DNA of 64,000 bases, from the NCBI GenBank assembly GCA_902631125.1, contig CACOXF010000002.1:52947-116946 (forward strand), read 5' to 3'. Shown in pieces: positions 1 to 64,000 of the stretch. The DNA comes from an uncultured Bacteroidota bacterium. Its GTDB lineage: Bacteria; Bacteroidota; Bacteroidia; Flavobacteriales; Flavobacteriaceae. Below the pieces are notes generated by a model. That model did not search any database, was not told where the DNA came from, and was given only the letters and a program-made list of their open reading frames with translations. Position 1 is the stretch's first letter, and each line of letters opens with the position of its first letter. The translations under genes and the position numbers were made by a program.

Positions 1-140
1 TTCCCGGCATAAGCATGTAAATCGGTACCACAAATTCCAACCATATTAATTTTTAATAAGGCTTCATTTTCTTTTCTAACTGGCGCTTCTTTCTCTTTTA
101 ACAGAAACTCTCCAGGTTTTTCACAAACTATATATTTCAT
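1..140 (-). CDS. Zn-dependent alcohol dehydrogenase (MDR family), N-terminal fragment truncated by window edge; not in the supplied ORF track
   Basis: Reverse complement from ATG at 140 reads MKYIVCEKPGEFLLKEKEAPVRKENEALLKINMVGICGTDLHAYAG, with the GICGTDLH catalytic-zinc motif of medium-chain dehydrogenases. Confidence 0.85.
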   Translation of the reverse strand, partial: MKYIVCEKPGEFLLKEKEAPVRKENEALLKINMVGICGTDLHAYAG

Positions 141-163
141 TGCTAAAAATTGCTGTGTATTTT

Positions 164-1741
164 TTAATATTCAAGTCTGCCGTCTATTTCAATTCTAAAC
201 GCATTGGCAATATCGTTAATTCCTTGTTTTGGAAATTCGATGGTCAATCCTTCTTCAGTTTGTTTCCAATGAACAACTTCATTTGTGGAAATCAGTGAAA
301 TTTTTGAAATACCACCTGTAGCTATTTTTTCATCCTTGTTTAGACATTTAATGGTATAAGTTCCCGATTCAGGATTTCCTAAAACAATGGCAAACAACTT
401 GGTATTGTCTTTACTTCTTGTAAACCTAACATCAGTTGCTCCTAATTCTCTAAAAGTCCAACGATAGGATTTTTTACGTTCAACATATTTAAGCATTTCG
501 GCGGTGCCCTCTGATGAAACCTTCCATTTTCTAGTTCCATATATAGCTTCTCCATTTGTATTCAACCAAAAACCAATTCCCTTCATTATTTCAATTTCTT
601 GAGGGTCTATAGAACCATCGCCTCTTGGAGTTAAAGACATCAACATTATTCCACCTCTACTGACCATATCAATTAGACTTCGGATATGATAAGGCGCTTT
701 ATCTTTATAATTCTTATTATTCACATAGGACCACGGATAACTAATTGCCCTGTCAGATAGCCAATACCCTTCTGGTTTCTCTTCCATATCACGACAATTC
801 TCGTAGCAACGCAAGCCAAAACCTAGAGGGAAATTCCAAACTTTACTGCTTGGCAATTTGTTACAAACCACTACCTCATCACCATCTATTCCTTTTAAAT
901 TGTAATAGTCTTGAAATATATTTACTATGGTATCCTGTGGAACTTCATCCTTTTTTATAGAGTTAGACAAACCATCAAACCAAAGTACATCTGGGCGATA
1001 TTTGTTAATTACCTCACGAACTTTATTAGCCCATTCAGCAGCAAAATTTTCTTTTGATTCAGTTTGAGGATTACGATAAATCCAATCATTTTTTTCATCA
1101 TAAATATCCCAAATTTTGCGCTCTTCTGCTGTATGATCTTTACTAAACATATAACCATAACTTCTTGCCATATGGAATGTTGCCAATAACTTCATATCTG
1201 TTTTTCTAACCTCTTTAGCAATTTCTCCATAAATATCTCTTTTTGGGCCCGCATCCATTGAATCCCATTTGGTGTATTTAGAGTCCCATAAACAAAAACC
1301 ATCATGATGCGCTAGACAAATTCCACCAAATTTAGCACCTCCATTTTTCATAATTGACACCCATTCTTGTGCATCAAACTTTGGGGCATTAAAAATTGGT
1401 AAAAAATCTTTGTATCCAAAATCTTCAATTGGACCATACTTTTTTTCATGATACTTTTTTACTCCCTTTCTATCCACTGCATTAGGGGAATACAACTCCT
1501 TTACATAATCTGGTCCACCATGTGCTGGTACAGAATAGATTCCCCAATGCGTGTACATTCCAAATTTGGCATCAATTATCCATTCAGGAATTGACTCTTT
1601 AATCAATTCATTCCATAGTGGTGATTTTGGTATATTCCAGTCTTTGCCATTTGTTTTTTCAATTTCTTGAGCTACTACAGAAGAATCTTTGAGCGCAAGG
1701 AATGCTAGAAATACAACAGAACTAAGGGTTCTAATACTCAC
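164..1741 (-). CDS. GH29-like alpha-L-fucosidase, secreted
   Basis: Signal peptide; WIIDAKFGMYTHWGIYSVPAHGG, LAHHDGFCLWDS, VLWFDG, and the GGIMLMSLTPRGDGSI motif corresponding to GG.LLLNIGP.ADG of GH29. Confidence 0.9.
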   Translation of the reverse strand: MSIRTLSSVVFLAFLALKDSSVVAQEIEKTNGKDWNIPKSPLWNELIKESIPEWIIDAKFGMYTHWGIYSVPAHGGPDYVKELYSPNAVDRKGVKKYHEKKYGPIEDFGYKDFLPIFNAPKFDAQEWVSIMKNGGAKFGGICLAHHDGFCLWDSKYTKWDSMDAGPKRDIYGEIAKEVRKTDMKLLATFHMARSYGYMFSKDHTAEERKIWDIYDEKNDWIYRNPQTESKENFAAEWANKVREVINKYRPDVLWFDGLSNSIKKDEVPQDTIVNIFQDYYNLKGIDGDEVVVCNKLPSSKVWNFPLGFGLRCYENCRDMEEKPEGYWLSDRAISYPWSYVNNKNYKDKAPYHIRSLIDMVSRGGIMLMSLTPRGDGSIDPQEIEIMKGIGFWLNTNGEAIYGTRKWKVSSEGTAEMLKYVERKKSYRWTFRELGATDVRFTRSKDNTKLFAIVLGNPESGTYTIKCLNKDEKIATGGISKISLISTNEVVHWKQTEEGLTIEFPKQGINDIANAFRIEIDGRLEY

Positions 1742-1880
1742 TTGATTTAGTTTAAATTACATATTTAAATTTTCAATAATTTTCAAAATTTAATTATCTC
1801 AATTGAAACAATTACTAACATAAATTCTGCAATATTTTTTTAACTTGTATTATTTGTGTTATTCATTGTAAATTATAACC

Positions 1881-1911
1881 TTGTGTTAAGAAATTATGAT
1901 ATTTAATTTTG
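1881..1911 (+). promoter_or_regulatory. Candidate Bacteroidota promoter (-33 TTG, 20-nt spacer, -7 TAATTTTG)
   Basis: TTG at 1881-1883 and TAATTTTG (TAnnTTTG) at 1904-1911, just upstream of ATG 1936. Confidence 0.5.
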
Positions 1912-1935
1912 ATGAAATCTAAAAGAACTTTAAAA

Positions 1936-3525
1936 ATGTCTACATATAAATATAATCTTTTATTGACAATCGTTTTTACAACATCGATTTTCAGTCAGCA
2001 AACTTATCAACCAAATTGGGAATCTATAGATAAAAGAAAAAATCCGCAATGGTTTAGCAATGCCAAATTTGGAATATTTATTCACTGGGGATTATACTCT
2101 GTCCCTGGTTACACTAATAAAGGTACCTATGCCGAGTGGTATTGGAATGCTTTAAATGAAGACCCTACTACAGCTAAAAAAAGTCGGAGAGAAAGACATT
2201 TTGCGATAACAAAATTCCACAATGAAAATTATGGGAGTGATTATCATTATTCAAATTTCAAAGATGGGTTTAAGGCAGAATTATTCAACCCAGACGAATG
2301 GGCAAATATTTTTAAACGCTCAGGTGCAAAATATGTAGTATTGACTTCAAAGCATCATGATGGGTATTGTTTATTTCCAAGCACTGAGGCCAGTGAAAGC
2401 TATGAAATGGCTTGGAATTCAGTTGAATCTGGACCAAAAAGAGATTTGGTTGGCGACTTAACATCTGCAGTAAAAAATGTGGGGTTAAAAATGGGGCTGT
2501 ATTACTCTATTTGGGATTGGTACAACCCTTATTGGCCCAAAGAACAGCAGGCGATTTTGAGTAAAGGCAGCATGGCTGTTAACTTTAAAGACGGTATTGC
2601 AAAAAAGAATAAATTTTCTGATGAAGAAATTTTTGCTGCTCAAAAGGGTTTAGATAAATATATCGATAAGGTAATGCTACCTCAGTTAAAGCAACTTGTT
2701 ACCAATTATGAACCAGCATTGTTATTTTCAGATGGAGATTGGTGGATGGATTACAAAAAATGGAGGACTCTACCATTTTTATCTTGGGCATTGAATAATG
2801 CAGCCAACAAAGATGAGTTGGTTTTTAATGACAGATGGGGAAAAGTTAGAGGTAAACATGGGGGGTATTACACCACGGAATACGGCTCTGGTTTTGCTGA
2901 TGGCACTATTCCTTGGGAAGAAAACAGAGGAATCGGTATGTCTTTTGGCATTAATCGTATTGAAAATATTGATGATTATCGAACAGATAAAGAACTTATA
3001 TTTATGTTGATCGATATCGTGAGTAGAGGTGGTAATTTGTTGTTAAACATTGGCCCAAATGCCGATGGAACTATTCCGGTAATTATGCAACAACGATTAA
3101 TTGAAATTGGCAACTGGCTTTCTGTTTATGGCGAAGGAATTTATGATACTAAACAATGGATAAAGGATGCACAATGGAGTTCAGGAATGATCCCATCTTT
3201 TACCAAAAATGATTTTCATGCTGGGTTTCCAATATATGAAATGACAATTAATCCAAAGATGGGAAATGCTGTAAAAGAATTTTGGTTTACAAAAAAACAA
3301 AACAATTTGTATGTTTTTGCTCCCGAATGGCCTAAGAATATAAATATTTTAATTAAAGATGTTAAAACGACAAATAAGACAGAAGTAAAACTAATGGGTT
3401 GTGAAAAATCATTACCATACAAAGAAACAAGTTACGGCATTGTAATAGATATTTCATCAATTACCATTAATGATTTAAAATCGCAATATGTGTTTGGGTT
3501 TAAAGTATCAAATGTTGAAGAATAA
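1936..3525 (+). CDS. GH29-like alpha-L-fucosidase, secreted (ORF extends to 1909; ATG at 1936 preferred)
   Basis: AKFGIFIHWGLYSVPGY, LTSKHHDGYCLF, LLFSDGDWW, GGNLLLNIGPNADGTIP. Start at 1936 gives a direct signal peptide MSTYKYNLLLTIVFTTSIFSQ and fits the promoter at 1881-1911. Confidence 0.92.
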   Translation: MSTYKYNLLLTIVFTTSIFSQQTYQPNWESIDKRKNPQWFSNAKFGIFIHWGLYSVPGYTNKGTYAEWYWNALNEDPTTAKKSRRERHFAITKFHNENYGSDYHYSNFKDGFKAELFNPDEWANIFKRSGAKYVVLTSKHHDGYCLFPSTEASESYEMAWNSVESGPKRDLVGDLTSAVKNVGLKMGLYYSIWDWYNPYWPKEQQAILSKGSMAVNFKDGIAKKNKFSDEEIFAAQKGLDKYIDKVMLPQLKQLVTNYEPALLFSDGDWWMDYKKWRTLPFLSWALNNAANKDELVFNDRWGKVRGKHGGYYTTEYGSGFADGTIPWEENRGIGMSFGINRIENIDDYRTDKELIFMLIDIVSRGGNLLLNIGPNADGTIPVIMQQRLIEIGNWLSVYGEGIYDTKQWIKDAQWSSGMIPSFTKNDFHAGFPIYEMTINPKMGNAVKEFWFTKKQNNLYVFAPEWPKNINILIKDVKTTNKTEVKLMGCEKSLPYKETSYGIVIDISSITINDLKSQYVFGFKVSNVEE

Positions 3526-3543
3526 CTCCTCTTCTAAAAAAAG

Positions 3544-6031
3544 ATGAAAACTCAACCTTTTATCAAGCTATTTTTTTTAGTTGGATTATTATTAATTTAT
3601 TCAAAACTCAGTGCTCAAAAAAAATATTATGTTTCAAGTAAGTCCAATGGGAAGCACCAATATGCTACTATCCATCAAGCTCTAAGCGCTGTTGACAAAC
3701 AGATAAAGAGGAGCGGATACCCTAAACAAGGAATTGAGGTTATAATTAAAGATGGAAATTATAAAATTGACAAACCCATCAGGATAACAAAATATTTAAG
3801 TGGTACAAAAAAAAATCCTTTGGTTATCAAAGCTGAAAACCCAAATAATGCTCGATTTTTTGGGGGACATATTTTAGATTTAAATGAATTTAAAAACTTT
3901 AATCCCAACAAGGCGCCTTTTCAGTTGGTTGATGAAAAAGCTGCTAGTAAAATCAAAGTATTAGACTTAAAAAAGACTTCGATCAAAAAATCGGATTTAG
4001 GAGACTTTGTAAAACACGGGTATGGTTTTGATAAAAACCCATATTACACAACTCCCGCGATGCTTTGGGTAGGTCATCAAAGAATGCATTTGTCACGATG
4101 GCCAAATAATGACGAAGATAATGAGTATTATGACAACATCAATCAATTTAATGGCAGGTTTAAAGATGTATTTATAAAAGGAGCTGTTTCTTTAACAAAT
4201 GTTATTGAAAAAGGGCAAAAAAAACAAAATAAGTGGTATTCAAATAAAGAGTTCTTAGAAAATGGTGGCGGAACATTTGAAGTAGCTTTTGACCGTGGTA
4301 GTCAATGGAACTTTTACAAAAAAAACGATGAAAAGATTTGGTTAGACGGTGTCTTATCAGCTTCATGGGAATGGGAATACACAAAAATTAAAACTATTGA
4401 AAATAGAAGAATCAAATTGGCTTCAGGTTCAAACAGGGGATTAGGTTTTTTTAGAAAAGTAACTCATTTTCATTTTGAAAATATTCCAGAAGAATTGGAC
4501 ACTGAGGGAGAGTATTTCATAGACAGAGAACACATGCTGCTGTACTTCTACGCTCCTTCTGATGTGAAAGAAAAAACAATTACTTTATCTACTCTAGAAC
4601 AAAACATGTTTCATGTTGTAGGAGCTTCTAACATTAAGATTGAAGGTCTTATTTTAGAGTTTGGCAGAGGAAACGCAATTTTCATTAATTGCCCTAAATT
4701 GGATGGGGAAATAAGCATCAAAAGCGATAACATTCTTGTAGAAAATTGTATCATTAGAAACTTTAATCAATGGGGAGTTATTATTCAAAATGCACAAAAC
4801 TCAACTGTAAACAACTGCCATATTTATAGTATGGGGGCTGGGGGGTGTTAAACTTGGAAATGAAACAAGGAGCTTTAATCTAATAAATGAAAACAATTTG
4901 GTTAGCAATTGTGAAATATATGATATTGCCTTTGATCAAAAATCCCAAGTGCCAGCAATCACTCTTTCAGGAAACGGAAACTCAGCTAGAAATAACGAAA
5001 TCTACAACACGCCACATTTTGCTGTTAAAATGAAATATGCCAATAATTGTATAACAGAAAAGAATTATATCCACGATTTACCAAAATACCATCGTTTTGA
5101 TGGTGGTGCTGTTTACCTGGCTACTGGAAATCAGTTTTTCAATAGAGGAAATAAAATAGCGCATAATTACTTCGAAAATATTTCCACAAACGGAGCTTAT
5201 CTAGACAATTATACTATGGGAAACTATGTGTATGGAAATGTGTTTTATAACGTTGGAAATGGCACAAAAGGATCAAAAAATGCAGCAGTTTACATTCACG
5301 GAGGTGGACAAAATGTGGTAAGCAACAATATTGCAATCAACTGTCCATTTGCTTACAAAACAGGATCGCATATTATCAAAGCATTTAACACTACAAATTA
5401 CTTAAACTCTTGGTACAACGATGCTAAAAATCACTTTAAAAAAAGTGATAAGTTATTTACAGATTTTACACATCAATATCCAGAGATAAAAGAAGTAATC
5501 AATAAATTACATGATTCTCCAAAAATTATTTTGGATCATGTTTCTAATCAATCTCTAAAGAAAATTTCTTCGAAACAAAATAGAAAGTCGCAATTGGACA
5601 TGTATGATTTAAAAGGAGCCAATTCTTTTTTCTTGAATGATACAGATAACCTTGAATGGATCAATTGGTTTATGATTAGATATCAATCATCAACTTTTAA
5701 AAATAATATTTACACCTTCACTTCTGATGAATTTCTCCCTGATTTTCATGGAAATGACAAGGGGACAAAGGGTGCCTTTAAACTTGGAAACGAAAGTGGC
5801 GTATTTTTAATGGCTCCATACAAGTTAAAAGTAAGTTCCAAAATCAAAAAGATTTCAAATCATCGTGTTGTTGACAACCATTATCTAAAAGATTTTCCAT
5901 TGAATATCAGAGGGATTTCTCAATCATATGGATTGGAGTTAAATTCTATTTTGAGCTTCCCTGACATTCCTAGTTTCAAAGATATCAACCTAAAAGAAAT
6001 CGGAATCAATAAATCTATTAACAAAGATTAA
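3544..6031 (+). pseudogene. Right-handed parallel beta-helix protein interrupted by a +1 frameshift in a G6 run (ORFs 3544..4851 and 4898..6031)
   Basis: Signal peptide and KKYYVSS...YATIHQAL, then NxxI beta-helix rungs. Removing one G from 4840-4845 gives NNCHIYSMGAGGVKLGNETRSFNLINENNLVSNCEIYDIAFDQ, joining both ORFs. May be a true mutation or a sequencing error. Confidence 0.85.
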
Positions 6032-6032
6032 T

Positions 6033-7823
6033 ATGGGCTTGATTACTAAAACCAAACGGATCAATATTCTTATTGTTTTAATGGGTTTTGTTTTTACTAG
6101 TTTTTCTCAAAACTTAGATGTAAAAAATAATTCTGAAAAACATAGCTTTAATAAAATGAAGTGGTTTCAGCAAGCAAGATTTGGTATGTTTATTCATTAT
6201 GGATTGTATTCTGGATTGGAGGGATATTGGAAAAATAAACCTGTAAACGGGATTGGAGAGTGGATTTTAAAACATGCGGAAATCCCTGTTAAAGAGTACC
6301 AACAATTGGCACAAAACTTCAATCCAGTTCAATTAAAACCAGAGGCCTGGGTGAAATTGGCCAAGGAAACAGGAATGAAATATATCGTCTTAACCACCAA
6401 ACATCATGATGGATTTGCACTGTTTGACTCAGAGCACTATTTTAATGTAGTAGATTCCACTCCTTATGAAAAGGATATAGTTGAGCAATTTGTAAAAGCT
6501 TGTAATAAACACGGATTAAAACTAGGATTCTATTACTCTCAAAATCAAGATTGGACATATCCCGGAGCACAAGGAAACAACTGGGATTCAGAGTATTCCT
6601 ACTCCAAAGAAGGATTTGAGTATTACATGAAATCAAAAGCAATTCCACAGATTAAAGAATTGCTAACAAAATATGGTGAAATTGATATGATTTGGTTTGA
6701 TACGCCTTATAAAATGACCAAAGAAGAGAGCCAAGCTTTTTTGAACGTTTCAAAACAATTGCAACCACAAATTATTGTGAGTGGCAGAATTGGAAATGAG
6801 TTGGGAGACTATGTTCAAATGGAAGATAACAGCTTGCCAAAAACCAGACAAGAATCAGCTTGGGAAGTGCCTGTAACTATGAATCATACTTGGGCATACA
6901 AACGAGATGACAATCATTGGAAAAGCACAAAATACCTCCTATGGCAACTCACTCATTCAGTTGCCATGAATGGAAATTATCTTCTAAATATTGGCCCAAA
7001 AGGGGATGGCTCTATACCGCAAGCAAGTTTGGATAGATTACAGCAAATCGGTAAATGGATGCAAGTGAATAAAAAAGCGATTGAAAAAGCAAGTCCTAGC
7101 CCTTTTAAACAAGCTTTTAGATGGGGAAGTATTACACAACAGCCTGGTAAATTGTATTTAAACATTTCCGATTGGCCAAAAGACAATAATCTGGCAATTC
7201 ATGGACTGAATACAAAAATAAAATGCGCTCAATTTTTGAGCGATGGAAAACAGATAAAAACTGAAAAAGAAGGGGACTACACCATTTTTCATTTGCCTAA
7301 AAACCCTACTGATCCTTATGTAAGTGTTCTAGAAGTTGAATTAGACGGTATTCTTTCCATTGAGGATGTTTTGGCTCAAAACTATGATGGAACAATTCAG
7401 TTAGAAACAGAGGCAGCAACAAATACCACAGGAGCAAAAATTAGATTCGGAGCCTTAACTATGTATCGCAAACCAAAAGGAACATTAACTTGGGATTTTA
7501 AAGTTAACAAAACTGGTAGATACAAATTAGAAATCATTACCACAGGAAGAAAAAAAATGGCGACCCCAACTGCATTTGCACTATTTGATGAAGGACACGA
7601 GGTTGAAGTAACTGTAAATCAAAACTCTTCTAATTATATAGTTGAAAAACACTGTGAAGAAAAGGCACCCAAAGATTTATATAATACTTTTAAAGTAACC
7701 TCTTTAGGTGAGTTCAACCTAACAAAAGGTATGAATTCCATTACATTGAAAGCTTTAAAAATTAATTTTAAAAACAAAGCTGGTTTTTCTTTAAGACAAA
7801 TACGCTTAATTCCCATTCCGTAA
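6033..7823 (+). CDS. GH29-like alpha-L-fucosidase with C-terminal beta-sandwich extension
   Basis: [57 protein letters not shown]-terminal region resembles carbohydrate-binding-like modules. Confidence 0.92.
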   Translation: MGLITKTKRINILIVLMGFVFTSFSQNLDVKNNSEKHSFNKMKWFQQARFGMFIHYGLYSGLEGYWKNKPVNGIGEWILKHAEIPVKEYQQLAQNFNPVQLKPEAWVKLAKETGMKYIVLTTKHHDGFALFDSEHYFNVVDSTPYEKDIVEQFVKACNKHGLKLGFYYSQNQDWTYPGAQGNNWDSEYSYSKEGFEYYMKSKAIPQIKELLTKYGEIDMIWFDTPYKMTKEESQAFLNVSKQLQPQIIVSGRIGNELGDYVQMEDNSLPKTRQESAWEVPVTMNHTWAYKRDDNHWKSTKYLLWQLTHSVAMNGNYLLNIGPKGDGSIPQASLDRLQQIGKWMQVNKKAIEKASPSPFKQAFRWGSITQQPGKLYLNISDWPKDNNLAIHGLNTKIKCAQFLSDGKQIKTEKEGDYTIFHLPKNPTDPYVSVLEVELDGILSIEDVLAQNYDGTIQLETEAATNTTGAKIRFGALTMYRKPKGTLTWDFKVNKTGRYKLEIITTGRKKMATPTAFALFDEGHEVEVTVNQNSSNYIVEKHCEEKAPKDLYNTFKVTSLGEFNLTKGMNSITLKALKINFKNKAGFSLRQIRLIPIP

Positions 7824-7826
7824 ATT

Positions 7827-9113
7827 ATGAAGCAATTAATTATTTTCTCAATTTCAATCTGTTGTTTTTGTTTAAGTTGTAATAAAAATGTGGGGGGAAT
7901 CTCAACACAAAACATACTTCACAACAACTTAGACGGGTACTATGATGGTAAAAAACTAAGTGCGTCGATGGAACGATATTTAGAACGATGGGGACAAACA
8001 GAACCATCCCAAAATGAGTTCTATACAAGCTTTAGCTATTATCCCTTGAAAGGATTGGAATACGAGGAGGGTGTTTCTAGAAGAGATCCGAGTACTATAA
8101 TTAAGATAAAGGATACTTACTATGTATATTATACTAGGAGTTCAAAAACAGTTGCTCCAGTAGGCTATAAAAAAGCAACGAAAACAGTACCAGCAAATAC
8201 TTGGGACCTTTGTGATATCTATTACGCAACCTCTAAAGATGGCATCAACTGGGAGGAACAAGGTGTATCTGTTTCTAGAGGTCCTGAAGGTTCGTTTGAT
8301 GACAGAAGTGTTTTTACCCCAGATATATTGCAATATGAAGGCAAATACTACCTGTATTATCAGGCAATTTCATATCCCTATACAGAACGTTCCAAAAACG
8401 TAATAGGGATGAGTTGGTCTGAAAGTCCAGACGGCCCTTGGCATCGATTTGATACTCCTGTATTAAAACCTGGAAAACCAGGTAAGTTTGTTGAAAGTTC
8501 TACTAAAAGAGCTCATATTGAGTCTTATGGAGATTTTGATAGTCATAAAGTTCACGATCCAAATCTAATTGTTAGAAATAGTGAAATTTGGATGTATTAT
8601 AAAGCACATCCTATGGGGGTTGGAAGTGAACATCCAATGCCAAAAGGGGTTAGTTTAAAAAAACCGTATCCTAATTTTTCAATGGGACTTGCTATTGCTA
8701 AGAATCCAAAAGGACCTTTTATCAAGCATCCTATAAACCCTGTTTCTGCAAGCGGTCACGAAGCCTTAGTGTGGCCTTATAAAGATGGAGTTGCTACTAT
8801 GATTACTGCTAACGGCCCTGAGAAAAATACCATTCAATGGGCGGAGGATGGAATCAATTTTGAAGTTAAATCTCATATTATTCTTCCTCCTGATGCTGCA
8901 GGTTTATTTTGTGAAGACAAATACACAAATACGTCAAACGGACAAGGATTTACTTGGGGAATTTCACACATTACACAATCTAAATCAAAACCTTGGGCGT
9001 ATATGATTCGCTTTCAATGCGACTTAAGTCAAAAAATTGACGACTTAAAACATAAACGAGAAAACATTCGTTTTGATGAACACAGTAGATTAAATTCAAC
9101 TAGAAGAAGGTAA
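7827..9113 (+). CDS. Beta-propeller glycosidase-like lipoprotein (GH117/GH43-like)
   Basis: Lipobox LSCN after the signal peptide; RRDPSTIIKIKDTYYVYYTRSS, DIYYATSKDGINW, FTPDILQYEGKYYLYYQA, VHDPNLIVRNSEIWMYYKAH propeller blades. Confidence 0.7.
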   Translation: MKQLIIFSISICCFCLSCNKNVGGISTQNILHNNLDGYYDGKKLSASMERYLERWGQTEPSQNEFYTSFSYYPLKGLEYEEGVSRRDPSTIIKIKDTYYVYYTRSSKTVAPVGYKKATKTVPANTWDLCDIYYATSKDGINWEEQGVSVSRGPEGSFDDRSVFTPDILQYEGKYYLYYQAISYPYTERSKNVIGMSWSESPDGPWHRFDTPVLKPGKPGKFVESSTKRAHIESYGDFDSHKVHDPNLIVRNSEIWMYYKAHPMGVGSEHPMPKGVSLKKPYPNFSMGLAIAKNPKGPFIKHPINPVSASGHEALVWPYKDGVATMITANGPEKNTIQWAEDGINFEVKSHIILPPDAAGLFCEDKYTNTSNGQGFTWGISHITQSKSKPWAYMIRFQCDLSQKIDDLKHKRENIRFDEHSRLNSTRRR

Positions 9114-9136
9114 CCAAAACTTACTTCTTTCTAGTT
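9098..9136. terminator. Imperfect inverted repeat spanning both 3' ends of convergent genes; possible bidirectional terminator
   Basis: AACTAGAAGAAG (9098-9109) versus CTTCTTTCTAGTT (9124-9136), one-base bulge, 14-nt loop. Confidence 0.4.
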
Positions 9137-10650
9137 TTCATCAGGTGCTTTTTATCTTTCCAAGGAATATGCCTATTAAACAATACAGCGTATTTAGGAT
9201 AGCCGTTGTACGGTACCGCCTCATCTTTCCATGTTGCTACAAAATCATCATACAATTGACGCATATAATCTAATTTTTTTTGCGATGTAGGCTTTGAAAC
9301 CAAGTTCTGTAGTTCAAAAGCATCTTTAGACAAGTGGTAGAGCTCCTCTTTTGGCTCCATACCCTCGCCATAAAACCAGTACAAGTATTTGTAATTGTCA
9401 GAAACAATAGACAAAGAATGGGTTTGATTTTCTCCCCAGGTCTGAATAATTGCTTGATGGTCTTTGACAATTACATTTTTCTTATTCATTATTTTTAAAA
9501 GACTCTTTCCATCCATATGCTTTGGAATTTTCAAACCAGCAGCATCTAAAATTGTTGGGGCCATATCAATATTCCCAACCAATGCTTTACTTCTCCATTT
9601 TTTTCCCTCTGATTTGGTTCCTGGAGCATAAATTAACAAAGGACCTCTTGAAGCTTCTTCATAGGGTAAGACTTTACCACCAAATCCATGAGCACCTGTA
9701 CTGTATCCGTTATCTGTTGTATAAATGACAATGGTATTGTCTGCAATCTCTTGTTTTTCCAATTCGTCTAAAATCATCCCAACTGCAATATCTATTCCAT
9801 AAATAAGCTGATAATACTTTGCCATAGAAGCATCAAACTTATCCTCTTTCCAATGATTGCTTAATTTGTTATACTGTCGCCCTGATTTTGATTGAACTGG
9901 TAAATGTTCAGCATTTTGTTTTCCAAAATTAGCAGGACGCGTAAATGATATACCTTTATAAACATCGTTATAATTCGGGTCTGGATGCACAGGATTATGT
10001 GGTGCTTTAAAACTTATCGATAAGCAAAAGGGCTTATCATCATTTGCGTATTCTTTTATAAAATCTACAGAAGCTGCACCTAAGGCTTTTGAAACATGAG
10101 GGAATTCGTTAGCATATTCCACAAAATACTTGTTCTTTTCAGTCTCATAATAGCCCTGACCATTCCAACCTTTCCACCAATCAAACTGATCTATTGGCAT
10201 CACATCATCTGTATGGTAACCCGCTTTATCAGTAGCGTTGGGCGTTACTGCAAAACCAAACTTACCTGCAAAACCTGTTGTGTAACCTGATTTTCTAAGA
10301 AGCATGGGGTAAGACTCTTCAAACTTTTCTTGTGACAAAGGACCATGTGTAAAATTACATCCCGTTTTATACTCATACATCCCTGTCATAATCTGAGCAC
10401 GACTTGCCATACAAATTGCAGTTGTTGTATAGTAATTATCAAAAATTACCCCTTTATCTGCCAAACGATCTATGTTTGGCGTATGAATTTCTGTATTTCC
10501 CATGCAACCTAAAGCATCGTAGCGTTGGTCATCTGTGAGTAAAAAAATAATGTTAGGGCGCTTGTCCTGATTTAATTTCTGAGCATTTATTAGTATTCCG
10601 CAAAACAGACTTAGAATAATTATAGTGTACTTTTTAAATGGAGATTTCAT
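9121..10650 (-). CDS. Sulfatase (formylglycine-dependent, S1-like) with CxASR motif
   Basis: NIIFLLTDDQRYDALGCMG, AICMASRAQIMTG, YTTDNGYSTGAHGFGGK. Confidence 0.93.
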   Translation of the reverse strand: MKSPFKKYTIIILSLFCGILINAQKLNQDKRPNIIFLLTDDQRYDALGCMGNTEIHTPNIDRLADKGVIFDNYYTTTAICMASRAQIMTGMYEYKTGCNFTHGPLSQEKFEESYPMLLRKSGYTTGFAGKFGFAVTPNATDKAGYHTDDVMPIDQFDWWKGWNGQGYYETEKNKYFVEYANEFPHVSKALGAASVDFIKEYANDDKPFCLSISFKAPHNPVHPDPNYNDVYKGISFTRPANFGKQNAEHLPVQSKSGRQYNKLSNHWKEDKFDASMAKYYQLIYGIDIAVGMILDELEKQEIADNTIVIYTTDNGYSTGAHGFGGKVLPYEEASRGPLLIYAPGTKSEGKKWRSKALVGNIDMAPTILDAAGLKIPKHMDGKSLLKIMNKKNVIVKDHQAIIQTWGENQTHSLSIVSDNYKYLYWFYGEGMEPKEELYHLSKDAFELQNLVSKPTSQKKLDYMRQLYDDFVATWKDEAVPYNGYPKYAVLFNRHIPWKDKKHLMKTRKK

Positions 10651-12452
10651 GTGTTGTTGATTCCATTTATTAATTCAACTTCTAAAAAATAAGAAGGAAT
10701 AATAATTCCTTCTTTAGAAAAAATCCATGTTTCTATATCTGCTGCACCTTTTTCAATTTCCAACTCAAAAAAAACATTTGTATCTGTCGCTCCAACAAAA
10801 GCTTCATATTCTTTATTGTTAATGGATATTTTAGCATGTGTTGGTGTAAACGATTTGCTTCTTTTGCCATTCACTTTTTCGTTAAATGGCAAATTCGTGT
10901 ACAAAGGAAAACGTGATAAAGTAAATTTATATGTTCCGGTTTGTACAAAATCTACTTTCCATGAACCAGATCCATTCGATAATTTTTTTACGTGTGATTG
11001 GTTAAAAGCCGACTTTACCCATAGGTCTTGTGTAGTTAATGTGATAGACTTTTTTTGTTCGTCTCCAAGAATAAATCGAACAGCCGTCTCTCTATCTTGT
11101 GCATTCTTTTGTAAAAAAACATTCAATTTATTTTCAAGATGTTGTACAATATCTGGATACTTATCTGTTAAATTATTTCTTTGCTCTCTGTCTTTTTTTA
11201 CATTGTATAGTTCTTTTCTGTCAACCCATCTCCAGTCTCCTTGTGCTACACAAAATTTATTTCTTTTAAAATTATCTGGCTTGTTGGGAGTTAATTTAGA
11301 AAATACTAAAGTTCTTTCTTTAGCAACTTCACCATACAACAAATTTTTTATCGAATTTCCATCAAAATCGATTTTAGACTCAGACTGTATATCACACAAA
11401 TCTATCAATGTTGGAAACACATCCATCACAGATGTCAATTCGTCAATTTTTTGTCCACCTTCTAACTTTCCACCTATCCATTTGATGTAAAAAAACAATC
11501 GATGCCCGCCTTCATATGAAGATCCTTTACCTCCTCTTTGTCCCATGTTAAAACCTGAATTTAGTGGCCAACCATCTTTATCAAACTGAGCCGCATAAGC
11601 TGCAGTTCCATCATCGGTTGTAAAAATAATGATGGTGTTATCCTCTAAATCGAGTTCTTTCAAAGTCTTTGTTAATTGTCCAAAATTTTCATCTAAATTC
11701 TGAACCATGCCATAAAAAATAGCTTGGTTTTTGTCGTGTCCTTTTTCTAAAAAAGGTTTGGAATATTTTTCTTCAACAATTCTTGGTAAGTGTGCAACAT
11801 TGGGTGCCAAATAAATAAGAAAAGGTTCTTGTGCTATTGTACATTCTTTGATAAACCTGATGGTTTCATCAAAAAATACGTCAGTGCAATACCCTTTATA
11901 TTGCTGCGGTTTCCCATTGTGATAATAGACATCATCAAAATAGTCGTTCCCCCAATAATCTGATATTTGACCAATTCCGCCACAATTTAGATTTACTGCT
12001 TCTTCAAACCCCTGATCTATCGATCTGAAAGGCCACACATCTCCCAAATGCCATTTGCCAAAACTTCCTGTTCTATATCCATTTTTTTGAAAAACTTCTG
12101 CAACAGTAATTTCTTCTGATCGCATATTACTTCTACCTATACTTGTTCTCCAAGCGCCAGTTCTAAGCGAATATTTTCCAGTCATTAAACTTGCTCTTGA
12201 AGGAGTGCACAATAAGTCTTGATGAAAATTGGTTAATAGAACTGACTCTTCGCTGAGCTTATCAATATTAGGTGTTTTAAGCCAGGGATTGCCAAGGTTT
12301 CCTAAATTATTACCCATGTCATCTGTCATAATGATAATTACATTGGGTTTGGTCTTTTGAGCAAAACTATGGGGAGCAGTCAGAAAACAGTAAACTATGA
12401 AAATTAATGATAATTTAATAAGCTTCATTTGTAGATATTGGAAAGTTGTCAA
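10647..12452 (-). CDS. Sulfatase with C-terminal extension (likely start MKLIKLSLI at about 12428)
   Basis: NVIIIMTDDMGNNLG, LLCTPSRASLMTGKYSLRTG, FGKWHLGD, FTTDDGTAAY. Confidence 0.94.
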   Translation of the reverse strand: MTTFQYLQMKLIKLSLIFIVYCFLTAPHSFAQKTKPNVIIIMTDDMGNNLGNLGNPWLKTPNIDKLSEESVLLTNFHQDLLCTPSRASLMTGKYSLRTGAWRTSIGRSNMRSEEITVAEVFQKNGYRTGSFGKWHLGDVWPFRSIDQGFEEAVNLNCGGIGQISDYWGNDYFDDVYYHNGKPQQYKGYCTDVFFDETIRFIKECTIAQEPFLIYLAPNVAHLPRIVEEKYSKPFLEKGHDKNQAIFYGMVQNLDENFGQLTKTLKELDLEDNTIIIFTTDDGTAAYAAQFDKDGWPLNSGFNMGQRGGKGSSYEGGHRLFFYIKWIGGKLEGGQKIDELTSVMDVFPTLIDLCDIQSESKIDFDGNSIKNLLYGEVAKERTLVFSKLTPNKPDNFKRNKFCVAQGDWRWVDRKELYNVKKDREQRNNLTDKYPDIVQHLENKLNVFLQKNAQDRETAVRFILGDEQKKSITLTTQDLWVKSAFNQSHVKKLSNGSGSWKVDFVQTGTYKFTLSRFPLYTNLPFNEKVNGKRSKSFTPTHAKISINNKEYEAFVGATDTNVFFELEIEKGAADIETWIFSKEGIIIPSYFLEVELINGINNT

Positions 12453-12453
12453 T

Positions 12454-14253
12454 TTATTTCTTCAAGATTTTGATATAATAAGCTCCCATATTAATTTGTT
12501 CTCCCTCAAACCAAGATTGAAAACGTTGCCCTTCACCAGACTTTAATTTGATATTAAAACTAACTTTAATATCATCTTTTCTTACTTTTTTCTCCAAAAA
12601 CTGTTCTCCAAATTTAATCTTTGCTTTTGCAATCGCTAAAACCCCTCCCCTTTTACTTTCACCAACGCTTGTCCCTGGAATTGCTGGTCTTTCTATTTTT
12701 CCTGACGAAATAGGATGCTGTAAATGCAATGGCCATCTGCTCAAAGTAATTTCATATTCACCTGCTTCTTCTACATCTAAAATCCAAAATCCGTTTTCTT
12801 GAATTCCGGCTCTAATATGTCTTTGATGCCATGGAACTTGTGATTCTGAATGCCAATCGTGACTTGTAATGTGTACTGGATTTTCAAATTTTGAGCCAAT
12901 TATGATTCCTGCATACTCATCAAACCTTTCAGAAACATCTGTCCACCAAACTTCATAAACCTCTCTATATTGTTTTACCATTTCTGGATGTTGTTCTGCA
13001 ATATCGTTTTGTTGCGAAGGATCTTCAATAATATTGTATAATTCGTTTCCATTTACCAATCGATATTTATCAGACATGACAGCACTTTTACGCCATTTTA
13101 CAGGATGCTGTAAGCGCTGAGAATCTGTAATCAATATCCTATCGTTCCACGGATAGAATTCATTATTTAATAATGGCACTAAACTTTTACCATCATATAT
13201 AGTTTGATATTTATCTTCAAGATTACATAAATCAATTAGTGTTGGTAAAACATCAATATGAGATGTAATTTGTGAAATATCTCTTCCCGCTTCTATATTT
13301 CCATTTTTCCAACGAATAAAGAAAGGAACTCGGTGTCCGCCATCATACTCACTGTTTTTCTTACCTCTCATTCCAGCATTATAAGGATTTATTTTTTCAG
13401 ATTTATGCTCACCCATGGCAGAACCATTATCTGTAATAAAAATGAGTATAGTATTGTCAGCAATCTTTAAGTCTTCCAGTTTATTCATTAGCAATCCAAT
13501 ATTATCATCAATATTGGTAATCATTCCATAGAATTCTTTGCTGGGTACATTGGGAAAACCTCTGTAGAGATTACTATATGTGTCATTTACATAAAAAGGA
13601 CTATGAGGTGCGTTTGTGGATATATAACAAAAAAATGGTTGATTTTTTTGATTTTCGATGTAATTCATAGCTTCCTCAAACCAAACATCGGTGCAATAAC
13701 CTTTGTATTTTTTAGGCTTTCCGTTGTACAGAAATGTATCGTCATAATAATCGTTATCAAAAAAATCTGGAACTTGCCCAATTCCACCAGCGCCATGAAC
13801 TAAAGTTTCTTGAAAACCTCTATCTTCAGGTCTGTATGGATAATTATCTCCTAAATGCCATTTGCCGAAAATAGCAGTGCTATAGTTGTTTTCAGCAAAG
13901 ATATTAGCAATGGTTTTTTCATCCTTTCTTAATAATGAACGACCACCTATAGTGTGCCAAACGCCGGTTCTGTTTGCATAATGGCCTGTCATTAAAGCTG
14001 CCCTAGTCGGAGAGCAGGTTGGACTTACATGAAAGTTTGTAAAACGGGTACTCTGCGTATACAACTTATCTAAATTCGGAGTTTTGATAATTGGATTTCC
14101 ATGGCAAGCCAAATCGCCGTAGCCTTGATCATCTGTTATAATGATGATGACATTTGGAGGTGAATTTTGAGCAAATGTATTTATAGAAAAAATACATAAA
14201 ATTGACAATAAAAAAACACCAAAACTAAAATATCTCTTACACTGGATTTGCAT
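12454..14253 (-). CDS. Sulfatase with C-terminal extension related to the 10647..12452 product
   Basis: NVIIIITDDQGYGDLACHGNP, PTCSPTRAALMTGHYANRTG, FGKWHLGDNYP, FITDNGSAMG. Confidence 0.95.
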   Translation of the reverse strand: MQIQCKRYFSFGVFLLSILCIFSINTFAQNSPPNVIIIITDDQGYGDLACHGNPIIKTPNLDKLYTQSTRFTNFHVSPTCSPTRAALMTGHYANRTGVWHTIGGRSLLRKDEKTIANIFAENNYSTAIFGKWHLGDNYPYRPEDRGFQETLVHGAGGIGQVPDFFDNDYYDDTFLYNGKPKKYKGYCTDVWFEEAMNYIENQKNQPFFCYISTNAPHSPFYVNDTYSNLYRGFPNVPSKEFYGMITNIDDNIGLLMNKLEDLKIADNTILIFITDNGSAMGEHKSEKINPYNAGMRGKKNSEYDGGHRVPFFIRWKNGNIEAGRDISQITSHIDVLPTLIDLCNLEDKYQTIYDGKSLVPLLNNEFYPWNDRILITDSQRLQHPVKWRKSAVMSDKYRLVNGNELYNIIEDPSQQNDIAEQHPEMVKQYREVYEVWWTDVSERFDEYAGIIIGSKFENPVHITSHDWHSESQVPWHQRHIRAGIQENGFWILDVEEAGEYEITLSRWPLHLQHPISSGKIERPAIPGTSVGESKRGGVLAIAKAKIKFGEQFLEKKVRKDDIKVSFNIKLKSGEGQRFQSWFEGEQINMGAYYIKILKK

Positions 14254-14255
14254 AC

Positions 14256-15827
14256 TTAATTTATTTTTAAATAGGATTCGAAATGGCTAACATTTTTCCA
14301 CCCATTGGGTGTTGGGTCATTCTTTTGTGATTTCCCAACTGTACTCCGCCCCTCATTAATGAATTTTGCCATAAGTTTTTTTAGATCTTCTACAATATCA
14401 ATATGTTGAGCAGCCACGTTGGTGCTTTCAATAGCATCTGTTTTCATATTAAACAACTGTATCTCCCCAGGATTAATTACAGGTTTGTCTTTCGGGTCTA
14501 CTCTTCTACTTCCAGCATTTTCATGAAAAATTAGTTTCCATTTCCCTTTACGAATGGCAAAAAAACCAGCATCGGAATGATGTACGATTCCACCTCTGTC
14601 AATATCATTTTTATCCTCTCCTAACAACACAGGAAGAAAACTTACACTGTCTTCTCCTACATCATCTGGAAGAATATCCCCAAACAAATGAAATACTGTC
14701 GAAAGAAAATCTGTTGTACAAGTCAAATAATCTGTTTTGAAAGAGTCTTTTATTATTTTTGGCCACTTAACAATAAACGGAACTCGATGTCCGCCTTCAT
14801 AAAGGGTTCCTTTTAAACCTCTGTAAATATAACTTGAAAAATGCCCCTGCTCTTGCATTGTTTTCAGTTTAGCCATAGGTGACACTCCATTGTCTGATGT
14901 GAAAATGATAATTGTGTTCTCCGTAATTCCTAATGATTCAACAGCCTTAATTATTTGTCCAACCGTGTTATCCACATCCATACAAAAATCAGCATGAGAC
15001 GATAACTTGCTCTTGCCTATAAATTGATTACTTGGTGCAATAGGAGAATGAGGCGCATTTAGTGGTAAATACAAGAAAAAAGGTTTATCAGGCGATTGCT
15101 TTTTTATTCTATTCATCCAGCCAATGGCTTTGTTAGTAAAAGTTTGAAGAACCTCATCACGTTTAAAATTTAAATCTAACCATCCAGGTTTTCCAGATCC
15201 AAAACCTAAAATATTTTTGATTTCATTGCTGTCTTTTATCAATTTTAAATTATCACCTAATAATTTGTCATTCTCAATGTATGAATGGGGACTCATATTT
15301 AAAGAAGCAGAAATTCCATAATAATAATCAAATCCTAATGCGTTGGGACCGTTTTGAATAGAGGTTTGTGTATTTAAATTTGTCCCAAATTTATCAACCT
15401 TTCCTGGGTAGACATAATGCCAATCCATCCCCAAATGCCATTTTCCAATTACTGCAGTGGCATATCCTTTCATTTTTAAATATCGAGCTACAGTTATTCT
15501 TTTGGTATCTATTAAATGTTCTGTTAGACCATGCGTAACCCCTTTCTTTAAATGTGTTCTCCACGCATATCTTCCAGTAAGAATCCCATATCTTGTAGGT
15601 GTACAAACAGAAGAGCTTGTATGCGCATCTGTGAATTTTACCCCTTGACGAACCATTTGATCGATATGTGGTGTTGGGAATTTAGCCTCATTATTATACG
15701 CTTTAACATCGCCAAAACCCATATCATCTGCTAAAATATAAATGATATTGGGCGCGTCGTATTCTTGTGTAAATAAAGGGGTTACACCTATAAAAAAAGC
15801 AAATAAAAATAGTATTCCGAGTTTCAT
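14256..15827 (-). CDS. Sulfatase
   Basis: NIIYILADDMGFGDVKAYN, SVCTPTRYGILTGRYAWRT, IGKWHLGMDW, FTSDNGVSP. Confidence 0.95.
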   Translation of the reverse strand: MKLGILFLFAFFIGVTPLFTQEYDAPNIIYILADDMGFGDVKAYNNEAKFPTPHIDQMVRQGVKFTDAHTSSSVCTPTRYGILTGRYAWRTHLKKGVTHGLTEHLIDTKRITVARYLKMKGYATAVIGKWHLGMDWHYVYPGKVDKFGTNLNTQTSIQNGPNALGFDYYYGISASLNMSPHSYIENDKLLGDNLKLIKDSNEIKNILGFGSGKPGWLDLNFKRDEVLQTFTNKAIGWMNRIKKQSPDKPFFLYLPLNAPHSPIAPSNQFIGKSKLSSHADFCMDVDNTVGQIIKAVESLGITENTIIIFTSDNGVSPMAKLKTMQEQGHFSSYIYRGLKGTLYEGGHRVPFIVKWPKIIKDSFKTDYLTCTTDFLSTVFHLFGDILPDDVGEDSVSFLPVLLGEDKNDIDRGGIVHHSDAGFFAIRKGKWKLIFHENAGSRRVDPKDKPVINPGEIQLFNMKTDAIESTNVAAQHIDIVEDLKKLMAKFINEGRSTVGKSQKNDPTPNGWKNVSHFESYLKIN

Positions 15828-17233
15828 TTATGTTTCAATATGTCTATACCTCGCCATTGATTTACAGGTGTAAAATCAGTAGAGTAATCTGCTCCACCAT
15901 GACTTTTTTTACAAGAAAAATTCCATTGCTTGATTCGACTTATAATCCCATTCGTCTTTTCTGTAAATTGACTAACGAGGTTGTTCTCTTCAAATCTGTC
16001 CTTATGTAAATTATAAATTTCAACAATATCCCCATCTCTATAAATATATTTTAGATCTCTTTCAATCCATGCTGCATTTCCTTTGTGCATGAATGGTAAA
16101 GGTTGTGATCTAGATGTTTCTCTGCCTTCAATCAATGGCAAAAGCGAAACCCCATCAACAGGTCTATCATCAGGCATGGAAATATTCAATAAATCAACAA
16201 TCGTAGGTAAGTAATCTAAAGTACTACTTATAAAATTGGTTGTTGATTTTGGAGTAATTTTCTTTGGCCATTTTACAAATGCTGGTACTCCTATACCTCC
16301 TGAATACAAACTGCGTTTTCTACCCTTTAAACCTCCTGTAGAACCTAATAGATTTTCTGACATTTCTTTTCCTTCAGGACCATTATCACTACAAAACCAG
16401 ATTATAGTTTTATCATCAACTTGCAGGTTTTCTAATAGAGATTGTAATCTTCCTATTTGGTCATCCATTGCTGTGATAGCACCATAATAATTTTGTTTTC
16501 GTTCAGAATATTCGTTATACATTCTTTTATATTCCAATCCTGCTCTCACAGGTTCGTGTGGTGTATGAAACCAAATGACAGAAAGAAAAGGTTGATTATT
16601 TTCTATCGCTTTTGCTATAAACGGAACAACACGATCCATAATGACTTTAGAATCATCGCCATCAAGATTTTCGGTAGCGATGACCTGATTGTGATAGTAA
16701 GGATTATTAAAATAGCGTTTTCCGATTGAAGGATTGTATGTTGATACAGCAGATTCAGTAACGAAAGATTCGTCGTAATCATGTTCCCAAGGTGGCGCAT
16801 AATTTTCAGAAGGTTTTCGTTTTTCCCCTTTGGCTGATATTTTTTTGTTTAAGGTCCCTAAATGCCACTTGCCAAAGTGCCCTGTGGTATAACCCTGCTC
16901 TTTTAATAACTGCTGTAATGTGATTTCCTCTTTGGGCAAATGACCTACGTTAGCTGAAAAAATTCCATATCTGCTATAATGTCTGCCGGTTAACACTGTT
17001 CCTCTAGTTGGTGAACAGACGGGTCCCCCAGCATAAAAATTGGTAAAGATCAACCCATCATGAGCCAAAGCATCCATGTGTGGTGTTTTAATGATGGAGT
17101 TTCCATTAAACCCCACATCTCCGTAACCGAGGTCATCAGCCATGATGAGAATAATATTTGGCTGATCTTGAGAAAATCCTATTAAAGTAGAAAGCAGAAA
17201 TAATACAAAAGAAAGTTGCTTAAAAAATTGCAT
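15824..17233 (-). CDS. Sulfatase
   Basis: NIILIMADDLGYGDVGFNGN, PVCSPTRGTVLTGRHYSRYG, FGKWHLGTL, FCSDNGPEG. Confidence 0.95.
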   Translation of the reverse strand: MQFFKQLSFVLFLLSTLIGFSQDQPNIILIMADDLGYGDVGFNGNSIIKTPHMDALAHDGLIFTNFYAGGPVCSPTRGTVLTGRHYSRYGIFSANVGHLPKEEITLQQLLKEQGYTTGHFGKWHLGTLNKKISAKGEKRKPSENYAPPWEHDYDESFVTESAVSTYNPSIGKRYFNNPYYHNQVIATENLDGDDSKVIMDRVVPFIAKAIENNQPFLSVIWFHTPHEPVRAGLEYKRMYNEYSERKQNYYGAITAMDDQIGRLQSLLENLQVDDKTIIWFCSDNGPEGKEMSENLLGSTGGLKGRKRSLYSGGIGVPAFVKWPKKITPKSTTNFISSTLDYLPTIVDLLNISMPDDRPVDGVSLLPLIEGRETSRSQPLPFMHKGNAAWIERDLKYIYRDGDIVEIYNLHKDRFEENNLVSQFTEKTNGIISRIKQWNFSCKKSHGGADYSTDFTPVNQWRGIDILKHK

Positions 17234-17298
17234 GCGTCGTAAAGTTTCATACTGAGAAAGTAAAAGACTTCAAAGCCACCTATTAACGGAATATATAA

Positions 17299-18789
17299 TT
17301 AAAGGTCTTTGCCAGTATAATCTAATGACAGTCCTTTTTCTTTTCTTTTTGTTACCCAAGATTTAATTACGTTTACTCCCCAATCTGACTGATCTAATTT
17401 TACTTTGTCTCCATTTTCATTAATACATTCTTGCAACAAAGCTGTCATTTTTTCAAGTTCATCTGCGTATTTGGGATCATATACCAAATTGTTCATTTCG
17501 AGTGGATCATTTTTGATGTCAAATAATTGTGTTGTTTGCCATCCATCAACTAGATATTTAATGAGTTTCCAATCTTTAGTGCGAACACCCCTTTGGAAGT
17601 TCTTGTATAAATAGAAAACGTTTTCTCTAACCGTTTCATTTGGATTATCAAGAATAGGCTTTAAACTTTTAGCATGAATAATTTTTGGTGTTTCAATCCC
17701 TACTAAATCAGCAATGGTTGGAAATAAATCATGAAGATAAACTAAACTTTCTGTTAATACTCCTTTTTTTATTCCAGGTCCTGAAAATATTAAGGGCACT
17801 CTTATGCTATGGTCATACAAATTTTGCTTTCCTATAAGACCATGCTGTCCAACTGCTAGTCCATTATCGCTGGCAAATATGATAATAGTGTTATCGTATT
17901 TTCCACTTTTTTCTAAAGCATCTAATATTTTACCAATATTATCATCAACTTCAGATATCATTGCGTAGTATGATGCCAACTCGCCTAATACGGCTTCTTC
18001 TGTTCTGGGGAATGGAAGAAGGTTTTCGTCCCTAATAATCAACTCTCCATTATCAAAAGGGTGGATTGGCAGAAAGTTTTCTGGTATCGAAATTTTTTCT
18101 GTATTGAACATTTCCTCATACTCTTTTGGCGCCATTCTTGGATCGTGAGGAGATGTAAAAGATACAAAAGCAAAGAATGGTTTGTCTCCATTGTAATTTT
18201 CAATAAAATCTACCGTCGCCTCTCTAAACAATACACTTGAAAATTTATCTTCAAATCTTCTATTCCTTTTTAGGTATTCGCCAGATGGGTCAAAATCGTG
18301 TAATGGAACTTTTAGGTGATTGCTCATGCCACCTAAAAATATATTAGATCCATGCGTGAATGACCTAGAATATGAATCTCTATTGTTATGCCATTTCCCA
18401 GTCCCAAAAGTTGCATATCCAGCTTCTTTTAATAACTGAGGCATTGTTTCGTCATCAGAAGTTAACGCTCCTTGATTATTAAACTTCTGAACATTCTTTC
18501 CTGTCATCATCATTGCTCGACTAGGCATACATATAGCACCAGTATTACCACCCATAATGTGCGCATGGGTAAAAGCAGTACCCTCGCTAACTAATCTATC
18601 CATATTAGGGGTTGATACTTCTTTATTGCCTAAAGCATTGATAGTATTAAAGCTTTGATCATCTGAAAGTAATAATAAGATATTTGGCTGCTTGATTTTT
18701 GCTACCTCTACTATTCTAGTGCTTCTACAACTTATCATCATAAATGATAACAAAGTAAAAAAGACGATACAATTCTTATATTTTTTCAA
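17299..18789 (-). CDS. Sulfatase, predicted lipoprotein
   Basis: Lipobox-like MMISCRS; NILLLLSDDQSFNTINALGN, AICMPSRAMMMTGK, FGTGKWHN, FASDNGLAVGQHGLIGKQNLYDHSIRVP. Confidence 0.94.
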   Translation of the reverse strand: MKKYKNCIVFFTLLSFMMISCRSTRIVEVAKIKQPNILLLLSDDQSFNTINALGNKEVSTPNMDRLVSEGTAFTHAHIMGGNTGAICMPSRAMMMTGKNVQKFNNQGALTSDDETMPQLLKEAGYATFGTGKWHNNRDSYSRSFTHGSNIFLGGMSNHLKVPLHDFDPSGEYLKRNRRFEDKFSSVLFREATVDFIENYNGDKPFFAFVSFTSPHDPRMAPKEYEEMFNTEKISIPENFLPIHPFDNGELIIRDENLLPFPRTEEAVLGELASYYAMISEVDDNIGKILDALEKSGKYDNTIIIFASDNGLAVGQHGLIGKQNLYDHSIRVPLIFSGPGIKKGVLTESLVYLHDLFPTIADLVGIETPKIIHAKSLKPILDNPNETVRENVFYLYKNFQRGVRTKDWKLIKYLVDGWQTTQLFDIKNDPLEMNNLVYDPKYADELEKMTALLQECINENGDKVKLDQSDWGVNVIKSWVTKRKEKGLSLDYTGKDL

Positions 18790-18804
18790 TTTTTTAGCTA
18801 AATT

Positions 18805-20397
18805 TTAATTCCAAAATTTGTTTCTTATCACCATTAATTCGGGGTATGATTCATCTGTATCTTTAAGCTTTAGCTTTTTGACAAGCAATTCTGCCTTAAG
18901 TTCTTTTATAATATACTGGTATTTCTCATCAGCATATAAGTTATTCATTTCTTTAGGATCATTCTTTAGATCATAAAACTCCCAATAAGGTTCTGTGATC
19001 TCGCTCAAAGCTCCATTTTGATTCAATGGAAGTCCGTAAAAAAAAATTAATTTGTAATCTTTGGTTCTTATACCATAATGTCCAGGTATATAGTGATGAG
19101 CCATATGCATCCAATATCTATAATACATTGATGTTCTCCAGTCTGGTGGTGTACTGCCCAGTAAGTTTGACTTAAAACTTCTTCCTTGCATTTTTGAAGG
19201 TACTTGTGCTCCAGCGAACTCTAAGAGTGTGGGAGCAAAATCAATATTTAATACCATGTCATTATTTACTTGTTTGGGATTGATTTTGGCTGGATATCTA
19301 ATTACCATTGGCATACTCAACGATTCCTCATACATCCAACGCTTATCAAAATAATCATGCTCTCCAAGGAGCTGACCTTGGTCTGACGTATAAATTACTA
19401 TGGTATTTTCTGCTAGATCATTATCATCTAGGTAATCTAAAATACGACCTACATTTTCGTCTATAGCAGCTACTGTGCGTAAATAGTCTTTGGCATACTT
19501 TTGATAGGCTTTATGAATCTTTTCCCTTTTAGTCATCCCTGAGGTATCTATAATTCCAGTTGGCCATCCTTCGCGGGTTACCTGATGCAGCATATTCCTT
19601 CTAAGATTTCTGTCAGAAATTGAAGACCCATATCTTTCACCTTTTAATGGACCATGGTTACCATTTTCATATAAACTATTTGGCTCTGGAATTTCTTCAT
19701 CGGTAAACAAATGCTCGTGACGCTTTGCAAATTCCCACAAACCGTGTGGTGCCTTGTGATGCGACATTAAAAAGAAAGGTTTACTCATGTCTCTATTTTC
19801 AAGCCATTTGATGGACTCATCAGTAATTACATCAGTTACGTATCCTTTATAAACTTCTCCACCTCTGTTGTGGTATTTCCAAGGTTTACCTATTTCTTTA
19901 AGTTTTGGATTGTTATATAAACCTTGTCCAGGTAATACATTATAATAATCAAAACCAGTAGGCTCAGTGTGTAGATGCCACTTACCAACCACTGCTGTAG
20001 AATAACCAGCTTTCTGCATTAACTTTCCAAGGTGATTACTTGAATTATCAAAATCGTCTTTAAGTGTATATACTCCGTTTAGTTGACTGTATTGGCCTGT
20101 TAAAATTGCCGCTCGACTTGGTGTACATATAGAGTTTGTAACAAATACATTATTCATCAAAATACCTTCATTGGCAATCCGATCTATATTTGGTGTTGGA
20201 GCAATTTTAGCAAGCCTTGAACCATAAATGCTAATAGCGTTTTTAGCATGATCGTCTGACATAATAAATATGATGTTGGGTTGTTTTTGATTTAGGTTCT
20301 GTTTGTTAATAGACTCTTTGCTTACTATACTGTTGCAACCAAAAATGAATGCAGATAAAAACGCTAAGACAGTGATTTCTTGAATATGCCTTTTCAT
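18805..20397 (-). CDS. Sulfatase, predicted lipoprotein
   Basis: Lipobox-like FIFGCNS; NIIFIMSDDHAKNAISIYG, SICTPSRAAILTGQYSQLNG, VGKWHLHTEP, YTSDQGQLLGEHDYFDKRWMYEESLSMP. Confidence 0.94.
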   Translation of the reverse strand: MKRHIQEITVLAFLSAFIFGCNSIVSKESINKQNLNQKQPNIIFIMSDDHAKNAISIYGSRLAKIAPTPNIDRIANEGILMNNVFVTNSICTPSRAAILTGQYSQLNGVYTLKDDFDNSSNHLGKLMQKAGYSTAVVGKWHLHTEPTGFDYYNVLPGQGLYNNPKLKEIGKPWKYHNRGGEVYKGYVTDVITDESIKWLENRDMSKPFFLMSHHKAPHGLWEFAKRHEHLFTDEEIPEPNSLYENGNHGPLKGERYGSSISDRNLRRNMLHQVTREGWPTGIIDTSGMTKREKIHKAYQKYAKDYLRTVAAIDENVGRILDYLDDNDLAENTIVIYTSDQGQLLGEHDYFDKRWMYEESLSMPMVIRYPAKINPKQVNNDMVLNIDFAPTLLEFAGAQVPSKMQGRSFKSNLLGSTPPDWRTSMYYRYWMHMAHHYIPGHYGIRTKDYKLIFFYGLPLNQNGALSEITEPYWEFYDLKNDPKEMNNLYADEKYQYIIKELKAELLVKKLKLKDTDESYPELMVIRNKFWN

Positions 20398-20463
20398 ATT
20401 GAATTAAAAAAATTAATTAGTTCATGACAAACAAATGCTAATCATTAACTCACTTCAAAAAAA

Positions 20464-22044
20464 TTAATTATAACCTTCGTTCTGGGTCATGTTAGAATTA
20501 GATTCTATTTCTGCAGCGGGGATTGGAAACAATATGTGGTAGGGCTGTACATTTCCTGACCAACCAACCAGTTTTGTTTTGGACGGATCTCCTTCACCTG
20601 TAGTTTCTTCCTGTCCTTTTACCTCAGCTAAAAACTTGTCCAAACCTGCTCTTACAATATCAAATTTACCATGTCCCTCAAAACATAATTCTCTCGCTCT
20701 TTCCCAAAAAATAAATTCCTTTAAAGTATCGCCAGTTAAACTTCTATCGACTAAAGCGGGTGAAGAACCTCCATTTTGAGCTCGCGTGAGAATCAAGTCT
20801 AATGCATCATGAGCTTCACTATCTAATCCTAACTCTGCCGCAGCTTCTGCATATACTAAAATTACATCAGCAAAACGTAGAATAGGTGCATTCATGTCAG
20901 TATTAAATCTTGACAAAGGTTGAGATGAAAATCTATATTTATGACTAAACCAAACTTTTGATCTGTTATAGTATTGAATGGAATTATCTTCTTTAATCCT
21001 ACCCTTGGCAATAACTTGCGATCTTGGATCACCGTCTTCAAATGACTGGGCAAACTTGAAAGTTGGTGACATACGTCCATAACCCCAATCAGTCGCTTTT
21101 TTACCTCCTGCTTTTTCATTTAGTGGGTTTTGAATGCCTCCCCAATTACTTGTTTGTTCACCAAGAACGTCATATTGTATTTGGAAGATCCACTCTTGGG
21201 AATCTTTACCCTCCAAAGAGTTTAGATTTAGATAATCATTATCCAGAGAATAATGGGCGTCATTGATTACTTCTTTAGCTTTATCATAGGCAAGTTGATA
21301 CGAATCTAAATCTCTAAGTGGGTGTGATGCTCTAGTTAGATATACTTTAGCCAACAATCCTTTCGCAGCTCCTACAGTAGCTCTACCAAGATTACTTCCA
21401 CCATAACTTGGATGATTTTCATCAACTACCCAAGAAGCTGAGTTCAAATGTTCCTCAGCAAATAATAGGTCATCAATAATTGCATCGTATACCAAATTTG
21501 AACTTGCTCTTGACTGGTTTGTAACTTCTTTATTATCAAGGTCTAATAATTCATCTAAAACCAATGGTACATCTCCATAAAAACGTACCAAGTTAAAATA
21601 GACTAGTGCTCTTAAAAATCTAGCCTCGGCAATTACTCTATTTATATCAGGATCATCAGACTCTAACAAAGAAGTCCTGTTAATTACTGTATTTGCTCTG
21701 TAAATTGCCTCATAAGCTGTTTGCCAAGTTTGTGTTACAAATCTATTAGAATTTGTGTAGGTGTACCAACCATACATATTTAAGTTAGAATTGTTTAGGA
21801 CTATGGTACCCACGTGACTTCCATGGTCACTCATGTAAATAAAGTTTTGTTGAAAATGTTGAGCCATTTTATCATAAACTCCATTCACTGCTATCTCAGC
21901 TTCATCCACATCATTAAAGAAATTTTCTGGGGCCAGAGTTGATAATGGTACAGTATCCAATTCGTCGTGACAAGAAGTTATTATTAGAGTAGATAATACC
22001 GTCACATACAATGTTAATAATTTATTTATTTTCATAATTTCCAT
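20464..22044 (-). CDS. susD-like: SusD/RagB-like outer-membrane glycan-binding lipoprotein (start at 22035 or 22044; ORF extends to 22068)
   Basis: Lipobox-like TSCHDE; LAPENFFNDVDEAEIAVNGVYDKM, IAEARFLRALVYFNLVRFYGDVPLV, ILRFADVILVYAEAAAEL, FWERARELCFEGHGKFDIVR. Confidence 0.95.
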   Translation of the reverse strand: MEIMKINKLLTLYVTVLSTLIITSCHDELDTVPLSTLAPENFFNDVDEAEIAVNGVYDKMAQHFQQNFIYMSDHGSHVGTIVLNNSNLNMYGWYTYTNSNRFVTQTWQTAYEAIYRANTVINRTSLLESDDPDINRVIAEARFLRALVYFNLVRFYGDVPLVLDELLDLDNKEVTNQSRASSNLVYDAIIDDLLFAEEHLNSASWVVDENHPSYGGSNLGRATVGAAKGLLAKVYLTRASHPLRDLDSYQLAYDKAKEVINDAHYSLDNDYLNLNSLEGKDSQEWIFQIQYDVLGEQTSNWGGIQNPLNEKAGGKKATDWGYGRMSPTFKFAQSFEDGDPRSQVIAKGRIKEDNSIQYYNRSKVWFSHKYRFSSQPLSRFNTDMNAPILRFADVILVYAEAAAELGLDSEAHDALDLILTRAQNGGSSPALVDRSLTGDTLKEFIFWERARELCFEGHGKFDIVRAGLDKFLAEVKGQEETTGEGDPSKTKLVGWSGNVQPYHILFPIPAAEIESNSNMTQNEGYN

Positions 22045-22045
22045 T

Positions 22046-25000
22046 TTAAAATCCAATTTTAGCACCAAAAGTTATATTTAGAGTTCTTGGGTAAGCTCCA
22101 TAATCTAGGTTTTGGCTTGTGATAGCTCTTTGCCCCCTAGCTACACTAACTTCAGGGTCAAAACCAGTATATTTAGTCCATAAGAATACATTTTCAATAT
22201 TTGAGTATATCTGAAAGCTTTTTAAGCCAAGGCTCTGCGTCGCATCAGAAGAAAGGTTATAGCTTAAATTAATACTCTGAAGTCTGATAAACGATCCATC
22301 TTCAACAAAACGTGAAGTTAAATTTCTGTCTTCATAATCAGCTCTGGGAATATCAGTTTCTGTATTATAAGGAGTCCAATGATCTCTCATTTCACCCATT
22401 TGATTAAAGTTAGCGTAACCATTACCATACATTCTGTGTTTGTTACCATTAATAACATCGAAGCCATATTTATAGGTAAACAAAACTCCTAAACTAAATT
22501 CTTTGTAACTAAAGTTATTGTAGACACTTCCATAATGTTTTGGTTGTGTTCTCGCAATAATTGTTATATCTTGATTGTCAATCAGTCCGTCACCATTTTG
22601 ATCAACGTATTTAACATCCCCTAACTTAGGTCTTGAATCTGGATTCACAGATGAAGGTGTACCGTAAAGGGGAACTGGTTTACCATCTTGATAAAAACCA
22701 CCTGTGTACATATTATTTCCATTTTCATCAAAATCCTCATAAGTGAATACTCCATTAGTTTCGTACCCAATCCAATTACCTAAACTTTCACCAACATTAA
22801 GAGATCCAGTATATAATCCATTGGTAAATTGATCTTGAAAAGTTCTTTGTTCAACCCCTCCTAAATTTAGAACTTCATTTCTGTTAATTGAAAACGTAAA
22901 GTCAGACGACCACTTAAACTCGCCATCTACATTTAGTGTGTTTAAAGCAACTTCTAGTCCTTTGTTTTCAACATTTCCAACATTTGTTAGTCTACTTCCA
23001 AATCCTGTCGACATTGGAATAGGTACCTGTAATAATAAATCCTCAGTTCTTTTGTAATAAATATCAGTGGATAAGTTCACTTTACGATCAAATAGAGATA
23101 AGTCTAAGCCTATATCATATTGGTCGGTAAACTCCCATTTGAGGTCAGGATTTGGCAATGACGTTACTGCAAGTCCGGCATTTACATTACCACTAAAAAT
23201 AGTATTTGAAACACCAAGCACAGAAAATGATCCGTAAGCTGGGATTCCTTGATTTCCTGTTTGCCCATAACTTAATCTGAGTTTTAGATTATCTATGACT
23301 TCTGCATTACCAAGGAACTTTTCATTATGTAAATTCCAAGAGAATCCCACCGCTGGGAAGTAACCCCATTTATTTTTAGAACCAAATCTGGAAGAACCAT
23401 CCGCTCTCATTGATAATGTTAAATTATAAATGCCATTTAATCCATAGTTAATTCTAGTTAAATACGATTTTAGCATTGTTTCGGTAGCGAAAGTATCAGG
23501 AGTTTCAGGAATCAATCCATTTTGTAGCGCATTAAAACCTAAAGTCTCTATTGGAAAATCAGTAACACTAAGATACTCAGATTCTCTTGAAACATATGTT
23601 TGCTCAAAAACAGCTAATGCATTTAACCTGTGCTTGTTTTTTGATCCAAATGATTTAATGTATCGTAACATGTTTTGATTATTCCAAGATAAATTTTGGT
23701 AATGAAATCTAGTACCGAGTCCTCCATTTATATATCCTCTACCAAATTCCTTTGTATAATAATTCTTTGTTTTACCCTCATCAACTCTTGCTCCAATTCT
23801 TATAGAACCCGTTAAACCATTTAAAATCTTGTAACTTATATATGTATTCCCATTAAATCCAAAAGTATTTGTAAAATTTGAAGCTCTTCTAGCCTCTGTC
23901 ACTGGGTCCACCCAAACACCAACACCTTCATCAATATCGTCTTCAACAATACCAATACCTCTATCTGTTCGTCTAGTTAAGGCTCTAATAACAATACCCA
24001 TATTTCTTTGGTTGAAGTCTCCTCCAGAGGCAGGACCTTGTTTTACAGAATAACTAGGAAATAAAACTGTCTTGACCTTTAGTTTATCAGTAAGTTTATT
24101 TTCTAGATTAACATTGAAATTATAACGCTTAAAAAACGAGTTTATGACTGCACCTTCATTTTTAAAATATGTGGCACCAACAGAATATTTTGTTATGTCA
24201 TTACCCCCTGATGCCTGTAATGCATGTTTTGTTAAGTAACCTGTTCTGAATAATTCTTTTTGCCAATTTGTTTGAGGCAATGAATCATATCTTGCTTGTT
24301 CTTGAACAGGTGTTAAACCATCAGCAAATGTAATACTTGGATCTTCAATTCCATCCATGTAAAGTTCTCTATGAATTTTTAATTCTCCATATTCTGAAGT
24401 ACTTAAAACATCTACATATCTATCATCAGGAACACTGCTTGTGGTAATTGAAGTATCAAAAGTAATTAAAGGATCTTGATCTCTACCAGATTTAGTTGTA
24501 ATAATCACTACACCATTTGCACCTCTTGCTCCATAAATAGCAGCTGCAGATGCATCTTTCAGTATATCTATTGATTCTATATTGCTTGGGTCTAAATTAG
24601 CTAATGGCGAACTTGATGGTGCTGAAAATTCAGTTGGTCCGTCAGAAACAGAATAATCTACCTCTATAGGAAAGCCATCAATAACATACAATGGCTCATT
24701 GTTAGCATTAATTGATGTACCCCCTCGGATCCTGATTCGAATACCAGCCCCGGGAGTACCGTCAGTAATAATAGTATTAACACCCGATATTTTACCATTT
24801 AAAGCTTGTTCTACGGTAGCGTTGGATGTTCTTTCAATTGTTTCAGAATCAATTTTTGTGATGGCTCCAGTAACGTCTCTCCTTTCCTGGGTGCCATAAC
24901 CAACTACAACTACCTCATCTAACTCACTTACATCTGTCAGTAATGTAACATTAATTACACTTTGGGAATTAATGGGAATGGTTTGTTTTATATAACCTAT

Positions 25001-25297
25001 GTATGAGAACACTAAGTTATTATCACTCCCATTTACTGCAATGGAATAATTTCCATCAAAATCAGTTGTAGTCCCTTGTGAATTGACGACTGTTCCTGAC
25101 TCTGACGGTCTTTCCACCAAAATTGTAACTCCAGGAACTGGCATCCCAGTATTATCAGTTACATTTCCCGTAACTACAAATCCTTGTGTATACAAAAAAT
25201 TAGTAAAGAAAAATAATAAGCTCAGTAAGTACCAATTTACCCTAAGAGTGCTTTCAGTTTTTTTTGTTTTTTTCATATTTAAGTTATTTAGTTCCAA
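22046..25297 (-). CDS. susC-like: SusC/RagA-like TonB-dependent receptor (likely start MKKTKKTE)
   Basis: Carboxypeptidase-D-like regulatory domain (GNVTDNTGMPVPGVTI), plug domain DEVVVVGYGTQERRDVTGAI, SIDILKDASAAAIYGARGANGVVIITTKSG. Confidence 0.96.
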   Translation of the reverse strand: MELNNLNMKKTKKTESTLRVNWYLLSLLFFFTNFLYTQGFVVTGNVTDNTGMPVPGVTILVERPSESGTVVNSQGTTTDFDGNYSIAVNGSDNNLVFSYIGYIKQTIPINSQSVINVTLLTDVSELDEVVVVGYGTQERRDVTGAITKIDSETIERTSNATVEQALNGKISGVNTIITDGTPGAGIRIRIRGGTSINANNEPLYVIDGFPIEVDYSVSDGPTEFSAPSSSPLANLDPSNIESIDILKDASAAAIYGARGANGVVIITTKSGRDQDPLITFDTSITTSSVPDDRYVDVLSTSEYGELKIHRELYMDGIEDPSITFADGLTPVQEQARYDSLPQTNWQKELFRTGYLTKHALQASGGNDITKYSVGATYFKNEGAVINSFFKRYNFNVNLENKLTDKLKVKTVLFPSYSVKQGPASGGDFNQRNMGIVIRALTRRTDRGIGIVEDDIDEGVGVWVDPVTEARRASNFTNTFGFNGNTYISYKILNGLTGSIRIGARVDEGKTKNYYTKEFGRGYINGGLGTRFHYQNLSWNNQNMLRYIKSFGSKNKHRLNALAVFEQTYVSRESEYLSVTDFPIETLGFNALQNGLIPETPDTFATETMLKSYLTRINYGLNGIYNLTLSMRADGSSRFGSKNKWGYFPAVGFSWNLHNEKFLGNAEVIDNLKLRLSYGQTGNQGIPAYGSFSVLGVSNTIFSGNVNAGLAVTSLPNPDLKWEFTDQYDIGLDLSLFDRKVNLSTDIYYKRTEDLLLQVPIPMSTGFGSRLTNVGNVENKGLEVALNTLNVDGEFKWSSDFTFSINRNEVLNLGGVEQRTFQDQFTNGLYTGSLNVGESLGNWIGYETNGVFTYEDFDENGNNMYTGGFYQDGKPVPLYGTPSSVNPDSRPKLGDVKYVDQNGDGLIDNQDITIIARTQPKHYGSVYNNFSYKEFSLGVLFTYKYGFDVINGNKHRMYGNGYANFNQMGEMRDHWTPYNTETDIPRADYEDRNLTSRFVEDGSFIRLQSINLSYNLSSDATQSLGLKSFQIYSNIENVFLWTKYTGFDPEVSVARGQRAITSQNLDYGAYPRTLNITFGAKIGF

Positions 25298-25825
25298 ATA
25301 ATATTATACAATATTTATTGAATTCCTAAAATTCTACTTTCATTATGAAGATTAATAACATAAAAGACACATTTAATAACATAATTTTTACAAACTCATA
25401 AGTCATAATTTATTAATGGCTAAATTCTGTAAAATTCTCACCATAACTAGATTGTAATTTACTAAGCAACTAATTCAATTGTCATTAGTTAAAAAAAGAC
25501 TCTAAAAATTACTAAATATTAAAATGGACTAAGACCAACAAAAAAACAATGATTAATACTTCAATCATAATTAATTTAAATCTTGCTTTATTATAGCGTA
25601 ATTTATTTTTTTCTGTTATTCGTTTTTTGTCGGACATTACATAAATTAATTTAGCAAATATCCAAGTATAATCTCTAAAGTTTACAAACTAATCTTACAA
25701 ATACTAATAAGAATCTTTCATTAAAAATAAAATGATACTAACTCTATTAGTCACCTATTCGATAAAAATTGCAGTGTGCTTTGAATTCGTCTTTGAATTA
25801 ATAGACTAAAAACTACTAACGATCT

Positions 25826-28800
25826 TTAATTCCAACTTTGGAATTTAGGATTTACTCTATGTTTTTTTGCATATTCTTTGGGAGACATATCAAAGCTCTT
25901 TTTAAAACATTTTGAGAAATATGAGCGATTAGTAAATCCAACATCATAGAGAATTTCTGAAACATTTAAATCGGTTTCTATTAAAAGATGTGCAGCTTTT
26001 TTTATTCTATAATTTCTAATAAACTCGTTAGCAGATGATCCAAGTATTGATTTGAACTTTCTATACAATTGCATTCTACTAAATGACAGTGCTAAAGCCA
26101 AATCTTCAACTCCAAACTCATTATTCGTTAGGTTTTCTTCAATTACTTTTTCGGCTTTTTCCAAGAACGTTTTGTGTGTGTTATTAATACCTTTTTTCTT
26201 AGAATCCAGAGTAACCCCCTTTAATCTATATTTTTCTTTTAAAGTGTCACGATCCTCTAAAAGCTTCCTGACCTTGATTTCCAATATTCGCATATCAAAA
26301 GGTTTGGGAATATAAGAGTCTGCACCAACTTCAAGGCCTTTTAGCTTACTCTCAATAGAACCTTTTGCCGTCAACATAATGATCGGGACATGGTTTGTAA
26401 TCTCATTGTTTTTTATCTTCTCGCAAAATTCTATTCCATCCACTTCAGGCATCATAACATCACATAGGATAATATTTGGAACATTATCTAATGCTTTTTT
26501 TAACCCTTGCTTTCCATTAAAAGCCTGTATTATTCTATATTGGTTTTCGAATGAAGTTTTAAGAAATCGTTGCATATCAGAATTATCTTCAACAATAAGC
26601 ATAAGTGGTAAATTCTCCTCGATCTCAAATTCTGAGTCTTTGCTAACAGAATTAGCATCTGAACCATTATGTTCCAATTCACTTATCCCCTCTTCTAGTA
26701 GAATATTTTCTATTTTTCCTTCAATCGATGGAGAATCAACAATTAGAGGAAATCTCATTACAAACCTGCTTCCTTTATTTTCTCTACTTACAACATCTAT
26801 ACTGCCGTCAAGCAGACCAACTAATTTTTTTGTCAATGCAAGCCCAACACCAGACCCTAAATAGCCACTCCTATTTACATTATCAACTTGATAAAATCTT
26901 CCAAATATTTTAGAGATTTTACTTTTTGGAATTCCAATACCTGAATCCTCAACAAAAATTTCAAATTCTGGATTCTGTTGTCCTAGTCTTGTATTGATAT
27001 TTCGTTTAGGTTTAACCACTGATAAAGAAACCCTAATCTTGCCATTATCAGGAGTAAATTTAACAGCATTAGATAAAATGTTGTTCATTATTTTTTCCAT
27101 TAGGTCGCTGTCAAAATAGGCTATGAGTTCAGACACATGCGACTTAAAGCTAAGATCTAATTCCTTCTTATTTGCTAAAACATGAAATGAGGACACTAGA
27201 TTTTCACAAAAATCAACAATGTCACCAAGAACAGCATTTACTTTTAATTGTTTTGACTCTGCTTTTCTAAAGTCCATGAGTTGATTGACTAGTCGGTATA
27301 AGTGCTTTGCATTTCTATCCATTATCAACAAAGATTCCTTAGTTTTTAAATCTGTTGTTCTAATTTCAAGAAGGCTTTGTAGGGGACCTAAAATTAACGT
27401 TAATGGCGTTTTAAATTCGTGGGAAATATTGGTAAAGAATTCCAATTTCATTTTGTTTATTTCTTTTAGTTTTCTTTTTTCAAATTTTTCAATTTTGAGT
27501 TTGTTATTATAATCAACGCTTATTAAAATGTAGCGCCTAAACAACCACATCAAGAAGACAAAGAAAAAAGAATACATCAAATATGCCCACCAAGTTTTCC
27601 AAAAAGGTGGTAAAATTTTTACATGCAGTTCTTTTGGAGTTTCGTTCCAGTAACCATAATTATTTGAAGCCATAACCTTAAAAATATAGTCTCCAGCATC
27701 AAGATTTGAGTAGTTTGCAAATCGCCTGTCATGGTCCTTTTCAATCCAATCTTCATTAAAACCTTCCAACATATATTTGTATTGGTTTTGTTTTGGCGAT
27801 GAAAAATGCATGGCAGAAAATTCGAAAGAAAAGGAGTTGTGTGAGTTTTTTAAAACAATAAAATCGGTTTCAGAGATTTCCTTATCTAAAATTGCCTTTC
27901 CAAGTATTTCTTCATTAACCTCAACATCTTTGTTGAATACTTTAAAGCCAACTATTTCTACTTTTGGAGGGGTGCTATTTTTTTGAAAACCATCCGGATT
28001 AAATTTGTTAAACCCATTTATACCCCCAAAATACATTGTACCATCTTGTGATTTAAAAAAAGCATTCTTTCTAAAATTAAGAGCCTGTAATCCATCACTT
28101 AGTCCTAAATTAGAAAACTTGTCTTGTGTTATATCATAATTTGAGATTCCATTATTGGTACTAATCCAAAGATCATTATTATTACCTTCCAAGATTCCAT
28201 ATATTTCATTGCTGGGTAAACCTTGGTCTTTTTTGAATTTAATGATTTTAGGTAATTTTTTATGTTTTTGTACTTTAGGAATTTTATTCAATCCACCACC
28301 AAAAGTTGCTATCCAAAGGTTACTATTGGAATCCTCGTGAATAGCAAAGATTTGATTGTTATTTAAGCCTGATGGATTGTTTTCTCTTCCTCTAATTCTC
28401 ACATAATCAATTGGATTGTTATTGGCATCCCTTAGTACCTTAACCAACCCGTTGTTTCTGGTGCCAACCCACAGTATACCCTGAGAGTCTTCATATATGG
28501 CAGAAACGTGATTTTCTGTTAAGCTATTTTTGTTTCCTTCGATTCTTTTGTATTGATTTATTAGGGGTAGCTTTCCAAACTCTTTGCTAGGTTTGAGTCT
28601 AAGTAGGCCAAGGTTTGAATCTCCACCAATCCATATGTCACCCCTTAAATCTTTGTACATAAGATTAATCTTATTTGACACTAAAATATTATTAGTGTTT
28701 TCTCTTGTATATCGAGTGGCTTTTACAATTTTCCCATTAAGAAACTTAATTTTGGTAATCCCGTTTGACATTGTCCCCAACCAAATATTGCCATAATTAT

Positions 28801-30103
28801 CTTCGCAAATTGCATGAATATTGTCACTACCAAGAAGCCTGCTGTCAATGTGAGTGACCTTATTGACTTTTGGTTGATCTGCAAAAACATTTAAACCATT
28901 ACCAAAAGTACCAATCCAAATATTTTTTTGGGAGTCTTCATAAATACTGTTAACTATGTTTCCGCTGAGGCTAAAAGGATCAATAACATGGTTTTTGATA
29001 TGTTCAATTCTTTTCTTTTGCAGATCAAGTTTACTAACCCCACCCCTAGCTGTTCCAATCCATAACAGGCCTGAATTATCTTTCGTAATTACATTTATTT
29101 CATTACTCCTCAGGCTTTGTGCATTTACTATATCATGCTCAAAAAATCTAACTTTATTATTTTCATGATTTAAATGAATTAGTCCTAATTTTTTTGTTCC
29201 AATCCAAATGTTAGATTTATCATATCTAAGAAGAGAATTAATACTTACATCAGACAGCCTTTTATCAATTGTTTTAAGAACATTTTTAGAAACATCAAAA
29301 TTATTCCCACTTGAGTAGGCTATTTTATGAAGCCCTGTATTAGTCCCTACCCAAACATTTGAATTAACATCGATATTCATGCTTAATACAAATAAGTCTA
29401 CAAGGTTCTTATGGTGTATTTTTTTTATTTCCGCCTCAGAACCATCCTTGAAAGTGAGTCTGTTTAATCCTTTTCTAGTGCCAATCAATAATCCCATATC
29501 ATCTTGAAGAATCTGAGTTACATAGTTGTTACTAAGACCAACACCATTACTATCAGCTTGATATACACTAAATGTAAAACCATTTGACCCCCTGTCTAAT
29601 CGATGCAAACCATCAGAGGTTCCAACCCAAAGTGTTTTTGAGTCATCTTCAAATAAAGTGTTTACATTGTGTTTGAAGATGAAATTTGAATTGCTTTGAG
29701 CATTAATCAGCTCCCTACTGAAAGAATCAGTATCTCTATTGTACCTACATAGACCACTAGAAGTACCAATCCACAGTACTCCTTCACTATCTTCAATTAT
29801 TGCAGTAATTCTATTCCCAATGATAGAGTTTTGATTTCCAAGTTCATTATTGTAAATCTTATATCTATAGCCATTGTACTTATAAAGTCCATTCACAGTT
29901 CCCAACCACATGTATCCTCGGGAGTCTTGATAAATCGGATCAATGGAGTTGTGCATTAATCCCTCGCTATTACTTACATGGTCAAAATTTATGCTGTTGA
30001 TCTGTATTTGTTGTTGTGCACGCAATACACTAACCATGGCCAGTAAAATCACACCAACTGTAACATTTAAGTACATTGATTTTTTCTTAAACTTAAAAAC
30101 CAT
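25826..30103 (-). CDS. Hybrid two-component system regulator (HTCS)
   Basis: Many Reg_prop-like repeats (DSRGYMWLGTVNGLYKYNG), Y_Y_Y-like domain, TM, HisKA NISHEFKTPLTLILGP, HATPase GSGVGLALTKKL, receiver (LCDVMMPEVDGIEFC, PIIMLTAKG), AraC HTH (VSEILYDVGFTNRSYFSKCFKKSFDMSPKEY). Confidence 0.97.
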   Translation of the reverse strand: MVFKFKKKSMYLNVTVGVILLAMVSVLRAQQQIQINSINFDHVSNSEGLMHNSIDPIYQDSRGYMWLGTVNGLYKYNGYRYKIYNNELGNQNSIIGNRITAIIEDSEGVLWIGTSSGLCRYNRDTDSFSRELINAQSNSNFIFKHNVNTLFEDDSKTLWVGTSDGLHRLDRGSNGFTFSVYQADSNGVGLSNNYVTQILQDDMGLLIGTRKGLNRLTFKDGSEAEIKKIHHKNLVDLFVLSMNIDVNSNVWVGTNTGLHKIAYSSGNNFDVSKNVLKTIDKRLSDVSINSLLRYDKSNIWIGTKKLGLIHLNHENNKVRFFEHDIVNAQSLRSNEINVITKDNSGLLWIGTARGGVSKLDLQKKRIEHIKNHVIDPFSLSGNIVNSIYEDSQKNIWIGTFGNGLNVFADQPKVNKVTHIDSRLLGSDNIHAICEDNYGNIWLGTMSNGITKIKFLNGKIVKATRYTRENTNNILVSNKINLMYKDLRGDIWIGGDSNLGLLRLKPSKEFGKLPLINQYKRIEGNKNSLTENHVSAIYEDSQGILWVGTRNNGLVKVLRDANNNPIDYVRIRGRENNPSGLNNNQIFAIHEDSNSNLWIATFGGGLNKIPKVQKHKKLPKIIKFKKDQGLPSNEIYGILEGNNNDLWISTNNGISNYDITQDKFSNLGLSDGLQALNFRKNAFFKSQDGTMYFGGINGFNKFNPDGFQKNSTPPKVEIVGFKVFNKDVEVNEEILGKAILDKEISETDFIVLKNSHNSFSFEFSAMHFSSPKQNQYKYMLEGFNEDWIEKDHDRRFANYSNLDAGDYIFKVMASNNYGYWNETPKELHVKILPPFWKTWWAYLMYSFFFVFLMWLFRRYILISVDYNNKLKIEKFEKRKLKEINKMKLEFFTNISHEFKTPLTLILGPLQSLLEIRTTDLKTKESLLIMDRNAKHLYRLVNQLMDFRKAESKQLKVNAVLGDIVDFCENLVSSFHVLANKKELDLSFKSHVSELIAYFDSDLMEKIMNNILSNAVKFTPDNGKIRVSLSVVKPKRNINTRLGQQNPEFEIFVEDSGIGIPKSKISKIFGRFYQVDNVNRSGYLGSGVGLALTKKLVGLLDGSIDVVSRENKGSRFVMRFPLIVDSPSIEGKIENILLEEGISELEHNGSDANSVSKDSEFEIEENLPLMLIVEDNSDMQRFLKTSFENQYRIIQAFNGKQGLKKALDNVPNIILCDVMMPEVDGIEFCEKIKNNEITNHVPIIMLTAKGSIESKLKGLEVGADSYIPKPFDMRILEIKVRKLLEDRDTLKEKYRLKGVTLDSKKKGINNTHKTFLEKAEKVIEENLTNNEFGVEDLALALSFSRMQLYRKFKSILGSSANEFIRNYRIKKAAHLLIETDLNVSEILYDVGFTNRSYFSKCFKKSFDMSPKEYAKKHRVNPKFQSWN

Positions 30104-30181
30104 AGTTCATTTTTGGACTTCAATATTTAAATAAAACTGCTTATAACACAAATTAAAGATACTATATTCATTGCAGTAATT

Positions 30182-32038
30182 CTATTTTATCTTAGTAAGC
30201 CTGATATTTTTGACGTCAACATTTAAGCCTCTATACTTTCTGTCTTTGCTACGAAACTCATTCATACTAGGCACAAAAATATACTCTCTTCCAGATTTTA
30301 AAGTCACAACTTGTTGACCTTTCACTAAATGAATAACTCCTAAAACTGTCGTATTCCATTTGCCTTTAATTTTATTATCCTTTTCTTGTTTTAACTCCTC
30401 ATTTCCATCAATACTTTGTTTGTTTTCAGGATGTAATTTTGACTTCCCTATTAAAGTGAATTGTAACTGCTGATTATCTACTTCAATAATGAAATTTTTT
30501 TCTGCGTATTTATGCCTGTAGGTAATTTCAATCTCATATTCTCCTGTTTCCTCGAGCTCAATATCCCATGTTCTATGGTCGTCTTTAATGATAGACCTAT
30601 AACTAACCATTCCGTATTTGCCATGTCTCGTGGCATCACTGTTGGTTAACAATAATTCACCTTTCACTGGTTTAATGATAGGATTAATTATTTCAAGATC
30701 TCCCTTATACTCGACAACAATAATAGATAAGTTTTTATTCACCGGTTCTGAAGCTACCTTTATATTTTGGTTATTCTCAGTTCGAGAAATCTCTAAAGGT
30801 TTTTCCAATATATCATTTAAGTAATACGCATTAATAATTTCACTTTTTAAGCCTTTAATTTTAAGGTTTCCATTCTCAGGCCAATCAAAAACATGTAGAT
30901 AAAACTTATTTTCATTCGCTTTTACTGTGCTGTAACCCCAATTTAATTTTTTAAAAGGATTAGCCTTGGTATTGTAAAATGCTTCTTTGTGTTCCGAAAC
31001 CCATTCCCCTATACCATTTAAAACATCTCTTTCATAAGGGACAACAGTACCGTCAGACATGGGGCCAATGTTGAGTAAATAATTACCTCCCATGCTAACA
31101 ATCTTTGAAAGTTTTCTAATTTGTTTTTTTATCTGAATATCCAAAGGATCGCCCTCAACCCATGACTTATACCCCCAAGTGTGGTAAAATGTTCCTGGTG
31201 TCTCCCAAGCGTAATCATAAATTGGTGATTCTGGTAAATGATTATCTGGCATGGTGATAAAATCACCCTGATTATTCATGACCCTTCCATTTACTTGACA
31301 ATTGGGTTGTAAGTTTTTTACAGTTTTGGCGAATCGTTCACTTTGTGCTTTTGTTGGCTCACCCATATCAAAGAACAACTCAACAATTTCACCATAATTA
31401 GTCATAAGTTCATTTAATTGAGCCACTTGGTAATCTTCATTAGCTTTAGACACTTTACCAAACACTGATAATTTTCCATCAATAGGGTTACGTTCCTGTT
31501 TAGCTCCATTGAAATGCCAATCTGGGGTTGAATAATACAATCCCAATTTAATATCATGTTTTCTACAAGCAATTGCTAATTCATTTAAAATATCCTTTTT
31601 GTAGGGGGTAAATTCAACTATATCGTAATCAGTAAATTTTGAATCAAACATCGAAAATCCATCATGATGCTTTGCAGTAAAAACAATATACTTCATGCCA
31701 GTACTTTTTGCTAGCTTCACAATTTCTTCGGCATCAAATTTTACAGGGTTGAATTGCCGTGCAATATTCTCGTAGTCTTTAATAGAAATATCTGCATGAC
31801 GCATGATTTGTTCTCCCAATTTTTCAATTTGATTACCATTCCATATTCCTGCAGGAATTGAATACACCCCCCAATGAATAAACATTCCAAATTTTAAGTT
31901 TTTCCATTGCTCTAATCCTGAACTAGATTGTGTACTAACTGCAGCTAAAATCTTCTCATCATTATCATTATTAATCTGACTGTAGGTTTGAAATGAGAGT
32001 TGAAGAGCTGCGGCAATAAGAATTACCAACTTGTTCAT
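30182..32038 (-). CDS. GH29-like alpha-L-fucosidase with C-terminal extension (start MNKLVILIAA at 32038; ORF extends to 32077)
   Basis: [62 protein letters not shown]. Confidence 0.92.
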   Translation of the reverse strand: MNKLVILIAAALQLSFQTYSQINNDNDEKILAAVSTQSSSGLEQWKNLKFGMFIHWGVYSIPAGIWNGNQIEKLGEQIMRHADISIKDYENIARQFNPVKFDAEEIVKLAKSTGMKYIVFTAKHHDGFSMFDSKFTDYDIVEFTPYKKDILNELAIACRKHDIKLGLYYSTPDWHFNGAKQERNPIDGKLSVFGKVSKANEDYQVAQLNELMTNYGEIVELFFDMGEPTKAQSERFAKTVKNLQPNCQVNGRVMNNQGDFITMPDNHLPESPIYDYAWETPGTFYHTWGYKSWVEGDPLDIQIKKQIRKLSKIVSMGGNYLLNIGPMSDGTVVPYERDVLNGIGEWVSEHKEAFYNTKANPFKKLNWGYSTVKANENKFYLHVFDWPENGNLKIKGLKSEIINAYYLNDILEKPLEISRTENNQNIKVASEPVNKNLSIIVVEYKGDLEIINPIIKPVKGELLLTNSDATRHGKYGMVSYRSIIKDDHRTWDIELEETGEYEIEITYRHKYAEKNFIIEVDNQQLQFTLIGKSKLHPENKQSIDGNEELKQEKDNKIKGKWNTTVLGVIHLVKGQQVVTLKSGREYIFVPSMNEFRSKDRKYRGLNVDVKNIRLTKIK

Positions 32039-32069
32039 TTTTTTTAGAATTTTGAAAAGAAATTCTATT

Positions 32070-34205
32070 CTAATCAACTATTATTTTCTTTGAAATATTT
32101 AACCCTTCTTTATTTGAAAAGAGAAAGAAATATAAGCCTTTTTTTAGGGAAGAAACATCTAATGAATTTGGTATATTTTGAAATTCCAATACTTTCTGCC
32201 CTCTAATATTAAAGGCAGTGAGTGAAGAGTCGCTTAGTTCATTTGGAATCGAAATATTAAGCACCTGATTATCTACAGGATTCGGGAACACTTTTACTCC
32301 TATTTCCTTATTATTTTCATTAGTCCCTAAAGACAAAAATGACCACGGGTAAAAATCTGGTCTCCAAGTAGCTCCTGCAGTCCAGGTGTCACCAATTTCA
32401 TAGGCTCCAATATCTGGCGCACTTCCAGAAAACCCATCATTAATTCCTGCAATAATTGTTCCAGCATCAATTAATTGTGTTGAAGTAGATTTCGGTGTGA
32501 AATCGTAATTATCTGGATCATTTAGTAGAGCCTTGATTCCGTAATCTGTACTAGTTGTTGAGTATATATTATGACTCACTGTGCCGGGAACTGTTTGCGG
32601 ATTTTGACGATGACCGGAAATTTTATCAGCTGCATTATTTTTTGTAATTGTCAATCCATTAGAACTCCCACCTGGAGGATTTGCATAAACCTCATACATA
32701 ACACTAATGTCATTGGTACTATTATCAAAACAAGTGTTGTTATAAATTTGCTGTTCGTCACCTTTTATCATTAACGCTTTACTTAAGTTCCACATTACAT
32801 TATGATGAATCAATCCTTTTTTTCCTGCCAATTCTGGATCGCTAACTGGTGCATCATAACGCGTTCCAGATTTCGGAGAATCGTGAAACCAATTGTGGTG
32901 CACCTCAGAGCCTTCAACTGACTCTCTTGTCATCTGAACTATAGAACCATCACTTTGTAAAGACCCAGTATTGTAAATATTGTTGTAGGACACTTCAGGA
33001 GAACCAATAAAATGTACTGTAGATGAAGCTCCTGTTGTATGTACCGTATTTCTTGTAAAAATTCCGTTATCACCATTATTCACCACTGTTGTCATCAAGT
33101 TTCTTAAAGAGGAAACTGTATAGTCTATATGATGAAAATAACAGTCTTCCACGATATTGTTTTTTCCAATCATATATAATGCGTCTCCGTCAGTATGCTC
33201 AAACAAACATTGGTATATTTTAAAGCCTGTATTAATGTTTTTGTTCTTCCCTTTTAATTCAGTTGTATGTGGTGAGCTTTTTTCTCCCAACATCCTTTTG
33301 GAACAACTTGGATAAGAAAACAAACAATTGTTTAATTCAATTTCTGAAGATCGGTTTGCTTTGACTGTAGTTGCAAAAAAGTTTAAGTTTTGTAATTTGA
33401 TATTTGAACAATTGTTCATTTCAAAAGCATAGGATTGTACCTTACCTTGAATCTTTTTCCCTGATGGGTTTCCCCAAACTGATAACTTTTTTGTTGAAGA
33501 ATCATAGAACCATTCGTTTTGGGTATCTAAAAAATCTATTTTTCTTTCCAAAAAATAATAATGATGTTTACTCAAGTAGCTTCCTGGCGTTTCATAATTG
33601 AATGTACCATTTCCTGGCGTATGTGATAAAACTTCAACTGTCCAGGTTTTCCAAGACCCTACATTTGCTATAGCCAAAGCACCTTGTGCATTAATTCCGC
33701 TAGCTGCTAAATTTCCAGAATCTACCATTGTACCATTCGAACCTGCATTAGCATCACCTGGTGACCAGTATGCTTGATCAAAAATTGTATCATCATGAAA
33801 CTGTGCATTTGGCCAACGTGCCATAACTTGCTGCTCGTCATCAATAAATAATTGCCAAATATCCTCGGTTAAAATAGTTTCGTAAATATTTGGATTAACA
33901 GAACTTTGAGTCCAAGTTGTTTCGATTGACTTGGTGCCGTTGATGATGACTTTTTCGTTAGGAAAAGCTTTGATAATAATATTATCTTTATTATTCATAA
34001 AAACATTTTCATGATAATAACCTTCCCTGATAATACAAGTGCCGCCAGATGCTCCCATAGCGTTTATTGCATTGTTTATCGTTAGAAAAGGTAGTGATTC
34101 TGTCCCAGGATTTGAATCATTACCTAGAGTTGAAACATAGTATGTTTGAGAATGTATTTTAATTGTTACAAATAACAAGAAAAACAAAAACATAATATTT
34201 TTCAC
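32070..34205 (-). CDS. Right-handed parallel beta-helix protein with T9SS C-terminal sorting domain
   Basis: TYYVSTLGNDSNPGTESLPFLTINNAINAM, IWQLFIDDEQQVMARWPNAQ, repeated N-rich rungs, C-term VFPNPVDNQVLNIS...GLYFFLFSNKEGLNISKKIIVD. Confidence 0.88.
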   Translation of the reverse strand: MKNIMFLFFLLFVTIKIHSQTYYVSTLGNDSNPGTESLPFLTINNAINAMGASGGTCIIREGYYHENVFMNNKDNIIIKAFPNEKVIINGTKSIETTWTQSSVNPNIYETILTEDIWQLFIDDEQQVMARWPNAQFHDDTIFDQAYWSPGDANAGSNGTMVDSGNLAASGINAQGALAIANVGSWKTWTVEVLSHTPGNGTFNYETPGSYLSKHHYYFLERKIDFLDTQNEWFYDSSTKKLSVWGNPSGKKIQGKVQSYAFEMNNCSNIKLQNLNFFATTVKANRSSEIELNNCLFSYPSCSKRMLGEKSSPHTTELKGKNKNINTGFKIYQCLFEHTDGDALYMIGKNNIVEDCYFHHIDYTVSSLRNLMTTVVNNGDNGIFTRNTVHTTGASSTVHFIGSPEVSYNNIYNTGSLQSDGSIVQMTRESVEGSEVHHNWFHDSPKSGTRYDAPVSDPELAGKKGLIHHNVMWNLSKALMIKGDEQQIYNNTCFDNSTNDISVMYEVYANPPGGSSNGLTITKNNAADKISGHRQNPQTVPGTVSHNIYSTTSTDYGIKALLNDPDNYDFTPKSTSTQLIDAGTIIAGINDGFSGSAPDIGAYEIGDTWTAGATWRPDFYPWSFLSLGTNENNKEIGVKVFPNPVDNQVLNISIPNELSDSSLTAFNIRGQKVLEFQNIPNSLDVSSLKKGLYFFLFSNKEGLNISKKIIVD

Positions 34206-34224
34206 ACCCTATTGATTTAAATTT

Positions 34225-34263
34225 AAAAAAAAAACTTAGGGAAAAGATCGGTTTTCCCCAAGT
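34225..34263 (-). terminator. Rho-independent terminator downstream of 34289..35077
   Basis: ACTTAGGGAAAA (34234-34245), GATCGG loop, TTTTCCCCAAGT (34252-34263); 12-bp stem with one G-U in minus-strand RNA, then a U run (A run 34225-34234 on +). Confidence 0.8.
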
Positions 34264-34288
34264 CTTAAAATTTTAATGTTGACTAGGT

Positions 34289-35077
34289 TTATCGTTTTAT
34301 TAATTTATAAGTTTCTACATTTTTATCAATAGCAACATTCATAATATAAATGCCCCTAGAAAGATTTGAAATATCAAAAGTACCTTTTGAGGCACGCAAA
34401 TCGGTACTCAATGATTTTTGCCCAACTAAATTAAAAATCTCTACATTACCAATATTTTTTGAAGCTGATAAATAAATGAGATTTTCTGTTGGATTGGGAC
34501 CAAAACTAAAATCGTATTTATTTAAATTATCAATTGACGCAGTTTGTGGTGGAGTCATTGTAACAAGAATTTCTTCAGCAACAGGTGATGCAGCTCCCTG
34601 ATCAGTTGCAAAAATACTAAATTGTATTTCTGGATCGTTTTCTGCTATTGTTCCTTGGTATAAAAGACTAAAGCGTAATACTGCAAAAGCGTTACCGCTA
34701 GGCTTATTACAATCATAATTGCTGTCAGTTGCTCTAAGTGCTTTAGCTTTCAATTCAAAATCAGAAGAATTAATAGAAATTATGTCGGATAATTTAGTAT
34801 CTGCTCCGCCAACTTGAGTAGGAATTTGGTTAGAGAATTTTATCTCACCCATAATAAGTTTATAGTTGACGGCAGGATTTGTATTATCATTAGCATCCCC
34901 TACGACCATGTTAATTTCCCATTTTCCAGAGTTTGATGCAGAAGGATCTGAAATTACTGATAGACCTCCTGCTTTACATGCAGTTCCAGGTAAAAAATCA
35001 TTTGCTTTTATTTGCGATATTTGTCCGTTAGATATTGTAAATGAAAATAAACAAAGAATTAGTAAAAAGTTTCTCAT
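34289..35077 (-). CDS. Secreted protein of unknown function with T9SS C-terminal sorting domain
   Basis: Signal peptide MRNFLLILCLFSFTISNGQ; C-term FSFGPNPTENLIYLSAS...GIYIMNVAIDKNVETYKLIKR. Confidence 0.8.
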   Translation of the reverse strand: MRNFLLILCLFSFTISNGQISQIKANDFLPGTACKAGGLSVISDPSASNSGKWEINMVVGDANDNTNPAVNYKLIMGEIKFSNQIPTQVGGADTKLSDIISINSSDFELKAKALRATDSNYDCNKPSGNAFAVLRFSLLYQGTIAENDPEIQFSIFATDQGAASPVAEEILVTMTPPQTASIDNLNKYDFSFGPNPTENLIYLSASKNIGNVEIFNLVGQKSLSTDLRASKGTFDISNLSRGIYIMNVAIDKNVETYKLIKR

Positions 35078-35421
35078 ATTTTATCGATTTATAATAGTTA
35101 AAACTATAAGTTTTAAAATAAAATTATGTAAACATTATTTGCAATATTTAACACAAATCTTGCAATCAATACAACTTTTCATAAAAAAATTAATAAATAT
35201 TAAAGGCTTTATAAGTTTCTTTAGGATTTATTTAATAACTATAGTACTTTAATTTCAAAATGTAAATTTTAGCAAAAATATATCTAAATAAATTATGTAT
35301 CTCCATATTAGACCAATAAACCTTTCATAAGTGTTATAATTATATTAATATTTGATATGTGAGAATTATCATATCTACTAAAGAATAGTAAATTGCAATA
35401 AATAAAATTTATTGAATATTA

Positions 35422-37632
35422 ATGAAAAAAATATCCCTTTTATGTTCTCTTCTTCTTTTTCTACTGACATCTAACGTTTTTGCAATTGACATTTTTGTTT
35501 CTACAAATGGTAATGACAAAAGTACAGGAGGAAAAAACGATCCATTTTTAACTATTGATAGAGCAAGACTAGCTGTAAGAGATTTAATTAAAAAAGGGTT
35601 AACAGAAAATGTTCAAGTATATATTATGGAAGGTACTTACATCCTAAACAAAACTATTGTTTTTGGATTAGATGACTCTCCAAAGGGGAATTATACTGTA
35701 ACCTACCAAGCCTATCAAAACAGTAAAGTAATTATAAGCTCAGGACAAGTTGTTGGTAAATGGGCAAAAGCAGAAAATGTTACTGGAATCCAGGAAGTTG
35801 CTAAAGGACATATATGGGTAGCAGATATGCCTAAAAATGTTGACACCTTTCGAACTTTATTTGATGGTGAAACAAGATTAAATCGCGCTAGAAGTGATGA
35901 ATTCACAATGCCGGTGAACAAAAAAGTTAAGAGAGCAGATAGTCAAAATACATTTTACAATAAGGACAGAATCCACTTAAGAAGAGTGCCTTTTTCAAAT
36001 AATGAAATTAAAGACTGGGACAACCTCTCAGATGTTGAAGTAGTGTTCAATCCAGTACCTTGGAATTTAAACTTAGTTCAACTTGAATCCGTTGATGAAA
36101 AAAATAAAATTGGCTACCTGGCATTTGAAGCAAATGCAATGCCTTTTACCAATAAAAAATATAGTGTAGCATGGATAGAAAACGTAATTGATTACTTAGA
36201 TGAGCCTGGAGAGTGGTGCGTAAATACAAAGACACGTAAAATTTATTATTGGCCTAAAAATGGAACTCCTTCCAACAATATACAAGCGCCAAAACTAATG
36301 GAGCTCTTTAGAGTAGAAGGAAAAATTCAATACGACCTTCCTAATGATATTCCTGCAAGAAATATCAATTTCAAAGGGTTAACCTTTACCAAAGGAGACC
36401 GAAGCGTTTGGTATAAAAATAGAAAAGGCTGGGGAATACAACACGATTGGGATACTTTTGATTACGGAAATGCCTTATTACGATTCAGAGGAGCAGAAAA
36501 CTGTAAAGTAACTGAATGTAGATTTACAAATAGCGGTGGTTCTGCAATGCGATTGGACCTTCATGCTCAGAACATTGAAATCAAAAACAATTACATTGAC
36601 TATGTAGGGCATATGGGGATTCTTCTAGCTGGTTATGGCCCTGGAACCAAAGACGTCAATAAAAATAACATCATTAAAAATAATATTTTACATCACGTCG
36701 GGCAGGTAATTTGGCATGGTCACGCCATTTTTGCATGGCAAAGTGGCCTTAATATAATTGCAAATAATTACATTCATGATGTACCAAGAAAGGCAATTGG
36801 TCTTTGTGGTGTTCGTTGTCAAATACTTATGAAACCAGAAGACAATTTTGATGAAGCCTCAAGAACAATTCGTTGGAGCGAAATTGAGCAAACTGTTGAC
36901 AGTACACTTACACCTCAACGCAGATATGCACCATATTTACATGCTCGAAATAATATAGTTGAATATAACAGAGCTGAAAGAACACTATTGAAGTTAAATG
37001 ACGGTTCAAGCATCAATATTTCTGGTGCAGGAACAGGAAACATTATTCGTCATAACTTAATCTATGACGTACCTCATGTGGGATTCAGAACAGACGACTG
37101 GCAGGAAGGAACAACGCTGATTAACAACATAGTACATAAATCTGGAAGTTCTGCATTTATCCATAAAGGAATTAATACGATTAAAAATAACATTATTATA
37201 GATTGTAACAGAGGTTTTCACTTTAGAGCATATCCTCAACAATATTTTGTACCTGAATCCGATATAACCAATAATATTGTTTATAGCTCCTCAGCAAATT
37301 TTGTTCCTAATTCAATTTTTAAATGGGGAAGAATGTTTGTTCATATAGCAGGTACAAAACCTATACCATATGAATATAATATGGACTATAACTCTTACTG
37401 GTGGCCTGGAGCTAAAAAAGATCTTGAAAATAAAAGAAAGAATGGGATTGAAGCAAATGGTGTGGTTATGGATCCAAATTTCAAAGACCTATCTAAGCAA
37501 GATTATACCATTAAGAATAGAAAATTATTAAAAGCTATTAAGTTTGAACCTTTTGACACCAAGTTAACTAGGTTTGGAATAACTAAAGAATATCCAGCAA
37601 GGTTTAAAGCTCTTGATAAAACATTGAATTGA
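35422..37632 (+). CDS. Right-handed parallel beta-helix protein (GH141-like)
   Basis: IDIFVSTNGNDKSTGGKNDPFLTIDRARLAVRDL, VYIMEGTYIL, RFRGAENCKVTECRFTNSGGSAMRLDLHAQNIEIKNNYIDYVGHMGILLAGYGPGTKDVNKNN. Confidence 0.75.
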   Translation: MKKISLLCSLLLFLLTSNVFAIDIFVSTNGNDKSTGGKNDPFLTIDRARLAVRDLIKKGLTENVQVYIMEGTYILNKTIVFGLDDSPKGNYTVTYQAYQNSKVIISSGQVVGKWAKAENVTGIQEVAKGHIWVADMPKNVDTFRTLFDGETRLNRARSDEFTMPVNKKVKRADSQNTFYNKDRIHLRRVPFSNNEIKDWDNLSDVEVVFNPVPWNLNLVQLESVDEKNKIGYLAFEANAMPFTNKKYSVAWIENVIDYLDEPGEWCVNTKTRKIYYWPKNGTPSNNIQAPKLMELFRVEGKIQYDLPNDIPARNINFKGLTFTKGDRSVWYKNRKGWGIQHDWDTFDYGNALLRFRGAENCKVTECRFTNSGGSAMRLDLHAQNIEIKNNYIDYVGHMGILLAGYGPGTKDVNKNNIIKNNILHHVGQVIWHGHAIFAWQSGLNIIANNYIHDVPRKAIGLCGVRCQILMKPEDNFDEASRTIRWSEIEQTVDSTLTPQRRYAPYLHARNNIVEYNRAERTLLKLNDGSSINISGAGTGNIIRHNLIYDVPHVGFRTDDWQEGTTLINNIVHKSGSSAFIHKGINTIKNNIIIDCNRGFHFRAYPQQYFVPESDITNNIVYSSSANFVPNSIFKWGRMFVHIAGTKPIPYEYNMDYNSYWWPGAKKDLENKRKNGIEANGVVMDPNFKDLSKQDYTIKNRKLLKAIKFEPFDTKLTRFGITKEYPARFKALDKTLN

Positions 37633-37710
37633 TTTTTCAATAAAACATTATCTCATTAAAGTGTGAATGACTGCTTTCAGTGGTGGTCTTTTTTTTAAAT
37701 CTAGTTACAT

Positions 37711-37718
37711 TACTTTTG
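37711..37718 (+). promoter_or_regulatory. Candidate -7 promoter element TACTTTTG (TAnnTTTG) upstream of 37812
   Basis: Sequence match about 100 nt upstream of the ORF; no convincing -33 element. Confidence 0.3.
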
Positions 37719-37811
37719 CCTCAACCTCATGATGTTTTTGTTGTACTTTTTGAAATATTTAGATTAAAACCATTCCCAACTATAAATTATTTTTATTATT
37801 GAATTTAAATA

Positions 37812-40106
37812 ATGTACTTCAAAATGAAGAAATTAGTTTTTCTTATTCTTTCCCTAATCTTTTTAGGTTGTTCGCTACCAAACGATTCAATAGAATTTTA
37901 CGTAGACGTTAATGGGGACGACAGCAATCAAGGCACGCTTGAAGCCCCTTTTAAAACCATCTTGCAGGCAAAAAATGCAATTAGAGCACTCTCAGAACAA
38001 CAAAGACAAAATAACATAAATGTTTATTTAAGAGGAGGCACGCATACACTGTCAGAAACTGTTGTTTTTGAACTTGAGGACTCAGGAACAGATGATACCA
38101 AAATTACATACCAAGCGTATCAAAATGAAACTCCAATAATTTCATCTGGAATTCCATTAAGGGATTGGAAGAAACTAGACAACTACCCTACTGCTTTACC
38201 TGAATTAGCCAAAGGAAATGTATATGTTACAAACATTCCTGATGGTCTCGGTCGTTTTTATACCATGTTTGACGGAAATAAGCGAATTCCAGTTGCTCGA
38301 AAAGAAGGGTTTGATTTTAAGGATATTAATTATGTGCGCGCTAAAAGTATGAACGTACTACATGAAAAGGATCGGTATTTGCTTAGAAAATTAGAAATTA
38401 CAGGAGAAAAAATTTTAAAGTCATGGCCAAATCTTGAAGACATTGAAGTAGGTTTCGCTCCCGTTCCATGGACCATGAATATGATGCAATTAGAGTCTGT
38501 TAATGAAGAAAATGGTATCGCTTGGACGACCTTGGAAGCCAATGCACCTCCTGCAGCAAAAAAATCACACACCAAACCTTGGGTCGAAAATGTGATAGAT
38601 TATTTAGATACTAAAGGACATTGGGTGGTAAATACCCAGGAACGTAAAATTTATTATTGGCCAGAAAACGGAGAGCCCTCTGAAAATATAGTTATTCCTA
38701 AGCTAAAGGAGTACTTTAGAGTTGAGGGGAAAATAGATTATAATGGTCCTATAGATACTCCAACAAAAAACATTGTGTTTAAGGGATTAACTTTTATGCA
38801 TGGAGAACGTGACACATGGTGGAAAGGTCACAAAGGTTGGGGAATTCAACATGACTGGGATAAGTTTGATCGAGGAAATGCGATGCTTCGCTTCAGAGGA
38901 GCTCAGGACTGTGAAGTAACTGAATGTAGGTTTACTAACAGTGGTGGTTCGGCTATTCGTTTAGATCTACATGCTCAAAACATCAACATCAATAATAACA
39001 TGATTGATTTTGTTGGACATATGGGAATTTTACTCTGTGGCTATGGGCCTGGAACCAAAGACGTAAACAAAAACAACTCTATAACAAACAACTTAATTCA
39101 TCATGTTGGGCGCATTATGAAAATGGGTGCAGGAATATTTATCTGGCAAAGTGGAAGCAATTACGTTGCCAATAATTTAATTCATCATGTACCTAGAAAA
39201 GCAGTTGGTGTTTGTGGAATTAGAGTCCCTATCCTACAAAAAAGAGATATCGATTTTGATGAGGCATCTAAAACCATTCGTTGGGATGAAATAGATGCAT
39301 CAATAGCAAGTGAAGGTACTTTTTGGGAGCGTTACACTCCTTTTTTACATGCAAGGAACAACATTATTGAATATAACGAAGTGTATAGGGCATTAGAGGA
39401 ACTTGCAGATGGGTCTGCATTAAATGTCTCAGGGGCTGGGGAAGGAAATATAATGAGAAACAACTACGCGCATCATATTACAAGTCATGCCTCAGGAGTG
39501 ATGCGAACAGACGATTGGCAAAGGGGCACGACCTTTGAAAACAACATCATCTATATGGCTAATATTTCAGGAATTGTTCATAAAGGTTTTAACCATATTG
39601 TCAATAACATAATCGTAGATTGTAGCTCTAGAGAATCTATTCGTTTTGCCTCGTACCCAGATGAAGAAGCTGACTACGGCTCAAAGATTCAGAACAATAT
39701 TTACTACGAATCCAAAGACGCTATAAATTACTATAATATTTCTTACAGAGTCTCCGAAGGGATTTCAAAACCGGAGGATTGCGATACAGACAAGAACATC
39801 TTTTTTTGTGCTGGTGATATTAACCAAGCAAATAAATTTGTGGAAGCCAAAAGAAAAGATGGTATAGAGATTAACAGTATAGTTGCTGACCCATTATTTA
39901 AGGACATAGGAAACCAAAACTTTGAATTAAAATCAAAATCTCCAGCTTTCAAACTTGGGTTTAAAAAAATTGACATGAATAAAATTGGATTGAAAAAAAA
40001 TATTTTCCCCAAACGATACATCAAATTTGATGTTGAGGATATTGATGGTAGAAGACCTAATTTCCACAGAAACAGAAAAGGAGAAGAAACCTATGATTTC
40101 TGGTAG
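37812..40106 (+). CDS. Right-handed parallel beta-helix lipoprotein (GH141-like), paralog of 35422..37632
   Basis: Lipobox FLGCS; EFYVDVNGDDSNQGTLEAPFKTILQAKNAIRAL; RFRGAQDCEVTECRFTNSGGSAIRLDLHAQNININNNMIDFVGHMGILLCGYGPGTKDVNKNN. Confidence 0.77.
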   Translation: MYFKMKKLVFLILSLIFLGCSLPNDSIEFYVDVNGDDSNQGTLEAPFKTILQAKNAIRALSEQQRQNNINVYLRGGTHTLSETVVFELEDSGTDDTKITYQAYQNETPIISSGIPLRDWKKLDNYPTALPELAKGNVYVTNIPDGLGRFYTMFDGNKRIPVARKEGFDFKDINYVRAKSMNVLHEKDRYLLRKLEITGEKILKSWPNLEDIEVGFAPVPWTMNMMQLESVNEENGIAWTTLEANAPPAAKKSHTKPWVENVIDYLDTKGHWVVNTQERKIYYWPENGEPSENIVIPKLKEYFRVEGKIDYNGPIDTPTKNIVFKGLTFMHGERDTWWKGHKGWGIQHDWDKFDRGNAMLRFRGAQDCEVTECRFTNSGGSAIRLDLHAQNININNNMIDFVGHMGILLCGYGPGTKDVNKNNSITNNLIHHVGRIMKMGAGIFIWQSGSNYVANNLIHHVPRKAVGVCGIRVPILQKRDIDFDEASKTIRWDEIDASIASEGTFWERYTPFLHARNNIIEYNEVYRALEELADGSALNVSGAGEGNIMRNNYAHHITSHASGVMRTDDWQRGTTFENNIIYMANISGIVHKGFNHIVNNIIVDCSSRESIRFASYPDEEADYGSKIQNNIYYESKDAINYYNISYRVSEGISKPEDCDTDKNIFFCAGDINQANKFVEAKRKDGIEINSIVADPLFKDIGNQNFELKSKSPAFKLGFKKIDMNKIGLKKNIFPKRYIKFDVEDIDGRRPNFHRNRKGEETYDFW

Positions 40107-40133
40107 GTTTCAGAAAAAAACTTACACTTAGAA

Positions 40134-41600
40134 ATGAGGAAAATTATAATATTTATTCAAATATTTGGATTGAGCATCTTTAACATTTGTGCTCAAAAAA
40201 CCGAGCAACCAAATATCCTCTTAATCATGTTAGATGATGTTAGTCCTGATCTATATGGGGCTTATGGTTTACCACAAGCTGTAAATACACCCAACGTAGA
40301 TAAATTGGCCTCTGAGGGGGTCATGTTTAAGACTTGTTATGCATCAGCAATGTGTGGTCCATCGAGAGTTCAAATCATGACTGGGAAATATGGAAGCTCT
40401 ACAGGTGTCACACATAATAGTATGTGGCTTGGAGATAGCAACGAAAATGTATACAAAGATCATCAGGCATTTGGTAAACTCTTGAAAGAAGCTGGTTATG
40501 CAACAGCTATTGCTGGAAAATGGCATGCTGGAAGATCAATGCCTTATGAAAAAGAAGTTGGTTTTGAAGAATACTGTCTTTGGGAAAGTTTAAAAGAAAT
40601 TGAAAAACTCCCAGGGTCTCCAGAATTTAAAGGACAAATGGAAGATTACAAAACAACATCACGTTATTGGCACCCTGGAATCGTTCAAAATCATCAATTA
40701 TTGGACACAAAACCAACCGATTTTGGTCCAGATATTTTTGCCAACTTCATTATGAACTTCATGGAAAGAAAAGTCAAAGAAGGCAAACCTTTTTTAGCTT
40801 ATTGGCCAAGTGTTGCGCCTCATGGTACAAGAAAAGGAATGCCAACAAATCCGCTAAGAGGAGAAGTAGGAGATTTAGGAAAGAAAAAGGATGGTATAGA
40901 AAATTACGAGCGCTTTAAATCTTTAAATGAGTACATAGACGTTTTGGTTGGTAAGGTGGTGAAAAAAATTAAAGATTTAGGAATTGAGGATAACACAATT
41001 ATCATATTCACATCAGACAACGGAACAGCGATTACAGCAAAAACTAGAGGAGTAGAAAGAGGCCCCCACGTAATTAATATTATATATGGTGCTGGAATAA
41101 AAAAACGTGGTGCCACAGATGAGTTAACCGACTTTTCTGATATTGCCCCAACCCTCGCAGATTACGCGGGTGCCAAACTTCCAAAAGGAAAAAAATTTGA
41201 TGGAGTCAGTCTTAAACCTTTTTTAACTGGAAAAACAGAAAAAACCAAAAAATTTATCTATGGATTTATTTCAACTAGCCAAATTGTACGTACCAAAAAC
41301 TATCTGCTTGAAGTGTTAAACCCAATGTTAGGAATGCCAAAAGGAAGGTTTTACTATACTGGCGAACACAGATTTGGCAAAGGCTATCAACTTGTGATTG
41401 ATGATCCTAAACACACAAAAGCGCGTAAAAGGTTTACGAAGTTTCTTAAGGATTTTCCGCCAATTACAGCAGACCATCCTTATTGGCAAACCAAACGAGG
41501 AAAGCGATTCCTAAAAGAATACACAAGTGAAAAATCGGTTAAAAAACATTTGTATAATCATAGGGATTACAAATTTTACGACGAAAGTAGTCGGCTATAA
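40134..41600 (+). CDS. Sulfatase
   Basis: NILLIMLDDVSPDLYGAYG, AMCGPSRVQIMTGKYGSSTG, AGKWHAGRS, FTSDNGTAI. Confidence 0.94.
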   Translation: MRKIIIFIQIFGLSIFNICAQKTEQPNILLIMLDDVSPDLYGAYGLPQAVNTPNVDKLASEGVMFKTCYASAMCGPSRVQIMTGKYGSSTGVTHNSMWLGDSNENVYKDHQAFGKLLKEAGYATAIAGKWHAGRSMPYEKEVGFEEYCLWESLKEIEKLPGSPEFKGQMEDYKTTSRYWHPGIVQNHQLLDTKPTDFGPDIFANFIMNFMERKVKEGKPFLAYWPSVAPHGTRKGMPTNPLRGEVGDLGKKKDGIENYERFKSLNEYIDVLVGKVVKKIKDLGIEDNTIIIFTSDNGTAITAKTRGVERGPHVINIIYGAGIKKRGATDELTDFSDIAPTLADYAGAKLPKGKKFDGVSLKPFLTGKTEKTKKFIYGFISTSQIVRTKNYLLEVLNPMLGMPKGRFYYTGEHRFGKGYQLVIDDPKHTKARKRFTKFLKDFPPITADHPYWQTKRGKRFLKEYTSEKSVKKHLYNHRDYKFYDESSRL

Positions 41601-41632
41601 AAGAATTTGGATTTAATTTAAGAGTAGAATAA

Positions 41633-43231
41633 ATGAAGAAATCAAAACTAACAATTCATGCGTTTTTTATTTGTGTATTTACATTTTTTATACCTATCAT
41701 TTCATTCGCTCAAAAAAAAGATAATCCAAAATCAGATTTAAAAAAACAACCGAATATCATCTTCATTGTTACTGATGATCAACATCGCAATCAATTTAAT
41801 TTCTTAAAAGAAGGGCAAGACGAAAATGGAAACCCAACCAACCTTACTCCCAACATGGATAGATTGTCTCGAGAAGGAGTAATTTTTGATGAGAGTTACG
41901 TTAGTACCTCCGTTTGTACACCCAGTAGATACAGTATACTTACAGGAAATTATGCCAGTAGAGGCAGTAAAAAATCAAATATTAAAAGATATCAGGGGCA
42001 GACTAATGTAACGTGGAATGTGCGTATAAACTCAAATACTAACAATATTGCTAAAGAACTCCAAAAGAACGGCTATTTTACAGGTGGTGTTGGAAAAAAT
42101 CATGTAATATACTCAACAAACCCTCATAAAGTACCCTTAAATTCAAATCCAAGAGATTCTATTGTCAAATCACAGTTGTTTGAGAATCAATTAGCACAAA
42201 TCACCTCTTTTAAAAAAGTTGGATTTGATTACGCTGGATCCATTTACAAAGGAAATTTGCCAAATCATTACCCTAAAGTTGTAGAAGATCATAATATGGA
42301 ATGGATAGTTGATTCAGCTTTAACCTTTTTAACAGAGGCTGAAAAGAAAGAGAATCCTTTTTTCTTATATTTTGCTACAACCGTCGCTCATGGTCCTGAT
42401 AAATTAGGTTCAAAACACAAGGGGGATCCTTTGGCAACACCAATAGGATTTTTAGAAAAGCCTCTTGAAGTGATGCCCCCTCGTGAAACCATTGGTAAAC
42501 GTATTCAAGAAGCTGGTTTAGAGCAGGAAAAAACAGATGTATTATGGCTTGACGACGCTATTGGTGCATTACTCAATAAATTAGATGCCATCAACGAATT
42601 AGAAAACACCATTATATTTTTTATAAATGACCATGGTGTTGAATTTGGAAAAGGATCACTCTACCAAGGTGGTGTTGAAACGGTAAGTTTTGCATGGGGA
42701 CCATCTTACTTTAAAAGTGGTATCAGAACACATCAAATGGTTTCTAATATCGATTTGGTGCCTACTGCATTAGAACTGGCAAAAATAGAACCCGCAGAAA
42801 ACTATAAGATTGATGGCAGAAGCATGCTACCATTGCTACAAGGAAAAGATGAACCCATTCATAATTCGTTATATTTTGAATTGGGTGCTACCAGAGCCAT
42901 TTTAAAAGATGGAAAAAAATATCTAGCCTTTAAAGCCCCCGAAAATGTAAAAAACCGATTAGAGAAAAATGGTAAAAAAGCAACTCATTTATGTGATAAA
43001 GCTGGTGGAAGAGGTTCTGAAAGTCGTGCGTTAAAGTTTTATGCGAAAAACTATTTTTCTCAAGATCAGTTTTATGATATAAGCAAAGATCCTTTTGAAC
43101 AGGACAATGGCTATAAAAATACTTTTAACGAAGAACTTATTGAAGAGTTAAAACTTGAGCTCAAAAAGTACATTGACGATTTACCAGGGACTTTTCCCTT
43201 AAATATTTCGAAACCTATTGTAAAAAATTAG
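41633..43231 (+). CDS. Sulfatase
   Basis: NIIFIVTDDQHRNQFNFL, SVCTPSRYSILTGNYASRG, INDHGVEFGKGSLYQGGV. Confidence 0.93.
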   Translation: MKKSKLTIHAFFICVFTFFIPIISFAQKKDNPKSDLKKQPNIIFIVTDDQHRNQFNFLKEGQDENGNPTNLTPNMDRLSREGVIFDESYVSTSVCTPSRYSILTGNYASRGSKKSNIKRYQGQTNVTWNVRINSNTNNIAKELQKNGYFTGGVGKNHVIYSTNPHKVPLNSNPRDSIVKSQLFENQLAQITSFKKVGFDYAGSIYKGNLPNHYPKVVEDHNMEWIVDSALTFLTEAEKKENPFFLYFATTVAHGPDKLGSKHKGDPLATPIGFLEKPLEVMPPRETIGKRIQEAGLEQEKTDVLWLDDAIGALLNKLDAINELENTIIFFINDHGVEFGKGSLYQGGVETVSFAWGPSYFKSGIRTHQMVSNIDLVPTALELAKIEPAENYKIDGRSMLPLLQGKDEPIHNSLYFELGATRAILKDGKKYLAFKAPENVKNRLEKNGKKATHLCDKAGGRGSESRALKFYAKNYFSQDQFYDISKDPFEQDNGYKNTFNEELIEELKLELKKYIDDLPGTFPLNISKPIVKN

Positions 43232-43235
43232 CCAC

Positions 43236-44753
43236 TTGACATTCAATTCGACAACATTTTTAAAACTTTTTAACTGGTCTTTATATCTTTTATTCTTTTC
43301 GCTAATGTTAAGCTGCGGAAATTTTAAAAACAGTTTAAAAGAAAGTAAAACCAAAAACCAAAAACCTAATATTATATTCATTTTATTAGACGATTTGGGC
43401 AAGGAATGGATAAGTAAATACGATGCTGATGATATCGAAACGCCTAATATTGATCTTTTAGCAAAAGAAGGAATGCAGTTCAATAATGCATGGTCAATGC
43501 CCCAATGCACGCCTTCGAGAGTTACTTTTTTAACCGGTCAATATCCATTTCGCCATGGTTGGGTTAATCATTACGATGTGCCACGATGGGGTCATGGTGT
43601 AAATTTTGACTCGAATAAAAATCCAAGTTTACCTAAAATAATGCAGCAAGCAGGTTACAAAACCTGTGCTGCAGGAAAATGGCAAATTAATGATTTTAGG
43701 CTACAACCAACAGTTATGAACGACCATGGTTTTGATGAATATGCAATGTGGACAGGTGTCGAAGGTGGTAATGAAACTTTAAGCCAAGAGCGTTATTGGA
43801 ATCCTTACATCCATACGACAAAGGGGAGTAAAACCTACGAAGGGCAATTCGGCGAGGATATTTTTACTGATTTCATCATTGATTTTATGAAAAAAAACAA
43901 AGATGAACCAATGTTGATTTACTATCCAATGTGTTTACCTCACGGACCATTAACAACTACCCCTAGTGAACCAAAAGTTTCAGGGAAAATGGAAAAGCAC
44001 AAAGCCATGGTTCGTTATACAGATGAAATTCTTGGAAAACTCGTCACAGCAATTGATAATCTGGGTATTAGAAATAACACCATTATTTTTTGGACAACGG
44101 ATAACGGAACTTCTGGAAATATAACAGGACGACTTAATGGAAAATCCGTTAGGGGTGGCAAAACATATTTGACCGAAAATGGTGTCAACCAACCTTTTAT
44201 CGTCAACTGGCCTGGAAGAGTTCCAGCTGGTGTTGAAACAGACGCGCTAGTTGATTTTAGTGATTTATTGCCAACCTTTACTGACCTTGGAGATGCTTCA
44301 CTGCCAAAAGATTATCATTTTGATGGAAAATCTTTCAAGGATGTCATTCTAGGATACAAAACAAAAAGTGACCGAGAATGGATTTTAACTATGGGGTCAC
44401 TACCAGCTCGATTAAATTATAAGCGTGCTACTAACCTTCATAAGTTTAGAGATAGAGCTTTAAGAGATAGAAATTATAAAGTGTTTGTTGATACTCTAGG
44501 GCAAATATCTCATGTTTATAACTTAAGAATTGATGCAGAAGAAAAGGAGAACTTGATTAATTCAAATTCAAAAAAAATTAAACCCATTCTAAAAAAATTC
44601 AAAACTATAATATCTAATTTTCCACCTGAGGATGCACAACCCAACTACACTAAATTAAGTTATTCGATTTACGATATAAGTCCTGAAACACTAAATCAAA
44701 GAGCAGAAAAATCGAGAAAGAGGTCTAATCATGCTCCATTGGTTGAATATTAG
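43236..44753 (+). CDS. Sulfatase, predicted lipoprotein (TTG start in ORF track)
   Basis: Lipobox-like LMLSCGN; NIIFILLDDLGKEWISKYD, PQCTPSRVTFLTGQYPFRHG, AGKWQIND, WTTDNGTSGN. Confidence 0.93.
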   Translation: MTFNSTTFLKLFNWSLYLLFFSLMLSCGNFKNSLKESKTKNQKPNIIFILLDDLGKEWISKYDADDIETPNIDLLAKEGMQFNNAWSMPQCTPSRVTFLTGQYPFRHGWVNHYDVPRWGHGVNFDSNKNPSLPKIMQQAGYKTCAAGKWQINDFRLQPTVMNDHGFDEYAMWTGVEGGNETLSQERYWNPYIHTTKGSKTYEGQFGEDIFTDFIIDFMKKNKDEPMLIYYPMCLPHGPLTTTPSEPKVSGKMEKHKAMVRYTDEILGKLVTAIDNLGIRNNTIIFWTTDNGTSGNITGRLNGKSVRGGKTYLTENGVNQPFIVNWPGRVPAGVETDALVDFSDLLPTFTDLGDASLPKDYHFDGKSFKDVILGYKTKSDREWILTMGSLPARLNYKRATNLHKFRDRALRDRNYKVFVDTLGQISHVYNLRIDAEEKENLINSNSKKIKPILKKFKTIISNFPPEDAQPNYTKLSYSIYDISPETLNQRAEKSRKRSNHAPLVEY

Positions 44754-44815
44754 CATTTGTAACTTTTGTGGTATTTTTTGAAATAAATGATAATAAGTTC
44801 ATCACGTTTCAAAAA

Positions 44816-44823
44816 TAACTTTG
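44816..44823 (+). promoter_or_regulatory. Candidate -7 promoter element TAACTTTG (TAnnTTTG) upstream of 44846
   Basis: Match 23 nt upstream of the ATG; -33 element not evident. Confidence 0.35.
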
Positions 44824-44845
44824 TTATTAACATAAATTATAAAAT

Positions 44846-45196
44846 ATGAAGGTTATGAAACATATTATCACTCCAATCGTTTTATTATTCATTACAATTT
44901 CGGTCTCTGCCCAATCTAAAGAAGAAAAAAAAGCTCAGAATAGAACTGATGAAATTGTTAAAGTATTATCGCTTGACCAAGAAGAAACTGTAAAAGTATA
45001 CGAAGCGCTTTTAGCGAAGGAAAAAAAGATTACTGTTTTAAAAGAAAAGCACAAAGACAATCAAGAAACTTTCAAAGCTGAAATGAAGGCATTATCTAGA
45101 GCTACAAACCGTGTTATGAAAGATTTCCTGGGAGGGGATAGAATGATGAAAATGCATGCACATTTTAAAGCAAAAAGGGAAAATTCTAAAAAATAG
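44846..45196 (+). CDS. Small secreted helical protein (116 aa), divergent member of a three-copy family in this window
   Basis: Signal peptide ITPIVLLFITISVSAQ; highly charged; shares LLAKEKKITVLKEKHKDNQETFKAEM...NRVMKDFLGGDRMMKMHAHFKAK with the 51756 N-terminus and 54371. Confidence 0.75.
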   Translation: MKVMKHIITPIVLLFITISVSAQSKEEKKAQNRTDEIVKVLSLDQEETVKVYEALLAKEKKITVLKEKHKDNQETFKAEMKALSRATNRVMKDFLGGDRMMKMHAHFKAKRENSKK

Positions 45197-45238
45197 AGTT
45201 ATATTTCTTAAGTATCCTTGGTTCAAAATTTTTTGACT

Positions 45239-46765
45239 ATGAAAGTCATAAATAATATCCTCTTTAAGTTTATAATAATCATTGTTGGTGCGAACCTAAC
45301 TTCTTGTAATACCAATTCACAACATAAAAGCACAGCAAAAGAAACGTTGACTGCAAGCTTAAACGAGAAAAAACCCAACATACTACTTTTTTTTACTGAC
45401 GACCAAGGAACCTTAGATGCTGGGTGCTATGGCGCATCTGATATTCAAACACCAGTTTTAGACAAGTTAGCCACTCAAGGAATAAAATTTACACAAGCCT
45501 ATGGTCATACGGTTTGTTGTCCCTCTAGAGCTGCACTTTTAACCGGCCGTGCGCCACAACGTAGTGGCGTTAATCAATGGACCTCTTGTCATCCCGACGA
45601 CTACGAGGGTCGCGTAATGGATCTTAAAGAAATTACAATTGCTGAGCATTTAAAATCCTATGGCTATAAGACTGGATTAATTGGAAAGTGGCATCTGGGA
45701 GCGACAATGGATCATGGGCCTTTAGATCAAGGGTTTGATGAATTCTTTGGTTTTAGAGGCGGTTTTATTGATTATTATTCTCATAAATTTTTACATGCGA
45801 ATTGGCAAAGACCACAATTCCATGATCTCTATAGAAATAAAGAGGAGATATTTGAAGACGGAAAGTATTTTCCAGATATGCAAGTATCAGAGGCTAACAA
45901 ATTTTTAGAAGAAAGTAAAAATGAACCTTTCTTCCTTTATGTTTCGTTTAGTCTACCGCATTATCCTGAGCAACCAGATTCAACCTTTGTAAAACAATAT
46001 AAACATCTTGAATGGCCCAGAAGCTCTTACGCTCCAATGATTACAACTCTTGATCATAGAATGGGACAAATTTTAGAAAAATTAGATGAGCATGGATTAA
46101 GAGAAAACACCATAATAATTTATATGAGTGATAACGGACACTCAACTGAAGATTATTATAACTGGAATGAAAGTTATGGAGGAAATGGTGGAGGTGGCTT
46201 TACTGGAAAATGGAGAGGTGCAAAAGGAAGCTTATTTGAAGGCGGCATTAGAGTACCAGCGGTAATAAGTTATCCTAAATTATTTCCGCAAGGTGAAATA
46301 AGAGATCAAGCAATTGTAAATCTTGATATTCTACCTACCATTTGTGACATACTTGATATTCCAAACCCAAAGAATAAACTCGACGGCAAGAGCATTTTAG
46401 ATATAATAAAATCTGATGAAGCTAAATCGCCACACGAAGTTTTGCATTGGATGTGGCAAGGTATGTGGGCAGTTAGAAAAGGAAAATGGAAACTTATTTA
46501 TGATGGTCATGATACCACAGGAAAGTTCTCTATTCATCCTGAAAAAGAATTTGAAATGCCTGAATACTACTTAGCCAACTTAGATGATGAAAAACCAGAA
46601 GAAATAAACTATGCATTGAAAGAGCCCAAAATATTAAAAGAATTACTTACACTTCACCAAAGTTGGGCAAAAGATGTCTTTGAGGGTTCTGGTTACCCAG
46701 ACCCAAATTCAGTAGAAGGGAAAAAAGAAAAAATTATTAAAATGAAGGGAACTACCAAATTGTAA
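45239..46765 (+). CDS. Sulfatase, predicted lipoprotein (start at 45239; ORF opens at TTG 45218)
   Basis: Lipobox-like NLTSCNT; NILLFFTDDQGTLDAGCYG, TVCCPSRAALLTGRAPQRSG, IGKWHLGATMDHGP, YMSDNGHST. Confidence 0.94.
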   Translation: MKVINNILFKFIIIIVGANLTSCNTNSQHKSTAKETLTASLNEKKPNILLFFTDDQGTLDAGCYGASDIQTPVLDKLATQGIKFTQAYGHTVCCPSRAALLTGRAPQRSGVNQWTSCHPDDYEGRVMDLKEITIAEHLKSYGYKTGLIGKWHLGATMDHGPLDQGFDEFFGFRGGFIDYYSHKFLHANWQRPQFHDLYRNKEEIFEDGKYFPDMQVSEANKFLEESKNEPFFLYVSFSLPHYPEQPDSTFVKQYKHLEWPRSSYAPMITTLDHRMGQILEKLDEHGLRENTIIIYMSDNGHSTEDYYNWNESYGGNGGGGFTGKWRGAKGSLFEGGIRVPAVISYPKLFPQGEIRDQAIVNLDILPTICDILDIPNPKNKLDGKSILDIIKSDEAKSPHEVLHWMWQGMWAVRKGKWKLIYDGHDTTGKFSIHPEKEFEMPEYYLANLDDEKPEEINYALKEPKILKELLTLHQSWAKDVFEGSGYPDPNSVEGKKEKIIKMKGTTKL

Positions 46766-46990
46766 ATATCAAAGAAATAAAAGATTTTTTGCCTGCAAAT
46801 AAAAACCTTTACAATACTTTAATTTATTGATTACATAAACACAATAGAGTTTGTACTATTTTCAATTTTTATCAAATAAATATCTAAAAAGAGGATATTC
46901 AATTCGGAAACGATCCCTATCATCCTCTAATATGTTTTTTGAGAAAATTTTTTATTGTTTAAATAATAGTCTAAATGCTTCTAGTGTTAT

Positions 46991-48508
46991 TTAATAATCG
47001 ATATCAATTTTTAATGTGTAACCCAATCCAGAAGTTGTTCTACGTACACCACTAATTCTTAAACCGGTTTTTGTTTGCTTCCATTGTAACGGATTTATAG
47101 ATCCTAGTTGATTTACGCTTTTTACATTATACCCCGATAATTTTGATAAACTTTCAATAATTATAGATTCGTTTTCTTGAGGATAAACCAAAGCTGTTGC
47201 AAACAAGTAATTAGTGTTGATGGTAAACCAAAAATCTTTGGTAGTAAATTCGAGTATTTTACCTTTATTATTTTCTCTATAATTTGTGCCCTTCATAAAA
47301 ATTTGGGTAGGTCCCTCATGGGTAATTTTCCAGCGTTTAGTATTGTAAATGCCTTCACCATTAATTTTCAACCAGTTTCCAAGGGAAATTAAATTTTTAA
47401 CAGATGTTTCTGGAACATCACCCATACTATCTGGCCCAATATTTAGCATATAGTTTCCTCCTTTACTTACAATTTCAATGAGCCAAAACAAAAGTTCGTT
47501 AGGGCTTTTCCAATCGTTATCATAAGATTTAAATCCCCAAGAATTATTTGTTGTTCCAACTGTTTGCCAAGGTTTTGAGATAAACAGTGGGTTTTCAGGA
47601 ATTTTATTATCACCTGGGATATCAAAATCGCCTAGGGAATTGCCAACTCTAGAATTTATTAATAATTGTGGTTGATAGTTATATGCCAGTTTATAAAATT
47701 CATAACTCTGTTTTGGGGTTAAATAATGTGACATATCATACCATAAGGTAGTCATGTCAGTGTACCTAGTAAGCAATTCTTTGACTTGAGGAAAAGCTTT
47801 ATTATTTAGATAGTCTGAGAATGTATTAGGACTAGGATCCCAGGTATTAACTCCAAATTTTCTTTGGGCTTTTTCATTTAAGGGTAAACCAGATGCCTTG
47901 AGTTCACTATAACCACAATCATTACCATCAAACCAATCAATATTGTGTGAGTAGTATAAACCAAAATCGATTCCTTCAGATTTACATGCTTTATATAACG
48001 CATCAATAACATCGGTTTTGTAAGGGGTAGCATCTACCATATTAAAATCACTTACCTCAGAATCATAGAGAGCAAAACCATCGTGATGTTTTGCAGTGAC
48101 TACTAAATACTTCATCCCAGCAGATTTTATTAATTTGGCAATAGCGGTTGCATCAAAATTAGTTGGATTAAATTGCTTAGCTAATCCCGCATATTCATTT
48201 CTTGGAATTTGTGCAGCAAGTTGGATCCACTCGGCGACTTTTGGACCTTTCAAATCCTCCATCTTTTGATTTTTCCAGACCCCCCCGGGTACAGCATATA
48301 ATCCCCAATGAATAAACATTCCATATTTAGAATCATTAAAATGACTAATGGCCTTATGTTTTGAATTTTGCATCTTTATATATGAAGTACTATCAGTAGA
48401 TGACATGTTCAAAACATTGATCTGACTATTAACAACATTGAATATTAGCATTAGGTGCACCAAATGCGTAGTTTTCGCTTTTAAAAATAGATAGCATAAT
48501 TTTTTCAT
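46991..48508 (-). CDS. GH29-like alpha-L-fucosidase
   Basis: [61 protein letters not shown]. Confidence 0.9.
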
Positions 48509-48550
48509 ACCTCAATTAATAGAATTTAAAATGATTTTCATTTATAAAGT

Positions 48551-49696
48551 TCAAATTAGTTTACTTTGTAAATCATTGATTTTTGCACAACTTAGCTGCT
48601 CCATGACTTGAGTTAATTGTGTTTTTAGCATCGAAACTGTATGATGGCCCCCTTTTTTTCCAAGAGCAGAAACACCATACATAAAAGTACGACCTAAAAA
48701 ACTAAAATCTGCTCCACTAGCCATCACTCGCGCCACATCAGCGCCTCCACGAATACCACTATCCATCATCACAGTTAACTTTTCTTTGTAAATTGGTGCA
48801 ATGTCTTTTAATGAATCTATAGTAGCTTGACCAACGTCAACTTGACGTCCACCATGATTGGAAATGATAACTCCGTCTAAGCCCAATTGATACGCTTTTT
48901 GTACATCATGAGCAGACTCAGCTCCTTTGAGCACTAATTTGCCTTTCCACAGATCACGAATCTTTTTGATTTTTTCTTCGTTTAATCGACCCGAAAACGT
49001 AGCGTCCATAAACTTCGCAAGTTGATTTAGGTTTAAGTTTTTTGACATATATGGCTTTAGTACCTCGAAACTTGGTTGACCATGAATTAGAGTTTGCAAT
49101 GCCCAATGGGGTCTTTTAACTGCATTAATAATATTGGTCATAGTCATTTTAGGTGGCATGGACAAACCATTTCGAATGTCTCTAGGGCGATAACCAAAAG
49201 AAGGGACATCTGCAAGAATGATTAATACGGGGCATCCAGCCACTTCAGCGCGTTTCAAAATATCTTTGGTGATTCCTTCCTCTGCAGGGTGATAAAGCTG
49301 AAACCATGCATTACCTTCTGTAATTTTTGAAATTTTTTCAATGTCAGCTGTGGTAACGGTACTTAAAACAAAAGGGATATTGTGTTCAAATGCTGCCTTT
49401 GCTAGTATCTCTGGTGACTTGGGCCACATCAGTCCTTGCAAGCCGATTGGAGAAATTCCGAAGGGTGCGTCGTATGTATGTCCAAAAAGTTCCGTTTTTA
49501 AGCTTGGTGGGGTATAGTCAATTAAGTATTTTGGCTTTAATTCCACAGCTCGAATCCGGTCTGTGTTCTTTTTTAGGTTTACATCATCGTTACACCCTCC
49601 ATCTAAATAATCAAAAGCAAATTTTGGAATTTTTCTTTTTGCACGTGCTCTAAGATCTGATACAGAAGGGTATTTATAATTTATCTCTAACTCCAT
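48551..49696 (-). CDS. FMN-dependent alpha-hydroxyacid dehydrogenase (L-lactate dehydrogenase/glycolate oxidase family)
   Basis: IPKFAFDYLDGGCNDDVNLKKN, APFGISPIGLQGLMWP, LVLKGAESAHDVQKAYQLGLDGVIISNHGGRQVD, MMDSGIRGGADVARVMASGADFSFLGRTFMYG. Confidence 0.94.
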   Translation of the reverse strand: MELEINYKYPSVSDLRARAKRKIPKFAFDYLDGGCNDDVNLKKNTDRIRAVELKPKYLIDYTPPSLKTELFGHTYDAPFGISPIGLQGLMWPKSPEILAKAAFEHNIPFVLSTVTTADIEKISKITEGNAWFQLYHPAEEGITKDILKRAEVAGCPVLIILADVPSFGYRPRDIRNGLSMPPKMTMTNIINAVKRPHWALQTLIHGQPSFEVLKPYMSKNLNLNQLAKFMDATFSGRLNEEKIKKIRDLWKGKLVLKGAESAHDVQKAYQLGLDGVIISNHGGRQVDVGQATIDSLKDIAPIYKEKLTVMMDSGIRGGADVARVMASGADFSFLGRTFMYGVSALGKKGGHHTVSMLKTQLTQVMEQLSCAKINDLQSKLI

Positions 49697-49859
49697 TCAT
49701 TTTTATTTAAGCCATATATTTTATACATCAACCCTATCTTCTTAAAAAAAGATTCCAAATCTGTTGAAAGAAAATCTTTTTGTATCACAGACATCGACTG
49801 GTTAATCCATGCATTCCTAATAAAGTTATTATTCCAGAAATTGTGATAACTGTCAATGA

Positions 49860-50714
49860 TCATTTATATGCTTTACATGATTGCCTTGCAATGCCCAAAC
49901 CATCTATCCCCAGTTCGATTACATCTCCTTCTTTAAGAAATCGTGGAGGATTTAAACCTAACCCAACTCCGAAGGGTGTTCCAGTTGAAATAATATCTCC
50001 AGGAAGTAAGGTCATAAATTGACTGATGTAGCTAACGACTTTTTGAACATCGAATATGAAATCTGATGTATTACTATCTTGCATTATTTCTCCATTGAGC
50101 TTTAACCAAAGATTTAAGTCATTGGGATTTTCAATTTCATCTTGTGTAGCGATAAATGGACCCAGTGGAGCAAAAGTGTCACAGCTTTTTCCCTTTACCC
50201 ATTGACCTGATTTTTCCAGTTGAAATGCTCGTTCACTAACATCATTGTGTAAAACATAGCCTGCAACGTGACTAAGTACATCTGCCTCGGGCACATATGA
50301 TGCTTTCTTACCAATCACAACAGCTAATTCTACCTCCCAATCTGTTTTTTCACCCCCCTTAGGAATTACAATTGGATCAAAGGGACCTACTATGGCAGAA
50401 GTAGATTTAAAAAAAAGTACAGGTTCTTCGGGAATATCCATACCACTTTCAGCAGCATGCTTTGCATAGTTTAATCCAACACATACTATTTTTGAAGGAC
50501 GACTCAAAGGGGATCCCAATCTGATATCATCATGAATTTCTGGGGAAGAATCTTGATTTTTTGACAACCAATCTTCCAATTTCTGAATTCCATCATTTCC
50601 AAAAAAGTTTTCATCATAATCTGTTACAAAACCTGAAACATCTATTTTTTTTCCATTTGATAAAATTACACCTGGTTTTTCTTTATTGATTTCTCCAAAT
50701 CGAATAAGTTTCAT
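49860..50714 (-). CDS. Fumarylacetoacetate hydrolase family protein; candidate 2,4-diketo-3-deoxy-L-fuconate hydrolase
   Basis: KIVCVGLNYAKHAAESGM, PVLFFKSTSAIVGPFDPIVIP, DWEVELAVVIGKKA, GDIISTGTPFGVGLG. Confidence 0.9.
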   Translation of the reverse strand: MKLIRFGEINKEKPGVILSNGKKIDVSGFVTDYDENFFGNDGIQKLEDWLSKNQDSSPEIHDDIRLGSPLSRPSKIVCVGLNYAKHAAESGMDIPEEPVLFFKSTSAIVGPFDPIVIPKGGEKTDWEVELAVVIGKKASYVPEADVLSHVAGYVLHNDVSERAFQLEKSGQWVKGKSCDTFAPLGPFIATQDEIENPNDLNLWLKLNGEIMQDSNTSDFIFDVQKVVSYISQFMTLLPGDIISTGTPFGVGLGLNPPRFLKEGDVIELGIDGLGIARQSCKAYK

Positions 50715-50721
50715 AATTAAG

Positions 50722-51510
50722 TTATTTTGAATTGAGTGTTATAAAGCCGCCATCAATTCCGTAGTTTGAACCTGTAATAAAACTCGCTTCATCACTGCAT
50801 AAAAACAATGCCAAGTCTGCTATTTCTTGTGGCTTTCCCATGCGACCAAGAGGTTGTGTTTTTGAAAGTTTATCAAAAATTTCATCTTCCTTACCAGTAT
50901 AATTTTTCCTTATAAATCCATCTACAAAAGGAGTGTGAACTCGAGCTGGAGAAATACAATTACAACGGATATTATGGTCGATGTAATCTTTAGCAATTGC
51001 ATAAGTCATTGTTAGAACAGCGCCTTTGGACATTGAATATGCAAAACGATCTGATATTCCAACAGAAGATGCGATAGAGGCTAAATTTAGAACTACCCCT
51101 CCGCCATTGATTTTCATAAGGGGAATACAAGCCTTTAAACAATTAAAAACTCCTTTAATATTGATATTGTAAAGTCTATCCAAATCTTCTTCCTCACACA
51201 TTTCAATATTTCCTACATGAGCGATACCAGCATTGTTTACTAAAATATCAACCGATGATTTTTGTGAAATTTTCTTTATAACACTTGATACTTGATCTGA
51301 ATTTGAGACATCACACTTATATGATTTGGATTTATATCCTTCATTATTGATTTCAAAAACCACATCAGCAGCGGCTTTTTCATTGTAATCAAGTATGTGG
51401 ACATACGAGCCTTGCATTGCAAAAGTTTTTGCGATTGCTCTGCCAATGCCACTTCCTCCCCCGGTAATCAAACTTACTTTATTTTTTAAGGAAAATTTTG
51501 GTTCCATCAT
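50722..51510 (-). CDS. Short-chain dehydrogenase/reductase; candidate 2-keto-3-deoxy-L-fuconate (or L-fucose) dehydrogenase
   Basis: LITGGGSGIGRAIA, NNAGIAHVG, YSMSKGAVL (YxxxK), ITGSNYGIDGGF. Confidence 0.9.
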   Translation of the reverse strand: MMEPKFSLKNKVSLITGGGSGIGRAIAKTFAMQGSYVHILDYNEKAAADVVFEINNEGYKSKSYKCDVSNSDQVSSVIKKISQKSSVDILVNNAGIAHVGNIEMCEEEDLDRLYNINIKGVFNCLKACIPLMKINGGGVVLNLASIASSVGISDRFAYSMSKGAVLTMTYAIAKDYIDHNIRCNCISPARVHTPFVDGFIRKNYTGKEDEIFDKLSKTQPLGRMGKPQEIADLALFLCSDEASFITGSNYGIDGGFITLNSK

Positions 51511-51755
51511 TTTAAGTACTCATCTTCTTCATGTGTGTTATATCCAGTAGATTCAATCGTGATCGGAGAATTCAAAATAGGTTTAAATTCAGTAAAACCG
51601 TATGGTTGAAAAAACAATCTCAAGTTATTAAAATAATAGCAAAAACCTTTATTAATGATGAAATATTTGTATTATGATATGATATAATTCGTAACACTAT
51701 TTTCTTGTAATTAAGTTAAATTTAATTTATTTAAGTTAATCTAAATGATCAAACT

Positions 51756-54251
51756 ATGAAAAAAGTTATCTTATTGTTTATTGGATTTACTATTACTATT
51801 AATGTAAATGCACAACCAAAAGCAGAAGTCTACGCAAAAGAAAACACAGAAAAATTATCAGAAATCTTAGAATTTACAGTGGCTGAATATACTCAGGTTT
51901 ATGATATACTTGTGGAAAAAGAAACTGAATTTAACGTTCTTAGAAAAAAGTATAAAGACTATAAGGATACATTAAATTCGGAAATTCAAAGACTAAATCC
52001 AATATACAACAGAAGGTTAAAGGATATCCTTGGGCAAGATAGAATGATTAAATATCATGATTATTTCAAAGCAAAATACAATGCTTATCTAAAATCAAAA
52101 AAAAGTAAATCTAAAGACAAGAAAGTACGTTTAACAGTTACCTCCTTTTACGTGTCCCCTGAAGGAGAAGATTCTAACCCGGGAACTTTTAATAAGCCTT
52201 TTAAAACAATTTCAAAAGCATCAAAAGAAATGCAGGCTGGTGATACATGTTATATTCGAGAAGGAATTTATCATGAAATAATCGAGTTGTATGAAACCCA
52301 TGGAAAATTCACTTCACCTATAACCTTTAAGGCATACAAGAACGAAAATGTTGTTTTAGATGGAACCGAATTAATAAAAACAAATTGGAGAAAGTACAAG
52401 GGTGATATTTATAAAGCTAAAATCAAAAAAGATATCTGGCAATTATTCGTAGATAAAAAAAGTATGACTTCAGCTAGATGGCCAAATGGAAATTGGTATG
52501 ATGGATCCGTTTGGGACAAAACCAAATCGATGGCTTGGCCTGAAAAAGAAAGAAGTAGTTATGGACATCACTTCAATAAAGAATTAGCATTGATAAATGA
52601 GGACTTAACAGGAGCAATTATTCTTGTAAATTCAGGTTCATTTAAAACTTTTAAGTCTAATGTGATTGAGCATAGTCCCAATACTGACAATTTTAAATAC
52701 GACACTAAAAGAAAAGGGATAAAAGTACATTTCAGCTATGAAGGCAAAGAGGAAAGACACGGTTATTTTTTAGAGGGTAAATTAGGTTTATTGGATGAAG
52801 AAAATGAGTGGTTCTACAATGCAAAAAGCAAGACAGTTTATCTATGGGCTCCCAAAGGAAGACATCCCAGAGGATTTGAAATTAGAGGAAAAACACAATC
52901 CTATGCATTTGATATTCAGAACTCATCACACATAAAAATTGAAGGTATAAATTTCTTTGGAACAACTTTTAATACTTATGAAAGTAATCACATAACTGTC
53001 GAAAATTGCAATTTCAAATACCCAAGTTATTCAAAGCGGATGTTGAATGATCTGTCCCAAATAAATGTAACTTCTATGTTGATGAAAAAGAATGAAAGTG
53101 AAGCATTTAACATTATTAGAAATTGCAAATTTGAATATATGGATGGGCCAGTTATTAATATGAATGGTTCTAACAATGTAGTTGAAAATAATTATATGCA
53201 CTCTATTGATTATAGCTGCACTTTTAGAGGAGGCTATACCATAAACATGTTACGATCAACTGATTTACTATTTAGAAGAAATACTGTACATACTGCTGGA
53301 GCTTCTGAAATGTATAAAGCAGGTGCTAGAAACACTATTGAGTTAAATAATTTATTTCGTTCAGGATATCTACAGAATGATGGATCGCTCATACAAATAA
53401 GTGCTAAGGAACAAGATCAATCTCAAACACGCTACAATTGGGTACACAATTCAGTAAAAATAGGATTACGTTTTGATAATTCGAATCTCCCAAATTCCCG
53501 TTGGGGTGAGAATGGAAGTATGCACCATAATGTTGCCTGGAAAACAGATAGAGTTTTCTTTAAAGGAGACAAACATTTTATATATAATAATTTAAGTTTC
53601 GATAATCGTCTTAATGATTTAATTGTGTCAAGCAAAGTATCTATTCAAGGAAGAAATTATGAGACAATTACAAGAAACAATATTTCTAATAAATTTTCTG
53701 GACATAGAACGAGACCAGGTAAGGATTATCCAGTTCCTGGGATAGTTGATCATAACTGGTCTGGTAATTTTAAAAATGCCGATATAAGAAGTCAATTAAG
53801 AGACCCTGATAATTTAGACTTTAGACCCAAAAAAGACTCTGAGCTAATAGATAATGGAGCACTTATTGAAGGAAAAGAGATAACATATTTAGGAAAAGCA
53901 CCAGATATAGGTCCTTATGAGTTTAGCGATATAAATTATTGGATTCCAGGATTCCAAGATAAAATAGCTTCAACACCAGTTCCCCCTAATGAATCTAAAA
54001 CAGTTAAAACTGATGCAGATTTAATGTGGCTAAAGGCATATAGGGCTGATACAAGTGATATATATTTTGGTGAAAATTTTAACAATGTATTGAATGCATC
54101 TAAAAACTCACCCGAATATAAAGGAAATCAAGAAAACAATATCTATTCTCCTGGAAAACTAAACACTGGAAAAACCTACTATTGGAGAATAGATGAAATA
54201 ATCAAAAATAAAATTCAAAAAGGAAACGTTTGGAGCTTCAAAGTTAAATAG
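51756..54251 (+). CDS. Chimeric secreted protein: small helical domain + right-handed parallel beta-helix + C-terminal FN3-like module
   Basis: N-term about 115 aa nearly identical to 54371..54721; then FYVSPEGEDSNPGTFNKPFKTISKAS, IWQLFVDKKSMTSARWPNGNWYDGSVW and rungs; C-term SDIYFGENFNNVLNAS...YSPGKLNTGKTYYWRIDEI...GNVWSFKVK. No T9SS sorting domain seen. Confidence 0.85.
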   Translation: MKKVILLFIGFTITINVNAQPKAEVYAKENTEKLSEILEFTVAEYTQVYDILVEKETEFNVLRKKYKDYKDTLNSEIQRLNPIYNRRLKDILGQDRMIKYHDYFKAKYNAYLKSKKSKSKDKKVRLTVTSFYVSPEGEDSNPGTFNKPFKTISKASKEMQAGDTCYIREGIYHEIIELYETHGKFTSPITFKAYKNENVVLDGTELIKTNWRKYKGDIYKAKIKKDIWQLFVDKKSMTSARWPNGNWYDGSVWDKTKSMAWPEKERSSYGHHFNKELALINEDLTGAIILVNSGSFKTFKSNVIEHSPNTDNFKYDTKRKGIKVHFSYEGKEERHGYFLEGKLGLLDEENEWFYNAKSKTVYLWAPKGRHPRGFEIRGKTQSYAFDIQNSSHIKIEGINFFGTTFNTYESNHITVENCNFKYPSYSKRMLNDLSQINVTSMLMKKNESEAFNIIRNCKFEYMDGPVINMNGSNNVVENNYMHSIDYSCTFRGGYTINMLRSTDLLFRRNTVHTAGASEMYKAGARNTIELNNLFRSGYLQNDGSLIQISAKEQDQSQTRYNWVHNSVKIGLRFDNSNLPNSRWGENGSMHHNVAWKTDRVFFKGDKHFIYNNLSFDNRLNDLIVSSKVSIQGRNYETITRNNISNKFSGHRTRPGKDYPVPGIVDHNWSGNFKNADIRSQLRDPDNLDFRPKKDSELIDNGALIEGKEITYLGKAPDIGPYEFSDINYWIPGFQDKIASTPVPPNESKTVKTDADLMWLKAYRADTSDIYFGENFNNVLNASKNSPEYKGNQENNIYSPGKLNTGKTYYWRIDEIIKNKIQKGNVWSFKVK

Positions 54252-54339
54252 TGTTTTCAAATATGTAATTAAATATTTAATTTATGTGTATACTCACTGA
54301 CTTGTTTCAGAATAAAACATCATTTTGAAGTAAAAAGAT

Positions 54340-54347
54340 TAAATTTG
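54340..54347 (+). promoter_or_regulatory. Candidate -7 promoter element TAAATTTG upstream of 54371
   Basis: TAnnTTTG match 24 nt upstream of ATG; no -33 element at canonical spacing. Confidence 0.3.
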
Positions 54348-54370
54348 ATATAATATTAATTAATTAAAAC

Positions 54371-54721
54371 ATGAAAAAAATATACTTATTATTGTTCGGG
54401 TTTGTTCTTACCAGTGCTTTAAATGCCCAATCAAAAGCAGAAATTTTTGCTAAAGAAAATACAGAAAATTTATCAGAAATCCTAGAATTTACAGAAGCTG
54501 AATATACCAAGGTTTATGATATACTTGTTGAAAAAGAAACTGAATTCAACGTTCTTAGAAAAAAGTATAAAGACGATAAGGATAAATTAAAGGCGGAGAT
54601 TCAAAAACTAAATCCAATATACAACAGAAGGTTAAAGGATTTCTTAGGACAAGAAAGGATGATAAAATATCATGATTATTTCAAATCAAAATACAAAGCT
54701 TATTTAAAATCAAAAAAATAA
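54371..54721 (+). CDS. Small secreted helical protein (116 aa), stand-alone paralog of the 51756 N-terminal domain
   Basis: Signal peptide YLLLFGFVLTSALNAQ; ILVEKETEFNVLRKKYKDDKDKLKAEIQKLNPIYNRRLKDFLGQERMIKYHDYFKSKYKAYLKSKK. Confidence 0.8.
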   Translation: MKKIYLLLFGFVLTSALNAQSKAEIFAKENTENLSEILEFTEAEYTKVYDILVEKETEFNVLRKKYKDDKDKLKAEIQKLNPIYNRRLKDFLGQERMIKYHDYFKSKYKAYLKSKK

Positions 54722-54776
54722 ATTTTTTTGAAAAAATTAAGTTTAAAAATTTGAAATATAATTAACTTTCTATTTA

Positions 54777-57512
54777 TTACTTTATAAATTTTTTAGTTGA
54801 AACTGCTCCGTTTTCTCCTAACAATTTTAAAATATAAGACCCTTTAGGAAAAGCTGATGTGTTAATACTCCCATCAGCTTTTTCTTCTTTTAATTTTTGA
54901 CCAAGCGAATTATAGACTTCAATATATTTTACCCCCTCAGATATATAATTTAATACATCCATTGCCGGATTTGGATATATTAACACACTTGAACCATCTT
55001 TTGCAATGTCTTGAGTTGCTAAAGTTGCGCCACCAGTAACAGATGTTGTTATACCATCTATTTGCGTAATCCCATCCACTTTCCCAAATTCAAGAAACAA
55101 AGAAAGGTTGTAATCTGCTGCAGCTGGAAATGTAAAAATCTTAGTTATATAAACCCAAGTATCAGTAGTAAGTAGAACACGTTGTGTTTTATCCACAAAA
55201 CCTTTATCTGTTTGTTGTTCGTTTGCATAGTCCAATGAGCCAGTATCCTTTATTAATAATCTCATATCCCCATCTGCAACCTCACTTCCTGGATCAATAT
55301 CAGATGTTTTTGCCCAAAATGAAACTGTTATGTCAATGGGATTTGTGTTATCTCCGACAAATGCATATTCTGTGTTTATCAGTCTTATACCCCATTCTTG
55401 ATTATTAATATTTACTGAAGTAACCTCTAAAGCTTTAGTTCCATCTCCTGGGTGAACATTAGCTGTTTGTATGCTTGCTGAAACTCCTGAGCCATCAGAA
55501 TATGGCCCTCCTAATTTCCAATCGTTAAGTGTTTGATTTTTAATTATAGTTCCAACTGAGCCATCTTCAAAACTTGGGTTTACAACAAAACCACTAACGT
55601 TTTGTTTGTAAGAGAAAGACCATGGATAAAAATTTGGAGTCCAACTAGCTCCAGCTGTCCAATTATCTCCAAGTTCATAAGCACCTATTTCTGGAGCAAT
55701 ACCTAAATAAGTATCTGTTATTCCAGAAATAATAACTCCTGCATCTATCAATTCAATAGCTGAACTTTTGGGAGTGAAGATTTTATTTTCTGGATCTGCT
55801 AACAAAGCTCTGCTATTATAACTATAATTTGTTTCTGAATATACATTATGATCTTCCGTTCCTGGTGGGATTTGAGGATTTTGACGATGCCCAGATATTT
55901 TCCCTGCTAGATTATTTCTTAAAATTGTAGAAGTATTTGAGCTTCCCCCTGGCGGATTAGGATAGCTTTCATCCAAAATTGTATAATCAACTCCAGCAAT
56001 ATCAAAAGAGGTATTATTATATATCTCATGTGAGTCCCCTTTAATCATCATAGCCTTTGGTAAATTCCAAAATACATTGTGATGTACTAATCCGTTTGTG
56101 CCTGCTAATTCAGGATTTGATACTGGTGCATCATAACGCACTCCAGTTTTTACAGAATCATGCAACCAATTATGGTGTATTTCTGATCCAGGAACACTTG
56201 TTTGCCCTGGTAGCTGGACTAGTGCCCCATCATCTTGTAACATACCGGTTTTAGAAATATCATTGTATGAAATTTTTGGAGCATCTCCCAAACTTAATAC
56301 TGAAGAAGCACTAGTTGTATGTACAGTATTATTTTTAAATGTACAATTTGACCCCTTGTTTATGATAGAATTTTGCAAATACCTAAGTGAGCCACATGAA
56401 TAGTCAATATGATGAAAATAACAATCTTCAATAATATTATCTTGTCCATGTAAGAAAATCGCTTCACCGTCAGTATGTTCAAATAAACATTGAAAAAATT
56501 TAAATCTTCCTGGTTGATTTTCATGGCCATGTGCTTGTCCGTTTGATAATTCTGTTGTTAATGGATAAGAAGTAACACCCAACATTCTTTTTGAACAACT
56601 AGGAAATGAAAACAAGCAATTATTCACTGTAATATTATTAGAGCCAGTTGCAAAAATTGTAGTCGCAAAGAAATTTAAATTTTCTATTACAATATTTGAA
56701 CAATTATTCATTGTTAATACATATGACTGTACTTTTCCTCTAATTTCTTTTCCTGTTGGATCTCCCCACACAGATAATTTTTTTGTGGTTGCATTATAAT
56801 GCCATTCGTTTTGAGTATCAAGCAAATCAATTTTACCCTCTAAATAATAATAGTGGTGTTTATCAAGATAAGTTGGAGCAGGCACGTAGTTGAAAATATT
56901 ACTTCCGGTTGCATGAGAAGTTATTGGCACTACCCAGGTTTTCCAAGATCCAACATTTGCTATGGCTAGTGCACCTTGCGCATTAATTCCACTTGAAGCA
57001 AGATTTTCAGGGAAACTAACATCATTCATAGTCCCATTAGAGTCCAAGTTGACATCACTCTCAGCCCAAAAATCTAGGTTATAAATACTTTCGTCAATAA
57101 ATTGAGCATTGGGCCAACGAGCCATTACCTGTTGTTTATCATCAATAAATAATTGCCAAATATCTTGACTTAAAATGGTTTCATAAATTGAAGTACTTTC
57201 AGAGCTTTGAATCCAACTTGTTGAAATTTCTACAGTACCATCTAAAATAACTACATCATTGTTGTAAGGTTGAATTGTAATATTATTTTTTTCGTTTATA
57301 ATAATATTTTCGTGATAAGTGCCTTCCATTATAAAGCAGTTTCCACCTAACGCGCCAAATGAATTCAATGCTTTAGAGATGGTTTCAAAAGGTAAAGACA
57401 CGCTACCAGTATTTAAATCGCTTCCATCTTTAGATACAAAATAATTATTCTGAGCAAACACACCAAAAGCACTTGAGGCCAGAACAAAAAACAAGAATCT
57501 TTTTTTATACAT
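54777..57512 (-). CDS. Right-handed parallel beta-helix protein with an inserted beta-sandwich-like module and T9SS sorting domain
   Basis: NNYFVSKDGSDLNTGSVSLPFETISKALNSF, IWQLFIDDKQQVMARWPNAQ; module VNPSFEDGSVGTIIKNQTLNDWKLGG...; C-term VLIYPNPAMDVLNYIS...GSYILKLLGENGAVSTKKFIK. Confidence 0.88.
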   Translation of the reverse strand: MYKKRFLFFVLASSAFGVFAQNNYFVSKDGSDLNTGSVSLPFETISKALNSFGALGGNCFIMEGTYHENIIINEKNNITIQPYNNDVVILDGTVEISTSWIQSSESTSIYETILSQDIWQLFIDDKQQVMARWPNAQFIDESIYNLDFWAESDVNLDSNGTMNDVSFPENLASSGINAQGALAIANVGSWKTWVVPITSHATGSNIFNYVPAPTYLDKHHYYYLEGKIDLLDTQNEWHYNATTKKLSVWGDPTGKEIRGKVQSYVLTMNNCSNIVIENLNFFATTIFATGSNNITVNNCLFSFPSCSKRMLGVTSYPLTTELSNGQAHGHENQPGRFKFFQCLFEHTDGEAIFLHGQDNIIEDCYFHHIDYSCGSLRYLQNSIINKGSNCTFKNNTVHTTSASSVLSLGDAPKISYNDISKTGMLQDDGALVQLPGQTSVPGSEIHHNWLHDSVKTGVRYDAPVSNPELAGTNGLVHHNVFWNLPKAMMIKGDSHEIYNNTSFDIAGVDYTILDESYPNPPGGSSNTSTILRNNLAGKISGHRQNPQIPPGTEDHNVYSETNYSYNSRALLADPENKIFTPKSSAIELIDAGVIISGITDTYLGIAPEIGAYELGDNWTAGASWTPNFYPWSFSYKQNVSGFVVNPSFEDGSVGTIIKNQTLNDWKLGGPYSDGSGVSASIQTANVHPGDGTKALEVTSVNINNQEWGIRLINTEYAFVGDNTNPIDITVSFWAKTSDIDPGSEVADGDMRLLIKDTGSLDYANEQQTDKGFVDKTQRVLLTTDTWVYITKIFTFPAAADYNLSLFLEFGKVDGITQIDGITTSVTGGATLATQDIAKDGSSVLIYPNPAMDVLNYISEGVKYIEVYNSLGQKLKEEKADGSINTSAFPKGSYILKLLGENGAVSTKKFIK

Positions 57513-57835
57513 AGTAAAATTAACTTAACTGGCTAAAAGTAAAGCCAAACAACAATATGATTTTTACATATATTAGGAATTATTAAAGACTTGAAATGTT
57601 ATTAGCTTGACTTATAAATCTGTAATTTAATGATAATTATAACAAAAACTTATTTCAATAAATTTGAATTATTAACATAAAAATTGCAGTTTAAGATAGA
57701 TTTTCAACTATTAAGGTCATGTTTATAAAAATAAAAATGTATTGAATTTAGTAGGTACTATTGAAATCCTGAAGGCAAAATAGTTTTTTCAAAAACGAAT
57801 TCAATACGTAAAAAATAAGATATTGAATAAGTGAG

Positions 57836-58525
57836 CTACATTTCTTTAACGACAATAAAAGTTGCTGTCGCTCCAGTTGACAAGTTCCATTGGTTGGATG
57901 ACAATAGCTTTTGGTCTTCGTCAAATACCCTAAGTTCTGCTGTATTAGGACCCGATGAGCCTTGATTTAAAGCTTTGAAGTCAAATTTGTTGAAACCTGG
58001 TTTTAAGTCAATTGTCATAATAAAGTGTTGATTTTTGAGGTATAAATCCTGCAATAAGATTTCATCGTTTAGCAAAATTTGAACGCGATCACCATCTTCG
58101 TATTCAAAATCACGACATACAATTATTGCTTTGTTTGAAGTCGTATTAACATCTCCCAAATAAGTATCACCTAGATACCCCAAGTTAACATTGTCTTCCT
58201 CACGCTTGCGAAGTCGTTTAAGATAAGGAGCAGAGGCATCCAAATATTGTTCTTTGGCAAAAAGAGATTTGTTGGGTTCATCTTTTTTATTAAGGAAGGA
58301 AAAATCATCAACTGAATTTTGGTTGGACATTATCCCCAAAACAGGTTTGTTGGGTGAGGGAAGAATAGGGCTTTCACTCTGACTCTCTTGTCCAAAAATA
58401 CATAGTGAGCTAATAAAAAAAGTGCAAATTAGACACGATTTCCATAGCGTAGACCGACTGCTGTACCAAAAAAACATAAGCCCAAATTTACAAGAATAAG
58501 CCCAAATGTACCGAGCAAAAACCAT
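57836..58525 (-). CDS. Conserved secreted protein of unknown function (likely start downstream of ORF start, e.g. MFFWYSSRS)
   Basis: Hydrophobic signal SCLICTFFISSLCIFGQ; C-terminal beta-rich DGDRVQILLNDEILLQDLYL...LKPGFNKFDFKALNQGSSGPNTAELRVFD. Confidence 0.65.
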   Translation of the reverse strand: MVFARYIWAYSCKFGLMFFWYSSRSTLWKSCLICTFFISSLCIFGQESQSESPILPSPNKPVLGIMSNQNSVDDFSFLNKKDEPNKSLFAKEQYLDASAPYLKRLRKREEDNVNLGYLGDTYLGDVNTTSNKAIIVCRDFEYEDGDRVQILLNDEILLQDLYLKNQHFIMTIDLKPGFNKFDFKALNQGSSGPNTAELRVFDEDQKLLSSNQWNLSTGATATFIVVKEM

Positions 58526-58641
58526 GCCTCTTCATTTGACTTCGCAATAATCGCCTCTCCAACAACGCTGATTCCAGCACCAACAAGTGCTAATCCGATG
58601 ACCGCGTACCAAAACCATTTTTTACGTAGATTTTTTTCCAA
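58429..58641 (-). CDS. Small two-TM membrane protein
   Basis: KWFWYAVIGLALVGAGISVVGEAIIAKSNEEAWFLLGTFGLILVNLGLCFFGTAVGLRYGNRV; located between ccsA-like and secreted-protein genes, overlapping both ends. Confidence 0.65.
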   Translation of the reverse strand: MEKNLRKKWFWYAVIGLALVGAGISVVGEAIIAKSNEEAWFLLGTFGLILVNLGLCFFGTAVGLRYGNRV

Positions 58642-61600
58642 AGTACTTTTTATATCTCATAAATGAAATGAACCCAATCAAAGAAACAATGGCAATTGAA
58701 TAATAGACAAAGCTTGGGGTTATAACCTTATCACCACTTGCATAAGAATGCAAGCCAACCAAATAGAAATTTACGCCAAAATAAGTCATAATGATACTTG
58801 CAAAAGCAATGACTGACATGAGGTTAAACAACCATTTACTTCGCATACCAGGAATCAATCGCATGTGTAAAACTAATGCATAGACGAGGATGCTAATCAG
58901 TGCCCAAGTTTCTTTTGGATCCCAACCCCAGTATCTTCCCCAACTTTCGTTTGCCCATTGTCCACCTAGAAAGTTACCAATGGTTAGCATCACTACACCA
59001 ACAGTGAGTGCTAGCTCATTGACAACTGTCAACTCATCGATTGTTAATCGGATTCGTTTTTGTGTATTTTTGGTTGTCAATATCATCAGAATCATTGCAA
59101 TGAATCCTACAATCATACCCAAGGCAAATGGACCATAGCTTCCAACAATAACAGCAACGTGTATCATTAGCCAATAGCTATCCAATACAGGCACAAGATT
59201 CGCAATTTCGGGATCCATCCAGTTCCAGTGAGCAATCATCAATATCATAGAGGCAACAAAAGCAGTAGCTGCTATTGTTAGCTTGGATTTACGCACAAAA
59301 GCAAGTCCAATTCCAACAGTCGCCCAAGCTACATAAAGCATTGATTCATAAGCATCACTCCATGGCGCATGACCCGAGATGTACCAGCGAGCTCCCATGC
59401 CTACTGTCTGAAGTACAAATAGTAAACCAATAATCCAAATACTAATTTTAGTTAAAAAGCTGAGGATGCGTACATCAAAAAGAATTTGAAAAATAAGAAT
59501 GAAAAACATTAATGTACCAACGTACATGTACCAAGCAAAAAGCTTCTTGAAAATATCATATTTATTATACATGACTTCAGCCTCAACTTTATCAGCCGAA
59601 GGCATGATATCATTTCCATATTTTCTTTGAAATCCTGATATGCTTTCCAACAATTCATCTGCCTGCTCGTAGGCACCCTGTCGCAATGCACCGAGATACA
59701 AAGGCATCACATTGGCGACATATAACGAATCCACCCCTTCAAAGGGATAATCAGTTGCCTCATGAAATGATACCCATTTATCATTTTCACTATCTGGAAC
59801 AGGAAAAATTCGAAGTACTTTACCCTCAATTGCACTGTACAACAAATTGATTCTTCGATCTGTTTCGATAAAATCTTTCTGAAATTGATTGGGGTTTGCA
59901 GCTTTGTATGCACCTTCAAGTGGCTTTGCCAATTTGTAATTACCACTTTTATCAAAAAAATCAACAAAAGAAGCATATTTTGCTTTCCCGTCAACACCAG
60001 CAATTCTTCGCAGGCTATCATTACCTCTTTTCAAATAAATAAATGGAACCTGATACCAAAGCAAAGGGTTTTGCTGTATGGAAAGTAAAACTTGATCAGC
60101 GTTTAATGATTGATAAGTATCAGATTTGCTAACCTTTCTGATGAGCTCAGAAGCAAATGTATTTGCTGGTTTCATGCGCCCACCCAAGTCTTGAATGACT
60201 AGTTTTCCAAATTTATCCGCGTGTGTTATAGGTACTGCTTGACGAATCAACAGCGAGTCGATGTTTTGAGATTCTTCCTTCTCGTGCAGATGTGTTTGAG
60301 CATGCATGGATAACCCAAACAAAAGCGTGATTGCAGTCAGGGATGCCTTTTTAACTCTTATTTTTTCGAGTTGAGTCGAAAGTGATTTAAATCTAGTTTT
60401 TCCGAAAAAAAGAATCCCAAGTAAGCCAATGTAAAGAAGGAAATAACCAACATAAGTAATCCAGGTTCCCCAAAAATCATGATTCACTGACAATATTGTT
60501 CCTTTTTCATCGGGATCAAAAGAGGCTTGAAAAAAACGATACCCCCTGTGGTTTAGGATGTGATTCATGTAGATATCATAATCGAATGGAGGGTAATCAG
60601 CGACGCTAACTTTACTCATAAAACTGCTGTAACTCTTCTCTGTTCCGGGGTATTTTTCAGCGATAAAGTCATTTAACTTTAAAGCAAATGGAAGTTCGTG
60701 CTGCAAAGAGCCATATTGTACCCAAAAGTCTAATCCCCCTATCGAAACTTGTTTGGGGTCATTGGTAAAGCCTTTTGCACCTAAAACCTGTACAGTTTCG
60801 GATAAACCTTCCGTACTGATTTTTAGTGTTAATGCATCCTGAATTGCATCTTCGTCTTTGACGATTTGATATGAGCCTCGTATTGCTTGATCAGGAAAAA
60901 CAAACTGCATTCCAGCCATTGAATACAAAGTTCGAAAGCGAAGAGGAGTTTGTGTGTCGGCTAACACATCTTCAATGGATTGCGTAGCCATTTGCAACGC
61001 GGTCCCAGAAAATGGAGTATTAATTGTGTAATCATTATTGGTTTGATCCCATTGTATATTTATTGCTCCGTATTTTGGGTTATTAAAGGTAAAAAGTATA
61101 TTATGAATATTCACAATCTCACCAAAAGGAATGTAGTGATCGTGACGATTTCCATCACTAGATTCCACAATCTTGATGTAAAAATCACCCATTGAATCTT
61201 CAACTAAACTTTCAGCAGCGTTTGAGATAAAATCAACGTATTCAATTGAAAACTTCTGTTCATCAAAGGAACTTCTCCAACGAAAGTTGTTATATGCAGG
61301 CTCAGCAAACAGAAAGTTATCTTGTAATTTTTTTCTTTGCAATGCACCATCCATTTCACCATCGACAAGAACAGTGACATAGGTCTTTTCACTTAAAAAG
61401 GTATTTGTTGTTTCACCTTCACGAATAGGCATGACACCCTCAAACCCAAAGTAGCGTGTAACAAAAGCACCAAGTATGATTAAAATCCAAGCACCATGCA
61501 ACAGTAAAATGGGCCATTTTTCCCATCGTAACAAACGATATTTTTTGATGTTACCAATGAAGTTGATAACAAATACTCCCATGATCGCTTCAAACCACCA

Positions 61601-61750
61601 AGCATTATAAACCCAAATTCTTGCAGTGGCTGTGTTATGGAAACTTTCGACAAAAGTACCCACGGCCATCGCTACACAAAAAACGATGAATAGAATAGAT
61701 GTTAGGCGAGTTGAGAATAAAAAACGAACCAATAACATGGCTTGTTTCAT
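58622..61750 (-). CDS. ccsA: Cytochrome c biogenesis protein, fused ResB/CcsA (CcsBA type)
   Basis: N-terminal ResB-like TMs; C-terminal CcsA core with WGSYW-like tryptophan-rich motif NFLGGQWANESWGRYWGWDPKETWALISILVYALVLHMRL. Confidence 0.94.
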   Translation of the reverse strand: MKQAMLLVRFLFSTRLTSILFIVFCVAMAVGTFVESFHNTATARIWVYNAWWFEAIMGVFVINFIGNIKKYRLLRWEKWPILLLHGAWILIILGAFVTRYFGFEGVMPIREGETTNTFLSEKTYVTVLVDGEMDGALQRKKLQDNFLFAEPAYNNFRWRSSFDEQKFSIEYVDFISNAAESLVEDSMGDFYIKIVESSDGNRHDHYIPFGEIVNIHNILFTFNNPKYGAINIQWDQTNNDYTINTPFSGTALQMATQSIEDVLADTQTPLRFRTLYSMAGMQFVFPDQAIRGSYQIVKDEDAIQDALTLKISTEGLSETVQVLGAKGFTNDPKQVSIGGLDFWVQYGSLQHELPFALKLNDFIAEKYPGTEKSYSSFMSKVSVADYPPFDYDIYMNHILNHRGYRFFQASFDPDEKGTILSVNHDFWGTWITYVGYFLLYIGLLGILFFGKTRFKSLSTQLEKIRVKKASLTAITLLFGLSMHAQTHLHEKEESQNIDSLLIRQAVPITHADKFGKLVIQDLGGRMKPANTFASELIRKVSKSDTYQSLNADQVLLSIQQNPLLWYQVPFIYLKRGNDSLRRIAGVDGKAKYASFVDFFDKSGNYKLAKPLEGAYKAANPNQFQKDFIETDRRINLLYSAIEGKVLRIFPVPDSENDKWVSFHEATDYPFEGVDSLYVANVMPLYLGALRQGAYEQADELLESISGFQRKYGNDIMPSADKVEAEVMYNKYDIFKKLFAWYMYVGTLMFFILIFQILFDVRILSFLTKISIWIIGLLFVLQTVGMGARWYISGHAPWSDAYESMLYVAWATVGIGLAFVRKSKLTIAATAFVASMILMIAHWNWMDPEIANLVPVLDSYWLMIHVAVIVGSYGPFALGMIVGFIAMILMILTTKNTQKRIRLTIDELTVVNELALTVGVVMLTIGNFLGGQWANESWGRYWGWDPKETWALISILVYALVLHMRLIPGMRSKWLFNLMSVIAFASIIMTYFGVNFYLVGLHSYASGDKVITPSFVYYSIAIVSLIGFISFMRYKKYFGKKST

Positions 61751-61844
61751 AGCTAATTTTTTTTTTCAAAATTAAGGGATAACTAACAATTATCCTACTG
61801 TTAATTAGTACATTATAAAATAAATTGGTTTCGAAAAAAACTCT

Positions 61845-61870
61845 AAAAAAAAGGAATTCAGCAATTCCTT
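61845..61870 (-). terminator. Rho-independent terminator downstream of the SurA-like gene
   Basis: Perfect 8-bp stem AAGGAATT-CAGC-AATTCCTT (61851-61870) followed on the minus strand by a U run (A8 at 61845-61852 on +). Confidence 0.8.
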
Positions 61871-61899
61871 GAAAACTACAAATCAATGAGCAGCCAGGC

Positions 61900-63285
61900 T
61901 TATTGAACCCACTTATTAGAAAAATCACATTCTCTGTATGAGCGATTTACACTGATAAAAGTATCATCAATTTTTTTACCCATCCATTCTTGAATCGTGT
62001 TCAATTGTTTCTCTTTTAGGGCTAAATCTTTGATTTTGACATAGTCGTTTGCAAAATCGGCAGTGTGTTCATTGAAACGATTGGTGACCATTAAAATCTT
62101 ATATTTTTTGTTCCCAGATCTATCTTCCTCAATCACTGGAGGCGAGATTTGGTTGTCTTCAAGATTTAGAATTTGGTTGTAAATTTCTGGATCAAGTTTT
62201 GTCAATTCAAATCTTGTATCTCCAGATGTAGGGTTAATCAAAACACCAGAATTAGATGCTGTATCCTTATCATCTGAAAATTCAAGTGCGGCGTCAGAGA
62301 AAGATATTTCACCATCTTGAATTCTCTTGCGGATTAATTCAAGTTTTTCTTTTGCTTCACGAAGTTCTCTAGTAGAAACTTCTGGCACTAGCAGGACATG
62401 ACGCACATCAATAAGCTGACCCTTAATTTTGTCGACTGTTACGATATGCCATCCAAAATCTGTTTGAAATGGTTGTGATATTTCTCCTTCTCTTAGTCGA
62501 TAGGCCTGATCTCTGAATTCTTTAACCATCATTGGACGTTTGCGATCAAGGGTGTATCGACCACCACGTGATCGTGACCCTGGATCTTGCGAGTACAAAA
62601 TCGCTTTGGAGGCAAAACTCGAACCATTTTCGAGTACATCATTACGCATGGTTTCAAGCAAACGTATTGTTTTTTCAACCTCTTGATCAGTTGGCGTCGG
62701 TTCAATAACAATTTGTGCAATTTCAAGTTCAGCACCAAAAACAGGTCGTTGGTTTAATGGAATTTTATCAAAAAAAGTACGCACCTCTTCTGGTGTAACT
62801 TCAATTTCTTCAACGATACTAGCCTGCATCCGTTGGGAAAGCTGTTGTACACGATTAATGTCAAAAAGTTCATTTCTGAAGCTTTGTTCATCTTTTTTCT
62901 TGTAAAATTCAAGAACCTTTTCCATACTTCCGAGCTCTTGAACAAAATAATCAATAGTTCTGCCAACATAATCGTTGATTTCTGCGTCGCTGACTTCCAA
63001 GCTATCTTGCTCTGCGTGGTGGGCATATAACTTATCTTCCATAAGTTTTCCAAGCAAACTACATTTTTCAATATTACCAGTGGGAATTCCTTGAGATTGC
63101 AAATCTATATAAGCTTTATCGATATCAGAATCAAGAATAACATAATCTCCAATCACTGCAGCAACGCCATCAATCTTTATTCTTTCGCGGGTTGATATGC
63201 TTTCGGTTTGTGCATAGCTAAATTGAATTACACCAAAAAAAGTAAAAACACAAATTGAACAAATCCAACTATTCATAAACCTCAT
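61900..63285 (-). CDS. surA: Periplasmic peptidyl-prolyl isomerase, SurA-like
   Basis: IDGVAAVIGDYVILDSDIDKAYIDLQSQG; parvulin domains FGAELEIAQIVIEP...SRSRGGRYTLDRKRPMMVKEFRDQAYRLREGEISQPFQTDFGWHIVTVDKIKG and a second copy. Confidence 0.9.
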   Translation of the reverse strand: MRFMNSWICSICVFTFFGVIQFSYAQTESISTRERIKIDGVAAVIGDYVILDSDIDKAYIDLQSQGIPTGNIEKCSLLGKLMEDKLYAHHAEQDSLEVSDAEINDYVGRTIDYFVQELGSMEKVLEFYKKKDEQSFRNELFDINRVQQLSQRMQASIVEEIEVTPEEVRTFFDKIPLNQRPVFGAELEIAQIVIEPTPTDQEVEKTIRLLETMRNDVLENGSSFASKAILYSQDPGSRSRGGRYTLDRKRPMMVKEFRDQAYRLREGEISQPFQTDFGWHIVTVDKIKGQLIDVRHVLLVPEVSTRELREAKEKLELIRKRIQDGEISFSDAALEFSDDKDTASNSGVLINPTSGDTRFELTKLDPEIYNQILNLEDNQISPPVIEEDRSGNKKYKILMVTNRFNEHTADFANDYVKIKDLALKEKQLNTIQEWMGKKIDDTFISVNRSYRECDFSNKWVQ

Positions 63286-64000
63286 ATATATTTTGACGCA
63301 ATCCTTCTTTAATTATTTCTCGATCGAGCTGTCTCATTAATTCCAGTTTTCTTTTGTTGATTAATATTTGTTTCAACGTTGGTGCTACATAATCTAAAGG
63401 TGCCAAATCGTTACGTAAAACAACTTCTTCAACTACCACCAAATATACTTCTAAAGAATCTTGCAATTCAAAGAATGTGTCATTTTTTAAGGAATTTTTA
63501 TAACGCCTTTCAGAAATTGAAGGCAATCGATTAAAAAACTGAGATGCCTGAACCCATATAGAATCATTCAAAGAGTAGGTAGTAAATTGAAGAGCAATCG
63601 AATCCAGAAAGACTTTATCGTCTTCATTAAATCGCCGAATGCTTTTTCGAATCGATCGAAGATTATAATTTTCATTTCGCACACGAACATATCGCCCACG
63701 CATCAACTCTTTATTTGTTTTAAAGTTAAATTTGTTTTGTTCAAAATAGGATTCAATTTCTTCCTTTTCCACGATTGAGTCCAACTGAGACTGAATTGCC
63801 TTGTCCTTGTAGGTTTTTACATACAAGTCGTTGCGATAGGTGCTGACCAATTCTTCAAGTCCCTCCTTCTCTAATGAGCTCAAATTGATTTCTGCTTTTT
63901 TTAGATATAACATCTCTTCTGCCCATTCATTTATTGTTCTCGTTGTGATTTGTATGCTTTCGCTTCCATTTGGTCCAATTTGATTCTCTAAATCAGAAAT
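63269..64000 (-). CDS. PPIC/SurA-associated periplasmic folding protein, N-terminus beyond window edge
   Basis: Frame stays open from 63913 to the window end (ISDLENQIGPNGSESIQITTRTINEWAEEMLYLKKAE...); overlaps the SurA-like gene start, suggesting coupling. Confidence 0.7.
   Translation of the reverse strand: MSDLENQIGPNGSESIQITTRTINEWAEEMLYLKKAEINLSSLEKEGLEELVSTYRNDLYVKTYKDKAIQSQLDSIVEKEEIESYFEQNKFNFKTNKELMRGRYVRVRNENYNLRSIRKSIRRFNEDDKVFLDSIALQFTTYSLNDSIWVQASQFFNRLPSISERRYKNSLKNDTFFELQDSLEVYLVVVEEVVLRNDLAPLDYVAPTLKQILINKRKLELMRQLDREIIKEGLRQNIYEVYE

Follow-up and report, generated by a model that had tools for sequence, protein, structure and literature searches.

A small gene for a predicted secreted helical protein is fused to the 5' end of a beta-helix enzyme gene in the window (the whole 64,000-nucleotide stretch of DNA analyzed here), and this fusion is genuine, recent, and restricted to one lineage of marine bacteria. 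The reading favored here, held with slightly less than even confidence, is that a Spy-like helper in a sulfated-fucan-type locus was made the N terminus of a GH141-like enzyme, which would have turned an existing helper-enzyme partnership into a permanent one. A probably periplasmic helical protein that is normally encoded by a separate gene beside sulfatases, in clusters for the digestion of algal sugars, would thereby have become the enzyme N terminus and would supply the signal peptide, and as a Spy-like partner it would hold, stabilize, or assemble the enzyme. The features of the fused gene and its neighbors are as follows.

51756..54251, + strand: fused gene, open reading frame of 831 aa, with identical architecture in the orthologs of genomes G001, G010, and G002
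Residues about 1-20: signal peptide of the fused gene
Residues about 21-116: small helical domain
Residues 117-129: polar linker
Residues about 130-730: beta-helix enzyme domain
Residues about 740-831: C-terminal domain, Fn3-like by appearance
51756..52103, + strand: N-terminal small-protein domain including the signal peptide, 79% identical to 54371-54718, with helices modeled at high confidence
52104..52142, + strand: junction and linker SKSKDKKVRLTVT, residues 117-129, with AG at 52104-52105
52143..54251, + strand: beta-helix and C-terminal domain, GH141-like fold in the model, with unfused orthologs elsewhere of about 720-745 aa
54371..54721, + strand: stand-alone small helical protein, probably secreted, open reading frame of 116 aa, three predicted helices (model pLDDT 88)
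54777..57512, - strand: paralogous beta-helix protein, 911 aa, unfused, with its own signal peptide and a type IX secretion tail

Both open reading frames of the original prediction were confirmed at 51756-54251 and 54371-54721, and the near match that it described between their products was real, with 79% amino acid and 86% nucleotide identity between residues 1-116 of the 831-aa protein and the 116-aa stand-alone protein (E=6.7e-56, genome search). The junction had also been read correctly, as TCA AAA AAA AGT AAA TCT in the fused gene and TCA AAA AAA TAA ATT TTT in the stand-alone copy, and the AG at 52104-52105 is present. The fused gene was found in four genomes of the same genus (G000, G001, G010, and G002) at 91 to 96% identity, at full length, and with an identical junction, which rules out the AG as an artifact of sequencing or assembly. 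The beta-helix protein thus uses the signal peptide of the small protein through a real fusion, as had been proposed. The linker was modeled at low confidence and is probably flexible. A separate enzyme product from an internal start was rejected on reading the sequence, as the linker contains no Met and such a product would have no signal peptide.

Outside the genus, beta-helix orthologs were found in two Polaribacter, AG_MB154 (Flavobacteriaceae), Colwellia, another gammaproteobacterium, a Phycisphaerae, and Bacteroidales. All 10 orthologs with the N terminus covered (a count that leaves out the fragment L081) were unfused and carried their own signal peptide directly before a YYVS-type motif, which confirms that the unfused arrangement exists elsewhere. 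Searches with the small-family profile in 400 genomes family-wide and 396 genomes phylum-wide returned no fused match outside the genus, and all matches there lay in frames of 78 to 260 aa. The fusion is the derived state, with the small gene on its own as the ancestral arrangement. In Polaribacter and AG_MB154 (L071, L072, and L073), the genes follow the order beta-helix, sulfatase, and stand-alone small gene, from which the fusion partners appear to have been near neighbors before fusing. Within the flanks searched around the Colwellia, Phycisphaerae, and Bacteroidales beta-helix orthologs, the small gene was not found, so the enzyme does not depend on it everywhere.

The unfused orthologs share a hydrophobic signal peptide of roughly 20 residues just before the conserved YYVS motif. 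At the corresponding place in the fused gene there is just SKSKDKKVRLTVTS, a run of about 14 codons that are mostly polar, and the maximum hydropathy before the motif was 0.5, compared to 2.5 to 2.6 in the unfused orthologs. By comparison with VYQLKATEYYVA in Polaribacter, the segment VRLTVTSFYVS may be a leftover of the enzyme's own N terminus. Because the enzyme start, the signal core, and the spacer are all gone, a deletion or recombination is needed, which would have brought the small gene, from about its stop codon, together with the part of the enzyme gene that begins right after the signal peptide. Such an event appears to be the simplest account and a better fit than the 2-nt insertion before an ancestral stop that had originally been suggested, since an insertion would leave the start and signal peptide of the enzyme in place. 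The fusion would predate the split between the G002 lineage and the G000/G001/G010 lineage.

Removal of the AG does recreate an in-frame TAA, but as a stop remnant this is not significant, since at 32% of the codons of the fused gene there is a 2-nt deletion that produces a stop in frame at once, and the match beyond the TAA was no better than in dinucleotide shuffles (P 0.12 to 0.76 over 7 to 56 nt). The alignment of the flanks taaatct and taaattt, which had been taken as an ancestral trace, is at chance level, and a remnant of the old stop past the junction was ruled out for the same reason.

Two histories that give the next-door stand-alone copy a different place were weighed against deletion or recombination. 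In one of them this copy is the parent, and a tandem copy of it came to lie against the beta-helix gene and lost its stop through a 2-nt insertion of AG. It is consistent with the TAA that AG removal restores at the very codon where the stand-alone gene ends, and with other free-standing relatives that stop at about the same place. It leaves unexplained the missing start codon, signal peptide core, and spacer of the enzyme and gains nothing from the chance-level similarity beyond the stop or from 2-nt stops as frequent as those counted above; it is very unlikely. In the other, the stand-alone gene at 54371-54721 is the daughter, formed in the G000/G001/G010 lineage when the fused 5' part was copied downstream and gained a new stop. 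This is possible, if on the doubtful side. It is favored by G002, which has the fused gene and neither the stand-alone copy nor a remnant of it, and by the best protein tree, in which the other six domains group to the exclusion of that of G002 (88/59 support). The AU test, however, keeps a single clade of the four fused domains (p 0.26 for protein and 0.33 for DNA), and the stop of the stand-alone gene lies at about the position used by other free-standing relatives. Most of the adjacent 911-aa gene is gone from G002 as well, which makes a deletion of the stand-alone copy there plausible. The synonymous distances (dS 0.53 between stand-alone and fused copies, 0.40 between fused copies across the G002 split, and 0.32 in the enzyme part) lean against a daughter copy and hint, in 85% of bootstraps for 0.53 against 0.40, that the stand-alone and fused forms separated before the G002 split, as the AG insertion would have it. 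Protein and DNA trees and AU tests did not settle the order of the fused and stand-alone copies. The original prediction of the stand-alone form as the parent therefore stands in so far as the free-standing form is ancestral, while parenthood of the next-door copy itself is unproven, given the fused gene of G002 without it.

The stand-alone copy at 54371-54721, found in G000, G001, and G010 and missing from G002, was almost invariant across the three genomes (dS 0 to 0.016, compared to 0.03 to 0.07 in the adjoining enzyme part). The fused domain of G000 (51756-52103) has several nucleotide states of the stand-alone copy (54371-54718) that are missing from its closest relatives, and dS between G000 and G001 was 0.21 in the small domain and 0.07 in the enzyme part. 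The shared states form a mosaic and not a clean gene-conversion tract; gene conversion or recombination with the stand-alone copy is possible from this pattern. In G002, the counterpart of the 911-aa gene (L014, 3745-4383 and 4384-4676) is cut down to a 212-aa frame that keeps the signal peptide and a C-terminal binding-type domain, and the DNA beyond a stop still carries secretion-tail sequence.

Purifying selection acts on both parts of the fused gene. The dN/dS of the N-terminal domain was 0.15 to 0.36 in nearly all pairs (one very close pair gave 0.80 on few changes), and that of the enzyme core was 0.07 to 0.20. These values bear on the idea that the helical part is a passive passenger without a role and that the fusion only swapped the signal peptide of the enzyme. 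The small domain does evolve faster than the enzyme, with dN of 0.13 to 0.15 compared to about 0.03 for G002 against the others, as a passenger might. Its dN/dS is nevertheless well under 1, and all four genomes keep its frame open at dS of about 0.3 to 0.4, which makes a passenger quite improbable.

For the small protein, three long helices were predicted (pLDDT 88), and its N terminus is a hydrophobic signal-like segment with a maximum hydropathy of 2.8 over 12 residues. None of the small proteins of the window scored above the Pfam cut-off, sequence searches of Pfam, NCBIfam, and PDB with the small protein gave nothing convincing, and among the PDB matches that Foldseek gave for its model, none was confident and none was Spy. 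The profile of the small family matched that of its phylum-wide relatives with an hhalign probability of 99.4 (E=2e-21). Of 17 such relatives, 11 matched DUF4890 and 8 matched LTXXQ, and a PDB search with their profile hit E. coli Spy (3oeo, E=5e-7). The two LTxxQ motifs are absent from the small protein, with LTxxE and LGxExM in their place, the glutamine being changed to glutamate. By profile, the small domain is a putative divergent relative of the DUF4890/LTXXQ (Spy-like periplasmic) superfamily. In the library of papers searched, there was none on DUF4890.

The window carries a large polysaccharide utilization locus with numerous sulfatase genes, a SusD-type gene with a SusC-type neighbor, two GH141-like and three other beta-helix genes, and two putative GH29 fucosidase genes; the GH29 and SusC assignments were made by reading the sequence. 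Upstream of the fused gene, a third homolog of the small protein, absent from the original prediction and 39% identical, lies between two sulfatase genes.

43236..44753, + strand: sulfatase gene 5' of the third homolog, sulfatase family by similarity
44846..45196, + strand: third small-protein homolog, stand-alone, 116 aa, between the two sulfatase genes
45218..46765, + strand: sulfatase gene 3' of the third homolog, sulfatase family by similarity

This divergent copy is also kept in G001, G010, and G002. The three genes at 48551-51510 read as a short-chain dehydrogenase, a fumarylacetoacetate-hydrolase-type protein, and an FMN-dependent alpha-hydroxy-acid dehydrogenase, and these readings suggest a sugar-acid pathway for the oxidation of fucose to lactate and pyruvate.

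The association of the small family with such loci was counted in 20 stretches around its best relatives outside the immediate genus and in 20 control stretches from the same genomes. A sulfatase lay within about 6 kb in 10 of the 20 stretches around relatives compared to none of the 20 controls, and SusD in 7/20 compared to 1/20, in counts that are not independent because several of the 20 stretches are related loci. The weaker relatives L130-L133 showed no link to sulfatase or SusD. In other Flavobacteriaceae, small-protein relatives (L114-L119, L122, L123, and L015) adjoin sulfatases and, at several of the loci, SusC/SusD as well; the gene that comes next often encodes a protein with a type IX secretion tail.

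Most likely, the fused protein degrades glycans in the periplasm with a Spy-like helper permanently attached to it; we infer the partnership from the fusion and the gene order, and the chaperone-like role from the superfamily. The main rival to the helper role is a glycan-binding one, in which a basic surface and a lysine-rich tail would hold anionic polysaccharide near the enzyme in the manner of a CBM. The tie of the small family to sulfatase loci agrees with it, as do the mature small proteins, which are mostly basic (net charge +4 to +18) with lysine-rich C termini. The net charge is, however, -1 in the fused domain of G002, 0 in G378, and only +4 in the fused domain of the window, a basic charge is also frequent in more distant relatives that lack such loci, and no known glycan-binding fold was matched, so that glycan binding is unlikely. 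With regard to the helper role, it can be proposed only tentatively that marine sulfatase loci own dedicated Spy-like periplasmic helpers and that the fusion reveals the client of one of them, a beta-helix glycan enzyme that now carries its chaperone or assembly factor as a domain.

Among the products of polysaccharide loci are many small secreted proteins without an assigned function, and the fusion ties one such family to a defined enzyme. Together with the pre-fusion gene order kept in relatives, it makes a helper hypothesis for sulfated-glycan enzymes directly testable, and for evolutionary study it offers a clean and recent fusion whose unfused orthologs are available. By itself it is of modest interest; as a hint at the working partners of unstudied small proteins, it is worth more as a pointer.

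The beta-helix part appears GH141-like in the structure model and lies in a fucan-type locus. The best structural match of the domain was the GH141 enzyme BT_1002 (5mqp, Foldseek E=9e-18) from a model with a mean pLDDT of only 59.5, and the score for the Pfam GH141 insertion domain PF21231, 17.2 bits, did not reach the cut-off of 27. The best sequence match was the GH120 xylosidase XylC (3vst), in an alignment that covers the first ~100 residues of the beta-helix domain (E=3e-11). The fused enzyme has no type IX secretion tail, whereas the paralogs at 32070-34205 and 54777-57512 have one; with a signal peptide and without such a tail, the fused protein probably acts in the periplasm. In a recent report, GH141 members of the fucoidan-degrading Wenyingzhuangia fucanilytica are endo-fucanases, and the catalytic aspartates of BT_1002 are D523 and D564 (PMC12786026).

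Compared to known systems, the small protein resembles the Spy/CpxP superfamily (LTXXQ PF07813 and DUF4890 PF16231) in being small, probably secreted, and all-helical by prediction, and is connected to it by the two-step profile link. The LTxxQ-type motifs of Spy/CpxP have LTxxE and LGxExM at the corresponding places in the window protein. Unlike Spy/CpxP, it has no direct Pfam match above the cut-off, and the fold search with its model did not lead confidently to Spy; its family sits in polysaccharide loci and, here, is also fused to an enzyme. Beyond the first ~100 residues, the window beta-helix has no sequence alignment to GH120 XylC. With GH141 BT_1002, an alpha-L-fucosidase, the fused enzyme shares the parallel beta-helix, and this GH141-like enzyme belongs to a locus with fucosidase-like and sulfatase genes; unlike its unfused orthologs, it bears an N-terminal helical domain.
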